Shown: piece after piece, positions 1 through 64,000 of the stretch
Numbering within the stretch: the stretch's first letter is position 1
Layout of the letters: each line of letters begins with the position of its first letter
Assembly (NCBI RefSeq): GCF_907163105.1
Contig: NZ_OU015321.1
Location: forward strand, 1,488,001-1,552,000
Source: Cloacibacterium caeni
Lineage (GTDB): Bacteria; Bacteroidota; Bacteroidia; Flavobacteriales; Weeksellaceae
Direction: 5' to 3'
DNA: 64,000 bases
Made by a program: the position numbers and the translations under genes
Notes under the pieces: model-generated
What the model was told of the DNA's origin: nothing
The model's input: the letters and a program-made list of their open reading frames with translations, nothing else
Database searches by the model: none

Positions 1-2
1 TT

Positions 3-818
3 GCAACAGACGTAGCAGCTAGAGGTTTAGATGTAAATTCTCTTACGCACGTAATTCACTACTCGCTTCCAGATGATCCAGAAGTTTTCGTACACAGAAG
101 TGGTAGAACAGGTAGAGCTGGTAAAGATGGTATTTCTATGTCTTTAATTAAACCTGAAGAATCTAGAAAACTAAAACAAATTAAACTTTCTACAAAAATT
201 GAAATTGTAGAGAAGAAAATCCCAACGGGTGAAGAAATCATCAAAGCTCAAGTAGAAGGTGTTTTTGAAAAACTGTTTACAGAACACGAAGATTTATTTA
301 CTTTTGATGACAGCTTAATCCCTGATTTATCTGCATTCTCTAAAGAAGAATTGGTTCACCAATTATTACAATTACAATTAAGAGACTTAGCACTTTTCTA
401 CAAAGACAAAAAAGACTTGGCAGACCAAAAATTCTCAAACGATAGAGACGATAGAGGTAGCAGAAGAGACCGTGACAGAGATAGAGGAAGAGACAGAGAT
501 AGAGGTGACAGAGGTGATAGACGTTCTGACAGAGATGGTGGAAGAGAAAGAGGAGGAAAACCAAAACGAAGAAACGAAAACATGACCAGATTTTTCTTTA
601 ACCTTGGTAAAAGAGACAATTTAAAGAAAATGGACATGCTAGAAATCATCAATAAAGCTACGGCTAAATCTAAGAAACGTGCAGACATAGGTGATATAGA
701 AATTCTAGAAAAATTCTCATTCTTCGAAGTTGAAAAATCTTTCAAAGATGAAGTTCTAAAAGGTTTACAAACTCAGAAATTCAAAGGAAAAGATATGCGC
801 GCCGAAGTGGCCAACTAA
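3..818 (+). CDS. DEAD-box RNA helicase, C-terminal part (5' end outside window)
   Basis: ATP-dependent RNA helicase of the DEAD-box family, acting on structured RNA or ribosome assembly intermediates. The open frame runs in from the left edge (first full codon at base 3). Visible residues 1-10 are motif V ([10 protein letters not shown]) and residues 31-40 are motif VI ([10 protein letters not shown]), so only the end of helicase domain 2 is present. After it come an acidic/helical segment, an Arg/Asp-rich repetitive linker (about residues 140-190, many RD and DRG steps) and a compact C-terminal domain resembling the DbpA/CsdA RNA-binding fold. The internal ATG at 138 is not the start. The gene ends in a clear terminator. 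DeaD/CsdA-like is the best guess; the missing N-terminus prevents a firmer name. Confidence 0.93.
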
Positions 819-837
819 TTTTTTTCTTACATAACAT

Positions 838-868
838 AAAAACGCTACTTTTTCGGTAGCGTTTTTTT
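838..868 (+). terminator. Rho-independent terminator after the helicase gene
   Basis: Stem ACGCTAC (842-848) pairs with GTAGCGT (856-862) around a 7-nt loop and is followed by a run of T; A-tract on the 5' side. Confidence 0.9.
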
Positions 869-936
869 ATTTTGTGTACATTTGTGAAGAAATAAACTTT
901 TTAAAGTTATGGTAAACATTTATTTTATATGTTAAT

Positions 937-953
937 TTAACATTACCGTAACA
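937..953 (+). promoter_or_regulatory. Direct repeat TAACATTA x2, 11-bp period, upstream of the phosphate cluster
   Basis: TTAACA at 937-942 and GTAACA at 948-953 lie exactly 11 bp apart, within a perfect 8-bp direct repeat TAACATTA (938-945 and 949-956). This is the spacing and core of PhoP/PhoB-type operators in other phyla. A similar array precedes the DUF47 gene. A role in phosphate control is inferred from the downstream genes. Confidence 0.4.
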
Positions 954-1004
954 TTAATTTTCTTTATTATGATTAGCTTCGCACCACTCAAAAAAAGCAT
1001 TCTA

Positions 1005-1727
1005 ATGATACGCAAATTTTGCATTATCTTTATTTTTAGTTTTGCACTTTTCGCAAAATCTCAAACCAATAGTTCAGAACATCTTTCTGGTTTTGCTGTA
1101 GTTTCACTCAATTACAAACATAACCCAAAATGGAATGCTTACTTAGAATTGCAAGAACGTTCAATAGAAGATTTTAGCAAACCCGATTATTACGAAATCA
1201 AAGGAGGAATAGGTTATAATCCCAATAAAAGCAACCAATTTTTCGTAGGTTTAGGAAGATACGCAACCTACAAAGAAAACAGAATTGCCAATGAAGAATT
1301 CAGAATTTGGTTACAACACACTTATTCCATTAATGTAGATAAATTAAAGATTGACAATAGAATACGTCTCGAAAAACGTTTCTTTCATAACGCAATTACA
1401 GACGTAAATACTAATGACGAAAGATACAGATTCAGAACTGCATTAACACTGCCTCTTAACAGTGATAAAATGGCTCCAAAAACCATTTTTGCGAATGCTT
1501 TTGACGAGCTTTTCATTGGTCCAAATGGAGATTTATTTAAGAGAAATAGAATTTTCGGAGGTGTAGGATATGTATTTAATTCAAGCGTTTCTACCAATCT
1601 AGGCTATATGTGGCAAAGAGAACTTAATCCTAACCTTAGAAGCTTACATTTCTTGTATTTAGCATTTAATTTCACCTTAGACAGAGCTAAACTCGGGCAT
1701 CATGAACATTACAACGTAGCAGATTAA
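1005..1727 (+). CDS. DUF2490 family protein, secreted/outer-membrane
   Basis: About 240 residues. I chose the ATG at 1005 because it opens directly on a signal peptide (basic MIRK, hydrophobic core, cut near AKSQ); an upstream in-frame ATG at 969 would add 12 residues in front of it. The rest alternates short amphipathic strands with aromatic residues and ends in a strand-like segment, as in DUF2490 proteins predicted to be small outer-membrane barrels. Function is unknown. It lies directly upstream of DUF47 and PiT genes, so a role in phosphate uptake or its outer-membrane step is plausible. Upstream repeats of TTAACA type suggest joint regulation. Confidence 0.8.
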   Translation: MIRKFCIIFIFSFALFAKSQTNSSEHLSGFAVVSLNYKHNPKWNAYLELQERSIEDFSKPDYYEIKGGIGYNPNKSNQFFVGLGRYATYKENRIANEEFRIWLQHTYSINVDKLKIDNRIRLEKRFFHNAITDVNTNDERYRFRTALTLPLNSDKMAPKTIFANAFDELFIGPNGDLFKRNRIFGGVGYVFNSSVSTNLGYMWQRELNPNLRSLHFLYLAFNFTLDRAKLGHHEHYNVAD

Positions 1728-1761
1728 GTTAATGTTAATAAAACTTAACAAAACTATAACA
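1724..1761 (+). promoter_or_regulatory. TTAA(C/T)A repeat array before the DUF47 gene
   Basis: TTAA steps start at 1724, 1735 and 1745 (TTAACA), followed by ATAACA at 1756, a 10-11 bp period. It overlaps the stop codon of the DUF2490 gene. The repeats match the pair at 937-953 in core and spacing. A Pho-type operator is an inference. Confidence 0.35.
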
Positions 1762-1816
1762 ATCGCACCACATTTTTTTCAGAAATTTGCAACAAATTAT
1801 AATTAAATATAAAACA

Positions 1817-2455
1817 ATGGGAATTGGAAACATTTTCAGAGCATTTCAACCAAAAGACAAAATTTTCTTTGTATTGTTTGAACAAGTAGCAGAAAAATTG
1901 ATAGACATGTCAAAAGAATTTCACGAAGGAATTACAGATTTTGACATCAATGATGATACTTTGTTAAAAAAAATGAGTGATTACGAACATCAAATGGATG
2001 ACCTTACTCACGAAATTTTTGTGCAATTAGGTGAAAACTTCATCACTCCTTTTGACAGAGAAGATATTAATTATCTTGCAGCTGGTTTAGATGACATCGC
2101 AGATTATTTATTTGCTTCAGCTAAATACATCTATTTGTATAAGAGCCCAGAAGTAAAACAATATTCAGAGCTTTCTTTATTGATTTACAAATCTTGTGTA
2201 GAAATTCAAAACGCGATTAAAAACTTAAAAGAGTTTGCAAATCCTAAAGAAGTTAAAGAATCTTGCATCAAAATTAATTCTTACGAAAACATTGCAGATG
2301 ATGTATTGAGCCAAGGAATTGTAGATGTTTTTGAAAGCAATGACCCAATCAAAATCATTAAAGTAAAATCAGTTTTAGAATATCTAGAAATCGTAACTGA
2401 TAAAGCGGAAGACGTAGCCAATACCATTGAAAACATTGTTATTAAATACGCATAA
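1817..2455 (+). CDS. DUF47 family protein (PhoU-like partner of PiT transporter)
   Basis: 212 residues from the ATG at 1817; the frame is open back to a TTG at 1787, but the MGIGNIFRAFQPKDKIFF start is typical of the family. All-helical PhoU-like protein with acidic helices and paired D/E residues (for example YEHQMDDLTHEIF) that in PhoU relatives bind metal clusters. DUF47 proteins are found next to PiT phosphate transporters and are thought to modulate them. The transporter gene starts 34 bp downstream, so the two are almost certainly co-transcribed. Confidence 0.9.
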   Translation: MGIGNIFRAFQPKDKIFFVLFEQVAEKLIDMSKEFHEGITDFDINDDTLLKKMSDYEHQMDDLTHEIFVQLGENFITPFDREDINYLAAGLDDIADYLFASAKYIYLYKSPEVKQYSELSLLIYKSCVEIQNAIKNLKEFANPKEVKESCIKINSYENIADDVLSQGIVDVFESNDPIKIIKVKSVLEYLEIVTDKAEDVANTIENIVIKYA

Positions 2456-2489
2456 ATCTATTTTCATTAACCTTAAAAATTTATAGAGA

Positions 2490-3632
2490 ATGGATTTTCC
2501 CTTACTATTAATCATCATTATTGCACTTGCATTAATTTTTGATTTTATCAACGGTTTCCACGATGCCGCGAATTCTATTGCAACCATAGTTTCTACTAAA
2601 GTACTATCGCCGTTTCAGGCAGTATTATGGGCTGCACTTTGGAATTTTGTTGCTTTTTTCTTTGCAGCATACGTCATCGGAGAATTTAAAATCGGTAATA
2701 CCATCGCCAAAACAGTAAATGAAAATTACATTACCTTAGAAGTAATTTTTTCAGGATTGATTGCGGCTATCGCTTGGAATTTATTAACCTGGTGGTTTGG
2801 TATTCCTTCATCATCATCACACACACTTATCGGTGGTTTCTTAGGAGCTGCTCTTATGCATGCTTTAGTTTTAGACTATAATGCAGTAGCTCTAGCTCAT
2901 CCAGATTTCACCTTAATAGAAAAAATTAAGTACGCATTTAGTGAACTCTTTACCCAAAATGTAGTAAAATATGAAAAGGTAATTCCTATCTTTTTATTCA
3001 TCTTCTTAGCACCAATTATCGGGATGATTGTTTCGGTAATCATTACTTTAATTATTGTGTATTTTTCTAAAAAATCTAATCCACACAAAGCTGATCAACA
3101 ATTTAAAAAATGGCAGTTGTTTTCTTCTGCACTTTTCAGTTTAGGTCACGGATTAAATGATGCGCAAAAAGTAATGGGAATCATAGGTGCTGCTGTTATT
3201 TACTACCACGTAAATATGATTGGTGGTACAGATGTATATGCTACCATGGAAAGTGCTGATCGTTTTAATCACTTCACCACGGATTACATTTGGGTACCAT
3301 TCGTATCATTCTTAGCCATCGGTTTAGGAACAATGAGTGGTGGTTGGAAAATTGTAAAAACCATGGGTACTAGAATTACTAAAGTAACTCCATTAGAAGG
3401 TGTAAGTGCTGAAACAGCTGGTGCAATTACCTTATTCCTTACCGATCACCTTGGTATTCCTGTATCTACTACACACACCATTACAGGTTCTATTATTGGT
3501 GTAGGACTTACCAAAAGAGTTTCTGCAGTAAGATGGGGAGTTACCATCAGTTTACTTTGGGCATGGGTAATTACTATTCCTATCAGTGCAGTTATTGCAG
3601 CATTATGCTATCTTGGTGTAATCGCTTTATAA
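2490..3632 (+). CDS. PiT family inorganic phosphate transporter
   Basis: 380-residue inner-membrane protein taking up phosphate with a coupling cation. Two inverted copies of the PiT signature are visible: GFHDAANSIAT near residue 22, and GHGLNDAQKVMG in the second half, each followed by hydrophobic spans; a P-S-S-S-H-T loop and its mirror VSTTHT are also present. A central hydrophilic loop with KSNPHKADQQFKKW separates the halves. It pairs with the upstream DUF47 gene and is followed by a strong terminator, so the DUF2490-DUF47-PiT unit ends here. Confidence 0.95.
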   Translation: MDFPLLLIIIIALALIFDFINGFHDAANSIATIVSTKVLSPFQAVLWAALWNFVAFFFAAYVIGEFKIGNTIAKTVNENYITLEVIFSGLIAAIAWNLLTWWFGIPSSSSHTLIGGFLGAALMHALVLDYNAVALAHPDFTLIEKIKYAFSELFTQNVVKYEKVIPIFLFIFLAPIIGMIVSVIITLIIVYFSKKSNPHKADQQFKKWQLFSSALFSLGHGLNDAQKVMGIIGAAVIYYHVNMIGGTDVYATMESADRFNHFTTDYIWVPFVSFLAIGLGTMSGGWKIVKTMGTRITKVTPLEGVSAETAGAITLFLTDHLGIPVSTTHTITGSIIGVGLTKRVSAVRWGVTISLLWAWVITIPISAVIAALCYLGVIAL

Positions 3633-3657
3633 AAAAAATATTTTTAAAATAATATTG

Positions 3658-3694
3658 AAACTACTTGTCTTTACAAGTAGTTTTTCTTTTTTTT
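3658..3694 (+). terminator. Terminator after PiT gene
   Basis: CTACTTGT (3661-3668) and ACAAGTAG (3673-3680) form a hairpin with a CTTT loop, extended by AAA/TTT, followed by T-rich sequence. Confidence 0.9.
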
Positions 3695-3709
3695 AAACCT
3701 TAAGAATTG

Positions 3710-3717
3710 TATTTTTG
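3710..3717 (+). promoter_or_regulatory. -7 box TATTTTTG of the prenyl synthase gene
   Basis: Matches the Bacteroidota TAnnTTTG element and ends 15 bp before the ATG. No clear TTG -33 box is seen. Confidence 0.6.
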
Positions 3718-3732
3718 TAAAAATTAACATGT

Positions 3733-4704
3733 ATGGAATTCATAGACAGATATCAAGAAATAGTTGCCAAAGCAATTGAAAAACACTCCTTCAAAAATAA
3801 GCCAACCGAACTTTACGAACCCATGAATTACATCATTTCTCATGGCGGAAAAAGATTAAGACCCATTATGGTTCTTATGGCTAACGAACTTTTTGGTGGA
3901 GACATAGAAAAAGCAATGAAACCAGCTCTTGCCATAGAGTTTTTCCATAATTTCACACTCATTCATGATGATATTATGGATGAAGCACCACTCAGAAGAG
4001 GAAAACCTACCATTCATACTTTACACGGAATCAATATCGGCATACTTTCCGGGGATGCATTGCTGATAAAAGCTTACCAATTTTTTGAAGATTTAGAACC
4101 AGAACTTTTCAAAGAATGTATTAAAATTTTCTCTGAAACAGGTGCTGTTTTATGTGAAGGTCAACAAATGGATGTGAACTTCGAAACCATGGAAAACGTA
4201 ACCTATGATGATTACATAGAAATGATTACCAATAAGACAGGAGTTCTAAGTGCCGCTTCGTTCCAAATTGGAGCACTCATTGCTGGTGCTAAAAAAGAAG
4301 ACGCAGAACTTCTTTATAATTTCGGAAAACACATTGGTATTGCGTTCCAAATTATGGATGATTATTTAGATGTTTTTGGGAATGTAGAACAGTTTGGTAA
4401 AAAACACGCTGGTGATATTTATGAAAACAAAAAAACCGTGCTTTATCTCCTTGCGATGGAACATGCCAATGAAGCAGAGAAAAAAGAACTCGATTTTTGG
4501 TATTCTAAAAAAACTGAAAATGTAGACAAAATCTACAGCGTAGAGAAAATTTTTAGAAGAAATAAAGTAGACGAAAAAGTGCTTAGACTGATTCAAAAAC
4601 ACAACGAAATAGGTCACGATTTCTTAAAAAAAATAGACGCACCAGAAGAAAAGAAAAAACCTTTCATGGAATTGGCTAATTATTTATTAAGAAGAAACTC
4701 TTAA
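3733..4704 (+). CDS. Polyprenyl (GGPP/FPP-type) diphosphate synthase
   Basis: 323 residues, an all-trans prenyl transferase that condenses IPP with allylic diphosphates for quinone and carotenoid precursors. GGKRLRP at 38-44 binds IPP; the first Asp-rich motif DDIMD is at 79-83 with the following RRGKP; the second motif DDYLD is at 209-213. The first motif has no two-residue insertion and has Phe five residues before it, features associated with chain-length control. Product length cannot be decided from sequence alone. It is followed at once by a GSCFA gene (TAA-A-ATG). Confidence 0.93.
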   Translation: MEFIDRYQEIVAKAIEKHSFKNKPTELYEPMNYIISHGGKRLRPIMVLMANELFGGDIEKAMKPALAIEFFHNFTLIHDDIMDEAPLRRGKPTIHTLHGINIGILSGDALLIKAYQFFEDLEPELFKECIKIFSETGAVLCEGQQMDVNFETMENVTYDDYIEMITNKTGVLSAASFQIGALIAGAKKEDAELLYNFGKHIGIAFQIMDDYLDVFGNVEQFGKKHAGDIYENKKTVLYLLAMEHANEAEKKELDFWYSKKTENVDKIYSVEKIFRRNKVDEKVLRLIQKHNEIGHDFLKKIDAPEEKKKPFMELANYLLRRNS

Positions 4705-4705
4705 A

Positions 4706-5656
4706 ATGAAATTCAGAACAGAAGTTAATATTCCTATTTCTGAAAAGAAAATCCTTTTAACCGACAGCATTTTTTCTGTCGGTTCTTGCTTTGCTGCAGA
4801 AATGTCTCAACTGCTCAAAAACGGACAAATACAGACACTTTGCAATCCTTTTGGAACGATTTTTAACCCATTTTCGTTGAATATCGCCATCCAAAATCTA
4901 CACGATTGCAAAAAGTACAAAGAAGAAGATTTAATTCTTTATAATCAAGAGTACATTTCGCTGAACCACCACACTTCTTTCAACAGTTTTTATGCACATA
5001 AAACCCTAGAAAGAATCAATCAAAACATAGAAACAGGAAATCAATTTCTACAAAAAACCAATTGGGTGATTATCACCTACGGAACTTCATTTATCTATGA
5101 ATTCTTGCCTAAAAATCAATTGGTTGCCAATTGTCATAAAATTCCGCAAAAGTTTTTCAACAAAAGACTTTTAACAGATGAAGAATTGAAAAATTCCATC
5201 ACAGAAACCATAGAAAATCTAAAAGATATTTGCGAAAATGACGTTCAGATTCTATTTACGGTTTCACCAGTTCGTCATACCAAAGATGGAATGACCGAAA
5301 ATCAATTGAGTAAATCTAAGCTGATTTGTGCACTTCATGAAACACTTCCCCATTTCGAAAACTGTCATTATTTACCGATTTACGAAATCATGATGGACGA
5401 TTTGCGTGATTACAGGTTTTACAAAGAAGACTTAATTCATCCTAATAATCAAGCGATACAGTATATTTGGGAAAAATTCTGCAATGCTTATTTTTCAGAA
5501 GAAGTAAAAGATTTCATTACTGAAAACTACAAAATAAAAGCAGCTTTAGAACACAGACCGAATGATGAAAAATCTCCAAAATATTTGGAATTTTTAGAAA
5601 AATTGAAAGAAAAAATAGTTTTTCAACAAGCGAAAGTAAAGCATAAGATTTTCTAA
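4706..5656 (+). CDS. GSCFA domain-containing protein
   Basis: 316 residues. The name-giving motif GSCFA lies at residues 26-30 (SVGSCFAAEMS), a GDSL/SGNH-like catalytic Ser block; a later block has D-L-I-H-P-N-N-Q, resembling the C-terminal Asp-x-x-His of SGNH hydrolases. The family is common in Bacteroidota and alphaproteobacteria but has no proven substrate. It starts one base after the stop of the prenyl synthase gene and is presumably translated from the same mRNA. No signal peptide is seen, so the protein is probably cytoplasmic. Confidence 0.9.
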   Translation: MKFRTEVNIPISEKKILLTDSIFSVGSCFAAEMSQLLKNGQIQTLCNPFGTIFNPFSLNIAIQNLHDCKKYKEEDLILYNQEYISLNHHTSFNSFYAHKTLERINQNIETGNQFLQKTNWVIITYGTSFIYEFLPKNQLVANCHKIPQKFFNKRLLTDEELKNSITETIENLKDICENDVQILFTVSPVRHTKDGMTENQLSKSKLICALHETLPHFENCHYLPIYEIMMDDLRDYRFYKEDLIHPNNQAIQYIWEKFCNAYFSEEVKDFITENYKIKAALEHRPNDEKSPKYLEFLEKLKEKIVFQQAKVKHKIF

Positions 5657-5706
5657 AAATTCCAACTTAAATAAAAAAACAACCATCTTTAAAACAAATA
5701 TTTATT

Positions 5707-6405
5707 ATGAAAAATTTAATGACCATCATCGCTTTATTTATTGTTTCGTTTGTGTTTTCTCAAACTAAAAATTTCATAGATCAACCTTATTTAGAAACTT
5801 CTGCAGAAGCGGATACTTTAGTAATTCCTGATAGAATTTATCTTAAAATTACTATTTCTGAAAACGATACTAAAAATAAAAAGTCTGTTGAAGAACTAGA
5901 AAACATCATGGTTCAAAAACTTAAAAATTTAGGAATCGACACCAATAAACAATTGTTAATGAATGACTTAGGAAGCAGTTATAAAAAATATGTTTTGAAA
6001 ACTACTGATGTAATGAAAACCAAATCTTATGATTTATTAGTTTTTGATGGATTAACAGCAGGTAAAGTAATTCAAGAACTTGAAAATGAAGATATTTCTA
6101 ACATACAACTTCTTAAAACTCAACATTCTCAAGAGGAAAAAATTTTAGCTGACCTCAAAAGAAGAGCGATTATTAAAGCAAAGAAAAATGCTAATAATAT
6201 CGCCAATGCAATTGGACAAAAAGTGGGTAATGCCATTTTTATCAAAACTTTAGAAATACCTCAAGCAAATAATCAATTAATGATAAGAGGCATAAATACT
6301 TTAGGCTATAGTAATAAAACACAACAAGAATTTGAACCTGCTGATTTGAATTTCAGAAAAATAGGATTTTCAGCAAGTTTATCTGTAACTTTTAAATTAG
6401 AATAA
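5707..6405 (+). CDS. SIMPL domain (DUF541) secreted protein
   Basis: 232 residues with an N-terminal signal peptide (MKNLMTIIALFIVSFVFSQ). The remainder fits the SIMPL/DUF541 fold: an early strand with L-V-I-P-D-R-I-Y-L-K-I-T, a helix with KKSVEELENIM, a central 'A-K-K-N-A-N-N-I-A-N-A-I-G' helix and a final strand SASLSVTFKLE. Family members are periplasmic proteins linked to stress tolerance without known catalysis. The gene stands alone between the GSCFA gene and a repeat patch. Confidence 0.85.
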   Translation: MKNLMTIIALFIVSFVFSQTKNFIDQPYLETSAEADTLVIPDRIYLKITISENDTKNKKSVEELENIMVQKLKNLGIDTNKQLLMNDLGSSYKKYVLKTTDVMKTKSYDLLVFDGLTAGKVIQELENEDISNIQLLKTQHSQEEKILADLKRRAIIKAKKNANNIANAIGQKVGNAIFIKTLEIPQANNQLMIRGINTLGYSNKTQQEFEPADLNFRKIGFSASLSVTFKLE

Positions 6406-6417
6406 GTAATCAATAGG

Positions 6418-6469
6418 AACGGGCTTTAGCCCGTTTTTAAAATAGCAAATTTCAATTGGCTTTAGCCAA
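6418..6469. repeat. Two GGCTTTAGCC palindromes in tandem
   Basis: AACGGGCTTTAGCCCGTT (6418-6435) is a perfect stem followed by T residues, and TTGGCTTTAGCCAA (6456-6469) repeats the same GGCTTTAGCC core. The first could serve as terminator of the SIMPL gene. The shared core looks like a dispersed palindromic repeat rather than two unrelated terminators. Confidence 0.75.
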
Positions 6470-6479
6470 AACCTAAAAT

Positions 6480-6989
6480 ATGAAAATCAGAAAAATCAAT
6501 ATTGACGATTTAGAAACGCTTAGAAATCTCAGTATTCAAACCTTCAAGGAAACCTTTGAAGAAGTGAATACAGAAGAAGATATGCAAAAATATCTTGATG
6601 AAAATCTGAGCATTGAAAAGCTAAAAACTGAACTCGAAAATGTAAATTCTGAGTTTTATTTCGCTGAAAACAATGATGAAATTTTGGGTTACTTAAAACT
6701 GAATTTCAAAGATGCTCAAACCGAAAAATTAGAAGAAAACCACTTCGAAATTGAAAGAATTTATGTTTTAAAAGCGTTTTTAGGTCAAAAAATCGGACAA
6801 ATTCTCTTTGACAAAGCCATAGAAATCGGAAGAGAAAAGAATTTAGAATATGTTTGGCTTGGTGTTTGGGAAGAAAATCACAGAGCTATAAAATTTTACG
6901 AAAAAAATGGTTTTAAAATCTTCGGAAAACATGATTTCACTCTCGGCGAAGATGTACAGACTGATTTATTGATGAAAATGAAAATATAA
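6480..6989 (+). CDS. GNAT family N-acetyltransferase
   Basis: 169 residues, a single GNAT domain that moves an acetyl group from acetyl-CoA to an amine. The start MKIRKINIDDLETLRNLS is the usual first strand and helix; the acetyl-CoA loop is in IYVLKAFLGQKIGQ (about 98-111, Q-x-x-G-x-x pattern); a late W-E-E-N-H-R-A-I-K-F-Y-E-K-N-G-F block is the classic C-terminal signature. Substrate unknown; the RimI/PaiA-like form is common in flavobacteria. It is bordered by palindromic repeats on both sides. Confidence 0.9.
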   Translation: MKIRKINIDDLETLRNLSIQTFKETFEEVNTEEDMQKYLDENLSIEKLKTELENVNSEFYFAENNDEILGYLKLNFKDAQTEKLEENHFEIERIYVLKAFLGQKIGQILFDKAIEIGREKNLEYVWLGVWEENHRAIKFYEKNGFKIFGKHDFTLGEDVQTDLLMKMKI

Positions 6990-6995
6990 ATGTAA

Positions 6996-7086
6996 TTTTT
7001 GTCATTCTGAATGCAGCATAGCGGAATGAAGAATCTATTGATAACAGATTCTTCACTCCATTGTATTTCGTTCAGAATGACAAAAT
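6996..7086. repeat. 90-bp imperfect palindrome between GNAT and tatD
   Basis: The arms TTTTTGTCATTCTGAATG (from 6996) and the complementary TTCAGAATGACAAAA end pair over most of 40 bp; the inner part GAATGAAGAATCT/AGATTCTTCACTC closes the stem. The element nearly fills the spacer. It is a dispersed intergenic repeat of MITE or REP type; related fragments occur at 23.9-24.06 kb. Confidence 0.8.
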
Positions 7087-7105
7087 ACAAATAAATTTGT
7101 AAATA

Positions 7106-7867
7106 ATGATTGACACACATACACACTTATATTCAGAAGAATTTGATGAAGACAGAACAGAAATGATAAAACGCGCCATTAATAAGGGCGTAACAGAGTT
7201 TTACCTTCCTGCCATTGATTCAGAATCTCATGAAAAAATGCTTCAATTAGAAGCAGAATTTCCCAATCAAATTTTCGCAATGATGGGGCTGCATCCTTGT
7301 TATGTAAAACCAGAAACTTGGGAAAAAGAATTAGAAATTGTAGAAAATTATTTGAACCAGAGAACATTTCCTGCCATTGGTGAAATCGGAATTGATTTGC
7401 ATTGGGATAAAACAACTTTGGATATTCAGGTAAAAGCCTTTGAAAAACAAATTGATTGGGCAATTGAAAGAGATTTGCCGATTGTAATTCACACGCGTGA
7501 AAGTTTTGATGAAACTTTTGAAGTGCTGGAACGCAAAAAGCACCCGAAACTTCGCGGTATTTTCCACTGCTTCTCCGGAAATTTGGAACAGGCAAAACAT
7601 GCCATTGATTTAGGCTTTGTTCTTGGAATTGGTGGAGTAGTCACTTTTAAAAATGGTAAAATAGACCAATTTTTACATGAAATTCCTTTAGAAAAAATTG
7701 TTCTGGAAACAGATTCTCCATACTTGGCACCAGTTCCGCATCGTGGAAAAAGAAATGAAAGTTCTTACCTGGATTTGGTCGTTGGAAAACTCGTCAATAT
7801 TTACAATAAAGATTTTGCAGAAATTGATAGAATTACTACAGAAAATGCAATGAAAATATTTGTGTAA
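7106..7867 (+). CDS. tatD: TatD family metal-dependent hydrolase/DNase
   Basis: 253-residue TIM-barrel hydrolase with two metals; TatD enzymes act as 3'-5' exonucleases in DNA repair or degradation. Visible ligands: DTHTHL at residues 3-8, the Glu of GEIGIDLHWD near 92, His of VIHTRE, His of FHCFSG and Asp of ETDSPYLAP. Length and start fit the family. It is followed after 16 bp by a membrane acyltransferase. Confidence 0.93.
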   Translation: MIDTHTHLYSEEFDEDRTEMIKRAINKGVTEFYLPAIDSESHEKMLQLEAEFPNQIFAMMGLHPCYVKPETWEKELEIVENYLNQRTFPAIGEIGIDLHWDKTTLDIQVKAFEKQIDWAIERDLPIVIHTRESFDETFEVLERKKHPKLRGIFHCFSGNLEQAKHAIDLGFVLGIGGVVTFKNGKIDQFLHEIPLEKIVLETDSPYLAPVPHRGKRNESSYLDLVVGKLVNIYNKDFAEIDRITTENAMKIFV

Positions 7868-7883
7868 AAGTACTATAAATCGT

Positions 7884-8876
7884 ATGGAGAAAAGAGAAAA
7901 CTGGGTAGATCAGGCAAGAGGTTTTGCAATGTTTTTGGTAGTTTATGGGCATAATTTTCCAGTTACCGAAAAGTATATTTATAGTTTCCATATGCCTCTT
8001 TTTCTCATCATTTCTGGCTTTTTTTCCCCAGAGAAACCAGCATATACATTTTTGCAAAAAAAATTCAGAACCATTATAGTTCCTTATTTTTTTTGGGCAA
8101 TATTTCTTTTTGTCTTTTGGATTATTTTAGGCAAAAATTTCGGAGATAGTGCTACAAAAAATTTATCAATCACAAAAAATTTTATTGGTATATTTTTTTC
8201 TCAAGGAGGCCAAGAGTATATGGATTGGGGAATTCCTATGTGGTTTCTTCCTAATCTATTTTTGGCATTTTTGTTTTTGTTTTTTTGCAAATTGTATTTC
8301 AAAAAAAAATGGTTTTTTGCCGTTTTAGTATTAACTTTTTTGGGAATTTTGTATTCCAAGTTATCAGATATTCCTTTATTTTGGAGTATAAATATAGCTT
8401 TGGTGTCTTTGTTTTTTGTGGCTATTGGAAAACAAATTTATATAACAATCAACAAAACCTCCAAAAAAAAGCGCATTTTTTGGATGATTATTTTCTTTAT
8501 TATCAATATTTTACTATTCCAGTACAAGGCTAATGTTAAGGTAGATATGTACCAATCTATTTATGGAAACGAAATTTTATTTTTTGCAAATGGTTTTTTT
8601 GGAAGTTTAGCCTTTTTACTGCTGTTCAAAAATTTTCCTTATTTTCGGTTTTTAGAAATTATTGGCAAGTTTACCCTTGTTATTCTAGCTTTACAAATTT
8701 TGGCGATGTCTTTGATTAAACTTTTTTTATGGAAAGCATTACATATCAGCAATTTTCAATTTTCAGAATTTCAGAAATTATATTTTTCGATTATTCAAAT
8801 AATCATCTTGTTGCCAATTGGCTTTATTATTAATCAATACATTCCTTTGCTTAATGGAGGCTCAAAAAAAATATAA
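7884..8876 (+). CDS. Acyltransferase 3 family membrane protein
   Basis: 330 residues, about ten hydrophobic spans. The start at ATG 7884 gives MEKRENWVDQARGFAMFLVVYGH, the typical first block of acyltransferase-3 enzymes (R-G-x-x-x-x-x-V-x-x-x-H); FHMPLFLIISGFF follows. Such proteins O-acetylate surface sugars or lipids from the membrane. Its end overlaps the next gene by 23 bp, so both envelope-modifying enzymes are translationally coupled. The sugar or lipid acceptor is unknown. Confidence 0.88.
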   Translation: MEKRENWVDQARGFAMFLVVYGHNFPVTEKYIYSFHMPLFLIISGFFSPEKPAYTFLQKKFRTIIVPYFFWAIFLFVFWIILGKNFGDSATKNLSITKNFIGIFFSQGGQEYMDWGIPMWFLPNLFLAFLFLFFCKLYFKKKWFFAVLVLTFLGILYSKLSDIPLFWSINIALVSLFFVAIGKQIYITINKTSKKKRIFWMIIFFIINILLFQYKANVKVDMYQSIYGNEILFFANGFFGSLAFLLLFKNFPYFRFLEIIGKFTLVILALQILAMSLIKLFLWKALHISNFQFSEFQKLYFSIIQIIILLPIGFIINQYIPLLNGGSKKI

Positions 8877-10365
8877 AAACCAGCTGTTATTTCATACTTT
8901 TATGAACATCATTTTTTTGATTTTCATTACATTTTCTACGTTTTATCACATTCCGCTGAGTGGTTTACAAGATCGGTTCAGTTATTTAGGATTACTTGTC
9001 TTTCTTCAATTTACAATATTTGGATTTTTGTACTTTCTTAGCTTAAACCGATTGATTTTTTATCTTTTTTTTCCAATATTGTTTTTGATTGGTAGTATTT
9101 CTTCTTTTTTTGTTTATACGCAAGATATTGTTATCAACGAGGGCGTTGTGAGAGCTACTCTAGAAACAAAATCAGATGTAGTTTCGGATTTAATAAGTTT
9201 ACCTTTTATTGTTTACTTAGTGGTTCTTTTTGTATTTATTTTTTTTATTCTAAAAAAATACCAATCACTAGAAAACAACTTTTTAAAATCGCCAATTACG
9301 ATTTTTGCAACATTATCATTAATCATATTTGTTGTTGTAAGTTACAAAAAACCTTCTATTTTTTCTAATAGGCTACCTTACAATGTTTATTATGGTATAA
9401 AAGAATACTACAAAAAACCAGATTTAGAATTTTTGAAAATTAATAATTCAGTCATTTCAAAATCTGATACTTTGCAAGTTGTTTTTGTTATTGGAGAAAG
9501 TTTACGTGCAGACCATTTGCCAATGAATGGCTATTACCGAAATACAATGCCTTACTTATCAACAAGAAAAAATGTTTTTTCTCTTAAAAAAGTTTATACC
9601 AACAAAACATACACCGCTATCAGCGTCCCACAAATCCTTACTAACCAATCTATTACAGATTCAGTTGGTCATAAATTTTATTCTTTGATTGATGTTTTGA
9701 ATTCTGCAAAAATAAATACATATTGGATAGGAAATCAAACACCAGAAATAAGTTATTTGCCATTTATAAAATTTTCAAAATTTCGGAAACTTATAGACCC
9801 TTATCATTCAGAATTTAGTTTTCACAAGAAATTAGATGATCATATGTTAAAGCCTTTTTATAAATATTTTTCTAAACAAGAGAAGCAATTTATAACACTT
9901 CACATGATGGGTAGTCATTGGTATTATGAGAATAGATATAGCGAAAATTTTAGAAAGTTTAAACCTACAATTCACAGCAAATATGTAAAGGCAAATTCTA
10001 ATCAGGAGATGATCAATTCTTATGATAATACCATTTTGTTTTTGGATTATTTTTTAGAAAATATCATTAGAAATATTGAAAAGCAAAATACAAACACGCT
10101 ACTTATTTATCTTTCGGATCACGGAGAAGCTTTGGGAGAAAACGGAAATTGGCTACACGCACAAGAATCTGAAAGCATCAAAAATCCTGCAGCTATCATT
10201 TGGTTTTCGGAGAAATTTTATCAAAACAATAAAGAAAAAGCTCTAAAAATTGCTTCTATTGAAAATAAAAAAATGACTACAGATTTTTTGTATCACACGG
10301 TTTTAGGTTTATTTGATGTAAAAGGAGTTGCAATAGACCCCAAAGAAAATATTTTTAAAAAATAG
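8854..10365 (+). CDS. Phosphoethanolamine transferase (EptA-like, sulfatase fold)
   Basis: 504 residues. Start chosen at ATG 8854 (MEAQKKYKNQLL), inside the end of the acyltransferase gene. Five N-terminal membrane spans are followed by a periplasmic alkaline-phosphatase-superfamily domain: VFVIGESLRADH near residue 208 (metal Glu), KTYTAISVP near 251 (Thr nucleophile), and SDHGEALGE near 420 (metal Asp-His). Members transfer phosphoethanolamine to lipid A or to surface glycans, changing surface charge and polymyxin response. Coupling to an acyltransferase suggests joint decoration of one envelope molecule. Confidence 0.88.
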   Translation: MEAQKKYKNQLLFHTFMNIIFLIFITFSTFYHIPLSGLQDRFSYLGLLVFLQFTIFGFLYFLSLNRLIFYLFFPILFLIGSISSFFVYTQDIVINEGVVRATLETKSDVVSDLISLPFIVYLVVLFVFIFFILKKYQSLENNFLKSPITIFATLSLIIFVVVSYKKPSIFSNRLPYNVYYGIKEYYKKPDLEFLKINNSVISKSDTLQVVFVIGESLRADHLPMNGYYRNTMPYLSTRKNVFSLKKVYTNKTYTAISVPQILTNQSITDSVGHKFYSLIDVLNSAKINTYWIGNQTPEISYLPFIKFSKFRKLIDPYHSEFSFHKKLDDHMLKPFYKYFSKQEKQFITLHMMGSHWYYENRYSENFRKFKPTIHSKYVKANSNQEMINSYDNTILFLDYFLENIIRNIEKQNTNTLLIYLSDHGEALGENGNWLHAQESESIKNPAAIIWFSEKFYQNNKEKALKIASIENKKMTTDFLYHTVLGLFDVKGVAIDPKENIFKK

Positions 10366-10387
10366 CCTACTTTTGAGTACAACAAAT

Positions 10388-10430
10388 AAAAAAAGCCAGC
10401 TCATAATTTAATGAAACGGCTTTTTTGTGA
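10388..10430. terminator. Candidate bidirectional terminator between convergent genes
   Basis: AAAAAAGCC (10388-10396) pairs with GGCTTTTTT (10419-10427) around a roughly 22-nt loop. A-tract and T-tract serve both strands. The loop is long, so confidence is moderate. Confidence 0.5.
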
Positions 10431-10439
10431 TTTTTTCAT

Positions 10440-11690
10440 TTATTTCTTTCTATAAAAAACTTTCTTTTTCGGTTTTTTAAAATTGATGTCTTCTTTTTTC
10501 TGAGGCTTTGGTTTAGGAACAAAAGGTTTATTGTTAGAATCTCTTTTTTGCTCAACTAATTTTTCAGGATGAAAAGGATGATTTTTTACTACAGGAATTT
10601 TCTTCCCGATGAGTTTTTCGGTATTTCTCAAGTTCACTAAATCAAGACCATCTACAAACGAAATAGAAGTACCTTCTGCTCCCGCTCTTCCCGTTCTACC
10701 AATTCGGTGAACGTAAGTTTCAGAAACGTCTGAAAGCTCAAAATTAATCACATATTTTAAATCGTCAATATCAATTCCTCTTGCTGCAATATCTGTTGCC
10801 ACCAAAACTCTTGTTTTCTTATTTTTGAAATTACTCAGCGCGGTTTGTCTGGCATTTTGAGATTTATTTCCGTGAATCGCTTCTGCTGAAATATTATCTT
10901 TATGAAGTTTTCTAGCGATTTTATCAGAACCGTGTTTTGTTCTGGCAAAAACCAATACTTGGTCTAACTTTTCGTCTTGAAGAATGTGTGTCAGTAAATC
11001 TAATTTATCGTCTTTTTCTACAAAATAAATCGATTGATTAATCGTGTCAGCAGTTGAAGAAACAGGAGCAACTTCTACTTTTACAGGATTTCTGAGCATA
11101 GAATTCGCCAATTCTTGAATTTCTTTAGGAAAAGTCGCTGAGAAAAATAAAGTTTGTCTTTTCGGCGGAAGCAACTTCACTACTCTTTTCACATCGTGAA
11201 CAAAACCCATATCGAGCATTCTATCTGCTTCATCCAAAACAAAAATTTCTAAATTTTTGAGCGAAATAATACCTTGATTGATAAAATCGAGTAATCTTCC
11301 TGGAGTGGCTACTAAAATATCAACCCCTTTTTTCAGAGCTTGTTCTTGAGCGCCTTGTTTTACGCCTCCAAATATTACCAAAGTTTTCAGTGGCAAATGT
11401 CTTCCGTAAGCTTTGAAGCTTTCTTCAATTTGAATCGCTAATTCTCTGGTTGGCGTAAGAATTAAAGCCTTAATTTGATGGTTTTTGGTGTTTTTATGAT
11501 AAAGATTTTGCAAAATAGGAATGGCAAAAGCTGCAGTTTTTCCGGTTCCTGTTTGAGCAGTTCCTAGTAAGTCTTTGCCTTCTAATAAATGTGGAATCGC
11601 TTGTGATTGAATAGGTGTTGGTTTTTCATAACCTTCTTGGATAAGCGCATCAAGGATGGGCTTAATCAATTGTAAATCTGTAAATAACAA
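10440..11690 (-). CDS. rhlE: DEAD-box RNA helicase, RhlE-like
   Basis: 416 residues, complete helicase core: Q motif PTPIQ near 24-28, Walker A AQTGTGKT at 45-52, DEAD at 153-156, SAT in FFSATFP near 183, and HRIGRTGRAG near 325, then a short Lys/Pro-rich tail. It unwinds RNA in ribosome assembly and decay. The reading frame begins at a TTG (11690) with an in-frame stop just upstream and no ATG before the conserved MxFxDL start, so a TTG start is likely. The IS element lies 329 bp upstream and is read in the same direction. Confidence 0.92.
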   Translation of the reverse strand: MLFTDLQLIKPILDALIQEGYEKPTPIQSQAIPHLLEGKDLLGTAQTGTGKTAAFAIPILQNLYHKNTKNHQIKALILTPTRELAIQIEESFKAYGRHLPLKTLVIFGGVKQGAQEQALKKGVDILVATPGRLLDFINQGIISLKNLEIFVLDEADRMLDMGFVHDVKRVVKLLPPKRQTLFFSATFPKEIQELANSMLRNPVKVEVAPVSSTADTINQSIYFVEKDDKLDLLTHILQDEKLDQVLVFARTKHGSDKIARKLHKDNISAEAIHGNKSQNARQTALSNFKNKKTRVLVATDIAARGIDIDDLKYVINFELSDVSETYVHRIGRTGRAGAEGTSISFVDGLDLVNLRNTEKLIGKKIPVVKNHPFHPEKLVEQKRDSNNKPFVPKPKPQKKEDINFKKPKKKVFYRKK

Positions 11691-12019
11691 ATGTTTAAAT
11701 TTTAAAAATGTGTGCGGGCGAAGTATTTTACTTCAACATTTTTTGCGCAAAAATCTGTTAATTATTTACAGATATTTGAAAAAGTATCTTCTACTTTGGC
11801 TAAAGAATGCCGCGAATAATGGGACAAAGATAGTCTTTTAGAAATAAATGAAAAAAGAATTATTTATAAACCACAAAAGAGACAAAAGAAATACATGAAA
11901 ACAAGTACTTCAAAAGTAAAAAAAGTAAAATATTTCGCTTTTTTTACTTTTGAATAGCTTATCAACTAAAGATTTTTTTTGCTTTTGCGGATTAAAAATA
12001 AAATTTTAAATAATTATTA
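11691..12019. other. 329-bp spacer upstream of rhlE
   Basis: No coding frame of merit. It holds a T-rich leader of rhlE and an inverted repeat at 11910-11952 (TCAAAAGTAAAAAAAG paired with CTTTTTTTACTTTTGA), which would form a long A/T-rich hairpin and could stop transcription arriving from the IS element. A segment near 11860-11900 has the low-complexity AAACCACAAAAGAGACAAAA phrasing found in other spacers here. I see no -7 box I would trust. Confidence 0.5.
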
Positions 12020-12053
12020 TGACTAATCCTAAAATAGGTTTACAAGTTTTACA

Positions 12054-12899
12054 TTAAAATACCAATCCGGAAGATATTGATTTTCCGGATTTTTTGTGGA
12101 TTGTTTCCGGGGTTTTCATCTTCAGACTAAGATGTGGTCTTTTGTTGTTGTAAATATAAATACTTTCTTTAACCATTTGTTTTAAATCCTGAATGTTTTT
12201 GCATTTATAAATTAAAAATTCCTGCTTCAATATTCCGTTTATTCTTTCTGCCAAAGCATTTTGATAACAATCATAGCCATCTGTCATTGAGGGTTTTATT
12301 TTGTTTTCAACAAGTACTTTCTGATACACTTCTGAGCAATATTGCAATCCCCTGTCTGAGTGATGAATAAGCGGAAGATGTGTTGTTCTGTTTTTAACGG
12401 CCATTTTCAGAGCTTTGACTACATTTTCAGCATTCATATTTTCACTTAATTCGTAACCCATTATTTTTCTGCTGTAAGCATCCGTAACCAAAGATAAATA
12501 ACAGACATTCGTTTTGGTTTTTATATAAGTGATATCGCTTACAAATACCTGTTCTTTTCTTTTTAGGCAAGTCGTTTTCAAAAGGTTGGGGTGTTTTCTG
12601 AGCCAGTGTTTGGAGAAAGTTGTTCTTGTATATCTTTTCTTAGGATAAATAAGCAGGTTTTCTCTTCGTAAATAATTGAACAGCGCATCTCTGCCTATTT
12701 TTATCTTTTCAAGCTTGAACTTATTTTTAAGCAAATAATAAAGTTTTCTTGTTCCTATTCTGGGCTGTTCTAAACGAATCTCCTCAACGAATTGTTTAAC
12801 TTTCTCCAATTCTTTTTCCCGAACACATAATCTTTGGCGCTGCTGGTAAATGGCTTGTCTGCTTATCCCAAACAATCTGCAGATTTTGGATAAACTCAA
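12054..12899 (-). CDS. IS3-family transposase OrfB (DDE integrase core)
   Basis: 281 residues. An N-terminal HTH-like start (ICRLFGISRQAIYQQRQR) and HTH_21-like region lead into an rve integrase core with D122 (SDITYI), D182 (HHSDRG) and E218 (NALAER), giving the exact DD(35)E spacing of IS3. Its first codon TTG at 12899 overlaps the end of OrfA; the sequence AAG-AAA-AAG-GAT-TGA before it is a suitable slippery site for -1 frameshifting, so the active protein is probably the OrfAB fusion. Confidence 0.95.
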   Translation of the reverse strand: MSLSKICRLFGISRQAIYQQRQRLCVREKELEKVKQFVEEIRLEQPRIGTRKLYYLLKNKFKLEKIKIGRDALFNYLRRENLLIYPKKRYTRTTFSKHWLRKHPNLLKTTCLKRKEQVFVSDITYIKTKTNVCYLSLVTDAYSRKIMGYELSENMNAENVVKALKMAVKNRTTHLPLIHHSDRGLQYCSEVYQKVLVENKIKPSMTDGYDCYQNALAERINGILKQEFLIYKCKNIQDLKQMVKESIYIYNNKRPHLSLKMKTPETIHKKSGKSISSGLVF

Positions 12900-13285
12900 T
12901 CCTTTTTCTTGGAGTTGTCTGACTGTTTGGGCGTAAACTTTTTTCGGATCTGTGTGCCGTATTGCTTGTCGGAGATATCAATCATCATATTGAGAACTTT
13001 GGTTTTCAGTTTCTCATCAGCTAATTCTTTCTCTAATCTTTTAATCTTTTCGGCGGGTGTTTCTTTGGATTGTAACATGGTATGAATGGTGGGTTTGCTC
13101 CAATCTAAATTACCATATTTTCTGAGCCAAACCAAAACGGTGCTTCTACCTTGGATACCGTAATGTTGTTGTGCCTGTTTGTAAGTGAATTCGCCCTTTT
13201 CTACACGGCTTACAATACCTAATTTAAAAGCCATTGTGTAATCTTGTTGTGTACGCTTTTCTACTGTCTTCTCTCGATTTTCCAT
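12896..13285 (-). CDS. IS3-family transposase OrfA (HTH protein)
   Basis: 129 residues. A helix-turn-helix (YTMAFKLGIVSRVEKGEFTYKQAQQHYGI, then GRSTVLVWLRKYG) recognises the terminal repeats; the second half is a leucine-rich coiled coil (KIKRLEKELADEKLKTKVL) for multimerisation. It ends in KKKD-stop at the slippery A-rich run that joins it to OrfB by frameshift. OrfA alone normally dampens transposition. Confidence 0.93.
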   Translation of the reverse strand: MENREKTVEKRTQQDYTMAFKLGIVSRVEKGEFTYKQAQQHYGIQGRSTVLVWLRKYGNLDWSKPTIHTMLQSKETPAEKIKRLEKELADEKLKTKVLNMMIDISDKQYGTQIRKKFTPKQSDNSKKKD

Positions 13286-13334
13286 AATAAGTCTATTGGG
13301 TGTAAACTTATTTTAGGACGGGTCAATATGTACT

Positions 13335-13366
13335 AAAAAAGCGCTCAAAAATGAACGCTTTCTTTA
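13335..13366 (-). terminator. Terminator of the hpt-adk-obg operon
   Basis: On the minus strand AAAGCG...CGCTTTTTT forms a hairpin (GAAAGCGTTC / GAGCGCTTT) ending in T residues. The IS element ends only 9 bp beyond it. Confidence 0.75.
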
Positions 13367-13371
13367 TTTTT

Positions 13372-14355
13372 TTATCCGTGTAATTTTTTCCAGATAACGT
13401 CTTTCAGTTCTACTAAACCTTCTTGAGTAACTCCTGAAAAGAATAGCGGTTTCAGTTTTTCTGGAAACTCTGCGGTGATTTCTTTTTTCAATTCATCATC
13501 TAGCAAATCTGATTTAGAAATAGAAAGAATAATGTCTTTATCAATTAATTCTGGATTGTATTCTTCTAATTCATTCAGTAGAATTTGATATTCTTTGTAA
13601 TGATCTTCAGAATCGGCAGGAATCATAAAAAGCAAGATTGAATTACGCTCAATATGTCTTAAAAATCGATGACCAAGACCTTTTCCTTCTGCAGCTCCTT
13701 CAATAATTCCGGGAATATCTGCCATTACAAAAGACTTGAAATTTCTGTATTCTACAATTCCTAAATTGGGAGTCAATGTAGTAAAAGCGTAATCTGCGAT
13801 TTTTGGTTTTGCCGCAGAAACAGCAGATAAAAGTGTAGATTTCCCAGCATTTGGAAATCCTACTAATCCTACATCTGCTAAAATTTTGAGTTCAAAAACC
13901 ACGTAACCTTCTTCACCAGGCATTCCTGGTTGTGCATATCTTGGAGTTTGATTGGTAGAAGATTTGAAATGCTCGTTTCCAAGACCACCCATTCCTCCTT
14001 TCATGATGATGATTTCTTGTCCATCTTCCATGATTTCTCCAATAATCTCGCCTTCTTCATTTTTGGCAATTGTACCGATAGGAACATTAATGTAAACATC
14101 TGCTCCATAAGCTCCAGTCAATTGGTTTTTGCCACCATTTTCGCCGCGTTCTGCCTTTACATGACGCGTATAACGAAGCGGAAGCAATGTCCATTCCTGA
14201 GCATTTCCTCTCATAATAACATGTCCTCCTCTTCCTCCATCGCCACCATCAGGTCCACCTTTGGGAATATATTTTTCTCTACGAAGGTGCGCAGAACCAG
14301 CACCACCGTGACCTGATTTACAATGTATTTTTACGTAATCTACAAAATTGCTCAT
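13372..14355 (-). CDS. obg: Obg family GTPase
   Basis: 327 residues, essential ribosome-associated GTPase for 50S maturation and stress response. Start placed at ATG 14355 ([20 protein letters not shown]), the conserved Obg beginning; the frame extends 11 codons upstream through repeat sequence only. Glycine-rich Obg fold at 1-158, G1 GFPNAGKST at 166-174, G3 DIPG in [19 protein letters not shown]4 SKSD, then the end of the G domain. It lacks the C-terminal OCT domain of Bacillus Obg, as is common in this phylum. Last gene of the operon after adk. Confidence 0.96.
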
Positions 14356-14357
14356 AT

Positions 14358-14437
14358 TTTTTTGCTTTCGGCTTTCAGCTTTAAGCAATCTGCTTTTAAA
14401 ATTTTACGCTGAAAGCGGATTGCTGATCGCAGATTGC
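14358..14437. repeat. Dispersed repeat (GCTTTC/GCAATCTGC family) between adk and obg
   Basis: Contains GCTTTCGGCTTTCAGCTTT, AAGCAATCTGC, GCTGAAAGC and GGATTGCTGATCGCAGATTGC, partly self-complementary. The same words occur at 15018-15062, 15478-15516 and inside polA. Confidence 0.75.
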
Positions 14438-14438
14438 A

Positions 14439-15017
14439 TTATTTTATTTTTTCTACTTCGGCAAAAAGTTTTTCAGAAATTTCAGAGATTTCTCCTACTC
14501 CACTAATTTCTACATATTTGCCTTGTTGTTTATACAGTTCTGCTACTTCAGCAGTTTTAGCATAATATTCTTCTATTCTGTGTCTGATGATGCCTTCTTC
14601 ACTATCATCTACTCTGCCAGAAGTTTCACCTCTTTTTACTAATCTTTGCACTAAGATTTCGTCTTCTACAATAAGTGAAAGGCATACAGAAATTTCTGAA
14701 TGTAATTGTTCTTTTACAATTTGGTCTAAAACTTCAGTTTGGTAAGAAGTTCTTGGGAAACCATCGAAAATGAAACCATTAGCTTCTGTAGGTTTTTTAA
14801 GCTCATCTACTAACATATTAATGGTTACTTGGTCTGGAACCAATTCTCCTTTGTCAATATAGTATTTAGCCAATTTTCCTAATTCCGTATCATTTTTCAT
14901 GTTAAAACGGAACAAATCTCCTGTAGAAATTTGCTTAAGGTTAAATTTTTCAATTAGGTTTTGTGCTTGGGTTCCTTTACCACTTCCTGGAGGACCGAAT
15001 AGAACGATGTTTATCAT
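14439..15017 (-). CDS. adk: Adenylate kinase
   Basis: 192 residues; converts ATP + AMP to 2 ADP. Start at ATG 15017 (MINIVLFGPPGSGKGTQ); P-loop GPPGSGKGT at 8-16. NMP-binding segment STGDLFR; FDGFPRTSYQ; a short LID (RGETSGRVDD) instead of the zinc/long LID, so it is the short-LID form. R-H-R-I-E-E-Y closes the core. It lies between the four-helix-bundle gene and obg on the minus strand, with repeat sequence on both sides. Confidence 0.97.
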   Translation of the reverse strand: MINIVLFGPPGSGKGTQAQNLIEKFNLKQISTGDLFRFNMKNDTELGKLAKYYIDKGELVPDQVTINMLVDELKKPTEANGFIFDGFPRTSYQTEVLDQIVKEQLHSEISVCLSLIVEDEILVQRLVKRGETSGRVDDSEEGIIRHRIEEYYAKTAEVAELYKQQGKYVEISGVGEISEISEKLFAEVEKIK

Positions 15018-15062
15018 TTTTAGCATTCGGCAATCTGCTTTTAGCTTTCAGCTTTGCAATGC
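15018..15062. repeat. Dispersed repeat upstream of adk
   Basis: GCATTCGGCAATCTGCTTTTAGCTTTCAGCTTTGCAATGCC region; imperfect palindrome using the same GCAATCTGC and GCTTTCAGC words as the repeat before obg. Confidence 0.7.
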
Positions 15063-15087
15063 CAATTTTTTTTATGGTTAATACTAT

Positions 15088-15465
15088 TTATCTATTTTTC
15101 TTTTTATTGATATCTTCTTCAATTTTGAGAATTAGTTTTGAGATTTTCATTTTTAATTCTTCTGCTTTTGGAGTTAATTCTATAAATTTCTCTTCTGATA
15201 TATAATTCAAATCTTTTGAGAGCAAAAGTATATATTCTACTTCAAATGCAGAACCAGATGCATTTCTCAAAAATCTTTTAAAATCTTCATCACTTCCTCT
15301 GCCACAACCTTCTACTATGTTTATTCCTATAGAACTTGATGCTCTTCTAATCTGCGATGTAAGCCCAAATATTTCTTCTTTTGGAAAACTTTCAGTTATT
15401 TTATAAACTTCTAAAGTCAATAAATGACTCAATTTCCAAATATCATATTTTTTATAATCACGCAT
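15088..15465 (-). CDS. Four-helix-bundle protein of the S23/IVP family
   Basis: 125 residues. The order RDYKKYDIWKLSH, L-T-S-Q-I-R-R-A-S-S-S-I-G-I-N-I-V-E-G, then F-x-R-F-L-R-N-A-S-G-S-A-x-E-V-E-Y matches the family first found in intervening sequences of 23S rRNA genes and related to the avd protein of diversity-generating retroelements. Here it is outside any rRNA gene and without a reverse transcriptase, in the midst of a housekeeping operon (hpt upstream, adk downstream), flanked on each side by copies of the same dispersed repeat. Function unknown; basic surface suggests nucleic-acid binding. The position suggests it came in as a mobile unit. Confidence 0.9.
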   Translation of the reverse strand: MRDYKKYDIWKLSHLLTLEVYKITESFPKEEIFGLTSQIRRASSSIGINIVEGCGRGSDEDFKRFLRNASGSAFEVEYILLLSKDLNYISEEKFIELTPKAEELKMKISKLILKIEEDINKKKNR

Positions 15466-15477
15466 TTTGATTATTAG

Positions 15478-15516
15478 TTTTTTTTGCTGATTGCTGATTG
15501 CAGAAAGCTGACTGCA
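15478..15516. repeat. Dispersed repeat between the IVP gene and hpt
   Basis: TTGCTGATTGCTGATTGCAG followed by AAAGCTGACTGCAATC. The 16-bp GCTGATTGCTGATTGC is also inside polA near 26.0 kb. Confidence 0.75.
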
Positions 15517-15517
15517 A

Positions 15518-16072
15518 TCAATGATTTATTCTACCATCTTCTAATTGGTACAAATCTGGTAAGTTTCTTCCTAATTCATCATAATCTAATCCATAACCCA
15601 ACACGAATTTATTAGGAATTTCTTTGGCTACATAATGTATTTTGAAATCTTTTTTATAGACTTCTGGTTTTAGTAAAAGTGTTGCCACTTTTAGAGATTT
15701 TGGTCTCTGTGTATTTTCGAAATAATTGTATAAACTTTCGATGGTATTTCCTGTATCTACAATATCTTCCATTAAGATAATGTGTCTTCCTTCTACTTCT
15801 TTTGTCAAGTCCATTTTCTTGTAAACAATCCCTGTAGATTGAGTTCCAGCATAAGAAGACATTTGGATAAATGCCAATTCGCATTTCCCTGGATAATACT
15901 TTAGAAAATCAGAAAAAAACATGATTACACCGTTCAAAACCCCGATAAAAACAGGCGTTTCATCTTTATAATCTTCGTAAACTTTTTCTGCAAGACTTTT
16001 TACGATTTCTTGAAGTTCGTCGTGCTTAAGGTAAGGCACGAAAGATTTGTCGTGAATTTGTATGCTTTCCAT
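15518..16072 (-). CDS. hpt: Hypoxanthine phosphoribosyltransferase
   Basis: 184 residues; salvages hypoxanthine/guanine with PRPP to IMP/GMP. PRPP-binding motif EDIVDTGNT at 102-110 within IILMEDIVDTGNTI; early GVLNGVIMF loop; C-terminal KFVLGYGLDYDELGRNLP block binds the purine. The start MESIQIHDKSF is usual. First gene of the hpt-(IVP)-adk-obg run on the minus strand. Confidence 0.96.
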   Translation of the reverse strand: MESIQIHDKSFVPYLKHDELQEIVKSLAEKVYEDYKDETPVFIGVLNGVIMFFSDFLKYYPGKCELAFIQMSSYAGTQSTGIVYKKMDLTKEVEGRHIILMEDIVDTGNTIESLYNYFENTQRPKSLKVATLLLKPEVYKKDFKIHYVAKEIPNKFVLGYGLDYDELGRNLPDLYQLEDGRINH

Positions 16073-16088
16073 AACTTGTTGTAAGTCG

Positions 16089-16096
16089 CAAATTTA
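16089..16096 (-). promoter_or_regulatory. -7 box TAAATTTG for hpt
   Basis: TAAATTTG on the minus strand ends 16 bp before the hpt ATG. Matches TAnnTTTG. Confidence 0.55.
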
Positions 16097-16149
16097 CAGA
16101 AATTTTAGGAATTTTGGAGGGTAAATTTGGTTAAAAGGTATATATTTCT

Positions 16150-16282
16150 GCAATAGGGATAGAAGTGAAAATCCTTTTATTTTTCTTTGACAAATGGAAA
16201 AATAAAAGATTGTAACGAATAGCCCGACTTTTTCTTGCTTTGGCAAAAGTAAAGGCAGAAAAAGATTGCCCTGAATATTTAC
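16150..16282 (+). ncRNA. Candidate structured RNA or dispersed element (two hairpins)
   Basis: Reads GGGATAGAAGTGAAAATCC, then CTTTTATTTTTC paired with GAAAAATAAAAG, then GATTGTAACGAATAGCCCG, then a second stem CTTTTTCTTGCTTT/AAAGGCAGAAAAAG. The order 'GATnGAAGTGnnAATCC - hairpin - GATTGTAACGnATAGC' recurs, to my recollection, in spacers of many flavobacteria with a variable hairpin. Conserved bases flanking a variable stem point to an RNA element or mobile repeat. No function is known to me, and I cannot say whether it is transcribed. Confidence 0.5.
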
Positions 16283-16284
16283 GA

Positions 16285-16318
16285 TTTTAGATTTAGGATT
16301 TGGGATTTAGGATTTAGG
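16285..16318. repeat. Short TTAGGATTT tandem repeat
   Basis: Four irregular copies of T-TTAGGATTT/TGGGATTT units directly 3' of the flippase gene. Confidence 0.6.
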
Positions 16319-16323
16319 CTTTT

Positions 16324-17808
16324 TTAAAATTTAAGGATAGACTTGAAGAAATCTTTGGTTAAAAATTTATCTAAAGGATAAATTCTCATAAAGTGATTCC
16401 CTACAAAGAAAATGATGAGAACCAAAGCTGGTTTGTATACCAAATTCAAAAAACTATTTGAAAAATTAGGCAAAACAATCGCCAAGGAAATGGCTAAAGT
16501 TGCTAAAATCACGCTGTATAACATTTCTATTGTAAAAGGAGAAACCTTGAATTGATAGTAGTTAAAAGCAATTTTGGTCAAGTTGAAAATCGTCAATGAA
16601 ACGGCGTAAGAAATAGAAATTCCCAGAATTCCTAAACTGGTATTATTAATGAAATAAAAGTTAAGACTCGTGGTAAGAACCGCCAAAAACAACATCACAT
16701 AAATATTAAATCGGTAATATTTTGACATGGAAATAATGTGACTGTTAAAACCTGTTGCCAATTCAAATAACAGTGCAAAACCAATCACCCAAACCAGCGG
16801 TTGCGCTTCCAGTAATAATTTTCCAGATTTTGGCATAAAATCCGTGAGATAAGGATAACCAACTGCAATACAAGAAAATAACACCAACCCAAGAAAAAAT
16901 AAACTCAGAGAGGTTTTTTTATAGTAAACATCGAGTTCTTTAATGGTGTCGTCTGCAAAATGCTTACTAATGATTGGCGCAGAAATATTATACAATCCCA
17001 TCGATGGAATGCTAATCAGTTGTACCACCGAAAAAACCGTGCTGTAAATTCCGTTTTCTTCGAAAGAAAGCTTTTCACCAATCATGTAATTGGAAATATT
17101 CAGTGCTAAAAAACTTCCTAAATTTCCTAAAAATCCATAAAAACTGTAATTCAAGATTTCTTTCCAAAGTTTATCTTTTTTGACAAAATCTGTACTGAAA
17201 TCTGGCGATATTTTTTCTAGTTTATTGGTATACAAAACATAACCAATTAATCCCAGCCCAAAAATGCCTAAGAAAAATCCGTAAGATATTTTTTCTGAAG
17301 TTCCTAAGAAAAAGAACAGACAAAACGCTCCAAGATTGGCTAGTTTTGGGAAAATATTTTCAAAAATATTCGGAACAACGATTCTTTTGAAATTAGAAAT
17401 ATATCGGTTAAAAACTGCGGAAAGCGACATCACCAAAACCATTGGTAAAATCAAGCGCTTCATATCCCATAACTCAGAATCTTCTTGAAACGAATAAAAA
17501 ATATAGAAAAATGCAAAAAATCCGAGTAAAAAAATAAAGAAATTAATCCCAACTCCAACTAAAGAAAGGCTAAAAAGATTCTGATGTTTTCCTTCTTCTT
17601 TCGCTTTCCCGAAAAAGTAAACGTTAGAATAACTTAACCCGAAAACCACAAAAGGAACTAGCATTAAGGTTGCCGATAAAACGAAACGCAGTTTTCCGTA
17701 GAAAACCATATCAAACGGAAATATGAAAATAGCAGAAACAGTTCCCAGTAAAAAACCAAGGTATCCTATGATAGAATATTTAAAACTTTGTCTGGCTACT
17801 ACGCTCAT
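16324..17808 (-). CDS. Oligosaccharide flippase family protein (Wzx-like)
   Basis: 494 residues with about 14 hydrophobic spans and the MOP-superfamily opening MSVVARQSFKYSIIGYLGFLLG. Moves lipid-linked sugars across the inner membrane. Last gene of a minus-strand run that also has an FkbM methyltransferase and glycosyltransferases, so it likely exports the glycan built by them. Polysaccharide type cannot be told. Gap to the FkbM gene is 20 bp. Confidence 0.87.
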   Translation of the reverse strand: MSVVARQSFKYSIIGYLGFLLGTVSAIFIFPFDMVFYGKLRFVLSATLMLVPFVVFGLSYSNVYFFGKAKEEGKHQNLFSLSLVGVGINFFIFLLGFFAFFYIFYSFQEDSELWDMKRLILPMVLVMSLSAVFNRYISNFKRIVVPNIFENIFPKLANLGAFCLFFFLGTSEKISYGFFLGIFGLGLIGYVLYTNKLEKISPDFSTDFVKKDKLWKEILNYSFYGFLGNLGSFLALNISNYMIGEKLSFEENGIYSTVFSVVQLISIPSMGLYNISAPIISKHFADDTIKELDVYYKKTSLSLFFLGLVLFSCIAVGYPYLTDFMPKSGKLLLEAQPLVWVIGFALLFELATGFNSHIISMSKYYRFNIYVMLFLAVLTTSLNFYFINNTSLGILGISISYAVSLTIFNLTKIAFNYYQFKVSPFTIEMLYSVILATLAISLAIVLPNFSNSFLNLVYKPALVLIIFFVGNHFMRIYPLDKFLTKDFFKSILKF

Positions 17809-17828
17809 AAATCAGGTTAAGGCAAAGG

Positions 17829-18623
17829 TTAAGATTGAGGAATAAAAATAATATTGTTAATGTAATTTTCGTAATCTTTTACAAAGATAGCATTTTGAGA
17901 TTTGACAAACTCTTCTGTCAGTCTTTTCAATTCAAAAGTATTTCTCTGTAAATAATGCGCTTCAAAACCCCAATTTTCCACTTCTGAAATCATATTCCAA
18001 ATCGGTTCTTTATGATGGCGCTGTTCTATTTCCACCATTACCGTTGGTTTAAATTTCAAAATGGTTTCCTTCGCTCCAAAAAGTGTTTTCATCTCGTTTC
18101 CTTCTACATCTATTTTGATGAAATCTACTTTTTCTAATTTTTGAATTGGAGCAAAATCATCTAGTTTTACCACTTTCACCTTTTGAATAATGGTTTTTTC
18201 TTCATTTTCTTCTCTGAAATCGGTCTGCAAAGTCCCTCTTGAATTTACTTTTTCACCTTTCAAAACTGGAATTTTAAATTCTGCCACCGTGTTTTCGTCT
18301 GACAAAGCCACCGAAAACAGTTTAACCTTCGGAAATAGCCTTTTCAATCTTCTGTTCAAAGATTTATTGGGTTCAAAAGCATAAATATTTTGAGGAAAAA
18401 GATGATATTCTAACTGATAAATAAAATGTCCCACGTTTGCGCCAACATCTATAAAAACAGCATCTTTAGGAAGAAATTCTGTTAACCAAAGCAATTCTGG
18501 CTCTACTTTTCTGGAAATAATATTTTCGCGAGAAAGTTGATTTTGTTTCTTAAAAAACCTCTGTTTATACAACTGAGGAATGATATATTGAGAAGCTTCT
18601 ATAAGAATTTGGTAGAGTTTCAT
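17829..18623 (-). CDS. FkbM family SAM-dependent methyltransferase
   Basis: 264 residues from ATG 18623 (MKLYQILIEASQ), 7 bp after the stop of the upstream gene; the open frame reaches a TTG at 18644 that would overlap. SAM site DAVFIDVGANVGHF, acidic end of strand 2 in AFEPNKS, and the FkbM signature DFIKIDVEGNEMKTLFGA. These enzymes methylate hydroxyls of sugars or secondary metabolites; with a flippase and glycosyltransferases next to it, O-methylation of a surface glycan is likely. Confidence 0.9.
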   Translation of the reverse strand: MKLYQILIEASQYIIPQLYKQRFFKKQNQLSRENIISRKVEPELLWLTEFLPKDAVFIDVGANVGHFIYQLEYHLFPQNIYAFEPNKSLNRRLKRLFPKVKLFSVALSDENTVAEFKIPVLKGEKVNSRGTLQTDFREENEEKTIIQKVKVVKLDDFAPIQKLEKVDFIKIDVEGNEMKTLFGAKETILKFKPTVMVEIEQRHHKEPIWNMISEVENWGFEAHYLQRNTFELKRLTEEFVKSQNAIFVKDYENYINNIIFIPQS

Positions 18624-18630
18624 GGATTCA

Positions 18631-19698
18631 TTATAAGAGTGCAAAAATAGTTTTTTCTAGTTCTTGTAAGACTTTTTCTTTGCTAAATTCTGAAAAATCT
18701 ACATCTTTTTTGATAAATAGAAAATCTCCTAGACTTCCTTTTTCTGGAATAATAAAAGAATATTTTGAAGGATAATTTTTTGGGAAAACCGCCAATTTTC
18801 CATATTTAATCGCATCACCAATGTTTCCGCTCATTTTGGTAAAGCCGTAAATTTCTTTTTGACTAAAAAAAGCCGTTTCTTGTTGAATTGGGCACCACAA
18901 AACATCTGCTTTTTGCATAAAATGATCAAAAATATCTTGTAGAACTTTTTCTGTGAAATATTTGATGGAAATATTATCTGGTTTTGATTTCTCAAAATCT
19001 TGAAGCATTTCCAATTCTTTTCCCGATGCTTTCCCAAGGAATATAATTTCGAAAGGAAAATGAAAAATTTTAATTGATTTCAAAACTCTTTCATAATTTC
19101 TTCTTTTCTGCGAAACCGCTCCTGGAATGACAATAGTATAAGTTTCATTTTTAGGTTTTTCTAAAAATTTGGTGTAAAAAATCGGTAAGAATGTATATTT
19201 GTCAGGCTGAGCGGAGTCGAAGCCTCGGTCTAAAACCAAAAGATTTTTTGCTTTTTTGTAAACTTTTGACTTCCTCAATAAACCTTCTTTCAATAACAAT
19301 TTCAAACGATACTGAAAATCTTCTTTGAAAACAGAGCTCAACAAATCAAAGTTTGAAGCTTTCACAAAATTCAAATTATGACAAATAATCGAAGTATTGA
19401 ATTTCTCTGCAATTTTCTCAAAAACATTGAAGTAGCGATGAACTGTTCCGATGATAATCAAATCATAATTTTTAGTTTGAAGTTGTTTGAAAATCGTTTG
19501 ATGGTTTGATTTTATTTTGTTCTCAGTTTCTTGTAAACCAAGCGTTTTCAGAATCTTTTCGCTGAAATAATAATCCACAGAAAATACTTTGGAATCATTC
19601 ATTAATTCCATAAAATTCAGCGCAATTTCAGCGTGAGTATCGAGTTCTATGTATGCGATTTTTTTCAACTTTCTGAATTCATTATTTAAATGTTTCAA
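18631..19698 (-). CDS. Putative GT-B-type glycosyltransferase with in-frame repeat insertion
   Basis: 355 residues. No classical motif is complete, but an N-terminal Rossmann-like strand (KKIAYIELDTHAEIALNFMELM), a central strand TYTIVIPGAVSQKRRNYERVLKSI, FEIIFLGKASGKE and a late DVLWCPIQ...GAIKYGK-like block resemble GT-B enzymes. Start is a TTG at 19698, as no in-frame ATG precedes the conserved first strand; the previous gene ends 6 bp upstream. Residues about 158-166 (GFDSAQPDK) come from a 28-bp repeat also present in the other glycosyltransferase of the cluster. The frame stays open, so the protein probably tolerates it. Confidence 0.7.
   Translation of the reverse strand: MKHLNNEFRKLKKIAYIELDTHAEIALNFMELMNDSKVFSVDYYFSEKILKTLGLQETENKIKSNHQTIFKQLQTKNYDLIIIGTVHRYFNVFEKIAEKFNTSIICHNLNFVKASNFDLLSSVFKEDFQYRLKLLLKEGLLRKSKVYKKAKNLLVLDRGFDSAQPDKYTFLPIFYTKFLEKPKNETYTIVIPGAVSQKRRNYERVLKSIKIFHFPFEIIFLGKASGKELEMLQDFEKSKPDNISIKYFTEKVLQDIFDHFMQKADVLWCPIQQETAFFSQKEIYGFTKMSGNIGDAIKYGKLAVFPKNYPSKYSFIIPEKGSLGDFLFIKKDVDFSEFSKEKVLQELEKTIFALL
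19198..19225 (-). repeat. 28-bp repeat inside a coding gene, copy 1
   Basis: Identical over 28 bp to 21865-21892. On the minus strand it encodes GFDSAQPDK. Its core CTGAGCGGAGTCGAAG is one arm of a palindrome I know from flavobacterial spacers. Confidence 0.85.
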
Positions 19699-19704
19699 AT
19701 GAAT

Positions 19705-21369
19705 CTAATTATTAGGATTTCTAATTGGTTCTGGCACTTCTAATAAACCATTATCAAAAACTTTCTTCCCATCAATAAAAGTAGATACAACATTTACATT
19801 AAGTATAAACTTTTCATCAATTCTCATTAAATCTCTATCTAAAACTATAAAATCCGCATTTTTTCCCACTTCTAAACTTCCTCTTTCTTTTTCCTGAAAT
19901 ACAGATTTTGCCGCCCAAATGGTCATTCCACGTAATGTTTGTTCTCTGGTTAAAGCATTTTCTTTTTGGAAACCATTTTCAGGATAATTCTGCGCATCTT
20001 TTCTTGCTACTGCAGCCAAAAACGTTTTAAAAGGATTGATATCTTCCACAGGAAAATCTGTTCCCAATGCAACCCAACCGTTTTGTTTCAACAAATCTTG
20101 ATAAGCATACGCCGTTTTGATGCGTTCACTTCCCAATCTTTCTTCCGCCCAATACATGTCAGAAGTGGCGTGAGTTGGCTGAACAGATGGAACAATATTA
20201 TATTTTCCAAAATATTGAAAATCAGCAGGGTTTACAATTTGAGCATGTTCAATCCTCCATCTTTTATCGTTTTTACCTTTTAGAACATCACCATAAATTT
20301 TTAGAATTTCTCGGTTGGCAGAATCACCGATGGCATGAGTACACATCTGTAAATTACTCTTAATCAATTTTTTAGATAAATTTTCAAAATGAGATTTTTC
20401 GCTCAATAGAAAACCTCTCCATTTTGGTTTATCATGATAATCACTTAACAAACACGCACCTCTACTTCCCAAAGCGCCGTCTGCATAAACTTTAAAACCG
20501 CCAACAGTGATTTTTCCGTTCGTGTATCGACCTTTTTTAGTCCATTTTTCGTAATAATCAGGATTATCACTTAAAAGTGCAAAAACATTCATTTTCAACA
20601 CTTTTTGCTTCTGAGATTTTTCTAAAAGTGACAAAGTATGTTCAGAAATCCCGCAATCATGAAGTGAAGTTAAACCGAAAGCAAAGCATTCTTTTTGCAA
20701 CTCCCCGAAATATTTGATGGCCAAATCATCTTCAATCTCTGGAATCATTTTTTCTACCAAATCCATGGCATTATCAACTAAAATTCCAGTCAATTTTCCG
20801 TTTTTCTGTTCAATATCTCCTCCTAAAACTTTAGTTTCGGTTGTAATTTTGGCCAAATCCAAAGCTTTTTGATTGGCAATGGCAGCGTGACCATCCACTC
20901 TTTTTAGATAAACCGGACGATTAGGAAACAATTCATCTAATTTTTCTTTGGTTGGATATTCTTTTACCGCCCAATCATTCTGATCCCAACCTCTTCCATA
21001 CAACCAAAATTTAGGAGCTGTTTCGCTGTATTTTTTGATTTTTTCTACAATTTCTTCCCAAGATTTAGTGCCAACCAAATCACTTTTCCAACGATCTGTT
21101 GCATAACCTGTAAAATGGCAATGCGCATCTATAAAACCAGGATAAATAGGCTTTTGTTGAGCATCAATTTTTTGAGTTGCAGTATAATTTTTTAGAATTT
21201 CTTTTCCTCCAACAGCTACAATTTTTCCTTTGGAAATCGCCATTGCTTCTGCGATATCAAAATTTTGATTTACCGTATAAATTTTAGCATTGTAAACAAT
21301 TAAATCTGCTTTTTTTTGCGCGGAAAACAATCCGAAGAATAGTAAAAAGAGTATTTGTAGATTTTTCAT
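19705..21369 (-). CDS. Secreted amidohydrolase (YtcJ-like)
   Basis: 554 residues with a signal peptide (MKNLQILFLLFFGLFSAQ). The amidohydrolase-3 layout is clear: A-D-L-I-V-Y-N-A-K-I-Y-T-V start, metal site PGFIDAHCHF (H83, H85), RVDGHAAIANQKAL, HDCGI, G-F-K-V-Y-A-D-G-A-L-G-S-R-G, THAIGD, RIEHAQIV, and the C-terminal GTDFPVEDINPF. Members hydrolyse amides or cyclic imides; substrate unknown. Its place inside a glycan gene run (gaps of 3 and 6 bp) may only reflect operon packing. Confidence 0.9.
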   Translation of the reverse strand: MKNLQILFLLFFGLFSAQKKADLIVYNAKIYTVNQNFDIAEAMAISKGKIVAVGGKEILKNYTATQKIDAQQKPIYPGFIDAHCHFTGYATDRWKSDLVGTKSWEEIVEKIKKYSETAPKFWLYGRGWDQNDWAVKEYPTKEKLDELFPNRPVYLKRVDGHAAIANQKALDLAKITTETKVLGGDIEQKNGKLTGILVDNAMDLVEKMIPEIEDDLAIKYFGELQKECFAFGLTSLHDCGISEHTLSLLEKSQKQKVLKMNVFALLSDNPDYYEKWTKKGRYTNGKITVGGFKVYADGALGSRGACLLSDYHDKPKWRGFLLSEKSHFENLSKKLIKSNLQMCTHAIGDSANREILKIYGDVLKGKNDKRWRIEHAQIVNPADFQYFGKYNIVPSVQPTHATSDMYWAEERLGSERIKTAYAYQDLLKQNGWVALGTDFPVEDINPFKTFLAAVARKDAQNYPENGFQKENALTREQTLRGMTIWAAKSVFQEKERGSLEVGKNADFIVLDRDLMRIDEKFILNVNVVSTFIDGKKVFDNGLLEVPEPIRNPNN

Positions 21370-21372
21370 ATT

Positions 21373-22284
21373 TTATGATTTCATAATTTTTTTAAACATT
21401 TCACTCAAACGTAAATCTCTGATAAACGCAATTTCTTCTTGGCTTAAAACTCTAGGATTTTTCTGCTTCAAAAATGATTTCATGGTGATAAAAAACTCTG
21501 AAACCGATTTATTTTTCCAAGAAGATTTTGCGGAAGAAATTGCAGCTAATGGAAAATTAAGACCAATATTATAAAAATATTCTCCCAATTTCTGGGCTTT
21601 TTGAGATTTATATTTATAGGCAGTTGGGCGAAGATGTTTCACCCAAAGGTCTTGAAGTGTTACTGTTTCAAATCTGTGCATTTTACACAACATCACATCT
21701 ATATTATCCCAACCGAGAACCGCTCTCAAACCTTTCATTTTCAGAAATAATTCTTTTCGGTAAGACTTTATAGGACCACGAACGTGATTTTTAGAAGACA
21801 GATTTTCGAAAATCCATTCATTTTGGTTGGTAAAATCGTGAAGCTGTAAAGTTGTAAAGTCGTTTTTGTCAGGCTGAGCGGAGTCGAAGCCTTTTTGGAT
21901 ATAAACCAAACCAGAGACCATACCTGCTTTTGGATTTTTTTCGTAAACTTCGTTTATCTTTTCTAAATAATTTTCAGGAAAAATAATATCTGCATCAAAT
22001 TTACAAACCACATCAAAATTTTCTACATTTTCGGATTCTAAACCTTTATTAAAAGTTCTCACGACTTTTGCGCCGGGTTCGTGCTTTGATAATTTTAGAT
22101 TATAGATTCTAAATTTTAAATTATTTTCTAAAAATTTTTCTACAATTTCATGAGTTTTATCGGTAGAACCGTCGTTCACAATGACGCATTTAAAATCCTG
22201 AAACGTCTGATTTTTCAGCGATTCTAAACACGGAAGTATGTTTTCTTCTTCGTTGTGAGCGGGAATTATAATGAGAAACTTCAT
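21373..22284 (-). CDS. Glycosyltransferase family 2 with in-frame repeat insertion
   Basis: 303 residues, GT-A fold: MKFLIIIPAHNEEENILPCLESL, VNDGST at 36-41, DAD metal motif at 97-99, HVRGPIKSYRKELF and LGWDNIDVML in the acceptor half. It adds a sugar from a nucleotide donor in the cytosol. Residues 132-140 (GFDSAQPDK) come from the same 28-bp repeat as in the neighbouring glycosyltransferase-like gene, placed between the nucleotide-sugar half and the acceptor half, where a loop is expected. Overall length remains normal. Confidence 0.9.
   Translation of the reverse strand: MKFLIIIPAHNEEENILPCLESLKNQTFQDFKCVIVNDGSTDKTHEIVEKFLENNLKFRIYNLKLSKHEPGAKVVRTFNKGLESENVENFDVVCKFDADIIFPENYLEKINEVYEKNPKAGMVSGLVYIQKGFDSAQPDKNDFTTLQLHDFTNQNEWIFENLSSKNHVRGPIKSYRKELFLKMKGLRAVLGWDNIDVMLCKMHRFETVTLQDLWVKHLRPTAYKYKSQKAQKLGEYFYNIGLNFPLAAISSAKSSWKNKSVSEFFITMKSFLKQKNPRVLSQEEIAFIRDLRLSEMFKKIMKS
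21865..21892 (-). repeat. 28-bp repeat inside a coding gene, copy 2
   Basis: Perfect copy of 19198-19225, same orientation and same reading phase, again giving GFDSAQPDK. Confidence 0.85.
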
Positions 22285-22287
22285 GGA

Positions 22288-22557
22288 TTACATTAATTCG
22301 TCATGCCATTCTTTGATGATTACTTTCGATACTAAACCTGTGGTTACAAAAGGGTCGCCTTTTACAAATTCTTCTGCTGATTCTCTGTCGGTGAAAATCG
22401 CCATCGCTCCTTCTCCCGGAATTGCAAACGGACCAATTCCCAATATTTTTCCAGCTTTCACAAAGATTTCTTCATTGGCTTGATGCGCAGGAAAAACTTC
22501 CATCATTTTCTCCATAGTCGTATCTGGTGCGGTTTCGTAAAGGACTACTGTTTTCAT
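22288..22557 (-). CDS. YciI family protein
   Basis: 89 residues, one YCII ferredoxin-like domain: strand MKTVVLYETA, helix with FPAHQANEEIFVKAGKILGIGPF (the conserved His), GAMAIFTDRESAEEFVKGDPFV and final strand. Members include dehydrochlorinase-like proteins with unknown substrates. It is 13 bp downstream of the AbiH gene and 3 bp upstream of a glycosyltransferase. Confidence 0.88.
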   Translation of the reverse strand: MKTVVLYETAPDTTMEKMMEVFPAHQANEEIFVKAGKILGIGPFAIPGEGAMAIFTDRESAEEFVKGDPFVTTGLVSKVIIKEWHDELM

Positions 22558-22570
22558 ATTTTTTTTGGAT

Positions 22571-23875
22571 TTATGCTAATTCATTAAATAAATTTTCTGG
22601 AGTGGATTCAAGAAATTGCAACCTTTTAGTTTTCATTAAGTCTTCAATGATGTTTTTATCTTGAATTACCGCTAAAAGATTTTTCAACAATTCTGCTTTT
22701 GCAGAAATTGAATGATAAAACACAATTATTTTATTATTCTCTCTTAATTTTATAATCTTAAAAACATCATTAATATAGTCTTTATCTGAAATATCTAAAG
22801 AATGCCCCCAAAAGTAAAATACATAGTTATGTTCATCTTTTGTCATTGGTTTTTCAAACTGTTTAATAACGTTATCTAGAAAAAGATAATCTGTATTTTT
22901 ATGAAGTTTTTGAAAATATTTTGTAAATTGAAAAAGCTTATCATCTTTTAGTGAATTTTCAATTTCATCTACACCTAAAACTATTTCTAATTCTTCCAAT
23001 TTATTACCCCAATTTTCAATTGATTTTCCATGTAAAAATTCGATTTTGTAAGATGTAAAATTATTATTATATAATTTTTGAAGAGAATTAGTATAATTAA
23101 AGGAATATATTTTTGTAACACTATTAAACAAAAATTTTTTGTTTTTTATAATGAAATTTTCTTTAATATCTTCTTTAAAATTTTTATAAAATGAATTAAC
23201 AATGAAAATTAAATAGTCATTAAAAATTCCTATAAATTCTTCTAATGAATTGTATATTGAGTCAAAGAATTTTTTTTCCTTAAAATATTGTATTTCATTA
23301 TCGATGGTTAATATAAAATTTTTATCTAGAATTGAATACCTATCACCATCTTCATCTTTAAATAAATTAAAATTTATAAGAATATTATGTTGTAACTTAT
23401 TGTGAAAATAATTGTTACTATCATAATTACTTGTATAAAATTTACTCTCATCACCTAAAAAACCATATATTATTTTTTCAAAATCGCCACGATTAAAAGA
23501 TTCAAAATAGATTGAAACTATTTTTAAAACTCTATTGATTTCAGTTTCAAAATCTATCCATGTTTCTATTTTAGAATCTTCAACGGTCTTTAAATATTGA
23601 AACCAACTATTTTTTATAAGTCTATCTTGAATTGATTTTAATTTATCAGAATTAAATTTAATGTTTTGAACATCATAACAATTTAAAATTCCATTATAAA
23701 AAAACTCATCTTTTTGTTTAAAACTTTCATTAAATAAATCAGAAAAGCTAACTTCAGAATCAGAAAAATTATAATTTCCTATTTCTCTCAAAATAGTTAT
23801 CAAGTGATTATATTTTGTTGGCAAAAAATGCCTCAGATCAAATCCATTTCCTAAAATTACAATTTTCTCTGCCAT
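22571..23875 (-). CDS. AbiH-type abortive infection protein
   Basis: 434 residues. The start MAEKIVILGNGFDLRHFLPTKY carries the AbiH signature LGNGFDL (residues 8-14, nucleotide-binding-like loop) and a later block FYFWGHSLDISDKDYI near 360 is the second family hallmark. AbiH, first seen in lactococci, protects against phage; its mechanism is not established. The gene is richer in A/T and Asn/Lys/Phe codons than its neighbours, and its upstream spacer is filled with repeat fragments, consistent with acquisition. It heads the run of minus-strand genes that ends at the flippase. No companion defence gene is visible. Confidence 0.85.
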   Translation of the reverse strand: MAEKIVILGNGFDLRHFLPTKYNHLITILREIGNYNFSDSEVSFSDLFNESFKQKDEFFYNGILNCYDVQNIKFNSDKLKSIQDRLIKNSWFQYLKTVEDSKIETWIDFETEINRVLKIVSIYFESFNRGDFEKIIYGFLGDESKFYTSNYDSNNYFHNKLQHNILINFNLFKDEDGDRYSILDKNFILTIDNEIQYFKEKKFFDSIYNSLEEFIGIFNDYLIFIVNSFYKNFKEDIKENFIIKNKKFLFNSVTKIYSFNYTNSLQKLYNNNFTSYKIEFLHGKSIENWGNKLEELEIVLGVDEIENSLKDDKLFQFTKYFQKLHKNTDYLFLDNVIKQFEKPMTKDEHNYVFYFWGHSLDISDKDYINDVFKIIKLRENNKIIVFYHSISAKAELLKNLLAVIQDKNIIEDLMKTKRLQFLESTPENLFNELA

Positions 23876-23889
23876 AATATATAATTTCT

Positions 23890-24062
23890 ATCGTTCCTAC
23901 GGAACTACCTTTCAAATTCTACATTTTTCTTACAAACCTTTTGCTTCTACGAAGCAAAAATATTTTCAATTATAAACAAACTCAATAAAATTTTATAATT
24001 TTTAGATTGCTTCGTTCCTCGCAATGACAAGGTAATCTTCATTTTCAATTCTCAACTTTCAA
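23890..24062. repeat. Patch of palindromic repeat fragments between AbiH and polA
   Basis: GTTCC-TAC-GGAAC (23893-23905), TTTTGCTTC-TAC-GAAGCAAAA (23939-23959) and ATTGCTTCGTTCCTCGCAAT (24006-24025) are three hairpins in 140 bp, followed by CAATTCTCAACTTTCAATTCTCAATTCT (short direct repeats). No gene or -7 box seen. Confidence 0.7.
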
Positions 24063-24071
24063 TTCTCAATT

Positions 24072-26915
24072 CTAATGCGCTTCCAACCAATTTTCACCCA
24101 CGCCAACTTCCACCAATAAAGGAACTTCAGTTTTGTAGGCGTTTTCCATATTTTCTTTAATCAGTTTTTTGGCGATTTCTACTTCGTTTTCTGGTGCTTC
24201 AAACACCAATTCGTCATGCACTTGTAAAAGCATTTTGGTTTTCAGATGTTCCTGTTCCAGAACTTCCTGAATTTTAATCATCGCTAATTTGATAATGTCT
24301 GCAGCAGAACCTTGAATCGGAGCATTTACAGCATTTCTTTCGGCGTGACCTTTTACCACAAAATTATTAGAATTGATGTCTTGCAAATGACGTTTTCTGC
24401 CCAAAATCGTTTCTACATATCCTAATTTTCTGGCTTTCGCAACCTGTTCTGCCATAAATTCTTTCAATTTCGGATAGGTTTCGTAATAAGAATCGATGAG
24501 TTGTTTCGCTTCCGTTCGTGAAAGTCCAGTTTGCTCTGCCAAAGCAAACGCACCTTGACCATAAATAATTCCAAAATTCACGGTTTTGGCTTGTGAACGC
24601 TGTGTTTTGGTCACTTCTTCGATTGGGATTTTAAATAATTTTGCCGCAGTAGAAGCGTGAATATCTTCGCCATTTTGGAAGGCTTTTATCATATTTTCTT
24701 CGCCAGAAATTTCTGCAATCAAGCGCAATTCTATCTGAGAATAATCGGCAGAAATAAGTTTGTTTCCTTCATCTGCCACGAAAGCTCCACGAATTTGTTG
24801 ACCACGCAAAGTTCTAATCGGAATGTTCTGTAAATTCGGGTTCAGAGAAGCCAATCTTCCTGTAGCAGCAGTAGTTTGCGAGAAATTGGTATGAACTCTT
24901 TTCGTGTCTTTGTCAATCTGATTCGGCAATGCATCTACATACGTTGATTTCAGTTTTTGGTAGGTTCTGTATTCTAAAATGTATTGTATAATCTCATGTT
25001 TAGAAGCCAATTTCTGCAAAATATCTTCCGAAGTAGCGTATTGACCAGTTTTGGTTTTTTTCGCTTTTGGATCTAGTTTTAATTTTTCAAATAAAATTTC
25101 GCCGAGTTGTTTCGGAGAATTCATGTTAAATTCTTCGCCACAGAGTTCAAAAATTTTGGTTTCAAGGTTTTTCAAGTCGTTTTCTAAATCCTTGCTTTCT
25201 TGAATCAACCAATTTTCGTCTAACGAAATTCCTGCAAATTCCATTTTGGCTAAAACGCGCATTAATGGCATTTCTATATGATAAAACAAATCTTCTACTC
25301 CTTCTTTTTTCAGTTGAGGAGCAAAAATTTCGTACAATTGAAACGTTACATCTGCATCTTCCGCAGCGTAACTCGTTTGTTCTTCGAGTGAAACATCACG
25401 CAATGTTCCTTGGTTCTTGCCTTTTTTGCCAATCAAACTTTCTATAGAAACAGGCTTATAATTGAGGTAAATCTCTGAAAGATAATCCATTCCGTGTCTT
25501 CCATCTGGATTTAGAAGATAATGAGCAATCATCGTGTCAAAAATCGCTCCTTCTACTTCCACACCGTAATGTTTCAGAACTTTATAATCAAATTTAAGAT
25601 TATGAGCTATTTTTAAAATTTCTTTTTTCTCAAAAAACGGACGGAAAATTTCTAACGTTTTCTTCGCTTCTTCTTGGTTTTCAGAAATCGGAATGTAATA
25701 AGCCAGTCCTTTTCTGTAACAGAAACTCATCCCGATGAGTTCAGTTTCCATTTCATTAAGCGAAGTGGTTTCTGTATCAAAACAAACTACTTTTTGTGCC
25801 AAAAGATTTTTGACTAAAATTTTCTGAGCTTTTTCGGTATCAATGTATTGATAAATTTTATCCGTAGTTTCGATATTGAGCGTAGTAGAAGTAGATTGTT
25901 CTAGCGCTTCGAAATCTGCGAAAAGGTCTAATTGTAGAGCATTCTGCTTTCCGCTTTCCGCTTTCTGCGAGACTGGTTTTGAATCACTTTCATTCGCTGA
26001 TTGCTGATTGCTGATTGCTGGTTGCTCATGATGAAACGCTCTGTACAGATTTTCATACAACCTTCTAAATTCTATCTCGTCAAAAATCTCACGAACTTTT
26101 TCGAAATCTGGAATATCTAAATCGTATTGCTCTTGGTGAAATTCAACGGGAACATCACAAATAATCGTTGCCAATTTTTTTGACAAAATCCCTCTTTCTG
26201 CAGAGTTTTCTACTTTTTCTTTCAGTTTTCCTTTCAGTTGAGAAGTGTTTGCCAAAAGATTTTCTATACTGCCAAATTCTTTCAAAAATTTCATAGCAGT
26301 TTTTTCGCCCACTCCTTCCAATCCTGGAATATTATCCACAGCATCTCCCATCATTGCCAGAAAATCGATGACTTGTTTTGGGTCTTCAATTTCGTATTTG
26401 GCTTTTACTTCTTCCACGCCTAAAATTTCTACATCGCCGCCTTTTAAACCCGGTTTGTAGATTTTAATTCTGTCGGTAACCAACTGCGCAAAATCCTTAT
26501 CTGGCGTTACCATAAACGTGGTATAATTTTCTTTTTCGGCTTTATTGGCAATGGTTCCTATCACATCATCTGCTTCATAACCTTCTACTCCCAAAATCGG
26601 AATATGCATGGCTTCTAAAATCCTGTGAATATAGGGAACTGCGTTTTTAATCGCTTCTGGAGTGTCACTTCTGTTCGCTTTGTATTCTGTAAAATCAGCG
26701 GTTCTCACATTTTCTTTTCCTACATCAAAAACCACAGCCAAATGCGTAGGTTTTTCTCTTCTAATCAGCTCAATTAATGAATTGGTAAATCCAAAAATAG
26801 CAGACGTATCAAAACCTTTAGAAGTTAATCTAGGATTTCTAATCAGAGCGTAATAACCGCGAAAAATCATCGCATAAGCATCGATGAGAAAAAGTCTTTT
26901 GTCAGAATTTGTCAT
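24072..26915 (-). CDS. polA: DNA polymerase I
   Basis: 947 residues; repairs DNA and removes Okazaki primers. Three domains: 5' nuclease (about 1-290, LFLIDAYAMIFRGYYA, EGYEADDVIGT, GDAVDNIPGLEGVGEKTA), 3'-5' exonuclease with FDTETTSL near 377 and an intact D-x-E, and family A polymerase with SADYSQIELR near 718, R-S-Q-A-K-T-V-N-F-G-I-I-Y-G O-helix and QVHDELVFE near 897. Between the first two domains, residues about 296-325 are encoded by low-complexity repeat (AISNQQSAN, KAESGKQNAL) also found in spacers around adk. The ATG follows its -7 box by only 5 bp. Confidence 0.97.
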   Translation of the reverse strand: MTNSDKRLFLIDAYAMIFRGYYALIRNPRLTSKGFDTSAIFGFTNSLIELIRREKPTHLAVVFDVGKENVRTADFTEYKANRSDTPEAIKNAVPYIHRILEAMHIPILGVEGYEADDVIGTIANKAEKENYTTFMVTPDKDFAQLVTDRIKIYKPGLKGGDVEILGVEEVKAKYEIEDPKQVIDFLAMMGDAVDNIPGLEGVGEKTAMKFLKEFGSIENLLANTSQLKGKLKEKVENSAERGILSKKLATIICDVPVEFHQEQYDLDIPDFEKVREIFDEIEFRRLYENLYRAFHHEQPAISNQQSANESDSKPVSQKAESGKQNALQLDLFADFEALEQSTSTTLNIETTDKIYQYIDTEKAQKILVKNLLAQKVVCFDTETTSLNEMETELIGMSFCYRKGLAYYIPISENQEEAKKTLEIFRPFFEKKEILKIAHNLKFDYKVLKHYGVEVEGAIFDTMIAHYLLNPDGRHGMDYLSEIYLNYKPVSIESLIGKKGKNQGTLRDVSLEEQTSYAAEDADVTFQLYEIFAPQLKKEGVEDLFYHIEMPLMRVLAKMEFAGISLDENWLIQESKDLENDLKNLETKIFELCGEEFNMNSPKQLGEILFEKLKLDPKAKKTKTGQYATSEDILQKLASKHEIIQYILEYRTYQKLKSTYVDALPNQIDKDTKRVHTNFSQTTAATGRLASLNPNLQNIPIRTLRGQQIRGAFVADEGNKLISADYSQIELRLIAEISGEENMIKAFQNGEDIHASTAAKLFKIPIEEVTKTQRSQAKTVNFGIIYGQGAFALAEQTGLSRTEAKQLIDSYYETYPKLKEFMAEQVAKARKLGYVETILGRKRHLQDINSNNFVVKGHAERNAVNAPIQGSAADIIKLAMIKIQEVLEQEHLKTKMLLQVHDELVFEAPENEVEIAKKLIKENMENAYKTEVPLLVEVGVGENWLEAH
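25942..26029. repeat. Dispersed repeat inside polA, translated in frame
   Basis: CTGCTTTCCGCTTTCCGC... and CGCTGATTGCTGATTGCTGATTGCTGG share 16-bp words with the spacer at 15478-15516. It encodes the linker between the two nuclease domains. Confidence 0.8.
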
Positions 26916-26920
26916 AAAAA

Positions 26921-26928
26921 CAAAGATA
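26921..26928 (-). promoter_or_regulatory. -7 box TATCTTTG of polA (leaderless context)
   Basis: TATCTTTG on the minus strand is followed by TTTTT and then the ATG of polA, leaving no room for a normal 5' leader. Confidence 0.65.
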
Positions 26929-26931
26929 GGG

Positions 26932-26967
26932 AAAAGTCAGAAGTCGGAAGTCAGAAGTTGGAAGAAT
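26932..26967. repeat. (G)AAGTCAG/GAAGTTG low-complexity repeat upstream of polA
   Basis: Heptamer-like units GAAGTCA, GAAGTCG, GAAGTCA, GAAGTTG in tandem. The same lexicon recurs upstream of pcrA at 31312-31392. Confidence 0.7.
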
Positions 26968-27043
26968 TTTTTGTGAAGTTAAGAGTTGAAGATTTTCTTT
27001 CAAAATAAATATTTGAATCAAGTATTTTACTTATTTTTAATAT

Positions 27044-27664
27044 ATGAAAATTAAGCCATTTTTTACTTTCTTATTTCTTATTTTTATTGTTTTTCAATCT
27101 TGTAAAAAAGATGAAATCACCGATGATGAATATGAAATAATTAATCTTTTGACTTCTAAAATAAGTAAGCCAATTCCACCTCCTCCACCTTTACCACATT
27201 CAATTACCATGAAAATGGGAGAAAAAGAATTTGAAAAATTTCTTGAAAATGAAATGAGAAAAGATTCAATTGAAAATTCTAAAAAAACATTTCATATCTA
27301 TTTTAAAGATTCATTAACAGGAATTGAAAAAGATTTTAAATACAAAATTTTTGAAAAAGTGAAGGGTTTTGAAGATTTTTATTTAAAAGAAATTGACGAA
27401 GACTTAATGAAGTCAAAAAAAATTGATTTGACTAAAATTCATTTTCCTAAAAATATAATTTTAGATAAAAATTACATTGGAGATTTCACTAAATGGAATG
27501 ATGATTTCATAAGCAACTATTCTATTTCTAGAATTATTTTCAACAAAAATAAAGATAAAGCAGTAGTTGAATTTAATTCGTCAAATGGAGGAAGTAAAAT
27601 TTACCTTTCAAAAGTTAAAGGAAAATGGAAGATAATTGAAGTTTTTGGATCTTGGGTTTCATAA
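27044..27664 (+). CDS. Hypothetical lipoprotein
   Basis: 206 residues. Signal peptide MKIKPFFTFLFLIFIVFQS ends in a lipobox-like FQSC, so Cys20 is probably lipidated. A proline stretch (KPIPPPPPLP) follows, then a charged domain with many Lys/Glu and a C-terminal strand region (KAVVEFNSSNGGSKIYLSKVKGKWKIIEVFGSWVS) resembling small surface lipoproteins of Bacteroidota. I do not recognise the family. It is 27 bp upstream of the HipA-like gene, whose own promoter lies in the gap. Confidence 0.75.
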   Translation: MKIKPFFTFLFLIFIVFQSCKKDEITDDEYEIINLLTSKISKPIPPPPPLPHSITMKMGEKEFEKFLENEMRKDSIENSKKTFHIYFKDSLTGIEKDFKYKIFEKVKGFEDFYLKEIDEDLMKSKKIDLTKIHFPKNIILDKNYIGDFTKWNDDFISNYSISRIIFNKNKDKAVVEFNSSNGGSKIYLSKVKGKWKIIEVFGSWVS

Positions 27665-27678
27665 TATTTATTCTTTTG

Positions 27679-27686
27679 TACTTTTG
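27679..27686 (+). promoter_or_regulatory. -7 box TACTTTTG of the HipA-like gene (leaderless context)
   Basis: TACTTTTG ends 5 bp before the ATG at 27692. It separates this pair from the lipoprotein gene upstream. Confidence 0.65.
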
Positions 27687-27691
27687 CATCA

Positions 27692-28471
27692 ATGAAAGAC
27701 TTAAACTTAAGAAATGTTACGGTAATGCGTTACATTCTTCCGCTGCGTGAAGGTGGAAGTTTGCCTGCATTAGCAGAAGCGGATGATGATTTTAAATACG
27801 TTTTGAAATTCCGAGGCGCTGGTCACGGTGTTAAAATGCTGATCTCTGAACTTTTGGGCGGAAAAATTGCTGAAATTCTAGGTTTGAAAATTCCAGAATT
27901 GGTTTTTGCGAATCTAGATGTAGATTTCGGAAGAACTGAAGCCGATGAAGAAATTCAGGATTTACTGAAATTTTCAGAAGGCCTAAACTTAGGTTTGCAT
28001 TATCTTTCTGGAGCTATTGCATATGATCCAAGCATGAAAATAGATGCACTTTTGGCTTCTAAAATTGTTTGGCTTGATGCGTTTATTACGAATATTGACC
28101 GTACTTTCAAAAATACTAATCTTCTTTGGTGGCATAAAGAATTATGGGTGATTGATAATGGAGCTTCTTTTTACTTCCATCATTCATGGCAAAATTTTGA
28201 TGCAGCTGCGAAAACACCTTTCAAATATGTAAAAGACCACGTTTTGCTTCCTCAAGCCAGCAAATTAGACGAAGCTGATGCCTTTGCAAAATCGATTTTA
28301 AATGATGAAGTTTTCAGAACGATTGTGAATTTAATTCCTGAAGATTGGTTGCAGTGGAATGATGCCGATGAATCGCCAGAAGAAATACGAGAAATTTATT
28401 TTAATTTCTTGAAAACCAGATTAGAACATTCAGAAATCTTTTTAAACGAAGCCAAAAATGCAAGAGGATAA
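27692..28471 (+). CDS. HipA-like kinase-fold protein (HipA_2 type)
   Basis: 259 residues, shorter than HipA (about 440). Features of a HipA/PI3K-like kinase core: Lys in FKYVLKF (K39) for ATP, GAGHGVK loop, the catalytic segment WLDAFITNIDRTFKNTNLLWW with D136 and N141/N143, and the metal-binding IDNGAS with D155. The N-terminal Arg/Gly loop RYILPLREGGSLPALAEADD may take the place of the HipA P-loop. It overlaps the DUF3037 gene by 14 bp, a pairing I know as recurrent, and lacks HipB. Target unknown. Confidence 0.85.
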   Translation: MKDLNLRNVTVMRYILPLREGGSLPALAEADDDFKYVLKFRGAGHGVKMLISELLGGKIAEILGLKIPELVFANLDVDFGRTEADEEIQDLLKFSEGLNLGLHYLSGAIAYDPSMKIDALLASKIVWLDAFITNIDRTFKNTNLLWWHKELWVIDNGASFYFHHSWQNFDAAAKTPFKYVKDHVLLPQASKLDEADAFAKSILNDEVFRTIVNLIPEDWLQWNDADESPEEIREIYFNFLKTRLEHSEIFLNEAKNARG

Positions 28472-28841
28472 AATTTACGAATACGCAGTAATAAGACTTG
28501 TTCCGAAAGTTGAAAGAGAAGAATTTTTCAACATAGGATTGGTAATGTTTTCTAAGAAAGAGAAATACATAAGAGTAGAATTTTATCTCTGTAAAGACAA
28601 ATTCCAACTGATGCACAGCAAATTAGACTACGATGAAGTTTTTAAAAATCTGGAAAACTTCCAAAAAGTTGCCAAAGGCGAAAAAGAAGGCGGCCCAATT
28701 GCTTTGCTGGAAATTCCTGAACGTTTTCGTTGGCTCACTGCAGTAAGAAGTGCTGTGATTCAAACATCCAGACCTCATCCTGGAAAATCTAAAGATTTGG
28801 ACAAAACTTTTGACAGACTTTTTGAAGAATTGGTAAAATAA
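28458..28841 (+). CDS. DUF3037 domain protein
   Basis: 127 residues; opens with YEYAVIRLVPKVEREEFFNIGLVMFSKK, the defining DUF3037 block, then a helical region and a conserved R-F-R-W-L-T-A-V-R-S-A-V-I-Q-T-S-R-P-H-P-G segment before a short end. No enzymatic motif is seen. The start lies inside the HipA-like gene (14-bp overlap), so the two are translationally coupled and probably act together, perhaps as substrate or inhibitor of the kinase. Confidence 0.88.
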   Translation: MQEDKIYEYAVIRLVPKVEREEFFNIGLVMFSKKEKYIRVEFYLCKDKFQLMHSKLDYDEVFKNLENFQKVAKGEKEGGPIALLEIPERFRWLTAVRSAVIQTSRPHPGKSKDLDKTFDRLFEELVK

Positions 28842-28910
28842 AGTTTATGAATTTCACGCAAAGACTCGAAGATTTTTCGCAAAGAACAATTAGAAATTCT
28901 GATTAAAAAT

Positions 28911-28940
28911 AAAAAACGTGCAAATAAGCACGTTTTTTCG
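28911..28940. terminator. Bidirectional terminator between DUF3037 gene and pcrA
   Basis: AAAAAACGTGC (28911-28921) pairs with GCACGTTTTTT (28928-28938), loop AAATAA. A- and T-tracts serve both convergent genes. Confidence 0.9.
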
Positions 28941-28941
28941 T

Positions 28942-31269
28942 TTATAGTTTCGTCAGTTTTGCAAATTTCAGGATTAGATTTTTTTCTCCTTCTGTTACAA
29001 ATTTTACTTTAGCTTTAATGTTTTCTGGGTCAGTTCCATCAAGAAAAACTACTTCTCCTACTCCAAATCTATCATGGCGAACTCTGTCTCCTACTTCAAT
29101 ATCTTGAGAAGAATTTCCGCTCGGGTTGATGATTTTTGCCGAAGCAACCGGTTTTAATTTTTTAGGTAAAGGCAAAGATTCAGGTTCAGAAGAAGAAAGT
29201 TTCTTCTTTTCAATTTTTTTGAAAGTTCTCGGTTCAAAAGAATTATCACCAAAAATATCTGAACTTAATCCAGATTTATTCACAAATCTGCTTTCTACAG
29301 CCGGATTTAAGAATTCTATATACTCTTCGTTTACTTCGCTTAAAAATCTGGAAGGTTCTGCATCTGTAATTTTACCCCATTGAAATCTGGAAACGGCGTA
29401 AGAAAAGAACACCTGTTTTTCGGCTCTGGTTAAAGCTACGTAGAATAATCTTCGCTCTTCTTCCAACTCTTCACGCGTGGAAGAACTCATAAAACTTGGG
29501 AACAAATTTTCTTCTAAACCTACCAAATGAACCACTGGAAACTCCAATCCTTTTGACAAGTGAATCGTCATCAAAGAAACTTGGTCTTCGTTTTCAGATT
29601 TTTTGTCTTGGTCTGTAGAAAGTGCGATGTTTTCTAGGAAACTCGACAAACTTGGGTCTCCGTCTTCCAATTGCTGTTGTTCTTCAATGAAACCTTGCAT
29701 AGAGTTCATGAGTTCTTGCACGTTTTCTACTCTGGAAATTCCTTCAGGAGTTTGGTCGTCTTTCAAAAACTTGATTAAACCACTTCTTTGAGCAACTTCC
29801 ATTGCAACAGTGTACACATTTTCGGTTTTCAGCATCACTTGGAAGGCTTTAATCATGCTCCAAAAATCCGCCAACTTAGAAATCACGCCATTGTTAAAAC
29901 CTAAATGTGGTGCATAAATTCCCAAATTATCTAAAACATTAGCCAAACTCACATTTTGTGAATCTGCAAAAACAATCAATTTATTCTGAGTGGTTTCTCC
30001 AATTCCACGAGTGGGATAATTGATGACTCTTAGCAAAGCTTCGCTGTCATTTTCATTGACCAAAAGTCTTAAATACGCAACCAAATCTTTAATTTCTTTT
30101 CTTTGGTAGAAACTTAAACCGCCATAAACTCTGTACGGAATATTTTTACGTCTCAGTGCATCTTCGAAAGCTCTGGTCTGGGAATTAGTTCTGTATAAAA
30201 TGGCAAAATCTGTAAATTTTCTTTGGTTAGCGTTGTGCTGTTCCCAAATGTTATTCGCCACAAAATTGGCTTCGTCTGCATCTGAAAGCGCTCTGAAAAC
30301 CTTTATTTTATCGCCCACTTCATTATCACTGAATACATTTTTTTTGAACTGTTCTTTGTTTCTGGCAATGACCACATTCGCAGCGTTCACAATATTCTGC
30401 GTAGAACGGTAATTCTGCTCCAGAGAAACGGTTTTGGCATCTGGATAATCTTTCTTGAAGTTCAAAATATTATAAATATTAGCACCACGGAAAGAGTAAA
30501 TGGACTGCGCATCATCTCCTACCACACAAATATTTTCAAATTTTGAAGAAAGTGCTTTTACAATTAAATATTGAGAATGGTTGGTATCTTGGTACTCATC
30601 TACCAAAATATATCTGAAACGGTCTTGATATTTCGCCAGAACCTCTGGAAATCTCGTTAATAATTCGTTGGTTCTCAAGAGTAAATCATCGAAATCCATC
30701 GCTCCATTTCTGAAACATTGTTCTACATATTTCTCGTAGATTTGACCAATATATTTCATGTTGGCACGTTCGTCGGCTTCGATTAATTCTGGATTATTCT
30801 GATAGGCATGAACCGTGATGAGATTATTTTTGAAATTAGAAATTCTTGCCTGAACTTTTTTAGGTTTGTATAATTCTTGGTCAATATTGAGGTCTTTCAA
30901 TACTTTTTTGAGAACATTCAGAGAATCTTGCGTATCATAAATGGTAAAATTAGACGGAAAACCCAGAAAATGCGCTTCGCTTCTCAGAATTCTAGCAAAC
31001 ACCGAGTGGAAAGTTCCCATCCAAAGACTTCTTGCATTGCTGTCTCCTACTACTTTTGCAATACGGGATTTCATTTCTTTGGCGGCCTTATTGGTAAATG
31101 TAAGCGCCAAAATATTAAAAGGATCAATTCCGTTGGTAATTAAATGTGCAATCCTCATCGTAAGAACTCTCGTTTTACCAGAACCTGCTCCTGCCAAAAC
31201 CATCAATGGCCCGTGCAAAGTGGTAACTGCTTCATACTGAGGTTCGTTTAATCCTTTCAAATAATCCAT
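28942..31269 (-). CDS. pcrA: ATP-dependent DNA helicase PcrA/UvrD
   Basis: 775 residues, superfamily 1 helicase for excision repair and clearing of replication blocks. Walker A AGAGSGKT at 26-33; motif Ia LTFTNKAAKEM; DEYQDTN near 223; VVGDDAQSIYSFRGA; QNYRSTQNI; LMTIHLSKGLEFPVV; VALTRAEKQV. The end VGDRVRHDRFGVGEVVFLDGTD is the Tudor-like C-terminal domain for RNA polymerase contact. Single gene; its upstream spacer is repeat-rich. Confidence 0.96.
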   Translation of the reverse strand: MDYLKGLNEPQYEAVTTLHGPLMVLAGAGSGKTRVLTMRIAHLITNGIDPFNILALTFTNKAAKEMKSRIAKVVGDSNARSLWMGTFHSVFARILRSEAHFLGFPSNFTIYDTQDSLNVLKKVLKDLNIDQELYKPKKVQARISNFKNNLITVHAYQNNPELIEADERANMKYIGQIYEKYVEQCFRNGAMDFDDLLLRTNELLTRFPEVLAKYQDRFRYILVDEYQDTNHSQYLIVKALSSKFENICVVGDDAQSIYSFRGANIYNILNFKKDYPDAKTVSLEQNYRSTQNIVNAANVVIARNKEQFKKNVFSDNEVGDKIKVFRALSDADEANFVANNIWEQHNANQRKFTDFAILYRTNSQTRAFEDALRRKNIPYRVYGGLSFYQRKEIKDLVAYLRLLVNENDSEALLRVINYPTRGIGETTQNKLIVFADSQNVSLANVLDNLGIYAPHLGFNNGVISKLADFWSMIKAFQVMLKTENVYTVAMEVAQRSGLIKFLKDDQTPEGISRVENVQELMNSMQGFIEEQQQLEDGDPSLSSFLENIALSTDQDKKSENEDQVSLMTIHLSKGLEFPVVHLVGLEENLFPSFMSSSTREELEEERRLFYVALTRAEKQVFFSYAVSRFQWGKITDAEPSRFLSEVNEEYIEFLNPAVESRFVNKSGLSSDIFGDNSFEPRTFKKIEKKKLSSSEPESLPLPKKLKPVASAKIINPSGNSSQDIEVGDRVRHDRFGVGEVVFLDGTDPENIKAKVKFVTEGEKNLILKFAKLTKL

Positions 31270-31311
31270 ATTTTACTGCAAATTTTTCTGTTGCGAATTT
31301 ATGAAAATTTG

Positions 31312-31392
31312 TTGGGAGTTGGAAGGGGGAAGACAGAAGTTGGAAGACGGAAGTTGGAAGACGGAAGTCCGAAGTCCGAAGTTGGGAGATTG
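31312..31392. repeat. GAAG(T/A)(T/C)(G/C)G tandem repeat upstream of pcrA
   Basis: About ten irregular 7-bp units (GGAAGTT, GGAAGAC, GAAGTCC). Same lexicon as the polA upstream repeat. Confidence 0.75.
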
Positions 31393-31481
31393 GTTGGAGA
31401 TAATTTAGGTGGTTTGTTTGTCTTTTCGTAGGGAACTTAATGGAAAAGAAAACTCAAAACATTTTGAGCAACAAGCAACTA

Positions 31482-31534
31482 TCCTGCCTTTAACATGCCT
31501 TTATCCTGCCTTTAACTTGCCTTTAACTTGCAAG
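31482..31534. repeat. TGCCTTTAAC tandem repeat
   Basis: Four close copies of (TCC)TGCCTTTAAC with some shortening, ending in TTGCAAG. Confidence 0.7.
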
Positions 31535-31722
31535 TAAAACAATTACTTTTTACTGACATTCATTACACTTTCCTTTGACTTTCCTTTGACATTACTTTAG
31601 ATAAAGTTAAGATTTTTAATAAGCTTTTGAGTATAAAGAATACTTTTGTATATTTGGTGATGCGCTAAATCCCAAGAACGGAAGCAAACTTCCTTCTCGG
31701 TACTTCGCAAATCCGCCGAACC

Positions 31723-31737
31723 GTTAGCTGTAATGTT
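31723..31737 (+). repeat. Boundary repeat GTTAGCTGTAATGTT, left copy
   Basis: Matches the reverse complement of 33828-33842 at 14 of 15 positions; preceded by CCGCCGAACC and a GGAAGCAAACTTCC hairpin. Confidence 0.6.
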
Positions 31738-31854
31738 CCCAAAAATCCCGATATTTAACGTTTCCATAACAAAATTTATAAAAACATTAAGGTGTAAAAT
31801 TAAGATTGTATACGATAAATAACATTACTTTACGCAATCAAAAAAATCATTTAT

Positions 31855-33000
31855 ATGAAAAGAAAAATTATTCTTTTGTTTCTTTTTTACAGTTCTATTT
31901 TCTTGGCTCAAAAAACACAAATTGTGGACGCTGAAACTTCTCAACCGATTCCTAATGCACGGATTATCTCGGAAGGAAATATTTATTATACAAATGATGA
32001 AGGATATAGCCTGCTAAAAAATTCCAAGAATTTGGAAATCTCTGCTTCAGGATATGAAACATTAAAAGGAAATGATTTTAAACCAATTTTAAAATTAAAA
32101 CCGATTTACAAAGAAATTGACGAAGTAAAAATTGTTTCAATTGATTTTCAAAAGATTCTAAAAGACGTTGCAAACAATTATTCCGATATCTATTATAATA
32201 AACCCATCATTTATAATGTAACGATTAAGCAAAAATCGCACGAAAATAATGATTTAAAACTTTTAATGATTGCCGATGGAAAGTTCTGGAGTAGAGATGG
32301 AGAATATAATGCAAAAGATGCTTTTAATGATAAATTTGATAGGTTTGTTCAAATACAAATTGATGACTTACGCTTCTTAAAATCAAAACCTTCCAAAAAT
32401 AAAGTAAGAGAAAAAAAACCGGAAATTTCACACGATAATATTGGTGATATGTTTTTGAGTTATGAATTATGGAGAACTTACGGACTTTCTAAAATCAAGA
32501 ATGCCAAAAAAAGCGGAAGATTGGTGTATGAAAATGGTGATGAACAAGAAATATCTTATTCAATAAAATCTGATTCGTCCCTAATATACACAGGGAAATT
32601 TATTTATAACAAAAAAGATAGAGCAATTACCCATTTTGAATTGGATTTTATTCAAAACAAATTCGAACCGAGAAAACTGAAAGATGAAAATGGAAATATA
32701 TTTTTCAGACAATTAGGTGACGGAATTATTATGTTTGATTATTACAAAAAGGATGGGAAATATTTCCCTTCCAAAATATCTTTCAAAACTCAAGGTTTCA
32801 AGACAATAACCGATACCGAAACTTTTGAATACAGTTCAGAAAGAGAAATTATTTTTAAAAACTTTCAAGAAACAGACAAAAAAGGTTTGGAAAATCCTGT
32901 GAAAATAAACCAAGCATATTGGAATAATTTAAAAATAAGTGATGACAAAGGGGAAATTATTTTGACTAAAGAAGAACAAGAATTTATTAATGAAAAATAG
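31855..33000 (+). CDS. Secreted protein with carboxypeptidase-regulatory-like N-terminal domain
   Basis: 381 residues with signal peptide (MKRKIILLFLFYSSIFLAQ). The first 80 residues (QIVDAETSQPIPNARIISEGNIYYTNDEGYSLLKNSKNLEISASGYETL) form a CarboxypepD_reg-like beta-sandwich of the kind that precedes TonB-dependent receptors, but no barrel follows; the rest is a beta-rich domain of unknown role. The stop is one base before the next gene's ATG, which encodes a GLPGLI protein, so the two form one unit. They lie between inverted boundary repeats. Confidence 0.8.
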   Translation: MKRKIILLFLFYSSIFLAQKTQIVDAETSQPIPNARIISEGNIYYTNDEGYSLLKNSKNLEISASGYETLKGNDFKPILKLKPIYKEIDEVKIVSIDFQKILKDVANNYSDIYYNKPIIYNVTIKQKSHENNDLKLLMIADGKFWSRDGEYNAKDAFNDKFDRFVQIQIDDLRFLKSKPSKNKVREKKPEISHDNIGDMFLSYELWRTYGLSKIKNAKKSGRLVYENGDEQEISYSIKSDSSLIYTGKFIYNKKDRAITHFELDFIQNKFEPRKLKDENGNIFFRQLGDGIIMFDYYKKDGKYFPSKISFKTQGFKTITDTETFEYSSEREIIFKNFQETDKKGLENPVKINQAYWNNLKISDDKGEIILTKEEQEFINEK

Positions 33001-33001
33001 T

Positions 33002-33829
33002 ATGAAAACTAATTTTATTGCTTTGGTTTTAATTATTGTGTTCAATAATTATTCAATAGCACAAACACACCGCTTTATTTATGATGTGGTTTACAAAAAA
33101 GACTCTACTTCCAACATAACAACGAAAGAGAATTATATTCTTGACATCGGAACAAAGGAAACAAAATATTATACGTATGATTTTTTTGTGGCAGATTCTC
33201 TAATTACCAATAATATTCCTTTTCCGAAAGAGATGAAACTCAATACTTCGGATATTATCGTTCATAAAAATAACAACAATGAGTTTTTTCAATATGATTT
33301 ATTAGAAAATACGGTTTTGCAACTTCAAACAAATGATACTCAAAAATGGAATTTATCTCAAGAAAAGAAAAATGTCAAAAATTTAAGTTTGCAAAAAGCA
33401 ATAACAACTTGGGGCGGAAGAAATTGGACAGCTTGGTTTGCTGAAGAAATTCCGTTTCAAGAGGGACCATATAAATTTCACGGTTTACCCGGACTGATTG
33501 TTGAAATTTATGATGACAAGAAGAATTATCATTTTGAATTAGTAAGATCAGAAAAAATAAAAGAAGAAGAAAACCAATTTATCGAAATGTCTGAAAAATT
33601 GGGTATTCCTATAACTTGGGAAAAATATAAAACAGCAAAACTCAAATATTATGAATCACCAGTAAATTTTATTAAAAATAGTGCAGAAAACTCAGAGCAA
33701 TTATATTTGAATGATGGAACTATTGTAAATTCTAAAAACAGTAAAGAAATTGATGAACAGCTAAAGAATTCTATCCGTAAATATAATAATCCGATAGAAT
33801 TAGATAAAGTAATTGCTTATCCAAAATAA
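33002..33829 (+). CDS. GLPGLI family secreted protein (copy 1)
   Basis: 275 residues from ATG 33002; another in-frame ATG at 32990 would overlap the previous gene. Signal peptide MKTNFIALVLIIVFNNYSIAQ. The family block GGRNWTAWFAEEIPFQEGPY and FHGLPGLIVEIYDD is present, and the end KYNNPIELDKV matches the second GLPGLI gene of the window. Role unknown; these periplasmic proteins often travel with CarboxypepD_reg or TonB-linked genes, as here. Its stop codon is part of the inverted boundary repeat. Confidence 0.92.
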   Translation: MKTNFIALVLIIVFNNYSIAQTHRFIYDVVYKKDSTSNITTKENYILDIGTKETKYYTYDFFVADSLITNNIPFPKEMKLNTSDIIVHKNNNNEFFQYDLLENTVLQLQTNDTQKWNLSQEKKNVKNLSLQKAITTWGGRNWTAWFAEEIPFQEGPYKFHGLPGLIVEIYDDKKNYHFELVRSEKIKEEENQFIEMSEKLGIPITWEKYKTAKLKYYESPVNFIKNSAENSEQLYLNDGTIVNSKNSKEIDEQLKNSIRKYNNPIELDKVIAYPK

Positions 33830-33842
33830 CACTACAGCTAAC
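33828..33842 (-). repeat. Boundary repeat, right copy (AACACTACAGCTAAC)
   Basis: Inverted copy of 31723-31737 with one mismatch. It begins within the stop codon of the GLPGLI gene and is followed by ATTGGTGCTTGTTGCACAAC. Confidence 0.6.
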
Positions 33843-33920
33843 ATTGGTGCTTGTTGCACAACTCCTTTTTTTAGAAAATAGTTTTCAAAAACATATATTT
33901 TGACCTCTTTAGAAGCAATT

Positions 33921-34358
33921 TTAGAGAGGTTTATTTTCAATTTGATGAATCAGCACGTTTTTAGTCCACCCAAATTTTTTGGTTGCCAAAATATAGAATT
34001 CTCTTTCTTTTGGGTTTTTGCATTTTTTCAGAATAGAGATATGTTTGCTCCAACTAATTTCTCGTACCAATGGTGCGAGATTTTCAACTGATTGATATTC
34101 AGAATAAAACTGCGCCATCAACCAAAGATTCCCCACCGAAAAACCGCCAACTCCTGGAAATTCATTTTGTAATTCTTTAGAAAGTGTAGGAACGATAGAT
34201 TTGCCCCAACTTTCGGATTGTTTTTCTGCAATAGATTTACCGATTTCCCAATACAAATTGATTAAAGCCACGTTTACGGCTTTCATGGCTTCGTATTGAG
34301 CGTTTCTTACTTTGGTTTTAATTTCAGAAATAAAGGTAATTTGTGAGCTTTCTAACAT
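33921..34358 (-). CDS. DUF1016 N-terminal domain protein (YhcG-like, short)
   Basis: 145 residues. Matches the N-terminal DUF1016 half of YhcG-type proteins: VNVALINLYWEIGKSIAEKQSESWGKSIVPTLSKELQNEFPGVGGFSVGNLWLMAQFY and S-W-S-K-H-I-S-I-L-K-K-C. Full-length relatives are about 340 residues with a C-terminal PDDEXK nuclease domain, absent here; the frame stops right after the N-terminal domain and a hairpin ACCTCT/AGAGGT follows. It may be a remnant cut short next to the boundary repeat at 33.83 kb, or a stable solo domain. DNA-related role is inferred from the family. Confidence 0.8.
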   Translation of the reverse strand: MLESSQITFISEIKTKVRNAQYEAMKAVNVALINLYWEIGKSIAEKQSESWGKSIVPTLSKELQNEFPGVGGFSVGNLWLMAQFYSEYQSVENLAPLVREISWSKHISILKKCKNPKEREFYILATKKFGWTKNVLIHQIENKPL

Positions 34359-34475
34359 GGTGGTCGTTTTTAAAATATGGTATTGCTAATTTATGAAAAT
34401 TTAAATCTAAATTTTACTTAGATTTACCACCAAAAGTTATCCTATTAATATTAACGTCTTGATTTCAATAAAAAT

Positions 34476-34958
34476 ATGAAAAAAATATATTTAGTCATTC
34501 TAACGCTCGCTTTGGTTTCTTGTCAGAAAAAAAATGAAACTCCTGAAACCCTTTCTCCTGAATTGGCTTCTTATGAGCAAAAAAGTGCTTCTGATTCATC
34601 AAATGTGACAAATGCACAGAATTCTGCGCCTATCATAATGAACAACTCTGCTCCTGTTGCTCCACAAAGTAATACAGTTTCAGTCAATCAGCCAAAACCA
34701 ACTGCACCGGGAATGAATCCACCTCATGGACAACCGAATCACAGATGTGACATTCCAGTTGGCGCTCCATTAAATTCTAAAAAAGCTGAAGCTACAACGG
34801 TAAAAACCACTGATATTCAAACCACTACCACTGCTCCAATTGCTGCACCACAAAACAACGCTGGTTCTACAACAGTAGCAGATGGAATGAATCCTGCACA
34901 CGGACAGCCCGGTCACAGATGTGATATTCCAGTTGGTGCACCTTTACCAACAAATTAA
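34476..34958 (+). CDS. Lipoprotein with duplicated GMNPxHGQPxHRCDIPVGAPL motif
   Basis: 160 residues. Lipobox LVSC near residue 16. The middle is a low-complexity Ser/Thr/Asn/Pro spacer, within which the same 21-residue motif (key residues His, His, Arg-Cys-Asp, Pro-Val-Gly-Ala) occurs twice, at about 78-98 and again just before the C-terminus. Both copies keep one Cys and two His, suggesting metal binding or disulfide formation between copies. I know this motif only from lipoproteins of Chryseobacterium-like bacteria; function is unknown. Confidence 0.85.
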   Translation: MKKIYLVILTLALVSCQKKNETPETLSPELASYEQKSASDSSNVTNAQNSAPIIMNNSAPVAPQSNTVSVNQPKPTAPGMNPPHGQPNHRCDIPVGAPLNSKKAEATTVKTTDIQTTTTAPIAAPQNNAGSTTVADGMNPAHGQPGHRCDIPVGAPLPTN

Positions 34959-34994
34959 TTTATAATATTTTACAAATTTTATAAAAATAATCAC

Positions 34995-35002
34995 TACATT
35001 TG
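34995..35002 (+). promoter_or_regulatory. -7 box TACATTTG of secG
   Basis: TAnnTTTG match ending 23 bp before the secG ATG. Confidence 0.55.
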
Positions 35003-35025
35003 CAACTCAAAAATTTTAATATAAG

Positions 35026-35364
35026 ATGAGTACTATATTTAGTCTTTTCATGGTGTTAATCATCATAGCTTGTGTTTTATTAGTTATTATTGTAATGGCA
35101 CAAAACCCAAAAGGTGGAGGTTTATCTGCTACCTTTGGCGGTTCTTCTGCACAATTCGGCGTACAGAGAACGAATGATTTTATGGAAAAAGCCACTTGGG
35201 TATTAGCGATTATCATTGTTTCATTGATTTTCTTAAGCGTAGTGCTTACTGCAAAACCAAGCGTACAAATTAAAGACGTAAATGCTCCAGAGAAAAAAGA
35301 AGCTAAAGCTCCTGCTCAATCAGCTCCACAAGCTCCGGTTCAAAAACCAACTGCTACGAAATAA
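35026..35364 (+). CDS. secG: Preprotein translocase subunit SecG
   Basis: 112 residues; small subunit of the SecYEG channel. Two membrane helices (MVLIIIACVLLVIIVMAQ and WVLAIIIVSLIFLSVVL) flank the conserved NPKGGGLSATFGGSSAQFGVQRTNDFMEKATW loop. A charged Ala/Pro/Lys tail, usual in Bacteroidota, ends the protein. A hairpin terminator follows. Confidence 0.95.
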   Translation: MSTIFSLFMVLIIIACVLLVIIVMAQNPKGGGLSATFGGSSAQFGVQRTNDFMEKATWVLAIIIVSLIFLSVVLTAKPSVQIKDVNAPEKKEAKAPAQSAPQAPVQKPTATK

Positions 35365-35383
35365 TTTATTATTTACAATATCT

Positions 35384-35416
35384 AAAAAGCGATTCAGAAA
35401 TTCTGAATCGCTTTTT
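35384..35416. terminator. Bidirectional terminator between secG and a glycosyltransferase
   Basis: AAAAAGCGATTCAGAA and TTCTGAATCGCTTTTT form a nearly perfect 15-bp stem. Its end touches the stop codon of the minus-strand gene. Confidence 0.92.
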
Positions 35417-36254
35417 ATTTGAGTTGAAGTTTTGCTATCAAGTGTCGAACTTTCAGTCCAAATTTCAAAAACTGATATTGCAACGGTGATTGTTTCTTGT
35501 AATATTTTTCAATGAAAATCTGCATGGCTCCGTAAAAATTAGAAAGGTATTTTTCATCTTTTACCGTACTTTCGCCTTTGATGTGCAAAATAGAATTTTT
35601 ACCGTAATACCAGTTCTGATAACCTTTTTTCAGCAAGGTGTAACACAAATCTATATCTTCTCCGTACATAAAATACGATTCATCTAAACCGCCAATTTCC
35701 AGATATAATTCTCTTTTCATCAATAAAAAAGCACCTGTAATCACTTCGACTGGGGCAATTTCTGTTTCTGCAATGTCGTTTCGGTAATAGTTTTTCTTAG
35801 AAGACTGATTCGACTGAAATGGTGAAAATAATTTTTCAAAGGAATTAAACACATCAGGAACAGAACGTTTGCATTCTGGTAAAAAATTGCCCTGCAAATC
35901 GTGAAATCTCACGCCAAGACAACCCAAATTTTCTTGAGCATCTGCAAAATCCAAAATTTCACGCATGTAGTTTCCTTCTAATTCTGTATCTGGATTGAGC
36001 AATAAAATATATTCGCCTTTTGCCGTTTTTACAGCTTTATTATTGGCTTTGGCAAAACCTTCATTGGATGAATTTTCTATAAAATTAACTGTAGGAAACT
36101 CCATTATTAAATCTTTCCATGAAGTATCTGGCGATTGATTATCAATCACAATTACTTCATAATCAATATCATGTACATATTTTTCAATGGATAAAAGACA
36201 ATTTCTTAACCACTGTGTAACGTTGTAATTTAATATGATGATGGAAAGCTTCAT
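35415..36254 (-). CDS. Glycosyltransferase family 2 (rhamnosyl-type)
   Basis: 279 residues, GT-A fold: MKLSIIILNYNVTQWLRNCLLSI, VIDNQSPD, NEGFAKANNKAVKTAKGEYILLLNPDTEL (the NPD metal motif), GAFLLMKRELYLEIGGLDESYFMYGEDIDLCYTLLKKGY. The last block is typical of rhamnosyltransferase-like GT2 enzymes. Its ATG overlaps the stop of the upstream glycosyltransferase (TAATG), so they are translated together. Confidence 0.93.
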   Translation of the reverse strand: MKLSIIILNYNVTQWLRNCLLSIEKYVHDIDYEVIVIDNQSPDTSWKDLIMEFPTVNFIENSSNEGFAKANNKAVKTAKGEYILLLNPDTELEGNYMREILDFADAQENLGCLGVRFHDLQGNFLPECKRSVPDVFNSFEKLFSPFQSNQSSKKNYYRNDIAETEIAPVEVITGAFLLMKRELYLEIGGLDESYFMYGEDIDLCYTLLKKGYQNWYYGKNSILHIKGESTVKDEKYLSNFYGAMQIFIEKYYKKQSPLQYQFLKFGLKVRHLIAKLQLK

Positions 36255-37039
36255 TATATTCTCGCTCTTATAATTCTGATGATATATTTTAACTTCAAAA
36301 ACAAATAGAAAAAGAAATATTCTATTGCCGAAATTCTTTTTTGCTGAAGCATTTCTTTAAGATTTTTCTGAAAACCTTTTTCCATTGCTGAAAGATTTCC
36401 CGAAAGTCCAGATTCACCGAAAGATTTTTTTCCTGAACCCGTAATCACTAAACTTTCTCCTAAAACGAACATTTTATTTTTTTCAGAAACTCTGAGCCAA
36501 TAATTGGCATCTTCTGCAAACCTTTGATTTTCATTAAAATAACCTGTATCTTCTACTACTTTTCTTCTAAAAATTGCGGTGGGAGTTGGCCCTACATTTC
36601 TGATTAATATTTTCTTCATAGAGATTTCCGCCAGTTTTTTCCCATTAAAAATATAGGGAAATCCAGATTGTTCATCATTGGCTAAAGCCACCAAAAAATC
36701 AATTTCTGAATTTTCTGTTAAAACCTTCATCATCACTTTGGTTTTGTGTGGCAACCAAACATCGTCTGCATCCAAAAAAGCTATAAATTCACCTTTAGCC
36801 AATCTCAAACCCGCATTTCTAGCTGAAGAAACGCCTTTGTTATACTGATGAATCAATTGAATATTTAACTGAGGATTTTCGTCAATAAATTGTTGAACTT
36901 TTTCAGCGCTTTTATCTGTAGAACCGTCATTGATTACCAAAATTTCAAAATCAAAATTCCCTTCTTGATTTTTCACCGAATCCAGTGCAGCTAGAATGGT
37001 ATTTTCGGCGTTGTAAAGAGGAATAATTCCAGAAATCAT
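36254..37039 (-). CDS. Glycosyltransferase family 2
   Basis: 261 residues: SGIIPLYNAENTILAALDSVKNQ, VINDGSTDKS, HQYNKGVSSARNAGLRLAKGEFIAFLDADDVW (DADD metal motif), and the acceptor half with RRKVVEDTGYF and RFAEDANYWLRVSE. Likely cytoplasmic, making a surface glycan. First of the coupled pair; recR lies 20 bp upstream on the same strand. Confidence 0.93.
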   Translation of the reverse strand: MISGIIPLYNAENTILAALDSVKNQEGNFDFEILVINDGSTDKSAEKVQQFIDENPQLNIQLIHQYNKGVSSARNAGLRLAKGEFIAFLDADDVWLPHKTKVMMKVLTENSEIDFLVALANDEQSGFPYIFNGKKLAEISMKKILIRNVGPTPTAIFRRKVVEDTGYFNENQRFAEDANYWLRVSEKNKMFVLGESLVITGSGKKSFGESGLSGNLSAMEKGFQKNLKEMLQQKRISAIEYFFFYLFLKLKYIIRIIRARI

Positions 37040-37059
37040 ACTGCGAAATTTTTATAAAA

Positions 37060-37671
37060 TTACATTTTTTCGTTGTAAGGCAATCTGTTCACAATACTTC
37101 TTCCCAAAGAGATTTCGTCTGCATATTCCAGTTCATCACCCACGGAAATCCCACGAGCAATCGTAGAAAAAGTCACCGGAAATTCTTTGAATTTTTTGTA
37201 TAAATAATATGCTGTAGTATCTCCTTCCATGGTTGCAGAAAGCGCAAAAATCAACTCTTTTACTTTTCCTTCATTCAGTTTTTTTTCAATAGAAGAAATA
37301 TTCAATTGGTGTGGCCCAATTCCTTCCATGGGAGAAATTTTACCGCCCAGAACCAAATATTTACCATTAAATTTAGCCGTATTTTCTATCGCCATGACAT
37401 CTCTTACATCTTCTACAATGCATAGCACCTCATCATTTCTCTTATAATTACTGCAAATTTCGCAAATATCTTCATCTGAAAAATTATGACATTCCTGACA
37501 ATATTTAATGTCCGTTACCAATTTTTGGATGGCTTTACCTAGTGCCATTCCTTGAGATTCTGGAACGCGAAGCAGATGCAAAGCAAGTCTCAATGCAGAT
37601 TTTTTACCAATTCCGGGCAAACTAGAAATTTCTTCTACGGCTTTTTCTAAAACTTTACTGGGAAAATTCAT
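37060..37671 (-). CDS. recR: Recombination protein RecR
   Basis: 203 residues; works with RecO/RecF in gap repair. Helix-hairpin-helix ISSLPGIGKKSALRLALHLL at the start, a C4 zinc finger (CQECHNF...CEICSNY), and a Toprim domain (LCIVEDVRDVMAIE, YLVLGGKISPMEGIGP, ALSATMEGDTTAYYL). The ATG follows a -7 box by 4 bp. Confidence 0.96.
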   Translation of the reverse strand: MNFPSKVLEKAVEEISSLPGIGKKSALRLALHLLRVPESQGMALGKAIQKLVTDIKYCQECHNFSDEDICEICSNYKRNDEVLCIVEDVRDVMAIENTAKFNGKYLVLGGKISPMEGIGPHQLNISSIEKKLNEGKVKELIFALSATMEGDTTAYYLYKKFKEFPVTFSTIARGISVGDELEYADEISLGRSIVNRLPYNEKM

Positions 37672-37675
37672 TATA

Positions 37676-37683
37676 CAAATGTA
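37676..37683 (-). promoter_or_regulatory. -7 box TACATTTG of recR (leaderless context)
   Basis: Minus-strand TACATTTG, then TATA, then ATG. Leaves no room for a Shine-Dalgarno leader. Confidence 0.65.
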
Positions 37684-37747
37684 CTTTTTAATTTGAAAAT
37701 CTGAAAATTTGAAAATTTAAAATTATCTTTATCAAAAATAAATTTCT

Positions 37748-38344
37748 ATGCAAAATCTTCAGTATCCGCTATTTTTAAAATTTAAAATTTCTACCCTTTC
37801 AAGTGATTTCAATATTTCTGACAAAAACGGAAATTCTTTGGCTTATGTTCGTCAAAAATTATTCAAACTAAAAGAAGATGTAGTTGTTTACAATAACGAA
37901 AGCAGAACGCAGGAAAACTTTAGAATAAGAGCTAATCAATGGATAGATTTTAACGCAAGTTATGCCATAACAGACAACACTGGAAAAAATTTAGGAAAAA
38001 TCGCCAGAAAAGGAATGCGCTCTATTTGGAAGGCTACTTATTTTGTAATGGATGCTTTTGACAACCAAAAATATAAAGTTCAGGAAGAAAATGCTTGGGT
38101 AAAAATTATAGACGGATTCTTTACCGAAATTCCAATTTTGGGAATTTTTACAGGTTATTTTTTCAATCCTACTTATATTGTTCACGATAATAATGGAAAG
38201 GAAATTTATCGTTTGAAGAAAATGCCTTCATTTTTTGGTAGAAAATTCCAGTTAGACCAAATCAATGACATTGCAGATGAAGACGAAACTTTAGTGGTTT
38301 TAAGCCTAATGATGATGGTTTTATTAGAAAGAGCAAAAGGTTAA
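37748..38344 (+). CDS. LURP-one-related/scramblase-like protein
   Basis: 198 residues. The opening FKISTLSSDFNISDKNGNSLAYVRQKLFKLKEDVVVYNNE and repeated 'strand-turn-D-x-x-G' units (ITDNTGKNLGKIARK, VHDNNGKEIYRLKK) fit the tubby-like LURP-one fold. No signal peptide or clear membrane span. Function in bacteria is unknown; scramblase-like membrane association is only a family guess. Confidence 0.7.
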   Translation: MQNLQYPLFLKFKISTLSSDFNISDKNGNSLAYVRQKLFKLKEDVVVYNNESRTQENFRIRANQWIDFNASYAITDNTGKNLGKIARKGMRSIWKATYFVMDAFDNQKYKVQEENAWVKIIDGFFTEIPILGIFTGYFFNPTYIVHDNNGKEIYRLKKMPSFFGRKFQLDQINDIADEDETLVVLSLMMMVLLERAKG

Positions 38345-38390
38345 CATCAAATAAAAAATGTTTATTATCTTTGATAAAATCCAATCACTT

Positions 38391-38774
38391 ATGAAAAAAC
38401 TAATATTACTTTCAGCAATACTATTTTCAGCACTTTCTTTTGCACAACAAAATTCTTCTAACAATGTAAAAAGAGACAGCGATAATTATCAAAGCTATTT
38501 TACCATGAATGATGTTTCGGTTAAAAATAATGAAGCAGATTTAGAAATTAGCAAATATTATTTTGACATCAGAAAATACATCAAATCAAAAAAAGAGTTA
38601 CTTTCTTCAGAAGATTATCAAACGCTGATGAAGCAAAACGAAAAAGACTTTACTACCATTAACAAAGCAGTTTATGGAATGAGCGCTCGATTATTTTTAG
38701 AAAAATACGGCGAAGAATTAGAACAATACAAGAAAAAAATTTACGAACAAGTAGATTTACTTGCTAAAAAATAA
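38391..38774 (+). CDS. Hypothetical secreted protein
   Basis: 127 residues from ATG 38391 (signal peptide MKKLILLSAILFSALSFAQQ); the frame is open from 38358 but the upstream part encodes no signal. The mature part is charged and helical (LEISKYYFDIRKYIKSKKELLSSEDYQTLMKQNEKDFTTINKAVYG). I do not recognise the family. Followed by a terminator. Confidence 0.75.
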   Translation: MKKLILLSAILFSALSFAQQNSSNNVKRDSDNYQSYFTMNDVSVKNNEADLEISKYYFDIRKYIKSKKELLSSEDYQTLMKQNEKDFTTINKAVYGMSARLFLEKYGEELEQYKKKIYEQVDLLAKK

Positions 38775-38778
38775 AAGA

Positions 38779-38805
38779 AAAGCCTGCATTTTGCAGGTTT
38801 TTTTT
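38779..38805 (+). terminator. Terminator after the secreted-protein gene
   Basis: CCTGCA (38783-38788), TTT loop, TGCAGG (38792-38797), then eight T. Confidence 0.88.
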
Positions 38806-38828
38806 ATGTTTACATTTTCACGATTCAT

Positions 38829-38836
38829 TATCTTTG
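38829..38836 (+). promoter_or_regulatory. -7 box TATCTTTG of pepD
   Basis: TAnnTTTG match ending 16 bp before the ATG at 38853. Confidence 0.55.
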
Positions 38837-38852
38837 TAAGAAATCATTTTAT

Positions 38853-40295
38853 ATGTCAATTACCCATTTAGAACCTCAAAATATTTGGAAAAACTTCGCG
38901 GCACTAAATGCCGTTCCACGTCCTTCTAAAAAGGAAGAAAGAGTTATCGCTTTTATTAAAAATTTTGGCGAAAATCTTGGTTTACCAACCTCTGTAGACG
39001 AAGTAGGAAACGTTATCATCAAAAAACCAGCAACCGCAGGAATGGAAAACCGTCAAACTGTGGTTTTACAATCTCACCTTGACATGGTTTGTCAGAAAAA
39101 TAATGATGTAGATTTCGATTTTGATACACAAGGAATCGAAATGTATGTAGATGGAGATTGGGTGAAAGCAAAAGGAACCACTTTAGGTGCAGACAATGGA
39201 CTTGGCGTTGCAGCCATTATGAGTATTTTAGAAAGTACAGACATTGCTCATCCTGCTATTGAAGCGCTTTTTACCATAGATGAAGAAACGGGAATGACGG
39301 GAGCGCTTGGTTTAAAACCTGGTCAATTAACAGGCGAAATTTTATTAAATCTAGATACTGAAGAAGATGACGAAATAGATATAGGTTGCGCTGGTGGTAT
39401 CGATGTAACGGCTTCTGCCAACTATACTGTGACTTCTACTTCTTCCAATTTTGTAAAAATTGAAATCAAAGGTTTACAAGGTGGTCACTCTGGAATGGAT
39501 ATTCATAAAGGTTTTGGCAACTCTAATGTAATCTTGGGAAGATTGCTTTGTGCAGGAATTTCAAACGAAATTCAATTGATTTCTATTGACGGAGGCGGAT
39601 TGAGAAACGCTATTCCTAGAGAAGCTCACGCTTTGTTTGCTGTAAATAACGCTTCTGAATATTTACAGAAATTAGAAACTCTTAAATCTGATATTTTAGA
39701 AGAATTTGCATCGGTTGAAAAAGATTTAGAAATCAATTTCGCTACCGCTGAAAATACAGAGAACGGACTTTCTGTGGAAGATTCTAAAAAAATTATTTTG
39801 GCGCTAAAATCTGCTCACAATGGTGTGTACAGAATGTCTCCAGACGTTGCAGATTTAGTAGAAGCTTCTAACAATATTGCAAGAGTAGAATTGAAAAACG
39901 GTGGTTTAAAAATCTTAAACTTAACTCGTTCTTCAGTAGAATCTACCAAAATGGCTGTTGCCGAACAACTGAAATCTGTTTTTGAACTGGCAGGAATGCA
40001 AGTTGAGTTTTCTGGATCATACCCAGGTTGGAAACCAAAACCAGGTGCAGAAATCATTAAAATCATGACAGAAATTTATGAAAAGGACTTCGGAGCAAAA
40101 CCTCACGTTGTTGCTTGTCATGCTGGTTTAGAATGCGGAATTATTGGAGCGAATTATCCAAAAATGGAAATGGTAAGTTTCGGGCCTACGATTAGAGGAG
40201 CGCATTCTCCAGACGAAAGAGCGAATATTCCATCTGCTCAAAAATTCTGGAAATATTTACAAGAAATTTTGAAAAATATTCCTGTAAAGAATTAA
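38853..40295 (+). CDS. pepD: Aminoacyl-histidine dipeptidase (PepD)
   Basis: 480 residues, M20 metallopeptidase that splits dipeptides such as carnosine. Metal and catalytic residues: SHLDMV (H75, D77), GADNGLGVA (D114), DEETGM (E144-E145), D in LLNLDTEEDDE, and a late His in RGAHSPDE. The GGHSGMDIHKG lid block is present. Single gene with own promoter and terminator. No signal peptide, so cytosolic. Confidence 0.95.
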   Translation: MSITHLEPQNIWKNFAALNAVPRPSKKEERVIAFIKNFGENLGLPTSVDEVGNVIIKKPATAGMENRQTVVLQSHLDMVCQKNNDVDFDFDTQGIEMYVDGDWVKAKGTTLGADNGLGVAAIMSILESTDIAHPAIEALFTIDEETGMTGALGLKPGQLTGEILLNLDTEEDDEIDIGCAGGIDVTASANYTVTSTSSNFVKIEIKGLQGGHSGMDIHKGFGNSNVILGRLLCAGISNEIQLISIDGGGLRNAIPREAHALFAVNNASEYLQKLETLKSDILEEFASVEKDLEINFATAENTENGLSVEDSKKIILALKSAHNGVYRMSPDVADLVEASNNIARVELKNGGLKILNLTRSSVESTKMAVAEQLKSVFELAGMQVEFSGSYPGWKPKPGAEIIKIMTEIYEKDFGAKPHVVACHAGLECGIIGANYPKMEMVSFGPTIRGAHSPDERANIPSAQKFWKYLQEILKNIPVKN

Positions 40296-40315
40296 ATATC
40301 AAATAATTACCCATA

Positions 40316-40345
40316 AAAAAGACGCAACTAAGTTGCGTCTTTTTA
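40316..40345 (+). terminator. Terminator after pepD
   Basis: AAAAAGACGCAACT and AGTTGCGTCTTTTT form a perfect stem with a tiny loop; T-tract follows. Confidence 0.9.
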
Positions 40346-40395
40346 TTTTTGATGAACAAGTCCTAACTTGTCTCTACTTTATTTTTTCAATTTCC

Positions 40396-40728
40396 TTATT
40401 CATAAGGAGCCAATTCTACTTCTAACCCTTCTAAATCTTCTGTGATGTGAATTTGACAACCTAATCTAGAATTTTCTTTCACATTATAAGCTTCAGAAAG
40501 CATTGCTTCTTCTTCATCTGATTTTTCAGGAAGCGGAGTGTCACTTTTTACATAGCATTGACAAGAAGCGCACATTGCCATTCCTCCACAAACGCCAATT
40601 GTTCCTTCTTCTGCTAATTCATAGAGTTTCACGATTTCCATCAAGTTCATTGCCATGTCTGTAGGCGCTGCCACTTCATGGGTAACTCCGTTTCTATCTG
40701 TAATTTTTATATTTACGTCTAATGCCAT
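40396..40728 (-). CDS. 2Fe-2S ferredoxin (adrenodoxin type)
   Basis: 110 residues. Cluster ligands C47, C53, C56 (C-x5-C-x2-C in GVCGGMAMCASCQCY) and C91 (LGCQ); an extra Cys58 follows. ISC-type ferredoxins donate electrons in iron-sulfur cluster assembly or to oxygenases. The reductase gene lies 59 bp upstream on the same strand, so the pair forms an NADPH-to-ferredoxin chain. Confidence 0.94.
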   Translation of the reverse strand: MALDVNIKITDRNGVTHEVAAPTDMAMNLMEIVKLYELAEEGTIGVCGGMAMCASCQCYVKSDTPLPEKSDEEEAMLSEAYNVKENSRLGCQIHITEDLEGLEVELAPYE

Positions 40729-40787
40729 TAATTCAAAATTTAAAATTCAAGATTCAAGTTTTTTACTTGAATCTTTTCACTTGGCTC

Positions 40788-41840
40788 TTAATCTATCTTC
40801 TTCACTACTGCTTTTTCAGCTTCTTTTCTGGTTCCATCAAAACCATCTACTCCACTTACTGTGGTATATTTCAAGACATATTTTCTGCCAGGATTCATTC
40901 TATTGTAGACACTTTGACACATCAAAGTTGCTTCGTGGAAACCACACAAAATTAATTTTAATTTTCCTGGATAAGTATTCACGTCGCCAATTGCATAAAC
41001 GCCTTCAATATTGGTTTGATAATCCAAAGCGTTATTTACCACAATCGCATTTTTCTCAATTTCTAATCCCCAATTCGCAATATCACCTAATTTAGGAGTT
41101 AATCCAAATAGCGGAATAAAATAATCGGTTGCTAAATCGTAAACTTCACCTTCTTTATCTACTGTAATAGCTTCTATATGACCATCACCTTTTAGACCAA
41201 TTACTTCTGCTGGCGTGATTAAGTTAATTTTACCTGCGTTTTTAAGTTCTTGTACTTTTTCTACAGAGTCAAGAGCACCTCTAAACTCATTTCTACGGTG
41301 AATAAGCGTAACAGATTTTGCCACATTAGACAAGAAAATACTCCAGTCCAGTGCAGAATCACCACCACCAGCAATTACAATATTTTTATCTCTGAAATGT
41401 TCAGGATTTTTCACAAAATATTCTACTCCTTTTTCTTCGTAGTCTGCGATATTGTCAATCAACGGTTTTCTCGGCTCGAAAGTTCCTAAACCACCAGCAA
41501 TTGCCACAGCTTTTGCACGGTGAACGGTACCTTTATTGGTAATCACTTCGAACGTCCCATCTTCTAATTTATTAAGAGTAGTTGCAGTTTCTGCCAAAGT
41601 AAAACCAGGCTCAAACTGTTTAATTTGTTCCATTAAATTATCTACCAATTCCCCTGCTAACACTGATGGATAACCAGGAATATCAAAAATTGGTTTCTTA
41701 GGATAAAGTTCTGCCAATTGCCCGCCTGGTTGTGGCAATGCATCTATGATGTGACATTTAATTTTAAGTAAACCTGCCTCAAAAACAGCAAAAAGACCGG
41801 TTGGTCCGGCTCCGATAATCAATAAATCTGTATTTATCAT
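40788..41840 (-). CDS. Thioredoxin-reductase-like ferredoxin-NADP+ reductase
   Basis: 350 residues. FAD site LLIIGAGPTGLFAVFEAG; NADP-binding block VIAGGGDSALDWSIFL; a CxxC active site is absent, as expected for ferredoxin reductases of the YumC type and unlike thioredoxin reductases. FAD end motif ITIGDVNTYPGK-like (YAIGDVNTYPGKLKLI). Preceded by a TATATTTG box at 41895. Partner is the ferredoxin just downstream. Confidence 0.93.
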   Translation of the reverse strand: MINTDLLIIGAGPTGLFAVFEAGLLKIKCHIIDALPQPGGQLAELYPKKPIFDIPGYPSVLAGELVDNLMEQIKQFEPGFTLAETATTLNKLEDGTFEVITNKGTVHRAKAVAIAGGLGTFEPRKPLIDNIADYEEKGVEYFVKNPEHFRDKNIVIAGGGDSALDWSIFLSNVAKSVTLIHRRNEFRGALDSVEKVQELKNAGKINLITPAEVIGLKGDGHIEAITVDKEGEVYDLATDYFIPLFGLTPKLGDIANWGLEIEKNAIVVNNALDYQTNIEGVYAIGDVNTYPGKLKLILCGFHEATLMCQSVYNRMNPGRKYVLKYTTVSGVDGFDGTRKEAEKAVVKKID

Positions 41841-41894
41841 TTATATATTTTTTATTGTAAATTTGAATTACGAATAAAAACTTTTCATTTTTTG

Positions 41895-41902
41895 CAAATA
41901 TA
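41895..41902 (-). promoter_or_regulatory. -7 box TATATTTG of the reductase gene
   Basis: Minus-strand TAnnTTTG match ending 54 bp before the ATG; no -33 TTG seen. Confidence 0.45.
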
Positions 41903-42025
41903 GCAAATTTTGTGGTTTGGCCTATGTAACTTTTATGACATTTGTCACAACTGATTATGCTTAAAATTGCCACTTTAAAATTTTGGCAAAGAATTTGCGA
42001 AGAAATAAATATTTAAAAATCGATT

Positions 42026-42790
42026 ATGAAAAAAATCTTCAATTTTATATTTTTATTAATTTCAATCACTGTTTTTTCACAAATTGACAATATTAAAAGT
42101 GGTGAAAAACTCTCGTATAGATTACATTATGGTTTCTTAAATGCAGGAACAGCTACATTGACCACCAACCAAATTACTTATAAAGGAAAACCTCATTACA
42201 GAGTGACAGGAGTTGGGAGAAGTACAGGTACAGTAAGAGCTTTCTTCAAAGTAGATGACATCTATGAAAGTTACATCAATATCGCTACTGGATTGCCAAG
42301 TTATTATGTAAGAAACGTTTCGGAAGGTGGTTACAGAAGACATTATGAAACCGAATTTAACCATGATAATCAATCACTTACACTCACCAATAAACTAGAC
42401 CAAACTTCTAAAAATTTTAAAACCATGAGAGGAATTCAAGATATGCTTTCTTCTTTTTACAACCTTAGAAGCATGGACAAATCTAAATTTAAAGTAGGAA
42501 GTAATATTAAAATGAACGTTTGGATTGATGACGAATCCTATCCTTTTATGCTAAAAGTGGTGGCCGCAGAAAATAAAACGACCAAATTTGGTAATATTTC
42601 TTGTCTTAAAATCAAACCTTACGTAATGAGTGGTAGAATTTTTAAATCTCAAGAAGGCGTTACGATGTGGGTAACCAATGACGAAAACCACGTTCCCGTA
42701 GAAATTAGAGCAGAACTTTTAGTAGGTTCTCTCAAAGCAAGTTTAGACGGTTATGCCAACGTAAAATATCCTTTGAATTTTTCTAAATAA
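42026..42790 (+). CDS. DUF3108 domain secreted protein
   Basis: 254 residues with signal peptide (MKKIFNFIFLLISITVFSQ). The beginning KSGEKLSYRLHYGFLNAGTATLTT and the later MRGIQDMLSSFYNLRS segment fit DUF3108, a beta-rich periplasmic family related to LolA/LolB-like folds. Function unproven. Single gene with a strong terminator. Confidence 0.87.
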   Translation: MKKIFNFIFLLISITVFSQIDNIKSGEKLSYRLHYGFLNAGTATLTTNQITYKGKPHYRVTGVGRSTGTVRAFFKVDDIYESYINIATGLPSYYVRNVSEGGYRRHYETEFNHDNQSLTLTNKLDQTSKNFKTMRGIQDMLSSFYNLRSMDKSKFKVGSNIKMNVWIDDESYPFMLKVVAAENKTTKFGNISCLKIKPYVMSGRIFKSQEGVTMWVTNDENHVPVEIRAELLVGSLKASLDGYANVKYPLNFSK

Positions 42791-42805
42791 AATTTCTTGA
42801 AATAT

Positions 42806-42836
42806 AAAATCCGACAATTTTTGTCGGATTTTTTTG
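42806..42836 (+). terminator. Terminator after the DUF3108 gene
   Basis: AAATCCGACAA (42807-42817) pairs with TTGTCGGATTT (42821-42831), loop TTT, T-tract. Confidence 0.92.
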
Positions 42837-42924
42837 TACTTAATGTAATAAAACTAAAAGATTAGTTGTTCTAATTGAAACAAATGAAAATATTTTGCAA
42901 CTAATTTCTTTAAATAAAAAATAC

Positions 42925-45351
42925 ATGAAAGTTCAAATCATCATCTTATTCACTTTTCTTTTTGTCGGTTTTTCCTCGGCACAAGAAGAAAAAACCGAAA
43001 ACATTACCCGGAAAACCATTAACGCGGTAAGAGTAGAAAAAGCGCCAAAGATTGATGGAATTTTAGATGATGAAATTTGGAAAAACGCACCTATTGCTAA
43101 TGATTTTATAGAACTAAGACCTAATAATGGCAAAGCTGAAAATCCTGATTTCAAAACAGAAGTAAAAGTCGCTTATGACGATACCGGGATTTATGTTTCT
43201 GCGATGATGTATGACAAAGAACCTTCTAAAATTGGGAAAGAACTCACCGAAAGAGACAATATAGGAAATGATGATTTTTTTGTACTTTTTATTAATGGAT
43301 ACAATGATAAACAGCAGAGTTTGGAGTTCTTTGTAACTGCGGCAGGTGTACAAGCAGATAGCAAAATTACCAATCAAAATGGTGAAGATTTTTCGTGGAA
43401 CGGAATTTGGTATTCTGGCGTGAAAATTTTAGAAAACGGTTGGTCTGTTGAGATGAAAATCCCTTATTTCGAGATGAGATTTCCTAAAAGCGAGAGACAA
43501 CAATGGGGAATTAATTTTTTCCGACAAGTTAATCGATTGCAAACCGCTTATACATGGAATCATGTGAATAATCAAAAAGGAAGCTTCTTATTATATGACG
43601 GAATTCTAAACGGCGTAGAAAATATACAAACGCCTACCAGATTGTCATTCCTCCCCTATTTTTCGAGTTATGTAAATTATTATGACGGAAAAACCACTAC
43701 CAACATCAACGGCGGAATGGATGTAAAATACGGAATTAATGACGCTTTTACACTAGACACCACTTTGATTCCAGATTTTGGACAAACCAATTTTGATGCT
43801 ACCGTTCTAAATTTAGGACCATTTGAACAACAATTCAGCGAACAGCGTTCGTTTTTCAATGAAGGAACAGAACTTTTCAATAAAGGAAACCTATTTTATT
43901 CCAGAAGAATTGGTGGTTTCCCAAGTAAGTTTCCTCAACTTGCAGCCGATGAAGAATTTGCAGAAAATCCAGAAAAAGTAAAACTTTTTAACGCTACTAA
44001 AATTTCTGGAAGAACAAAAAAAGGCTTAGGAATTGGATTTTTCAATGCCATTACCGAAAAAACAGAAGCTTCCATCAGAAATATCAACACTGGCGAAATC
44101 AGAAAAGAAGTAACAGAACCTTTGGCGAATTACAATGTCTTTGTTTTAGACCAAAGATTTCGTGAAAATTCTTCGGTTTCCCTCATCAATACAAGTGTGA
44201 TGAGAAGCGGAGATTTCAGAGATGCCAATGCAACTGGAGTTTTCCTAGACTTAACCAATAAGAAAAATACATTTTCGGTATTCGGTTCCACAGAAGGAAG
44301 TTGGGTTTTCGAAAATCAAAAACAAAAATTCGGTTTTGAAGGAAATGCTGGTTATAACCAAATTATTAAAGGGCATCAATTCGGCGCAGAAGTTTTCTTG
44401 AGAGATAAAAATTATGACATTAACGACCTTGGATTTACTGGACAAACCAATTATGTGAATTATAGCGCGAATTATAATTACCGTTATTTGCAACCAAAAG
44501 GCAATATCAATCAATTGAATTACAGCCTTAAAGTAAATAATAACAGAAGGTTAGAAACTGATTTATTTGCAGATTTCGTGATTCACCAAAATTTACAAAT
44601 TACCAATAAAAAGTTTTTTAATTTCGGAGGTGGATTGATGGTAAAACCACTTGGAACCAATGATATTTACGAACCGAGAACCTTCGGAAAATATCTTTTC
44701 ATTCCGGCAATGTATAATCCATGGGTTTTTGCCAATACAGATGAAAGAAAAAAATTCAAAATCGGTGGTTATGTAGAATTTTATAAATACAATGAAGACA
44801 AGAGAATTACGTACATGTCAGAAATCAATACCCGATATCGATTTAATGACCATTTCTCTATTTTCCACACTTTAAATTATGCTAATTTCAATAATGAAAC
44901 AGGATTTGTAGGAAAAGACGACACGAATATTTTCATTGGCAGAAGATTAAGAAATTCTGTAGAAAATAGCGTTTCTTCTCAATATACTTTTAATGAAAAA
45001 ATGGCGATTAATCTTACTTTCCGTCATTATTTTTCTGAAGTTGCTTACAGACAATTTTACACGTTAAAAGATAATGGAGAACTTAATCCAGACACTAGTT
45101 TCGCAGAAAACAAAGACGGAACTTTTAATTCATGGAATCTGGATTTACGTTACAGTTGGTGGTTTGCGCCAGGTTCACAGCTGACTTTACTGTACAGAAA
45201 TCAAGCTCAGAATTTCTTAGATGTAGCCAGATTAAGCATGAGAGATAATTTCGACCGATTGTTTAATGAACCTATGATTAACAATCTTTCGCTCAGAATT
45301 ACTTATTTCTTAGATTACAACAGAGCAAAAAATTGGTTCAAAAAATCTTAA
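42925..45351 (+). CDS. DUF5916 outer-membrane protein with CBM9-like domain
   Basis: 808 residues from ATG 42925 (signal peptide MKVQIIILFTFLFVGFSSAQ). Residues about 40-230 form a CBM9-like sugar-binding domain (APKIDGILDDEIWKNAP..., VEMKIPYFEMRF); the rest (about 250-808) is DUF5916, a predicted outer-membrane barrel with alternating aromatic strands, ending in a terminal strand with Phe (LSLRITYFLDYNRAKNWFKKS). Ligand unknown. Single gene with own terminator. Confidence 0.9.
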   Translation: MKVQIIILFTFLFVGFSSAQEEKTENITRKTINAVRVEKAPKIDGILDDEIWKNAPIANDFIELRPNNGKAENPDFKTEVKVAYDDTGIYVSAMMYDKEPSKIGKELTERDNIGNDDFFVLFINGYNDKQQSLEFFVTAAGVQADSKITNQNGEDFSWNGIWYSGVKILENGWSVEMKIPYFEMRFPKSERQQWGINFFRQVNRLQTAYTWNHVNNQKGSFLLYDGILNGVENIQTPTRLSFLPYFSSYVNYYDGKTTTNINGGMDVKYGINDAFTLDTTLIPDFGQTNFDATVLNLGPFEQQFSEQRSFFNEGTELFNKGNLFYSRRIGGFPSKFPQLAADEEFAENPEKVKLFNATKISGRTKKGLGIGFFNAITEKTEASIRNINTGEIRKEVTEPLANYNVFVLDQRFRENSSVSLINTSVMRSGDFRDANATGVFLDLTNKKNTFSVFGSTEGSWVFENQKQKFGFEGNAGYNQIIKGHQFGAEVFLRDKNYDINDLGFTGQTNYVNYSANYNYRYLQPKGNINQLNYSLKVNNNRRLETDLFADFVIHQNLQITNKKFFNFGGGLMVKPLGTNDIYEPRTFGKYLFIPAMYNPWVFANTDERKKFKIGGYVEFYKYNEDKRITYMSEINTRYRFNDHFSIFHTLNYANFNNETGFVGKDDTNIFIGRRLRNSVENSVSSQYTFNEKMAINLTFRHYFSEVAYRQFYTLKDNGELNPDTSFAENKDGTFNSWNLDLRYSWWFAPGSQLTLLYRNQAQNFLDVARLSMRDNFDRLFNEPMINNLSLRITYFLDYNRAKNWFKKS

Positions 45352-45356
45352 AAATA

Positions 45357-45390
45357 AAAAAGCGTTCAAAAAATTTTGAACGCTTTCTTT
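45357..45390. terminator. Terminator between DUF5916 gene and pheS
   Basis: AAAGCGTTCAAAA (45359-45371) and TTTTGAACGCTTT (45374-45386) form a 13-bp stem usable from both sides. Confidence 0.88.
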
Positions 45391-45426
45391 TTATCATTTC
45401 TGAAAATTTCAATAATAAATTCTAAT

Positions 45427-46437
45427 TTATAAATGCCCGAATTGCTCTAGCATTCTCTTATCATTTTCGAAGAACATTCTGATGTCTCCCAATTGATAAA
45501 GCAACATTACGATTCTCTCGATTCCCATTCCGAATGCGTAACCAGAGTATTTATCCGCATCGATATTTACATTTTTAAGAACAGCAGGATCTACCATTCC
45601 ACAACCCATAATTTCTAACCAACCGGTTCCTTTGGTAATTCTGTAATCGGTTTCAGAATTCAATCCCCAATAAACATCTACTTCTGCACTTGGCTCTGTA
45701 AAAGGGAAATAAGAAGGTCTCATTCTGATTTTTGATTTCCCAAAAAGTTCTGTAGTGAAAAACTGTAAAGTTTGTTTCAAATCTGCAAAACTCACGTTTT
45801 CATCAATGTATAAACCTTCTATTTGGTGGAAAATACAGTGTGAACGAGAAGAAATAGCTTCGTTTCTGAAAACTCTTCCCGGAGAAAGAATTCTAATTGG
45901 CGGCTGATTTTCTTCCATGTGACGAATTTGCACCGAAGAAGTATGCGTTCTTAATAAAACATCTGGATTTTGCTCTATGAAGAATGTATCTTGCATATCT
46001 CTTGCAGGATGATATTCTGGTAAATTAAGCGCAGTAAAGTTGTGCCAATCATCTTCTATTTCTGGTCCATCAGAAACTGCAAAACCAATAGATTTAAAAA
46101 TCTCAATAATTCTGCCTTTCACTAAATTAATAGGATGACGAGAACCCAATTCCAACGGAAAAGCAGGTTTCGTAAGGTCTTCTTTTTCGATAATAATTTG
46201 GCTAGAAGTAGCTTCTTTCAGTTCTTCTAACTTAGTATTCACGGCTTGTTTGAGTGTATTGATTTTTTGACCAAATTCTTTTTTCTGTTCATTCGGAACT
46301 TCTTTAAATTTTTCGAAAAAATCATTTAAAATTCCCTTTTTCCCATTGAATTTGATACGAAATTGTTCAATTTCGTCTTTGTTAGTAGAAGTAAAACCTT
46401 GCACTTCTTTCAATAACTCATCTATCTTATCTAACAT
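45427..46437 (-). CDS. pheS: Phenylalanyl-tRNA synthetase alpha subunit
   Basis: 336 residues. N-terminal tRNA-binding coiled coil ([10 protein letters not shown]...[10 protein letters not shown]), class II motif 1 near [18 protein letters not shown], motif 2 [23 protein letters not shown], motif 3 [28 protein letters not shown]. Complete. Driven by a promoter with both -33 and -7 boxes. pheT is not in the window. Confidence 0.97.
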
Positions 46438-46457
46438 TGGTTTGCTTTATAGAATTG

Positions 46458-46488
46458 CAAAAATACGGATTTTAATTTTTAACCACAA
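46458..46488 (-). promoter_or_regulatory. pheS promoter: TTG - 20 bp - TATTTTTG
   Basis: On the minus strand TTG (46486-46488) is 20 bp from TATTTTTG (46465-46458), close to the Bacteroidota consensus. Confidence 0.65.
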
Positions 46489-46521
46489 AAACCAGCACAG
46501 AATAATCCCGAACTTAATTCA

Positions 46522-46560
46522 TAAAAAAGAACTCACAAAACTGCGAGTTCCTATTTTTTT
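46522..46560 (-). terminator. Terminator of the YceI gene
   Basis: GAACTC (46529-46534) and GAGTTC (46545-46550) with T-tract on the minus strand. Confidence 0.75.
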
Positions 46561-46591
46561 CACTTGGTTATTTTTACTTGGCTCTTGAGAA

Positions 46592-47248
46592 TTACTTGCT
46601 TTCTAAAGCTTTTACCAAAATCTGAAGATTAATTTCTTTGTTCAGCAAACCATTTTCCAGAGGAAGCTCAAATTTTAACCCGAAATCTTCTCTATTGATA
46701 TCTGTTGGTTCACTTGCAATGCTTACATTTCCTTCTGCAACCGTTACATTTGCTTTAAACTGAACTGGTTTTGTGATGCCTTTAATCGTAAGATTTCCTT
46801 CTAAAAGCGTGTTATAATCTCCAGCTGCATTTTCGGTTACTTTGGTAATTTCATAAGAAGCGGTAGGAAATTTTTCTACCTCGAAGAAATCTCCACTTTT
46901 CAGATGACCTTCTAATTTAGCTTTCATTTCTTGGTCATCTTTTAAATCTATATTTTCTAGTGTGGTAATATCTGCCACAAATTTCCCTGATTGCAGTTTA
47001 CCATCTTTTACGGTAACATCTCCACTTTCAAATTTTATAGAACCGAAATGTGTGGTTTGATCCGACTTTAGCACTTTATAACCTTTCCACTCTATTCTAC
47101 TGTTCATGGTGTCTACTTTGTAGAGTACACCATCAGTTTCGGCTAAAACTTCATTGGCTTCGCTAGTTACAGGTTTATCTTTTCCACAAGAAATCACTAA
47201 AAAAGAGAGCGCTAAAATCCCCAAAACTCTATATAAATTCTTTTTCAT
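46592..47248 (-). CDS. YceI family lipoprotein
   Basis: 218 residues. Signal peptide and lipobox MKKNLYRVLGILALSFLVISC. The YceI lipocalin-like domain follows: VDTMNSRIEWKGYKV, TTHFGSIKFESGDVTVKDGKL, EGHLKSGDFFEVEKFPTASYEIT, GNLTIKGITKPVQFKANV, and a final strand. Binds polyisoprenoid-like lipids in relatives; role here unknown. Divergent from the ABC ATPase gene. Confidence 0.92.
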   Translation of the reverse strand: MKKNLYRVLGILALSFLVISCGKDKPVTSEANEVLAETDGVLYKVDTMNSRIEWKGYKVLKSDQTTHFGSIKFESGDVTVKDGKLQSGKFVADITTLENIDLKDDQEMKAKLEGHLKSGDFFEVEKFPTASYEITKVTENAAGDYNTLLEGNLTIKGITKPVQFKANVTVAEGNVSIASEPTDINREDFGLKFELPLENGLLNKEINLQILVKALESK

Positions 47249-47328
47249 TTTTAACTGTTTTTTATCATTTTACTTCTGCTAAAGTAAGAAATTTCTCTTC
47301 AAATTTTCAAAAATTCTTTTATTATGCT

Positions 47329-47336
47329 TATTTTTG
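47329..47336 (+). promoter_or_regulatory. -7 box TATTTTTG of the ABC ATPase gene (leaderless context)
   Basis: Ends 3 bp before the ATG at 47340, so transcription would start at or next to the start codon. Confidence 0.55.
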
Positions 47337-47339
47337 TAT

Positions 47340-48278
47340 ATGCTTTTGAATGTTAGAAACTTATATTTCGGTTACAAACCCGGAACTTTACTTTTCAGAA
47401 ATATCAATCTTTCTGTAGAAAAAGGTAAAATTATTGCTTTGGCTGGCGAATCTGGCTGTGGAAAATCTACTCTTCTTAATATTGTTTACGGATTGCTGAA
47501 TTGGCAAAGCGGAGAAATTTATCTGGAAGAAGAAAGACTTTTCGGACCGAAAGGAAACATTGTCCCAGGCGAACTCGGCATGAAGTTGGTTTCTCAGAAT
47601 TATGATTTAATGCCCTATCTTACTGTGGCCGAAAATATTGGGAAATTTATTTCTAACACCAATCTTTCAGAGAAAAAGCAAAAAATTCAGGAGCTTTTAC
47701 AAGTAGTTGGACTAGAAGATTACGCGCATGTTTTGCCAAAAAATTTAAGTGGCGGTCAGCAACAGCGAGTTGCGATTGCGAGAGCGCTTTCTGTAATGCC
47801 AAAACTGCTTTTATTAGATGAACCTTTCAGTAATTTAGATTATTCCAGAAAAATGGAATTGAGAGAACGTTTGTTTAATTATGCTAAAGAACATGAACTT
47901 TCTGTGATGATTTCTACTCACGAAATTCAAGAAATTCTTCCTTGGACTGACCAAATCATTGTTTTACAAGAAGGAAGATTGATTCAAAATGACAATGCTG
48001 AAGAAACTTTCAGAAATCCTTATAATGCTTATGTAGCAAAACTTTTGGGCGAAGTAAACACCATTTCCGAAGAAGAAAAATCGGTACTCAACGTTTCTAA
48101 AAATTATTTCTTCCCGCATCAAGTAAAACTCACCGAAAATGGTTTAGATGCTCAAATTGTAGAGAGCAGATTTGCGGGAAACCATTATTGGAACAAGATT
48201 TTGGTTCATAATATTCCGCTTGTTATGTATTCAGAAAACAAATTGGAGGGAAATATTAAGATTGAGGTTAAGGATTAG
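47340..48278 (+). CDS. ABC transporter ATP-binding protein
   Basis: 312 residues. Start at ATG 47340, 3 bp after a -7 box. Walker A GESGCGKST at 36-44, Q-loop SQNYDL, signature LSGGQQQR, Walker B LLLLDEPFSNLD, H-loop STHEIQEI, then a TOBE-like extension (KNYFFPHQVKLTENGLDAQIVESRF...) as in importers of the MalK/PotA/FbpC class. No permease gene is near, so the substrate is unknown. A GGTAAA repeat begins in its stop codon. Confidence 0.92.
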   Translation: MLLNVRNLYFGYKPGTLLFRNINLSVEKGKIIALAGESGCGKSTLLNIVYGLLNWQSGEIYLEEERLFGPKGNIVPGELGMKLVSQNYDLMPYLTVAENIGKFISNTNLSEKKQKIQELLQVVGLEDYAHVLPKNLSGGQQQRVAIARALSVMPKLLLLDEPFSNLDYSRKMELRERLFNYAKEHELSVMISTHEIQEILPWTDQIIVLQEGRLIQNDNAEETFRNPYNAYVAKLLGEVNTISEEEKSVLNVSKNYFFPHQVKLTENGLDAQIVESRFAGNHYWNKILVHNIPLVMYSENKLEGNIKIEVKD

Positions 48279-48316
48279 GTAAAGGTAAAGGTAAAGGTAA
48301 AGGTAAAGGTAAAGGT
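48278..48316. repeat. (GGTAAA) microsatellite, six copies plus GGT
   Basis: Perfect hexamer array that starts with the last base of the stop codon of the ABC ATPase gene. Related AGGTTAAGG wording occurs at 17.82 kb. Confidence 0.9.
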
Positions 48317-48380
48317 TGAGTTTAAAATTCATCGTTTAGAACATCCAACTAAAATTTCATTTTATTTCTAGAAAATTTAT

Positions 48381-48388
48381 TAATTTTG
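48381..48388 (+). promoter_or_regulatory. -7 box TAATTTTG of the candidate 6S-like RNA
   Basis: TAnnTTTG match; predicts a transcript starting near 48391. Confidence 0.5.
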
Positions 48389-48390
48389 TC

Positions 48391-48520
48391 TTCCCTGAAA
48401 AACGTAAGGAAATTTTTGGTTAATTCTCTTTCTGCCTTGATGGACTGAAATTAGATTCGTTTCGTGCGAACAATCAAAGTCTTAGAAAAGAACCCTGCCA
48501 AATCTTTCCTTTTTTTTTTA
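48391..48520 (+). ncRNA. Candidate 6S-like RNA
   Basis: A roughly 130-nt segment without a frame, between a -7 box and a ten-T run. Its ends pair: AAGGAAATTTTTGG (48406-48419) with CCAAATCTTTCCTT (48498-48511), 12 of 14 pairs. Inside, TTCTCTTTCTG faces CTTAGAAAAGAA, and GGACT...AGTC closes an apical stem around TTCGTTTCGTGCGAA. A long rod with a central bubble and a T-run end is the shape of 6S RNA, which binds RNA polymerase; a flavobacterial 6S class exists. Identity is inference and needs a covariance-model search. Confidence 0.55.
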
Positions 48521-48609
48521 GAAATTGTGCTAATTTCCTCGAATTATACAAATTTTGCCAAATCAGTAATTTGAGTAACTCGAGAAAATTTGTGCAAATT
48601 AAAAAGTAC

Positions 48610-48942
48610 TTAAGCTTTTTTCACAAATTCAGACTTCAATGCCATTGCTCCGAAACCATCTATTTTACAATCGATATTGTGATCAGAACCTGGTCTTAAT
48701 CTAATATTTTTCACCTTAGTTCCTGCTTTTACAGGTTTTGGTGCTCCTTTTACTGGCAAATCTTTAATAACTACCACAGAATCACCATTTTGCAATTCAT
48801 TTCCGTTGCTATCGAAAATTTTATCTTCTGCACCTACTTCTGCAGGATCAAACTCATGGAAACATTGGCTGCAAACCAAAAGATTGTCTTGTTCGTAGGT
48901 AAATTCGCTTCCACATTTTGGGCAATGCATTAATTCACTCAT
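48610..48942 (-). CDS. yjdM: PhnA/YjdM zinc-ribbon protein
   Basis: 110 residues. N-terminal zinc ribbon C7-x2-C10 and C24-x2-C27 ([14 protein letters not shown]), then the PhnA core [23 protein letters not shown] and [11 protein letters not shown]. Despite its name it is not proven to act on phosphonates. The region between it and the ABC gene (48279-48609) holds the GGTAAA array, the candidate 6S-like RNA and, at about 48520-48605, an imperfect A/T-rich palindrome. Confidence 0.93.
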
Positions 48943-49028
48943 TTTTTAATTTTTTGCAAATTTATGTTTTTCTCACAGAAAACACAGAATTGCACAGAAA
49001 TTTGTTAATTTTAGTGAAAATTAAAATT

Positions 49029-49397
49029 ATGAAATATTTATTTTGGCTTTTAGCTATTTTTACCATTATTTCTTGTGATCCAGGTTATGCTTATTATGTT
49101 AGTAATAATACAGAAAAAGATATTTATGTAATCACAAAACCTCCAATAAAAGTATATGATAAAAATATTTATTGTAGAGAACTAGATTCTGCTATTATTA
49201 AACCTAAAGAAACATTTAGAATATTTGGGAGTATTGGTTATGGTGGCGGTGAAGATAGTTTTCCTTTTCATCAAATAATTATTAATAAAGAGAATGATTC
49301 AATCGTTTTAAAAGATAAAAGTGAAATAAATAAAATATTTAATCAAAATAGAAAGAAAAAAATTTTTTCAGCTACCTATACTTTATATGTTAATTAA
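49029..49397 (+). CDS. Hypothetical lipoprotein
   Basis: 122 residues from ATG 49029 (MKYLFWLLAIFTIISC, lipobox ending at Cys16); the frame extends upstream to 48918 without a signal there and the upstream part overlaps yjdM. The mature part (YAYYVSNNTEKDIYVITKPP..., ETFRIFGSIGYGGGEDSFPF) looks like a small beta-sandwich. Not recognised. A/T-rich, Asn/Lys-rich codon use. Confidence 0.7.
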   Translation: MKYLFWLLAIFTIISCDPGYAYYVSNNTEKDIYVITKPPIKVYDKNIYCRELDSAIIKPKETFRIFGSIGYGGGEDSFPFHQIIINKENDSIVLKDKSEINKIFNQNRKKKIFSATYTLYVN

Positions 49398-49492
49398 AAC
49401 TATTTCTTCAAATAGATTTTTCACTTCGCTTTGCTAGGTTCAGAATGAAAGCGTTCCAAAAAACCTTTATAAAAACTACTATACTCATTTGT

Positions 49493-49524
49493 TTGAACTT
49501 CCAGCAAAAAATTCCGTATTTTTG
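49493..49524 (+). promoter_or_regulatory. Promoter TTG - 21 bp - TATTTTTG before the rRNA methyltransferase gene
   Basis: TTG at 49493-49495 and TATTTTTG at 49517-49524 fit the Bacteroidota consensus; 46 bp before the ATG. Confidence 0.65.
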
Positions 49525-49570
49525 CAGAAATTTTAGGTTTAAAATCTAAAATTCATAATTTAATATTCGT

Positions 49571-50773
49571 ATGCAACTTATCCACAGAAATCTACTCATC
49601 GGTATTCACGATGCACTACAAGAAACTTTTTTCGAAAAAAATAAATACGCAGATAAAGTCATAGAAAGACTTTTGAAGGCTCATAAAAAATGGGGAAGCG
49701 AAGACAGAAAGGTAGTTTCTGAAATTTTCTACAACATTATCCGTTGGAAAAAACGCCTAGAATATTACATTGGAGAAGGCGCAAAACCTAATAACATTTA
49801 CAGACTTATCCTAGCTTATTTGCTTTGGAGCGAAACAGAATATAAAAAATTCGAAGAGTTTCAAGGAATAAAAGTTGCGGATATTATTACCAAATTAAAG
49901 AAAGGAACCGTTCCTACTAAAGCTTTTGAACATTCTATCCCAGATTGGTTGGTAGAAACTTTAGAAAAAGAACTCGGTGAAAACTGGGAAAAAGAAATGA
50001 TTGCGCTTAATGAACAAGCGCCAACTATTTTACGTGCCAATTCTTTGAAAACCTCAACAAAACACTTAATCGAAGAACTAAAACACGAAAATGTAGAAAG
50101 TTTTCAAGTTCCAGGCTTCGAAAACGCGGTACAGTTGGAAGAAAAGAAAAATGTGTTCTTAACTTCAGCTTTTAAAGATGGTCTTTTTGAAGTACAAGAT
50201 GCTGGCTCACAGAAAATTGGAGAATTTCTAGATGTAAAACCTGGAATGCGTGTAGTAGATGCTTGTGCAGGAGCTGGAGGAAAAACGCTTCACCTTGCTG
50301 CTTTGATGGAAAACAAAGGTCAAATCATTGCCATGGATATTCACGGTTGGAAATTAGCCGAACTGAAACGTAGAGCAAAAAGAGCGGGAGCTCACAATAT
50401 AGAAACCAGAGAAATTACAGATAATAAAGTCATCAAAAGATTACACGAAAAGGCAGACAGACTTTTGATAGACGCGCCATGTTCTGGTTTAGGCGTTTTA
50501 AAAAGAAACCCAGATTCTAAATGGAAAATTGACCAAGATTTTATCGATAGAATTAGAAAAGAGCAAGAAACCATTCTTCAAGATTATTCTAAAATCATTA
50601 AAAAAGGTGGAAAAATGGTTTACGCCACTTGTTCTATCTTGCCAAGTGAAAACAATGAACAGGTAGAAAATTTCTTGAAAAACAATCCTGATTTCAAATT
50701 AGTAAAAGAAGAAAAAGTAATGCCAAGTACAGGTTTTGACGGATTTTATATGGCTCTGATTGAAAGAGTTTAA
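49571..50773 (+). CDS. RsmB/NOP-type RNA (cytosine-5) methyltransferase
   Basis: 400 residues. N-terminal NusB-like helical part (1-150, DRKVVSEIFYNIIRWKKRLEYY), then a Rossmann methyltransferase: VVDACAGAGGKTLHLAAL (SAM), MDIHGWKLAELKRRAKRAG, and two catalytic cysteines, DAPCSGLGVLKRNPD near 300-305 and YATCSILPSEN near 352. Methylates cytosine in 16S rRNA (C967 in E. coli RsmB); site in this organism not shown. Followed by a terminator. Confidence 0.92.
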   Translation: MQLIHRNLLIGIHDALQETFFEKNKYADKVIERLLKAHKKWGSEDRKVVSEIFYNIIRWKKRLEYYIGEGAKPNNIYRLILAYLLWSETEYKKFEEFQGIKVADIITKLKKGTVPTKAFEHSIPDWLVETLEKELGENWEKEMIALNEQAPTILRANSLKTSTKHLIEELKHENVESFQVPGFENAVQLEEKKNVFLTSAFKDGLFEVQDAGSQKIGEFLDVKPGMRVVDACAGAGGKTLHLAALMENKGQIIAMDIHGWKLAELKRRAKRAGAHNIETREITDNKVIKRLHEKADRLLIDAPCSGLGVLKRNPDSKWKIDQDFIDRIRKEQETILQDYSKIIKKGGKMVYATCSILPSENNEQVENFLKNNPDFKLVKEEKVMPSTGFDGFYMALIERV

Positions 50774-50795
50774 ATAAATTCACAATATAACTTTT

Positions 50796-50826
50796 AAAGC
50801 AACCGTGAATAAAGGTTGCTTTTTTT
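50796..50826 (+). terminator. Terminator after the RsmB-like gene
   Basis: AAAGCAACC (50796-50804) and GGTTGCTTT (50814-50822), T-tract. Confidence 0.9.
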
Positions 50827-50962
50827 ATTTTTTCAACTTAAAAAAATTCGCATCCTTGTTTCAAAACAATCGTTTAAATTAAAAATATTTCTAAAATAAA
50901 GTTAATTAGTTGAAATTATTAACCAATTTTAATCTTTTATTTTTATTTATAAACTTTAAATC

Positions 50963-50970
50963 TATTTTTG
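50963..50970 (+). promoter_or_regulatory. -7 box TATTTTTG of asnB
   Basis: TAnnTTTG match; leaves a 48-nt leader before asnB. The preceding 130 bp are A/T-rich with no other recognisable signal. Confidence 0.55.
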
Positions 50971-51018
50971 CATACGAAACATAAACATTTAATCAACTTT
51001 AAAATATTTATTTAAGAT

Positions 51019-52689
51019 ATGTGCGGAATTGTATGCTTGTTTGATGCGAAACAAAAAACAGACGCTCTGCGTCCTCAGATATTAGAAATGTCTAAAAAAA
51101 TTAGACACCGCGGTCCAGATTGGAGCGGAATTTTCCAATCAGAAAAAACCGTTTTCTCTCACGAAAGACTAGCAATCGTAGACCCAACTTCTGGGAAACA
51201 ACCTCTATTTACCAAAGACGGAAAAGTAGTTCTTGCTGTGAATGGCGAAATCTACAACCACCAAGAACTCAGAAAAGAATTCCCTGATTATGAATTCCTT
51301 ACTCAGTCTGATTGTGAAGTTATCTTGGCACTTTATAGAAAATACGGCAAAGATTTCATCGAAAAACTCAACGGGATTTTTGCATTTTCACTTTATGACA
51401 TTGAAAATGACATTTATTTAATCGCAAGAGATCACATGGGAATTTGTCCGCTTTATCAAGGTTGGGACAAACACGGAAACTATTATGTAGCTTCTGAACT
51501 GAAAGCTTTAGAAGGCGTTTGCAATAAAATTGAGACTTTTTTACCTGGGCATTTTGTATACAGCAAAGACGGTCAAGAACTTCAACAGTGGTACAAAAGA
51601 GATTGGGAAGATTTTGAAAACGTAAAAGATAACGAAACCAGCATTGCTGCCATTAGAAAAGGTTTAGAAGATGCGGTACACAGACAAATGATGAGTGATG
51701 TTCCTTATGGAGTTTTACTTTCTGGAGGTTTAGATTCTTCTATTATTTCTGCAATTGCAGCAAAATATGCAAAAAAAAGAATCGAAAGTGGAGACGAACA
51801 AGAAGCTTGGTACCCTAGATTACACAGTTTTGCAGTAGGTTTAGAAGGTTCACCAGATTTAGCGGCTGCTCAAAAAGCAGCAGAACATATTGGTTCTGTT
51901 CACCACGAAATTCACTTTACCGTTCAAGAAGGTTTAGACGCGGTAAAAGATGTAATTTATCACCTCGAAACATATGATGTAACCACAGTAAGAGCTTCTA
52001 CACCGATGTATTTAATGGCGAGAGTGATTAAATCTATGGGAATTAAAATGGTACTTTCTGGTGAAGGAAGCGATGAACTTTTTGGAGGATATTTATATTT
52101 CCACAAAGCTCCCAATGCTAAAGAATTCCATGATGAAACGGTAAGAAAACTAGGGAAATTACACTTATACGATTGCTTGAGAGCCAACAAAGCATTAATG
52201 AGTTGGGGAATTGAAGGAAGAGTTCCTTTCTTGGACAAAGAATTTATGGATATTGCCATGACCGTAAATCCTGCAGATAAAATGGTTACTGCTCACGAAC
52301 CAAAAATTGAAAAATGGTTATTGAGAAAAGCTTTTGAAGATTTGTTACCAGAATCGATTGCTTGGAGACAAAAAGAACAGTTTTCTGACGGAGTTGGTTA
52401 CAGCTGGATTGACACTTTAAAAGAAATTGCCGAAAAAGAGGTGACTGATGAAATGATGGCAAATGCAAAATTCCGTTTTCCTCAAAACACTCCTCAAAAC
52501 AAAGAAGAATACAGATACAGAACGATTTTTGAAGAGCATTTCCCTAGTGAAACCGCTGCTTTAACCGTTCCTTCCGTTCCATCAGTAGCTTGTTCTACGC
52601 CAATTGCTTTGGAATGGGACGAAGCTTTCAAAAAAATGAATGATCCGAGCGGAAGAGCCGTGATTTCCGTTCATGAAGATTCTTATTAG
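51019..52689 (+). CDS. asnB: Asparagine synthase B (glutamine-hydrolysing)
   Basis: 556 residues; makes asparagine from aspartate, glutamine and ATP. N-terminal glutaminase with catalytic Cys2 (MCGIVCLFD), R-H-R-G-P-D-W, NGEIYNH and SDCEV; C-terminal synthetase with the pyrophosphate loop LSGGLDSSIISA near 234 and GEGSDELFGGYLYF. W-R-Q-K-E-Q-F-S-D-G-V-G in the last part is typical of the AsnB type. Complete. Confidence 0.96.
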   Translation: MCGIVCLFDAKQKTDALRPQILEMSKKIRHRGPDWSGIFQSEKTVFSHERLAIVDPTSGKQPLFTKDGKVVLAVNGEIYNHQELRKEFPDYEFLTQSDCEVILALYRKYGKDFIEKLNGIFAFSLYDIENDIYLIARDHMGICPLYQGWDKHGNYYVASELKALEGVCNKIETFLPGHFVYSKDGQELQQWYKRDWEDFENVKDNETSIAAIRKGLEDAVHRQMMSDVPYGVLLSGGLDSSIISAIAAKYAKKRIESGDEQEAWYPRLHSFAVGLEGSPDLAAAQKAAEHIGSVHHEIHFTVQEGLDAVKDVIYHLETYDVTTVRASTPMYLMARVIKSMGIKMVLSGEGSDELFGGYLYFHKAPNAKEFHDETVRKLGKLHLYDCLRANKALMSWGIEGRVPFLDKEFMDIAMTVNPADKMVTAHEPKIEKWLLRKAFEDLLPESIAWRQKEQFSDGVGYSWIDTLKEIAEKEVTDEMMANAKFRFPQNTPQNKEEYRYRTIFEEHFPSETAALTVPSVPSVACSTPIALEWDEAFKKMNDPSGRAVISVHEDSY

Positions 52690-52719
52690 AAATTGTTATT
52701 CAAAATTTGATATGAAGAG

Positions 52720-52753
52720 AAGTCTGTCCAAATTTTTTGGGCAGACTTTTTTA
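52720..52753 (+). terminator. Terminator after asnB
   Basis: AAGTCTGTCCAAA and TTTGGGCAGACTT pair with one mismatch or wobble each; T-tract follows. Confidence 0.88.
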
Positions 52754-52791
52754 TGTGAAAAATTTACTAAATTTATAGAAAAATCAAAGCC

Positions 52792-53598
52792 ATGAAAAAA
52801 ACCTTTATTTTCAGTTTTCTATTATTGAATATTTTAACATTTTCTCAAATCAACAGATTTTATTATGAATTAAACTATAAACCAAACAAAGACTCTAGCA
52901 AAATTGAAAAACTTCTTACAGTTCTTGATATTAAAGATGGCAAATCACTTTATCTAAACCAAGAACTTGCTGTTCATGATTCAATTATTACTGCGTCAAA
53001 CGAAAACCCTTCTAAATTCGAACTGTTTGATTGGAAAACCTTTTCCAATAATACACCTAAAAACTCTGTCAAAATTATTAAAGAAAATGGCATTGTAACA
53101 CAAAAAGAAGTAATAGGAGAAGTTCAGAATTTTAATTATGTAGAAAAGATAAATTTTAATTGGATACTTAGCAACGAATTTCAAAAAATAGAAAATTATA
53201 ACACTCAAAAAGCCACAACAGATTTTGGTGGACGAAAATGGAATGCTTGGTTTACTACCGAAATCCCCATCAATGATGGCCCTTATAAATTCTTTGGACT
53301 CCCAGGTTTAATTGTAAAAATTGAAGATTCAGAAAAAGAGTATTCATGGACATTGAAAGGAAATTATTTTTGCAAAGAAAATTGTTCTTTCCAACAAGAA
53401 TCGCACAACGAAAAATACATTAAAACAATTAAAGTATCTAAAGAAAATTTTCTAAAACTTAAAACCAATTATAAAAAAGACCCTTTACAAGGCGCTGACG
53501 TGGCAAATCCAGAAATAAATCCAACTTTTATAAAAGAATACAAAGAAAGATTGCTAAAAAAAATAAATTATTACAACAACCCTATTGAAAGAGATTAA
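52792..53598 (+). CDS. GLPGLI family secreted protein (copy 2)
   Basis: 268 residues with signal peptide (MKKTFIFSFLLLNILTFSQ). Shares GGRKWNAWFTTEIPINDGPY, FFGLPGLIVKIED and a YYNNPIE end with the gene at 33.0 kb; the two are paralogues. An insertion with CKENCSF carries two Cys that could form a disulfide. Function unknown. Here it is a single gene without a carboxypeptidase-regulatory-like partner. Confidence 0.92.
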   Translation: MKKTFIFSFLLLNILTFSQINRFYYELNYKPNKDSSKIEKLLTVLDIKDGKSLYLNQELAVHDSIITASNENPSKFELFDWKTFSNNTPKNSVKIIKENGIVTQKEVIGEVQNFNYVEKINFNWILSNEFQKIENYNTQKATTDFGGRKWNAWFTTEIPINDGPYKFFGLPGLIVKIEDSEKEYSWTLKGNYFCKENCSFQQESHNEKYIKTIKVSKENFLKLKTNYKKDPLQGADVANPEINPTFIKEYKERLLKKINYYNNPIERD

Positions 53599-53615
53599 TG
53601 AGCTTAAACAATAAA

Positions 53616-53651
53616 GAAAGTCTGTCAATAAAATTTGAACAGGCTTTTTTG
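53616..53651 (+). terminator. Terminator after GLPGLI gene copy 2
   Basis: AAAGTCTGT pairs with ACAGGCTTT (one G-U), loop of about 13 nt, T-tract. Confidence 0.7.
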
Positions 53652-53677
53652 TAATTTGTAAGACTAAAAACCACAAT

Positions 53678-53708
53678 TTGATTAAGCATTAAAAAAATCA
53701 TATTTTTG
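53678..53708 (+). promoter_or_regulatory. aguBA promoter: TTG - 20 bp - TATTTTTG
   Basis: TTG at 53678-53680 and TATTTTTG at 53701-53708, 43 bp before the ATG of aguB. Confidence 0.65.
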
Positions 53709-53751
53709 CATAGAATTTGTATCAAAATAGAAATTTAAAAATTCCAAAAAA

Positions 53752-54627
53752 ATGTCAAAAGTAAAAGTAGGCACAGTGCAAATGACCTGTGTAAAAGATA
53801 AAGAAACCAACTTGCAAAAAGCCATCGAAAAAGTAAGAGAAGCCGCTGCAAAAGGTGCTCAAATTGTTTGTTTGCAAGAACTTTTCACGTCACTTTATTT
53901 TTGTGATGTAGAAGATTATGACAATTTTGATTTGGCAGAAGCCATTCCTGGCCCTTCTACCAATGCTTTGAGTGAAGTTGCCAAAGAATTAGGCGTGGTA
54001 ATTATTGCTTCCCTTTTCGAGAAAAGAGCGCAAGGTTTGTACCACAACACCACTGCAATTTTAGATGCAGACGGAACTTATCTTGGAAAATACAGAAAAA
54101 TGCACATTCCGGATGATCCTGCTTTTTACGAAAAATTCTATTTTACGCCTGGAGATTTAGGTTATAAAGTTTTTCAGACCAAATTTGCAAAAATTGGCGT
54201 TCTGATTTGTTGGGATCAGTGGTATCCAGAAGCTTCTAGAATCACTGCATTGATGGGAGCTGATATCCTCTTTTACCCTACCGCAATTGGTTGGGCAACA
54301 GACCAAGACGAAGAAACCAACGCAGACCAATACAACGCTTGGCAAACCATACAAAGAAGTCACGCTGTTGCAAATGGAGTCCCTGTTGTTTCTGTAAACC
54401 GAGTTGGCTTTGAGCAAGATGGCGCTATGAAATTCTGGGGCGGAAGTTTCGTTGCTAATGCACAAGGTAAATTATTGTATCTCGCATCTCACGACCAAGA
54501 AGAAGTGGTAGTTACTGAATTAGATTTATCTCAAACCGATTATTTCCGTAAACACTGGCCTTTCTTGAGAGACAGAAGAATAGATTCTTATCAACCTATT
54601 GTTAAAAGATTTATAGACGAGGAGTAA
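53752..54627 (+). CDS. aguB: N-carbamoylputrescine amidase
   Basis: 291 residues, nitrilase-superfamily enzyme that splits N-carbamoylputrescine to putrescine, CO2 and ammonia. Catalytic triad E43 (LQELF), K116 (KYRKMHIPDD), C153 (LICWDQWYPE). IGWATDQDEETNADQYNAWQTIQRSHAVANGVPVVSVNRVG matches the AguB subgroup. Directly abuts aguA (stop and start adjacent), together converting agmatine to putrescine. Confidence 0.95.
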   Translation: MSKVKVGTVQMTCVKDKETNLQKAIEKVREAAAKGAQIVCLQELFTSLYFCDVEDYDNFDLAEAIPGPSTNALSEVAKELGVVIIASLFEKRAQGLYHNTTAILDADGTYLGKYRKMHIPDDPAFYEKFYFTPGDLGYKVFQTKFAKIGVLICWDQWYPEASRITALMGADILFYPTAIGWATDQDEETNADQYNAWQTIQRSHAVANGVPVVSVNRVGFEQDGAMKFWGGSFVANAQGKLLYLASHDQEEVVVTELDLSQTDYFRKHWPFLRDRRIDSYQPIVKRFIDEE

Positions 54628-55683
54628 ATGATAGATTTAAACAAAACCCCGAAATCACAAGGCTACGTTTTCCCAGCAGAATGGGAAGAACACGAAGCTA
54701 CTTGGCTTTCTTGGCCTCACAAAGAAGAATCTTGGCCAGGTAAATTAGAAGAAATTTATCCTTATTACTGTCAATTTATCAAAATTCTTTCCGAAGACGA
54801 ATTCGTAAGAATTAATGTAAAAGACGAAGAAATGAGAAAATTTGCCATGGATTGTATTATGCAAGCTGGTGCAAATCTCGAAAATATTGAATTCTATTTC
54901 CACGAAACCAACGATGCTTGGTGCAGAGATCACGGTCCCGCTTTTTTGATTAATAAAAATGGTGAAGAACCAGAAAAAGCAATCGTAGATTGGGGTTATA
55001 ATGCTTGGGGAAATAAATATCCTCCGTTTGATTTAGATGATGTAATTCCTACAAAAATCGGAAAAGAATTCGATATTCCTGTTTTTCATCCCGGAATCGT
55101 AATGGAAGGTGGAAGCGTAGAATTTAACGGAAAAGGCACTATTTTGACATCAAAATCTTGTCTTTTGAATAAAAATAGAAATCCTCATCTTTCAAAAGAA
55201 GAAATTGAAGAATATCTTAAAAATTATTACGGACAAGAACAGATTCTTTGGGTAAGTGACGGAATTATTGGTGATGATACAGACGGACACATCGATGACA
55301 CCGTTCGTTTTGTGAATGAAAACACTGTTTTAACCGTTGTAGAAGATAATCCTGAAGACGAAAACTACGAAATCTTGCAAACCAACCTCAGAGAATTGCA
55401 AGAAATGAAACTTTTAGATGGCTCTCCTTTAAATATTATTGAATTGCCAATGCCAGATCCTGTAATTTGGGAAGACCAAAGATTGCCAGCTTCTTATGCT
55501 AATTTTTACATCTCGAACAAGCACGTTATTGTGCCAACTTATAGATGTGATAAGGACGAAAAAGCATTAGAAATCATCCAAAAATGTTTCCCAGAAAGAA
55601 AAGTGGTAGGAATAGATTCCACAGAAATTATTTGGGGATTAGGCAGTTTTCATTGTTTAAGCCAACAAGAACCATTAGTATAA
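54628..55683 (+). CDS. aguA: Agmatine deiminase
   Basis: 351 residues; hydrolyses agmatine to N-carbamoylputrescine and ammonia. Family features: PAEWEEHEATWLSWPH near the start, NDAWCRDHGPAFLI, HPGIVMEGGSVEFNGKGTILT, DGHIDDTVRFV, and catalytic C343 in LGSFHCLSQQEP. Second gene of the aguBA operon; arginine decarboxylase is not in the window. Confidence 0.96.
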   Translation: MIDLNKTPKSQGYVFPAEWEEHEATWLSWPHKEESWPGKLEEIYPYYCQFIKILSEDEFVRINVKDEEMRKFAMDCIMQAGANLENIEFYFHETNDAWCRDHGPAFLINKNGEEPEKAIVDWGYNAWGNKYPPFDLDDVIPTKIGKEFDIPVFHPGIVMEGGSVEFNGKGTILTSKSCLLNKNRNPHLSKEEIEEYLKNYYGQEQILWVSDGIIGDDTDGHIDDTVRFVNENTVLTVVEDNPEDENYEILQTNLRELQEMKLLDGSPLNIIELPMPDPVIWEDQRLPASYANFYISNKHVIVPTYRCDKDEKALEIIQKCFPERKVVGIDSTEIIWGLGSFHCLSQQEPLV

Positions 55684-55689
55684 ACTATC

Positions 55690-55720
55690 AAAACCTGCAA
55701 ATTTGCAGGTTTTATTTTTT
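55690..55720 (+). terminator. Terminator after aguA
   Basis: AAACCTGCAAATTTGCAGGTTT palindrome, T-rich tract. The downstream gene's -7 box starts at once. Confidence 0.88.
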
Positions 55721-55721
55721 G

Positions 55722-55729
55722 TAAATTTG
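55722..55729 (+). promoter_or_regulatory. -7 box TAAATTTG of the MFS gene (leaderless context)
   Basis: Ends 5 bp before the ATG; the -33 region would fall in the aguA terminator hairpin. Confidence 0.6.
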
Positions 55730-55734
55730 ATGTA

Positions 55735-57132
55735 ATGAAATCACAGATTGAAAATATAGAAACCACCAAAAAAATTCTTCCATTAATATTGGCTACTGCT
55801 ATTTTCATGCAAATGCTAGATTCTACGATTCTCAATACTTCTCTACCATCCATTGCAAAAGATTTAAACGAGTCACCGCTCAATATGCAAAATGCTATTA
55901 TCAGCTATGTTTTGACATTAGCTTTATTTATGCCTGTTAGCGGATTTTTGGCAGATAAATTCGGGACGAAAAAAGTATTTATTATTTCTTTAATCCTATT
56001 CAGTTTAGGTTCTCTTTTGTGTTCACTTTCCCCAAACTTAACTTTTTTGGTGATTGCGAGGGTAATACAAGGAATTGGAGGAAGTTTAATGACACCAGTT
56101 GGTAAATTAGCCCTTATCAAAACTTTTGACAAAAGTGAATTACTGAAAGCGATTAATTTTGCTATTATCCCTGCTTTAATTGGCCCAGTTCTCGGTCCAT
56201 TAATTGGAGGTTATATGGTAGATTATCTTTCTTGGCATTGGATATTTTTAATAAATCTACCAATTGGGATTTTAGGAATTGTGCTGAGTTTAAAATATAT
56301 GCCAAATTATTTTTCAAAAATCATAGATTTTGATTTTAAAGGTTTTCTATTTTTTGCAGCAGCATCTTTGTTGATTTCCATCTCACTAGAATGGATGGGA
56401 AACGCTAAAAATATAACTCCTGTTCTGTTGGTATTTTTAATGGGTTTTATTTTTATTTATCTCTATTACAGACACGCCAAAAAAGAAGAAAATCCTATTT
56501 TCCCCTTAGAATTATTCATGGTAAGAACCTTCAGAGTAGGTTTTTTAGGAAATCTAACTACTAGATTAGGCATTAGCTCAATTCCGTTATTGATTCCTTT
56601 GATGATTCAAATTGCTTACGGACAATCTGCAGTAGTTTCTGGATGGATTGTAGCACCGATGGCGATTACAGCGATGTTTGGAAAATCTGCCGTTATTAAA
56701 ATTCTGAATCGTTTTGGCTACAGAAAAACATTGATGTTCAATACTTTTCTTATTGGCACACTCATTTGTTTAATGGCAATCCCGGGCATTAACACTTCTA
56801 TTTATTGGTTTATACCTTTAATTTTGGTTTTAGGATTTTTCAATTCTATTCAATTTACCTCTATGAATACTATTTCTATTTCGGATTTGCGAGACAGTCA
56901 CACCAGCAGTGGAAATTCTTTAATTTCTGTAAATCAACAAATTGCTATAGGATTTGGAATTGCATTTGGTTTAATCATTTTAAAACTTTTTGAAGGTGAT
57001 ACGCAACTTATCAAAGGAAACATCCACAATGCATTTCGATATACTTTTTTGGTGATGGGAATTCTCACTATTTTATCTGGTTTCGTCTTTAGAAGACTCC
57101 ATTTCAGAGATGGCGATAATATGAAATCTTAA
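55735..57132 (+). CDS. DHA2-type MFS transporter
   Basis: 465 residues, about 14 membrane spans, drug:H+ antiporter-2 type (EmrB/QacA). Motif C-like GPVLGPLIGGYM, motif A-like GFLADKFGTKKVF, and QMLDSTILNTSLPSIAKDLN at the start. Probably exports a toxic compound; substrate unknown. No EmrA-like partner is nearby. Confidence 0.9.
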   Translation: MKSQIENIETTKKILPLILATAIFMQMLDSTILNTSLPSIAKDLNESPLNMQNAIISYVLTLALFMPVSGFLADKFGTKKVFIISLILFSLGSLLCSLSPNLTFLVIARVIQGIGGSLMTPVGKLALIKTFDKSELLKAINFAIIPALIGPVLGPLIGGYMVDYLSWHWIFLINLPIGILGIVLSLKYMPNYFSKIIDFDFKGFLFFAAASLLISISLEWMGNAKNITPVLLVFLMGFIFIYLYYRHAKKEENPIFPLELFMVRTFRVGFLGNLTTRLGISSIPLLIPLMIQIAYGQSAVVSGWIVAPMAITAMFGKSAVIKILNRFGYRKTLMFNTFLIGTLICLMAIPGINTSIYWFIPLILVLGFFNSIQFTSMNTISISDLRDSHTSSGNSLISVNQQIAIGFGIAFGLIILKLFEGDTQLIKGNIHNAFRYTFLVMGILTILSGFVFRRLHFRDGDNMKS

Positions 57133-57173
57133 AATCTTTCTTTGAAATAACTTTCTGAAAACGCTAAAAAAAC

Positions 57174-57181
57174 TATATTTG
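57174..57181 (+). promoter_or_regulatory. -7 box TATATTTG of the symporter gene
   Basis: TAnnTTTG match ending 20 bp before the ATG at 57202. Confidence 0.5.
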
Positions 57182-57201
57182 CTCAACTTAAAATCAAATC
57201 A

Positions 57202-58659
57202 ATGAATCCAGTTTTTGTAGGAGTAATTTTATCCGTTTATTTTCTGGCGCTACTTGGCGTTTCTTACTACACTTCTAGAAATGCAAATAACCAAACATTT
57301 TTTATAGGAAATAAAAATTCTAACTGGCTTTTAGTAGCTTTTGGAATGATTGGCACTTCTCTTTCTGGAGTAACATTTGTGTCGGTTCCTGGAACGGTAG
57401 GAACAGGAGGTTTTACTTATTTTCAAGTAGTTTTAGGTTATTTTTTAGGATATTTTGTAGTGGCATTTGTCTTACTTCCTTTGTATTACAAACTGAAACT
57501 CACTTCTATTTACACTTACCTTAATGAAAGATTTGGGTTTAATTCTTACCAAACTGGCGCTATTTTTTTCATTATTTCTAGAACTTTAGGCGCCACTGCT
57601 CGTTTATATCTGGTTATCAATATTTTAGACTTACTCATTTTCCATAATGACATTACTAAAGCTACCAATATTTCATGGAGTTTTGTTGCCATTTCCGTTG
57701 CTATATTATTAATGATTTTAGCTTATACTTTTAAAGGTGGTGTAAAAACTATTGTTTGGACAGATACTTTGCAGACCGTTTTCATGTTAGGCGCATTGCT
57801 TATTACTGTAGGTTATATCCTTACCAAAATGAATTTAGGAATTGGCGAAACGTGGTCTCAATTTCAAGGTTTGGGTTATGATAATATGTTTGTTTTAGAT
57901 ATTAATTCTAAAGATTTCTTCTTAAAATCAATTCTCGGAGGAATGTTCATTACCATTTCTATGACAGGTCTTGACCAAGAAATGATGCAAAAAAATATTT
58001 CCATCGAAAAATTAGGAAATTCACAGAAAAACATGTTTACTTTTTCGGTGGTTATGGTGATTGTAAATTTCATTTTCCTTTTTATGGGCGGACTTCTTTA
58101 CATGTACGCTGCTCAAATTGGTGTAGATGCAAAAGGAGACGATTTATATCCTATTTTAGCGTTCCAAAAAATGTCACCTCTCATTGGAGTGGTTTTCATT
58201 ATTGGACTTATTTCTGCGCTATTTCCTTCTGCAGATGGTGCAATTACAGCACTTACTTCTTCTTTTTGTATTGATATTTTAGGCATCAATAGAAATCAAA
58301 AATCAGAAGTTGAAAATTCTAAAACCAGAAAAATAGTTCACCTAACGTTTACTTTAATTTTCTTGATTTTGGTTATTATTTTTAAAGTTATCAATGACAA
58401 ATCCATCATTGGCTTAATTCTAAAAATCGCAGGATATACTTATGGTCCACTTCTTGGCTTATTCGCATTTGGAATTCTGACTAAACATCAGATTAAAGAT
58501 AAATTGACACTTTGGGTTTGTTTAGCGGCGCCCATTATCACTTATGCACTCAGCACTTATCTAGAAAAAGCTGAATACGCCTACCAAATAGGAATAGAAG
58601 TCTTAATTATTAACGGACTCCTCACCTTTTTAGGACTTTGGCTCATCAGAAAGAAATAA
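57202..58659 (+). CDS. Sodium:solute symporter family protein
   Basis: 485 residues, about 13 membrane spans; SSS family. SRNANNQTFFIGNKNSNW, GMIGTSLSGVTFVSVPG, RTLGATARLYLV and TGLDQEMMQKNIS in TM5-8 are family blocks. Moves a small organic solute (sugar, amino acid or vitamin) with Na+; which one cannot be told. Single gene, ends in a terminator. Confidence 0.9.
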   Translation: MNPVFVGVILSVYFLALLGVSYYTSRNANNQTFFIGNKNSNWLLVAFGMIGTSLSGVTFVSVPGTVGTGGFTYFQVVLGYFLGYFVVAFVLLPLYYKLKLTSIYTYLNERFGFNSYQTGAIFFIISRTLGATARLYLVINILDLLIFHNDITKATNISWSFVAISVAILLMILAYTFKGGVKTIVWTDTLQTVFMLGALLITVGYILTKMNLGIGETWSQFQGLGYDNMFVLDINSKDFFLKSILGGMFITISMTGLDQEMMQKNISIEKLGNSQKNMFTFSVVMVIVNFIFLFMGGLLYMYAAQIGVDAKGDDLYPILAFQKMSPLIGVVFIIGLISALFPSADGAITALTSSFCIDILGINRNQKSEVENSKTRKIVHLTFTLIFLILVIIFKVINDKSIIGLILKIAGYTYGPLLGLFAFGILTKHQIKDKLTLWVCLAAPIITYALSTYLEKAEYAYQIGIEVLIINGLLTFLGLWLIRKK

Positions 58660-58664
58660 ATTTT

Positions 58665-58697
58665 AAAAAATTCGGTAAATCATTGCCGAATTTTTTT
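58665..58697 (+). terminator. Terminator after the symporter gene
   Basis: AAAAAATTCGG pairs with CCGAATTTTTTT; loop of about ten nt. Confidence 0.85.
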
Positions 58698-58754
58698 ATT
58701 TCAAAAAGTAAGAAATCTTTTCATTTTTAATTCTTTCATGCCCCTTAAATTTAG

Positions 58755-58762
58755 TAAATTTG
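58755..58762 (+). promoter_or_regulatory. -7 box TAAATTTG of the transketolase genes
   Basis: TAnnTTTG match ending 20 bp before the ATG at 58783. Confidence 0.55.
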
Positions 58763-58782
58763 CAAAACTTATTTTATAAATC

Positions 58783-59634
58783 ATGAGTAAATCTATTGAA
58801 GAGTTAAAAGCTCAGGCAACACAAATCAGAAGAGACATTTTAAGAATGGTTCATGCCGTAAATTCAGGACACCCAGGTGGAAGTCTTGGCTGTGTAGAAT
58901 ATTTCACAGCGCTTTATGGCAAAGTGATGAACTACAAACTCCCTTTCTCTATGGAAGGAAAAGATGAAGATCATTTCTACCTTTCTAACGGTCACATTTC
59001 TCCCGTTTTCTATTCTACATTAGCAAGAAACGGATTTTTCCCAATTTCTGAACTTTCTACTTTTAGAAAATTAAATTCTAGATTGCAAGGTCACCCAACT
59101 ACACACGAACATTTAGAAGGCATCAGAATGAGTTCTGGTTCTCTTGGTCAAGGTTTATCTGTAGGAATAGGAGTAGCTTTAGCTAAAAAACTAGATGGAG
59201 ATTCATCTTTAGTATATACCCTTCATGGAGATGGAGAATTACAAGAAGGACAAATCTGGGAAGCATTAATGTTTGCTGCTGCTAAAAAAGTAGACAACTT
59301 AATTTCTACAATAGATTATAACGGAAGACAAATTGATGGTGATACAGATGATGTATTATCTCTAGGAGATTTAAATGCTAAATTAAGAGCTTTCGGTTGG
59401 GAAGTTTTAGAAGAGAAAAACGGTAACGATTTAGAAGCAGTGATTGCAGTTTTAGAACATGCAAAATCTAAAACAGGAAACGGAAAACCAGTCGCCATCA
59501 TTCTTCATACAGAAATGGGACAAGGTGTAGATTTTATGATGGGCTCTCACTCTTGGCACGGAAAAGCGCCAAGTGATGCACAGTTAGAAAGCGCACTTTC
59601 TCAACTTTATGTAGAAACCGAAGCAGATTATTAA
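58783..59634 (+). CDS. Transketolase, N-terminal (ThDP-binding) subunit
   Basis: 283 residues. First half of a split transketolase: GHPGGSLGCVEYFTALYG, SNGHISPVFYS, HPTTHEHLEGIRMSSGSLGQGLSVGIGVA, and the ThDP motif GDGELQEGQIWEA...DYNGRQIDG. It joins with the next gene product to move two-carbon units in the pentose phosphate pathway. 20 bp separate the two genes; co-transcription is clear. The short downstream ORF on the minus strand is a shadow. Confidence 0.94.
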   Translation: MSKSIEELKAQATQIRRDILRMVHAVNSGHPGGSLGCVEYFTALYGKVMNYKLPFSMEGKDEDHFYLSNGHISPVFYSTLARNGFFPISELSTFRKLNSRLQGHPTTHEHLEGIRMSSGSLGQGLSVGIGVALAKKLDGDSSLVYTLHGDGELQEGQIWEALMFAAAKKVDNLISTIDYNGRQIDGDTDDVLSLGDLNAKLRAFGWEVLEEKNGNDLEAVIAVLEHAKSKTGNGKPVAIILHTEMGQGVDFMMGSHSWHGKAPSDAQLESALSQLYVETEADY

Positions 59635-59654
59635 TTCTTCTAAATTTAATACAC

Positions 59655-60602
59655 ATGAAATTTACATACACAGAAAAAAAAGATACAAGAAGCGGTTTTG
59701 GAGCAGGTTTAGCTGAATTAGCAGACAAAAATCCAAATGTAGTAGCACTTTGTGCAGACTTAATCGGTTCTCTAAAAATGGAGAAATTCATAGAAAAAGC
59801 TCCAGAAAGATTTGTACAGACAGGTATTGCAGAAGCAAATATGATGGGTATTGCTGCTGGTTTAGCTACTGCTGGTAAAATTCCTTTCGCAGGAACATTT
59901 GCTAACTTTGCTACTTCTAGAGTTTTAGACCAAGTTCGTCAATCTATCGCTTACTCTAATAAAAATGTGAAAATCGCTGCTTCTCACGCTGGTTTAACTT
60001 TAGGAGAAGATGGTGCAACTCACCAAGTTTTAGAAGATATCGGTCAAATGAAAATGTTACCAGGAATGGTTGTAATTAATCCTTGTGACTATAACCAAAC
60101 CAAACAAGCTACTCTAGCTGCGGCAGAATATGAAGGCCCTGTTTATTTAAGATTTGGTAGACCAGTAGTTCCAGTTTTCATTCCAGAAGATATGCCTTTC
60201 GAAATTGGTAAAGGAATTTTACTTCAAGAAGGAAAAGATGTTACGATTGTAGCAACTGGACATTTAGTTTGGGAATCTCTTCTAGCTGCTGAAGAATTAG
60301 AAAAAGAAGGAATTTCTTGTGAAGTAATTAACATTCACACCATCAAACCTTTAGATGAAGAAATCATTCTAAAATCCGTAGAAAAAACGGGTAAAATTGT
60401 TACTGCAGAAGAGCACAATTACTTAGGTGGTTTAGGTGAATCTGTAGCAGGAATGTTATCTAGAAAAAGACCAACTCCACAAGAATTTGTTGCCGTAAAT
60501 GATACTTTCGGAGAAAGTGGAACTCCAGCTGAATTAATGCACAAATACGAAATAGATGCAGAAGCTGTAGTAAAAGCGGTAAAAAGAGTTTTAGCAAGAT
60601 AA
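59655..60602 (+). CDS. Transketolase, C-terminal subunit
   Basis: 315 residues; pyrimidine-binding half plus transketolase C domain. The catalytic Glu lies in TGIAEANMMGIAAGLA, with SHAGLTLGEDGATHQVLEDIGQM and a C-domain VTIVATGHLVWESLLAAEELEKEGI. Complements the N-terminal subunit upstream. The pair ends in a bidirectional terminator. Confidence 0.95.
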   Translation: MKFTYTEKKDTRSGFGAGLAELADKNPNVVALCADLIGSLKMEKFIEKAPERFVQTGIAEANMMGIAAGLATAGKIPFAGTFANFATSRVLDQVRQSIAYSNKNVKIAASHAGLTLGEDGATHQVLEDIGQMKMLPGMVVINPCDYNQTKQATLAAAEYEGPVYLRFGRPVVPVFIPEDMPFEIGKGILLQEGKDVTIVATGHLVWESLLAAEELEKEGISCEVINIHTIKPLDEEIILKSVEKTGKIVTAEEHNYLGGLGESVAGMLSRKRPTPQEFVAVNDTFGESGTPAELMHKYEIDAEAVVKAVKRVLAR

Positions 60603-60621
60603 TTTAACTTATCATACCATA

Positions 60622-60658
60622 TAAAATAACCCTAGAAGTTTTTCTAGGGTTATTTTTT
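60622..60658. terminator. Bidirectional terminator between transketolase and ric
   Basis: AAAATAACCCTAGAA and TTCTAGGGTTATTTT pair fully around a short loop. Confidence 0.9.
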
Positions 60659-60679
60659 GAAAAAACAATTAAAGTGAAT

Positions 60680-61399
60680 TTAATTTTGCAATTCTTTTTG
60701 CAACTCAATTGCTTTAGGAAACAGAATATTATTCTCTAAATGGATATGAGTATGTAAATTTTCTTCGAATTCCTGAAGCATTTTATAAGTAACCTGATGC
60801 GTGTTACAAGCATCTGAAGGTGGTGTATATTGATTTAAAAGTTGGGCAATTTTTTCGAAACGATCTCCTTCATTTTCATGTTCATGTTTCATCATCTCAA
60901 TTGGATTTTCTACTGCGCCAAAATGTGGTTTTGGTAATTCTACTCCTCTTCTTTTTGCTTCTACCATGTTTCTAATGAATGGGAATAATACCAATTCTTC
61001 TTTTTTCATGTGAGCTCCTAAATCTTCGGCAGATTGTTTAAACAATTCGTGTACTTCAATTAACTCTGGATATCTATCGCCTTTTACTCTTCTTAATTTA
61101 TCTAAAAACTGAAGCAAATAAATGGTTTTTTCTTCTACATAACGGTGGTGCGTTTTCTCGATATAATCAGACAATAAATCTAAATCCCAAGCTTTAAAAT
61201 CGATATTCTGAGTTGCACTTTGCGTTACTCTTTCTAAATCTGCATAAATATCTTCTGGATTTTTCTTTTTCACTGCACAAACTTCTTCTATACTTCTATT
61301 TCCTTTGCAACAAAAATCGATTCCGTATTTTTTAAATACAGCAGCTGTTCTAAAATCTTCGGCTACAATTCCGCCTATTGTTTTGTCTTTTATTTCCAT
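60680..61399 (-). CDS. ric: Iron-sulfur cluster repair di-iron protein (Ric/ScdA/YtfE)
   Basis: 239 residues from ATG 61399 (MEIKDKTIGGIVAEDF); the frame runs to a TTG at 61432 inside its own promoter. N-terminal DUF542/ScdA_N part with Cys30-Cys31, C41 (DFCCKGNRSIEEVC); the rest is a hemerythrin-like four-helix bundle with HHRYVEE, HELF, HMKKEE, MKHEHENEG and HTHIHLENNILFPKA supplying His/Glu ligands for a di-iron site. Repairs clusters damaged by NO or peroxide. Its promoter carries a palindrome matched before the Rrf2 gene just upstream. Confidence 0.94.
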   Translation of the reverse strand: MEIKDKTIGGIVAEDFRTAAVFKKYGIDFCCKGNRSIEEVCAVKKKNPEDIYADLERVTQSATQNIDFKAWDLDLLSDYIEKTHHRYVEEKTIYLLQFLDKLRRVKGDRYPELIEVHELFKQSAEDLGAHMKKEELVLFPFIRNMVEAKRRGVELPKPHFGAVENPIEMMKHEHENEGDRFEKIAQLLNQYTPPSDACNTHQVTYKMLQEFEENLHTHIHLENNILFPKAIELQKELQN

Positions 61400-61421
61400 A
61401 TTTTTTTCTTTTTTGACAAGA

Positions 61422-61437
61422 CAAAAATACAAAAATA
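61422..61437 (-). promoter_or_regulatory. Two overlapping -7 boxes TATTTTTG for ric
   Basis: Minus-strand TATTTTTG at 61437-61430 and again at 61429-61422, directly adjacent. The nearer one leaves a 22-nt leader. Confidence 0.6.
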
Positions 61438-61445
61438 TTTTAATA

Positions 61446-61459
61446 GGACAAATTTATCC
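61446..61459. promoter_or_regulatory. Operator-like palindrome GGACAAATTTATCC (site A)
   Basis: 14-bp dyad with one mismatched pair, 8 bp upstream of the distal -7 box of ric. ATTTATCCGAA extends to 61462 and is matched in the rrf2 promoter (site B). Likely target of the Rrf2 regulator. Confidence 0.45.
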
Positions 61460-61494
61460 GAATTAAATTTAAGAAATAAAAAAAAGAACTATTT

Positions 61495-61929
61495 CTAGTT
61501 CTTTAAGAAGGCAATGCCTTGTTCTGTTTTAAGCGCCATATCATAGACTGATATTTCACTGAGCGAATCTCTTAATTCTTCCCTTATTCCTTTGAATTTA
61601 TCGTGAAAAGGACAAGGTTTCTCTGAAGTACATTTTTCTAAACCAAATGCACATCTCGTTAAAATATCTGGACCATCTGTTGCGAGTACAATTTCTATGA
61701 GTTTAATCTTATCAATCTTGTCTAATTCTACCGAAAACCCACCTTGTTTTCCTTTATTAGATATCAATATTCCCTTCTTAGAAAGAGGTTGTAAAATTTT
61801 TGCAACAAAAGCTTCTGGAGCATTTGTAGCTTCAGCGATTTGTTTTACATTGGTTTTTTTACCAGCAAGAGCTTCCTGTGCTATATAAATTACTGATTTT
61901 ATAGCGTATTCACAAGCTTTAGAAAACAT
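61495..61929 (-). CDS. Rrf2 family regulator with iron-sulfur cysteines (NsrR/IscR-like)
   Basis: 144 residues. Winged helix MFSKACEYAIKSVIYIAQEA, VKQIAEATNAPEAFVAKILQPLSKKGILISNKGKQGGF (Rrf2 HTH and wing), dimer helix at the end. Cys93, Cys100 and Cys106 (C-x6-C-x5-C) match the cluster ligands of NsrR/IscR. The neighbouring ric gene points to an NO or cluster-damage sensor, i.e. NsrR-like; IscR-like cannot be excluded. Probably represses ric and itself through sites A and B. Confidence 0.9.
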   Translation of the reverse strand: MFSKACEYAIKSVIYIAQEALAGKKTNVKQIAEATNAPEAFVAKILQPLSKKGILISNKGKQGGFSVELDKIDKIKLIEIVLATDGPDILTRCAFGLEKCTSEKPCPFHDKFKGIREELRDSLSEISVYDMALKTEQGIAFLKN

Positions 61930-61959
61930 TTTTAATCATTTTAATCATCATTACGACAT

Positions 61960-61967
61960 CAAAGTTA
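61960..61967 (-). promoter_or_regulatory. -7 box TAACTTTG of the Rrf2 gene
   Basis: Minus-strand TAnnTTTG match 30 bp before the ATG, directly downstream of site B. Confidence 0.55.
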
Positions 61968-61969
61968 AA

Positions 61970-61982
61970 CAATTTATTCGGA
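61970..61982. promoter_or_regulatory. Operator-like site CAATTTATTCGGA (site B)
   Basis: Shares ATTTAT(C/T)CG(A/G)A with site A (9 of 11 positions) and, as there, lies just upstream of a -7 box. Suggests autoregulation. Confidence 0.4.
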
Positions 61983-61992
61983 TTTTTTTATC

Positions 61993-62367
61993 TTATTTGA
62001 AAAAATTCCATTTTGGTATGATTGCCAATAAACCTAATGCCACATAAGAAAACAGCGTAAACAAATCTGAATACAGCATGGTAGAAAGATAAAACTCATG
62101 CAAGTAAAAATGAAACAGAATTGCTACTGGGAACAAGATTACGCCTATTTTTCTATAAAAATAAATCCCCACAATTGATAAAAGTCCGATAATATCTACT
62201 GCGAAAATCAAATAAAAGTACCAAACTGGAATATTAATGTCTGTTTTCTGAGAATACTCGGTAAGATCTACTCCTATTCCTAAAAAAGATAATGCTACCA
62301 TAAAGAAAATGGCAACATAAAAAAAAGTGGTTTTTTCAGGATTTTTGTCAAAATAATTATCTTCCAT
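61993..62367 (-). CDS. Small hypothetical membrane protein
   Basis: 124 residues with four predicted membrane spans (TFFYVAIFFMVALSFLGIG, YFYLIFAVDIIGLLSIVGIY, VILFPVAILFHFYLHEFYL, LFTLFSYVALGLLAIIP). Family not recognised. It precedes rrf2-ric on the same strand, but a promoter and site B lie between, so membership in that unit is uncertain; NO- or redox-linked role is speculation. Confidence 0.7.
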   Translation of the reverse strand: MEDNYFDKNPEKTTFFYVAIFFMVALSFLGIGVDLTEYSQKTDINIPVWYFYLIFAVDIIGLLSIVGIYFYRKIGVILFPVAILFHFYLHEFYLSTMLYSDLFTLFSYVALGLLAIIPKWNFFK

Positions 62368-62386
62368 TCTTTCTAAATTTATAAAA

Positions 62387-62412
62387 AAAGCTTTTGAAAA
62401 TTCAAAAGCTTT
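62387..62412 (-). terminator. Terminator of the Lrp-family gene
   Basis: AAAGCTTTTGAA and TTCAAAAGCTTT pair; T-tract on the minus strand, overlapping the upstream region of the membrane protein gene. Confidence 0.8.
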
Positions 62413-62436
62413 ATACTTTGCGAAAATAATAAATTA

Positions 62437-62907
62437 TTAAACAGAAATAGCATTAATCAATCTATTTTTATCACTTAGAAACTCTTCCATAGAAATCATA
62501 GATTCAGTTCTCATAACATCTTGAATGTCATCTATTTGATAAATAATTCTTTTAGCGTCTTCTGTATTTTTAGCTCTTACTTTGCAGAAGATGTTATACT
62601 TACCAGAAATTACGCTTGCTTCTACCACATTTGGAATAGACGCTAATTCTGTAAGAACTTCTTGAGTTTTGTTAGATTTGGTTAATAAAATTCCAATAAA
62701 TGCAGTAAAATGATAATCTAATTTACCATAATCTATATTTAAAGAAGAACCCAGGATAATACCTGCATCTTCCATTTTCTTTACTCTTACGTGAATAGTA
62801 CCTGCAGAAACATCCATCTGTTTAGCGATTTCAGTGAAAGGCATTCTTGTATTTTCTACTAAAAAATCTAAGATTTTTTTGTCTATTTCATCTAATTGAT
62901 AATTCAT
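62437..62907 (-). CDS. Lrp/AsnC family transcriptional regulator
   Basis: 156 residues. HTH (LDEIDKKILDFLVENTRMPFTEIAKQMDVSAGTIHVRVKKMEDAGII) at 4-50 and a RAM/ligand domain (HFTAFIGILLTKSNKTQEVLTELASIPNVVEASVISGKYNIFCKVRAKN). Senses amino acids in relatives; ligand and targets unknown here. Single gene with a TAAATTTG box. Confidence 0.95.
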   Translation of the reverse strand: MNYQLDEIDKKILDFLVENTRMPFTEIAKQMDVSAGTIHVRVKKMEDAGIILGSSLNIDYGKLDYHFTAFIGILLTKSNKTQEVLTELASIPNVVEASVISGKYNIFCKVRAKNTEDAKRIIYQIDDIQDVMRTESMISMEEFLSDKNRLINAISV

Positions 62908-62956
62908 ACCAGTATTTTTAGATTATTAAATTTATAAAAATTGCTATCTTTTTTTG

Positions 62957-62964
62957 CAAATTTA
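62957..62964 (-). promoter_or_regulatory. -7 box TAAATTTG of the Lrp-family gene
   Basis: Minus-strand TAnnTTTG match 49 bp before the ATG. Confidence 0.45.
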
Positions 62965-63041
62965 TGAAATTTAATTGAAATGATAAAATATTATTTTGAC
63001 AAAAAAACATTGATTTTTATCAGAAAATTTCTAAAAATCTC

Positions 63042-64000
63042 TTACTTAGCAGAATCAATTTTAATGGTTTCGGGTTTATTTTTATTAGAATCCTTTAAGG
63101 AATCTTTCACTTTATTTTTCTTTTTGAAAAGATTATTAAAGCTTTTACTATACACTACACCGGCTCCATAAGTTTGGTTGGCCGTAGAATTTAGCGTAGT
63201 TCCTAAACCTAAGTTAGAAGGCTTAGAATAAGCTCTAAGGATTAACGAACCATCATTTTTCTTAGATACATCATATTCTATAATTCCTTCACCAGAAAGG
63301 TAATTTCCGTAGGTGTTTTCGGTTTTCGCAACAGGAATTCCAAAACCAGTTTTCAGTGTAACTCTTGGCGAAAGAATAAAATTACCACCAATATTGGCTC
63401 TATCTGCTGTATTAGAAGCTTGGTCACCTTTGATGTAATTCAAGTCGATTTGGAACTGCTCACTAATCGTATTAATTACGTTGCCCAATTGTTTTAAAAC
63501 CAAATTATACCCCAAATCAGAACCTACATTCCCAATATTGATATTTCCAAATCCACCTGTATTAGAAGTATTAAAATTATTGAGAAGCAATACAGAACCG
63601 AATTGTAGCGTTTTTTCGTCGTTATTGCTCATTCTTACCGTCAAAGCTTCTTTTACCTGAGAAGAAACATCTGGAGCTTGAACATCAAACTCAATTTTAG
63701 GATTTCTAAGATTTTGGGTAATTTTCGTTTGAAGCATTACATTAATCGGTGGCAAATTACCAACTCCTAAATATTCTGTAGCATTAGAAACTGTTCTGTA
63801 ATAATTTGCAGTAATATTCAATGCTGGATTAAATGGATCTCCATCCCAAGAAATGCTGCTAAATTTATCAATTTGGAAGGTTTTTTCTAGAATTGCTTTA
63901 GAAATATACGTTCCGTTTTCAACAGAATATGTTCCATCAAGAGAAATTCTTCCATTTGGTTTCATGACAAACTTTAATTTATCTGAATCTCCTCTCACCA
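63042..64000 (-). CDS. tamB: Translocation/assembly module protein TamB, C-terminal part (5' end outside window)
   Basis: Last 318 or so residues of a TamB/DUF490 protein, open to the right edge. The visible part has the DUF490 pattern: GRISLDGTYSVENGTYISKAILEKTFQIDKFSSISWDGDPFNPALNITANYYRTVSNA, VMLQTKITQNLRNPKIEFDVQAPD, NISEQFQIDLNYIKGD, and repeated strand pairs, ending in a Lys-rich tail after SKSFNNLFKKKNKV. TamB bridges inner and outer membranes and moves phospholipids and barrel proteins. The first visible Met is an internal Val/GTG, not the start. Confidence 0.9.
   Translation of the reverse strand, partial: VRGDSDKLKFVMKPNGRISLDGTYSVENGTYISKAILEKTFQIDKFSSISWDGDPFNPALNITANYYRTVSNATEYLGVGNLPPINVMLQTKITQNLRNPKIEFDVQAPDVSSQVKEALTVRMSNNDEKTLQFGSVLLLNNFNTSNTGGFGNINIGNVGSDLGYNLVLKQLGNVINTISEQFQIDLNYIKGDQASNTADRANIGGNFILSPRVTLKTGFGIPVAKTENTYGNYLSGEGIIEYDVSKKNDGSLILRAYSKPSNLGLGTTLNSTANQTYGAGVVYSKSFNNLFKKKNKVKDSLKDSNKNKPETIKIDSAK

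Follow-up and report, generated by a model that had tools for sequence, protein, structure and literature searches.

A small REP-type hairpin carried in spacers and, in frame, in genes of Cloacibacterium

Two identical repeats in two glycan genes

The window analyzed here, a stretch of 64,000 nt from the genome of Cloacibacterium caeni, contains the genes for a family-2 glycosyltransferase (GT2) and a 355-aa protein, each of which carries a copy of the same repeat (Table 1). In a direct comparison within the window, the two copies, TTTGTCAGGCTGAGCGGAGTCGAAGCCT, were identical at 28 of 28 bp; their starts are separated by 2667 bp, a multiple of 3, and they share both orientation and codon phase. 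The claim of the first-pass annotation that one repeat lies in the same phase of two genes and encodes GFDSAQPDK in both was confirmed. The residue numbers given for the peptide were correct for GT2, while those for the other protein (158-166) require correction after a recount (Table 1). A search of the window that allowed 2 mismatches to the 16-base core, or 3 mismatches to a 25-base form of the repeat, found no third copy, and shuffled sequences yielded 0 matches.

Table 1. Positions of the repeat copies, the encoded peptides and the surrounding genes in the window.
Feature	Position	Strand	Details
Host gene, 355 aa	18631..19698	-	TTG start; glycosyltransferase-like according to the first-pass annotation; no Pfam hit
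Repeat copy 1	19198..19225	+	Tag TGTC 19200-19203; outer stem AGGCT 19204-19208 / AGCCT 19221-19225; core CTGAGCGGAGTCGAAG 19207-19222
GFDSAQPDK codons, residues 159-167 of the 355-aa protein	19198..19224	-	At the place of approximately 6 other residues in the four relatives in the genus without the element; net +9 nt
554-aa ORF between the two host genes	19705..21369	-	Amidohydrolase-like by eye; without a core copy
Host gene GT2, 303 aa	21373..22284	-	Family-2 glycosyltransferase; Pfam Glycos_transf_2, E 6.3e-24
Repeat copy 2, identical to copy 1	21865..21892	+	Tag 21867-21870; outer stem 21871-21875 / 21888-21892; core 21874-21889
GFDSAQPDK codons, residues 132-140 of GT2	21865..21891	-	Net +15 nt relative to G003 (no hairpin at the site)

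Among the nine proteins used as Pfam queries, eight were matched, and the 355-aa protein had zero matches. AlphaFold2 modeled both window proteins poorly, with mean pLDDT values of 45.7 and 57.2. The label "GT-B-like" proposed earlier for the 355-aa gene thus stays unconfirmed, as there was neither a Pfam match nor a model of high confidence. We rejected paralogy of the two host genes, since Glycos_transf_2 matched only one of them; judged from Pfam, the earlier view that the two proteins are otherwise unrelated holds.

A family of small tagged hairpins

The core was found 32 times in the genome (17 + 15) at no more than one mismatch, while the reversed control gave 0 matches, and a chance origin was therefore rejected. 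The first variable stem pair was of the Watson-Crick type in 31 of the 32 copies, with four types of pairs (mean and maximum in shuffles, 8.6 and 19), the second pair in 28 copies (11.3 and 20), and the third pair in 22 copies (14.1 and 21). The repeat, which had been likened to "one arm" of a palindrome, is thus a small hairpin in its own right, and its stem covaries. The window copies fold into a helix of 5 bp, a bulge, 2 bp and a 4-base loop. A [C/T]GTC tag was found on 18 of the 32 copies (TGTC in 16, including both window copies, and CGTC in 2). We regard the 28-bp repeat as one subtype (stem GG/CC) of a small, [C/T]GTC-tagged REP-type hairpin that has multiplied in the Cloacibacterium genome. 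In a scan of the family Weeksellaceae, the element was detected in 41 of 120 genomes, approximately one third of the sample, with 0 matches in the controls.

Relation to known palindromic elements

Although the first-pass annotation knew of no description in this phylum, CGTC/TGTC-tagged palindromes have been published for Bacteroidetes, G. forsetii being one genome given as CGTC-positive (PMC3733652). In that survey, CGTC REPs have stems of 8-9 bp with A-T at the first and second pairs, loops of 4-5 bases and an unpaired 3-base tail, mostly CCA, and occur mainly as head-to-head dimers (PMC3733652). The hairpins of the present genome resemble them in bearing CGTC/TGTC at one end, in the first stem pair, which among the 18 tagged copies is A-T in 14 (the second pair is variable), in complementary changes in the stem, in the presence of some copies within genes and in that no transposase gene was found beside the copies. 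They differ from the published description in that the outer stem has 5 bp and the inner part is interrupted, that 14 of the 32 copies lack the tag (six of these have CGGT in the tag position), and that most are single copies, only four neighboring pairs less than 500 bp apart, two of them inverted, being found among the 32. The same source mentions that CGTC members with short or bulged stems may have escaped the published search (PMC3733652).

The elements also resemble the GTAG REPs and REPINs described there, being short tagged hairpins in multiple copies with stem subtypes, but the GTAG tag was found on 0 of the 32 copies and, unlike GTAG REPs with RAYT, no core copy lies near the Y1_Tnp genes (see below). 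The parallel with the palindromic elements of Rickettsia, drawn in the first-pass annotation, was borne out: in both cases palindromes lie in frame in unrelated, conserved and seemingly functional genes (here predicted from the sequence) and are missing at the corresponding site in some of the closely related genomes. The Rickettsia elements are of 105-146 or approximately 150 bp (PMC10969869, PMC2229807), in contrast to approximately 25 bp here, and belong to a different phylum; two of them, RPE-4 and RPE-6, have been equated with CGTC REPs (PMC3733652). The occurrence of this REP class in Bacteroidetes and of REPs inside genes of several other bacteria is already published (Di Nocera, De Gregorio and Rocco, 2013; PMC3733652), and what is new here is the replacement of host bases and the paired turnover described below.

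Copies within genes and their reading frames

Fourteen of the 32 copies reside in clear genes, among which are murE, nadD and the gene of a copper ATPase, and the remaining copies include those in spacers. Four copies at an ORF start or in a doubtful ORF (143267, 516353, 872443 and 1310423) were excluded from the 14; ORFs shorter than approximately 120 aa and those overlapping on the opposite strand were likewise not counted. Most of the gene-borne copies lie in genes other than the two glycan genes, which speaks against the glycan-gene theme suggested at first. Nine copies run against the direction of the gene and five along it. The tagged element is free of stop codons in four of the six frames, and all four are used among the gene-borne copies; we thus rejected the idea that the phase shared by the two window copies is special or a sign of selection on the peptide. 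FDSAQ also occurs in a GH3-like protein and in the copper ATPase, whose genes carry the same DNA; in different frames, the element encodes different peptides elsewhere. We infer that the peptide is translated and nearly neutral in the host proteins.

Occupied and empty sites across the genus

Nine of the 14 gene-borne sites (three in A2M and one each in CopA, PGDH, NadD, GT2, the 355-aa gene and MurE) were compared among seven genomes of the genus (G000 to G006), the other five being in the genes for MenF-like, ABC-F, GH3-like, rhodanese and MenE-like proteins. At all of the nine sites, the element was missing at the same codon position in at least one species, and its range varied from five species (PGDH) down to G000 alone (MurE). 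NadD and MurE each had a single match in G000 (E of 1e-20 and 1e-100, respectively). As G004 A2M is split on two contigs, its sites were judged on the piece covering them, and the tree used the first piece only. The recount of spans by anchor words missed G003 CopA and G004 NadD, for which the rows were taken from the first comparison.

The net gain relative to the empty sites was 9-21 nt and, at eight of the nine sites, was smaller than the hairpin itself (20 bp); thus, host bases have been lost. At the A2M site with a gain of 21 nt, loss of host bases follows only when the tag is counted in the length of the element. Host bases were lost even at the MurE copy private to G000. The clean gap predicted in relatives was therefore not seen, as the element occupies the place of host bases. 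Outside the A2M site with +21 nt, insertion followed by small deletions may be an alternative source of the loss. In three of the four outgroup loci of the 355-aa gene (L076, L077 and L079), the corresponding segment is longer without the element (45 vs 42 nt), and the loop hence varies in length anyway.

The best match of each protein to a solved structure gave a mixed picture. The solved homologs of NadD and CopA have a gap around the element. No gap at the element was seen in the alignment of the MenF-like protein with its best solved homolog, which counts against the reading preferred here. The best alignment of MurE begins downstream of the site, and the best matches of GT2 and the GH3-like protein are too distant to be informative.

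Paired variants in the two glycan genes

Both glycan genes were found in all of the seven genomes of the genus. G000 and G002 possess the identical peptide in both genes, whereas in G005 both genes differ together. The 355-aa proteins of G001, G003, G004 and G006 are without the peptide; GT2 has no hairpin at the site in G003 and G006 and different hairpins in G001 and G004. Thus, neither finding that would have spoken against the first-pass annotation, a peptide conserved in all homologs or paralogy of the hosts, was obtained. In G005, TAAACCTTTAGTTTAT occurs at precisely the two glycan-gene sites, which account for two of the five matches to the long form in that genome, and this long hairpin variant is unmatched elsewhere in G005. 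The sequences suggest that its presence in both genes would reflect copying between neighboring elements. The stem TAAAC/GTTTA with a different loop occurs once each in G000 and G001, which counts against this suggestion. Among 7 pairs of copies located less than 5 kb from each other, 3 had the same stem letters, compared with an expected 0.61 (P 0.019), a test based on these 7 pairs only with the cluster at 982-985 kb left out.

The glycan locus is a mosaic between species, and exchange of alleles could therefore mimic paired turnover. Horizontal exchange of the locus, in place of copying between elements, is a conceivable but rather doubtful source of the parallel difference in G005: the flanks of both sites are alike in G000, G002 and G005 with the difference confined to the body of the element, and exchange alone leaves the twin elements within each allele unexplained.

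Origin and spread of the gene-borne copies

We regard the repeats as a family of REP-type hairpins that resides in spacers and genes and is tolerated in frame as a short added peptide, as with the palindromic elements of Rickettsia, and assign this reading a probability of roughly 0.8. The hairpin would multiply in the Cloacibacterium genome, landing in spacers and genes, and within genes only the events that preserve the frame and spare the fold would survive, so that the survivors would add a short peptide in any of the four stop-free frames. The matching peptides of G000 and G002 and the joint change in G005 could instead be taken as signs that GFDSAQPDK is selected for a function in the two glycan enzymes, such as that of a docking tag, but we consider this highly improbable given the relatives that lack the peptide or carry other hairpins, and the products of the same DNA, in this frame and others, in other proteins. 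Scarcely more credible is a role at the level of DNA or RNA, such as mRNA hairpins or recombination between the two direct repeats into an in-frame gene fusion. The strong covariation of the stem speaks for such a role, as does the fact that the two copies agree in orientation and phase, but the gene-borne copies lie in both orientations and in unrelated genes, and both glycan genes are kept in every genome of the genus compared.

How the copies move is a separate question. An IS200-type (RAYT-like) transposase might insert the element cleanly, with later small deletions restoring the frame. The genome has four Y1_Tnp matches, three of them in ORFs of 154 to 175 aa, and GTAG-tagged REPs are tied to IS200-type/RAYT enzymes (PMC3733652). 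Nevertheless, this alternative is unlikely: when 3 mismatches were allowed, the flanks (approximately 1.5 kb) of none of the four loci contained the core, and the idea of a copy adjoining a Y1_Tnp gene was rejected; host bases are lost even at the private MurE copy; and the published survey found no transposase adjoining CGTC repeats (PMC3733652). A single, chance-like GTCAGTCTGA lies inside a gene adjoining one of the Y1_Tnp loci.

As for the spread of the hairpin family, we tentatively propose that copies travel not by cut-and-paste but through an exchange of short single strands that is templated and of the annealing type, and that neighboring copies rewrite one another; these two processes together would explain both the loss of host bases and the same variant in both glycan genes within a species. 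Short-patch illegitimate recombination is a possible model for such an exchange. A stricter version, in which hairpins overwrite and do not insert, a short single strand folded from one copy replacing a patch of the host in genes and spacers alike and nearby copies overwriting each other, is speculative and probably too strong. If true, overwriting would explain how the same in-frame peptide came to be in two unrelated genes and changes in concert, and REP hairpins would steadily supply the proteins of Bacteroidota with templated changes that keep the frame.

The present data place palindromes of the Rickettsia type in working genes of a genus with seven genomes, which allow each event to be located on a tree and compared with empty sites. 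Those empty sites argue against simple insertion, and the movement of REPs without a dedicated transposase becomes directly testable. Where unrelated proteins of flavobacteria contain the same short peptide, it may be the trace of a DNA repeat and not of a common function. Further in-frame sites were found in the relatives, at approximately codon 55 of GT2 in G001, G002, G005 and G006, and at a different position of the 355-aa gene in G001 only.

Two Identical Copies and the Hairpin Family to Which They Belong

As the first-pass annotation had claimed, sequence comparison found the same 28 bp in both segments of the window. The copies are oriented alike and share one codon phase within their minus-strand open reading frames, each of which thereby gains GFDSAQPDK; shuffled sequence contained no match to the repeat. 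The features discussed below are listed in the table. The 355-aa protein, for which no Pfam match was found, has its nearest named relatives in Cloacibacterium normanense, at 83% identity, and in C. rupense, at 80%, and on this basis the genome is described as Cloacibacterium-like. Broken additional fragments of its gene lie near the intact gene in two other genomes.

Positions of the repeat copies and of related or neighboring features
Feature	Position	Strand	Detail
Repeat copy, 355-aa gene	19198-19225	+	GFDSAQPDK, residues 159-167, encoded on the minus strand
Repeat copy, family-2 glycosyltransferase (GT2) gene	21865-21892	+	GFDSAQPDK, residues 132-140, encoded on the minus strand
TGTC-tagged hairpin, inverted pair	7000	+	TGTCATTCTGAA...GAAGAAT
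TGTC-tagged hairpin, inverted pair	7082	-	TGTCATTCTGAA...GAAGAAT
TGTC-tagged hairpin	24029	-	TGTCATTGCGAGGAACGAAGCAAT
polA	24072-26915		
Tandem AGCAATC-type repeats in polA	25905-26024	-	in frame
Related-hairpin cluster	G000:C1:982234-985158		GC/GC stems or ACAGG loop
Related-hairpin cluster	G000:C1:1262358-1265148		GC/GC stems or ACAGG loop
Fragment of 355-aa gene	G005:C11:162383-162728		
Fragment of 355-aa gene	G001:C1:375054-375393		

The 16-base core of the repeat, CTGAGCGGAGTCGAAG, matched the 2.72-Mb genome containing the window (G000) 32 times when one mismatch was allowed, with 17 of the matches on the forward strand and 15 on the reverse, while the reversed core used as a control matched nowhere in the same genome. 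In every copy, the hairpin extends outward from the core. The first variable stem pair, in which each of the four pair types occurs, is Watson-Crick in 31 of the 32 copies (shuffle mean 8.6, maximum 19), the second in 28, with three additional G-T pairs (mean 11.3, maximum 20), and the third in 22 (mean 14.1, maximum 21); beyond the third, pairing among the 32 copies was in no clear excess over the shuffles. GTC precedes the stem in 18 copies (TGTC in 16 and CGTC in two), 14 of which have A-T as the first stem pair, and the remaining 14 copies bear other letters at the tag position (CGGT in six). A tag combined with a hairpin stem is how a REP element, a short tagged hairpin repeat, is built. 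The genus also has forms that differ in the loop, as well as an extended form of 44 nt, and clusters of related hairpins and other TGTC-tagged hairpins were noted in G000. The pattern GTCANNCTGAGCGNAGTCGAAG was detected in 41 of 120 genomes sampled from the family, spanning 11 of 33 genera, and control patterns gave no match in the same scan.

Copies Inside Genes

Fourteen of the 32 copies reside within clear genes. Three are in an alpha-2-macroglobulin-like (A2M) protein, and single copies are in a copper ATPase (CopA), MenF-like isochorismate synthase, ABC-F ATPase, GH3-like protein, NadD, rhodanese, MurE, phosphoglycerate-dehydrogenase-like (PGDH) protein, MenE-like ligase and the two genes of the window. 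The element is thus not confined to glycan genes. Pfam matches were found in eight of nine host proteins scanned; MurE and MenF were identified by matches to solved structures, and ABC-F, as well as MenE beyond its AMP-binding match, are our own assignments. Among the six frames of the tagged element, four are free of stops and two contain one, and all four stop-free frames occur in genes (FDSAQ in four copies, ST[P/S]LS in five, LS.[V/A]E in three and ERSR in two).

Occupied and Empty Sites across the Genus

We aligned orthologues from the seven genomes of the genus (G000 and its relatives G001 to G006) for nine of the 14 gene-borne sites. All nine sites are empty in some of the species, whose open frame is shorter there; the predicted clean gap was not seen. 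The net gain was 9 nt in the 355-aa gene and MurE, 12 nt in NadD, 15 nt in PGDH and in GT2 (against G003), 18 nt in CopA, and 18, 18 and 21 nt in A2M. Since the core with two stem pairs spans 20 bp, a loss of host bases is required at eight of the nine sites; at the ninth (A2M, +21 nt), host loss is implied only when the tag is counted. Small deletions after insertion, instead of replacement at insertion, could give the same picture, but the net gain is also below the element length in MurE, a young copy present in G000 alone, where protein identity to the relatives is 93 to 98%.

The PGDH copy is shared by G000, G001, G002, G005 and G006, two A2M copies by G000, G001, G002 and G005, the third by G000 and G001, and the NadD copy by G000 and G002. 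The copies run from older to younger, with PGDH (five species) at one end and MurE (G000 alone) at the other. In the five-gene tree the species are close together, with inner-branch supports of 0.57 and 0.93 among the first ones. Relatives alone have further in-frame sites, one around GT2 codon 55 (G001, G002, G005 and G006) and one at a different place in the 355-aa gene (G001). The CopA site holds a different insert in G001, G004 and G005, and the GT2 site of the window holds other hairpin types in G001 and G004. The peptide was absent from both genes in the Kaistella and Chryseobacterium outgroup loci (L076-L079). One observation complicates the picture: in the 355-aa gene, the segment at the site is longer in three of the four outgroup loci, which do not carry the element, than in G000 (45 vs 42 nt), so the length of this loop also varies independently of the element. 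At another site of the same gene, G001 and G004 (L065-L068) have about 25 further residues inserted in frame (ESELRRSETFVEN.LSE.GSSVGTTQ), and the DNA there is palindrome-like.

Paired Change and Possible Mode of Spread

G000 and G002 have GFDSAQPDK in both glycan genes. In G005 and C. normanense (L073), both of these sites are occupied instead by a longer hairpin, which encodes GF[V/E]NFVRKPLVYAQPDK; the two copies in G005 differ by one base. TAAACCTTTAGTTTAT is confined to these two sites, which are two of the five long-form matches in G005 (up to three mismatches); its stem occurs with another loop once each in G000 and G001. Of seven pairs of copies separated by no more than 5 kb, three share their stem letters (0.61 expected, P 0.019; the cluster at 982-985 kb left out). 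The simplest reading of these patterns is that neighboring copies have been copied onto each other. Because the locus is mosaic among species, allele exchange between them could also explain the paired change and is a live rival.

A selfish hairpin, copied by some process, would land anywhere, and within genes only in-frame, fold-sparing events would persist. From the paired change together with host loss we infer that an exchange, templated or by annealing, is more likely than clean transposition. No copy of the core was found in the examined flanks of four Y1_Tnp transposase loci, which fits the report in PMC3733652 of no association between CGTC repeats and genes for transposases.

Relationship to Known Elements

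The observation is genuine, has good support and falls within a known kind. The sections of PMC3733652 consulted describe GTAG and CGTC REPs, list Bacteroidetes as one of the phyla in which CGTC repeats occur (G. forsetii being CGTC-positive), equate the Rickettsia conorii palindromic elements RPE-6 and RPE-4 with CGTC-1 and CGTC-4, and report REPs within genes in several species; part of its discussion weighs a neutral reading and also speculates that insertions in DNA-repair genes altered protein activity. The element described here shares its tag with CGTC REPs but lacks their long stem and their dimers, and we therefore regard it as a variant of the CGTC class rather than a member. Excerpts of PMC10969869 and PMC2229807 summarize how palindromic elements of Rickettsia lie in frame within genes, one of them a guanylate kinase that is still active, and an excerpt of PMC12306157 mentions that two Flavobacterium genomes contain REP-like sequences by the thousand. 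Among the matches listed in a literature search of main texts, none described REPs in frame within Bacteroidota genes. Two parts are new here: a pattern of replacement at empty sites, which a tree can place, and a paired turnover affecting both of the unrelated genes.

A second class of in-gene repeat was noted in polA and, likewise in frame, around codon 123 of a CopA gene (L080); in these two genes, tandem AGCAATC-type stretches encode QSAISNQQSA or PAISNQQSA.
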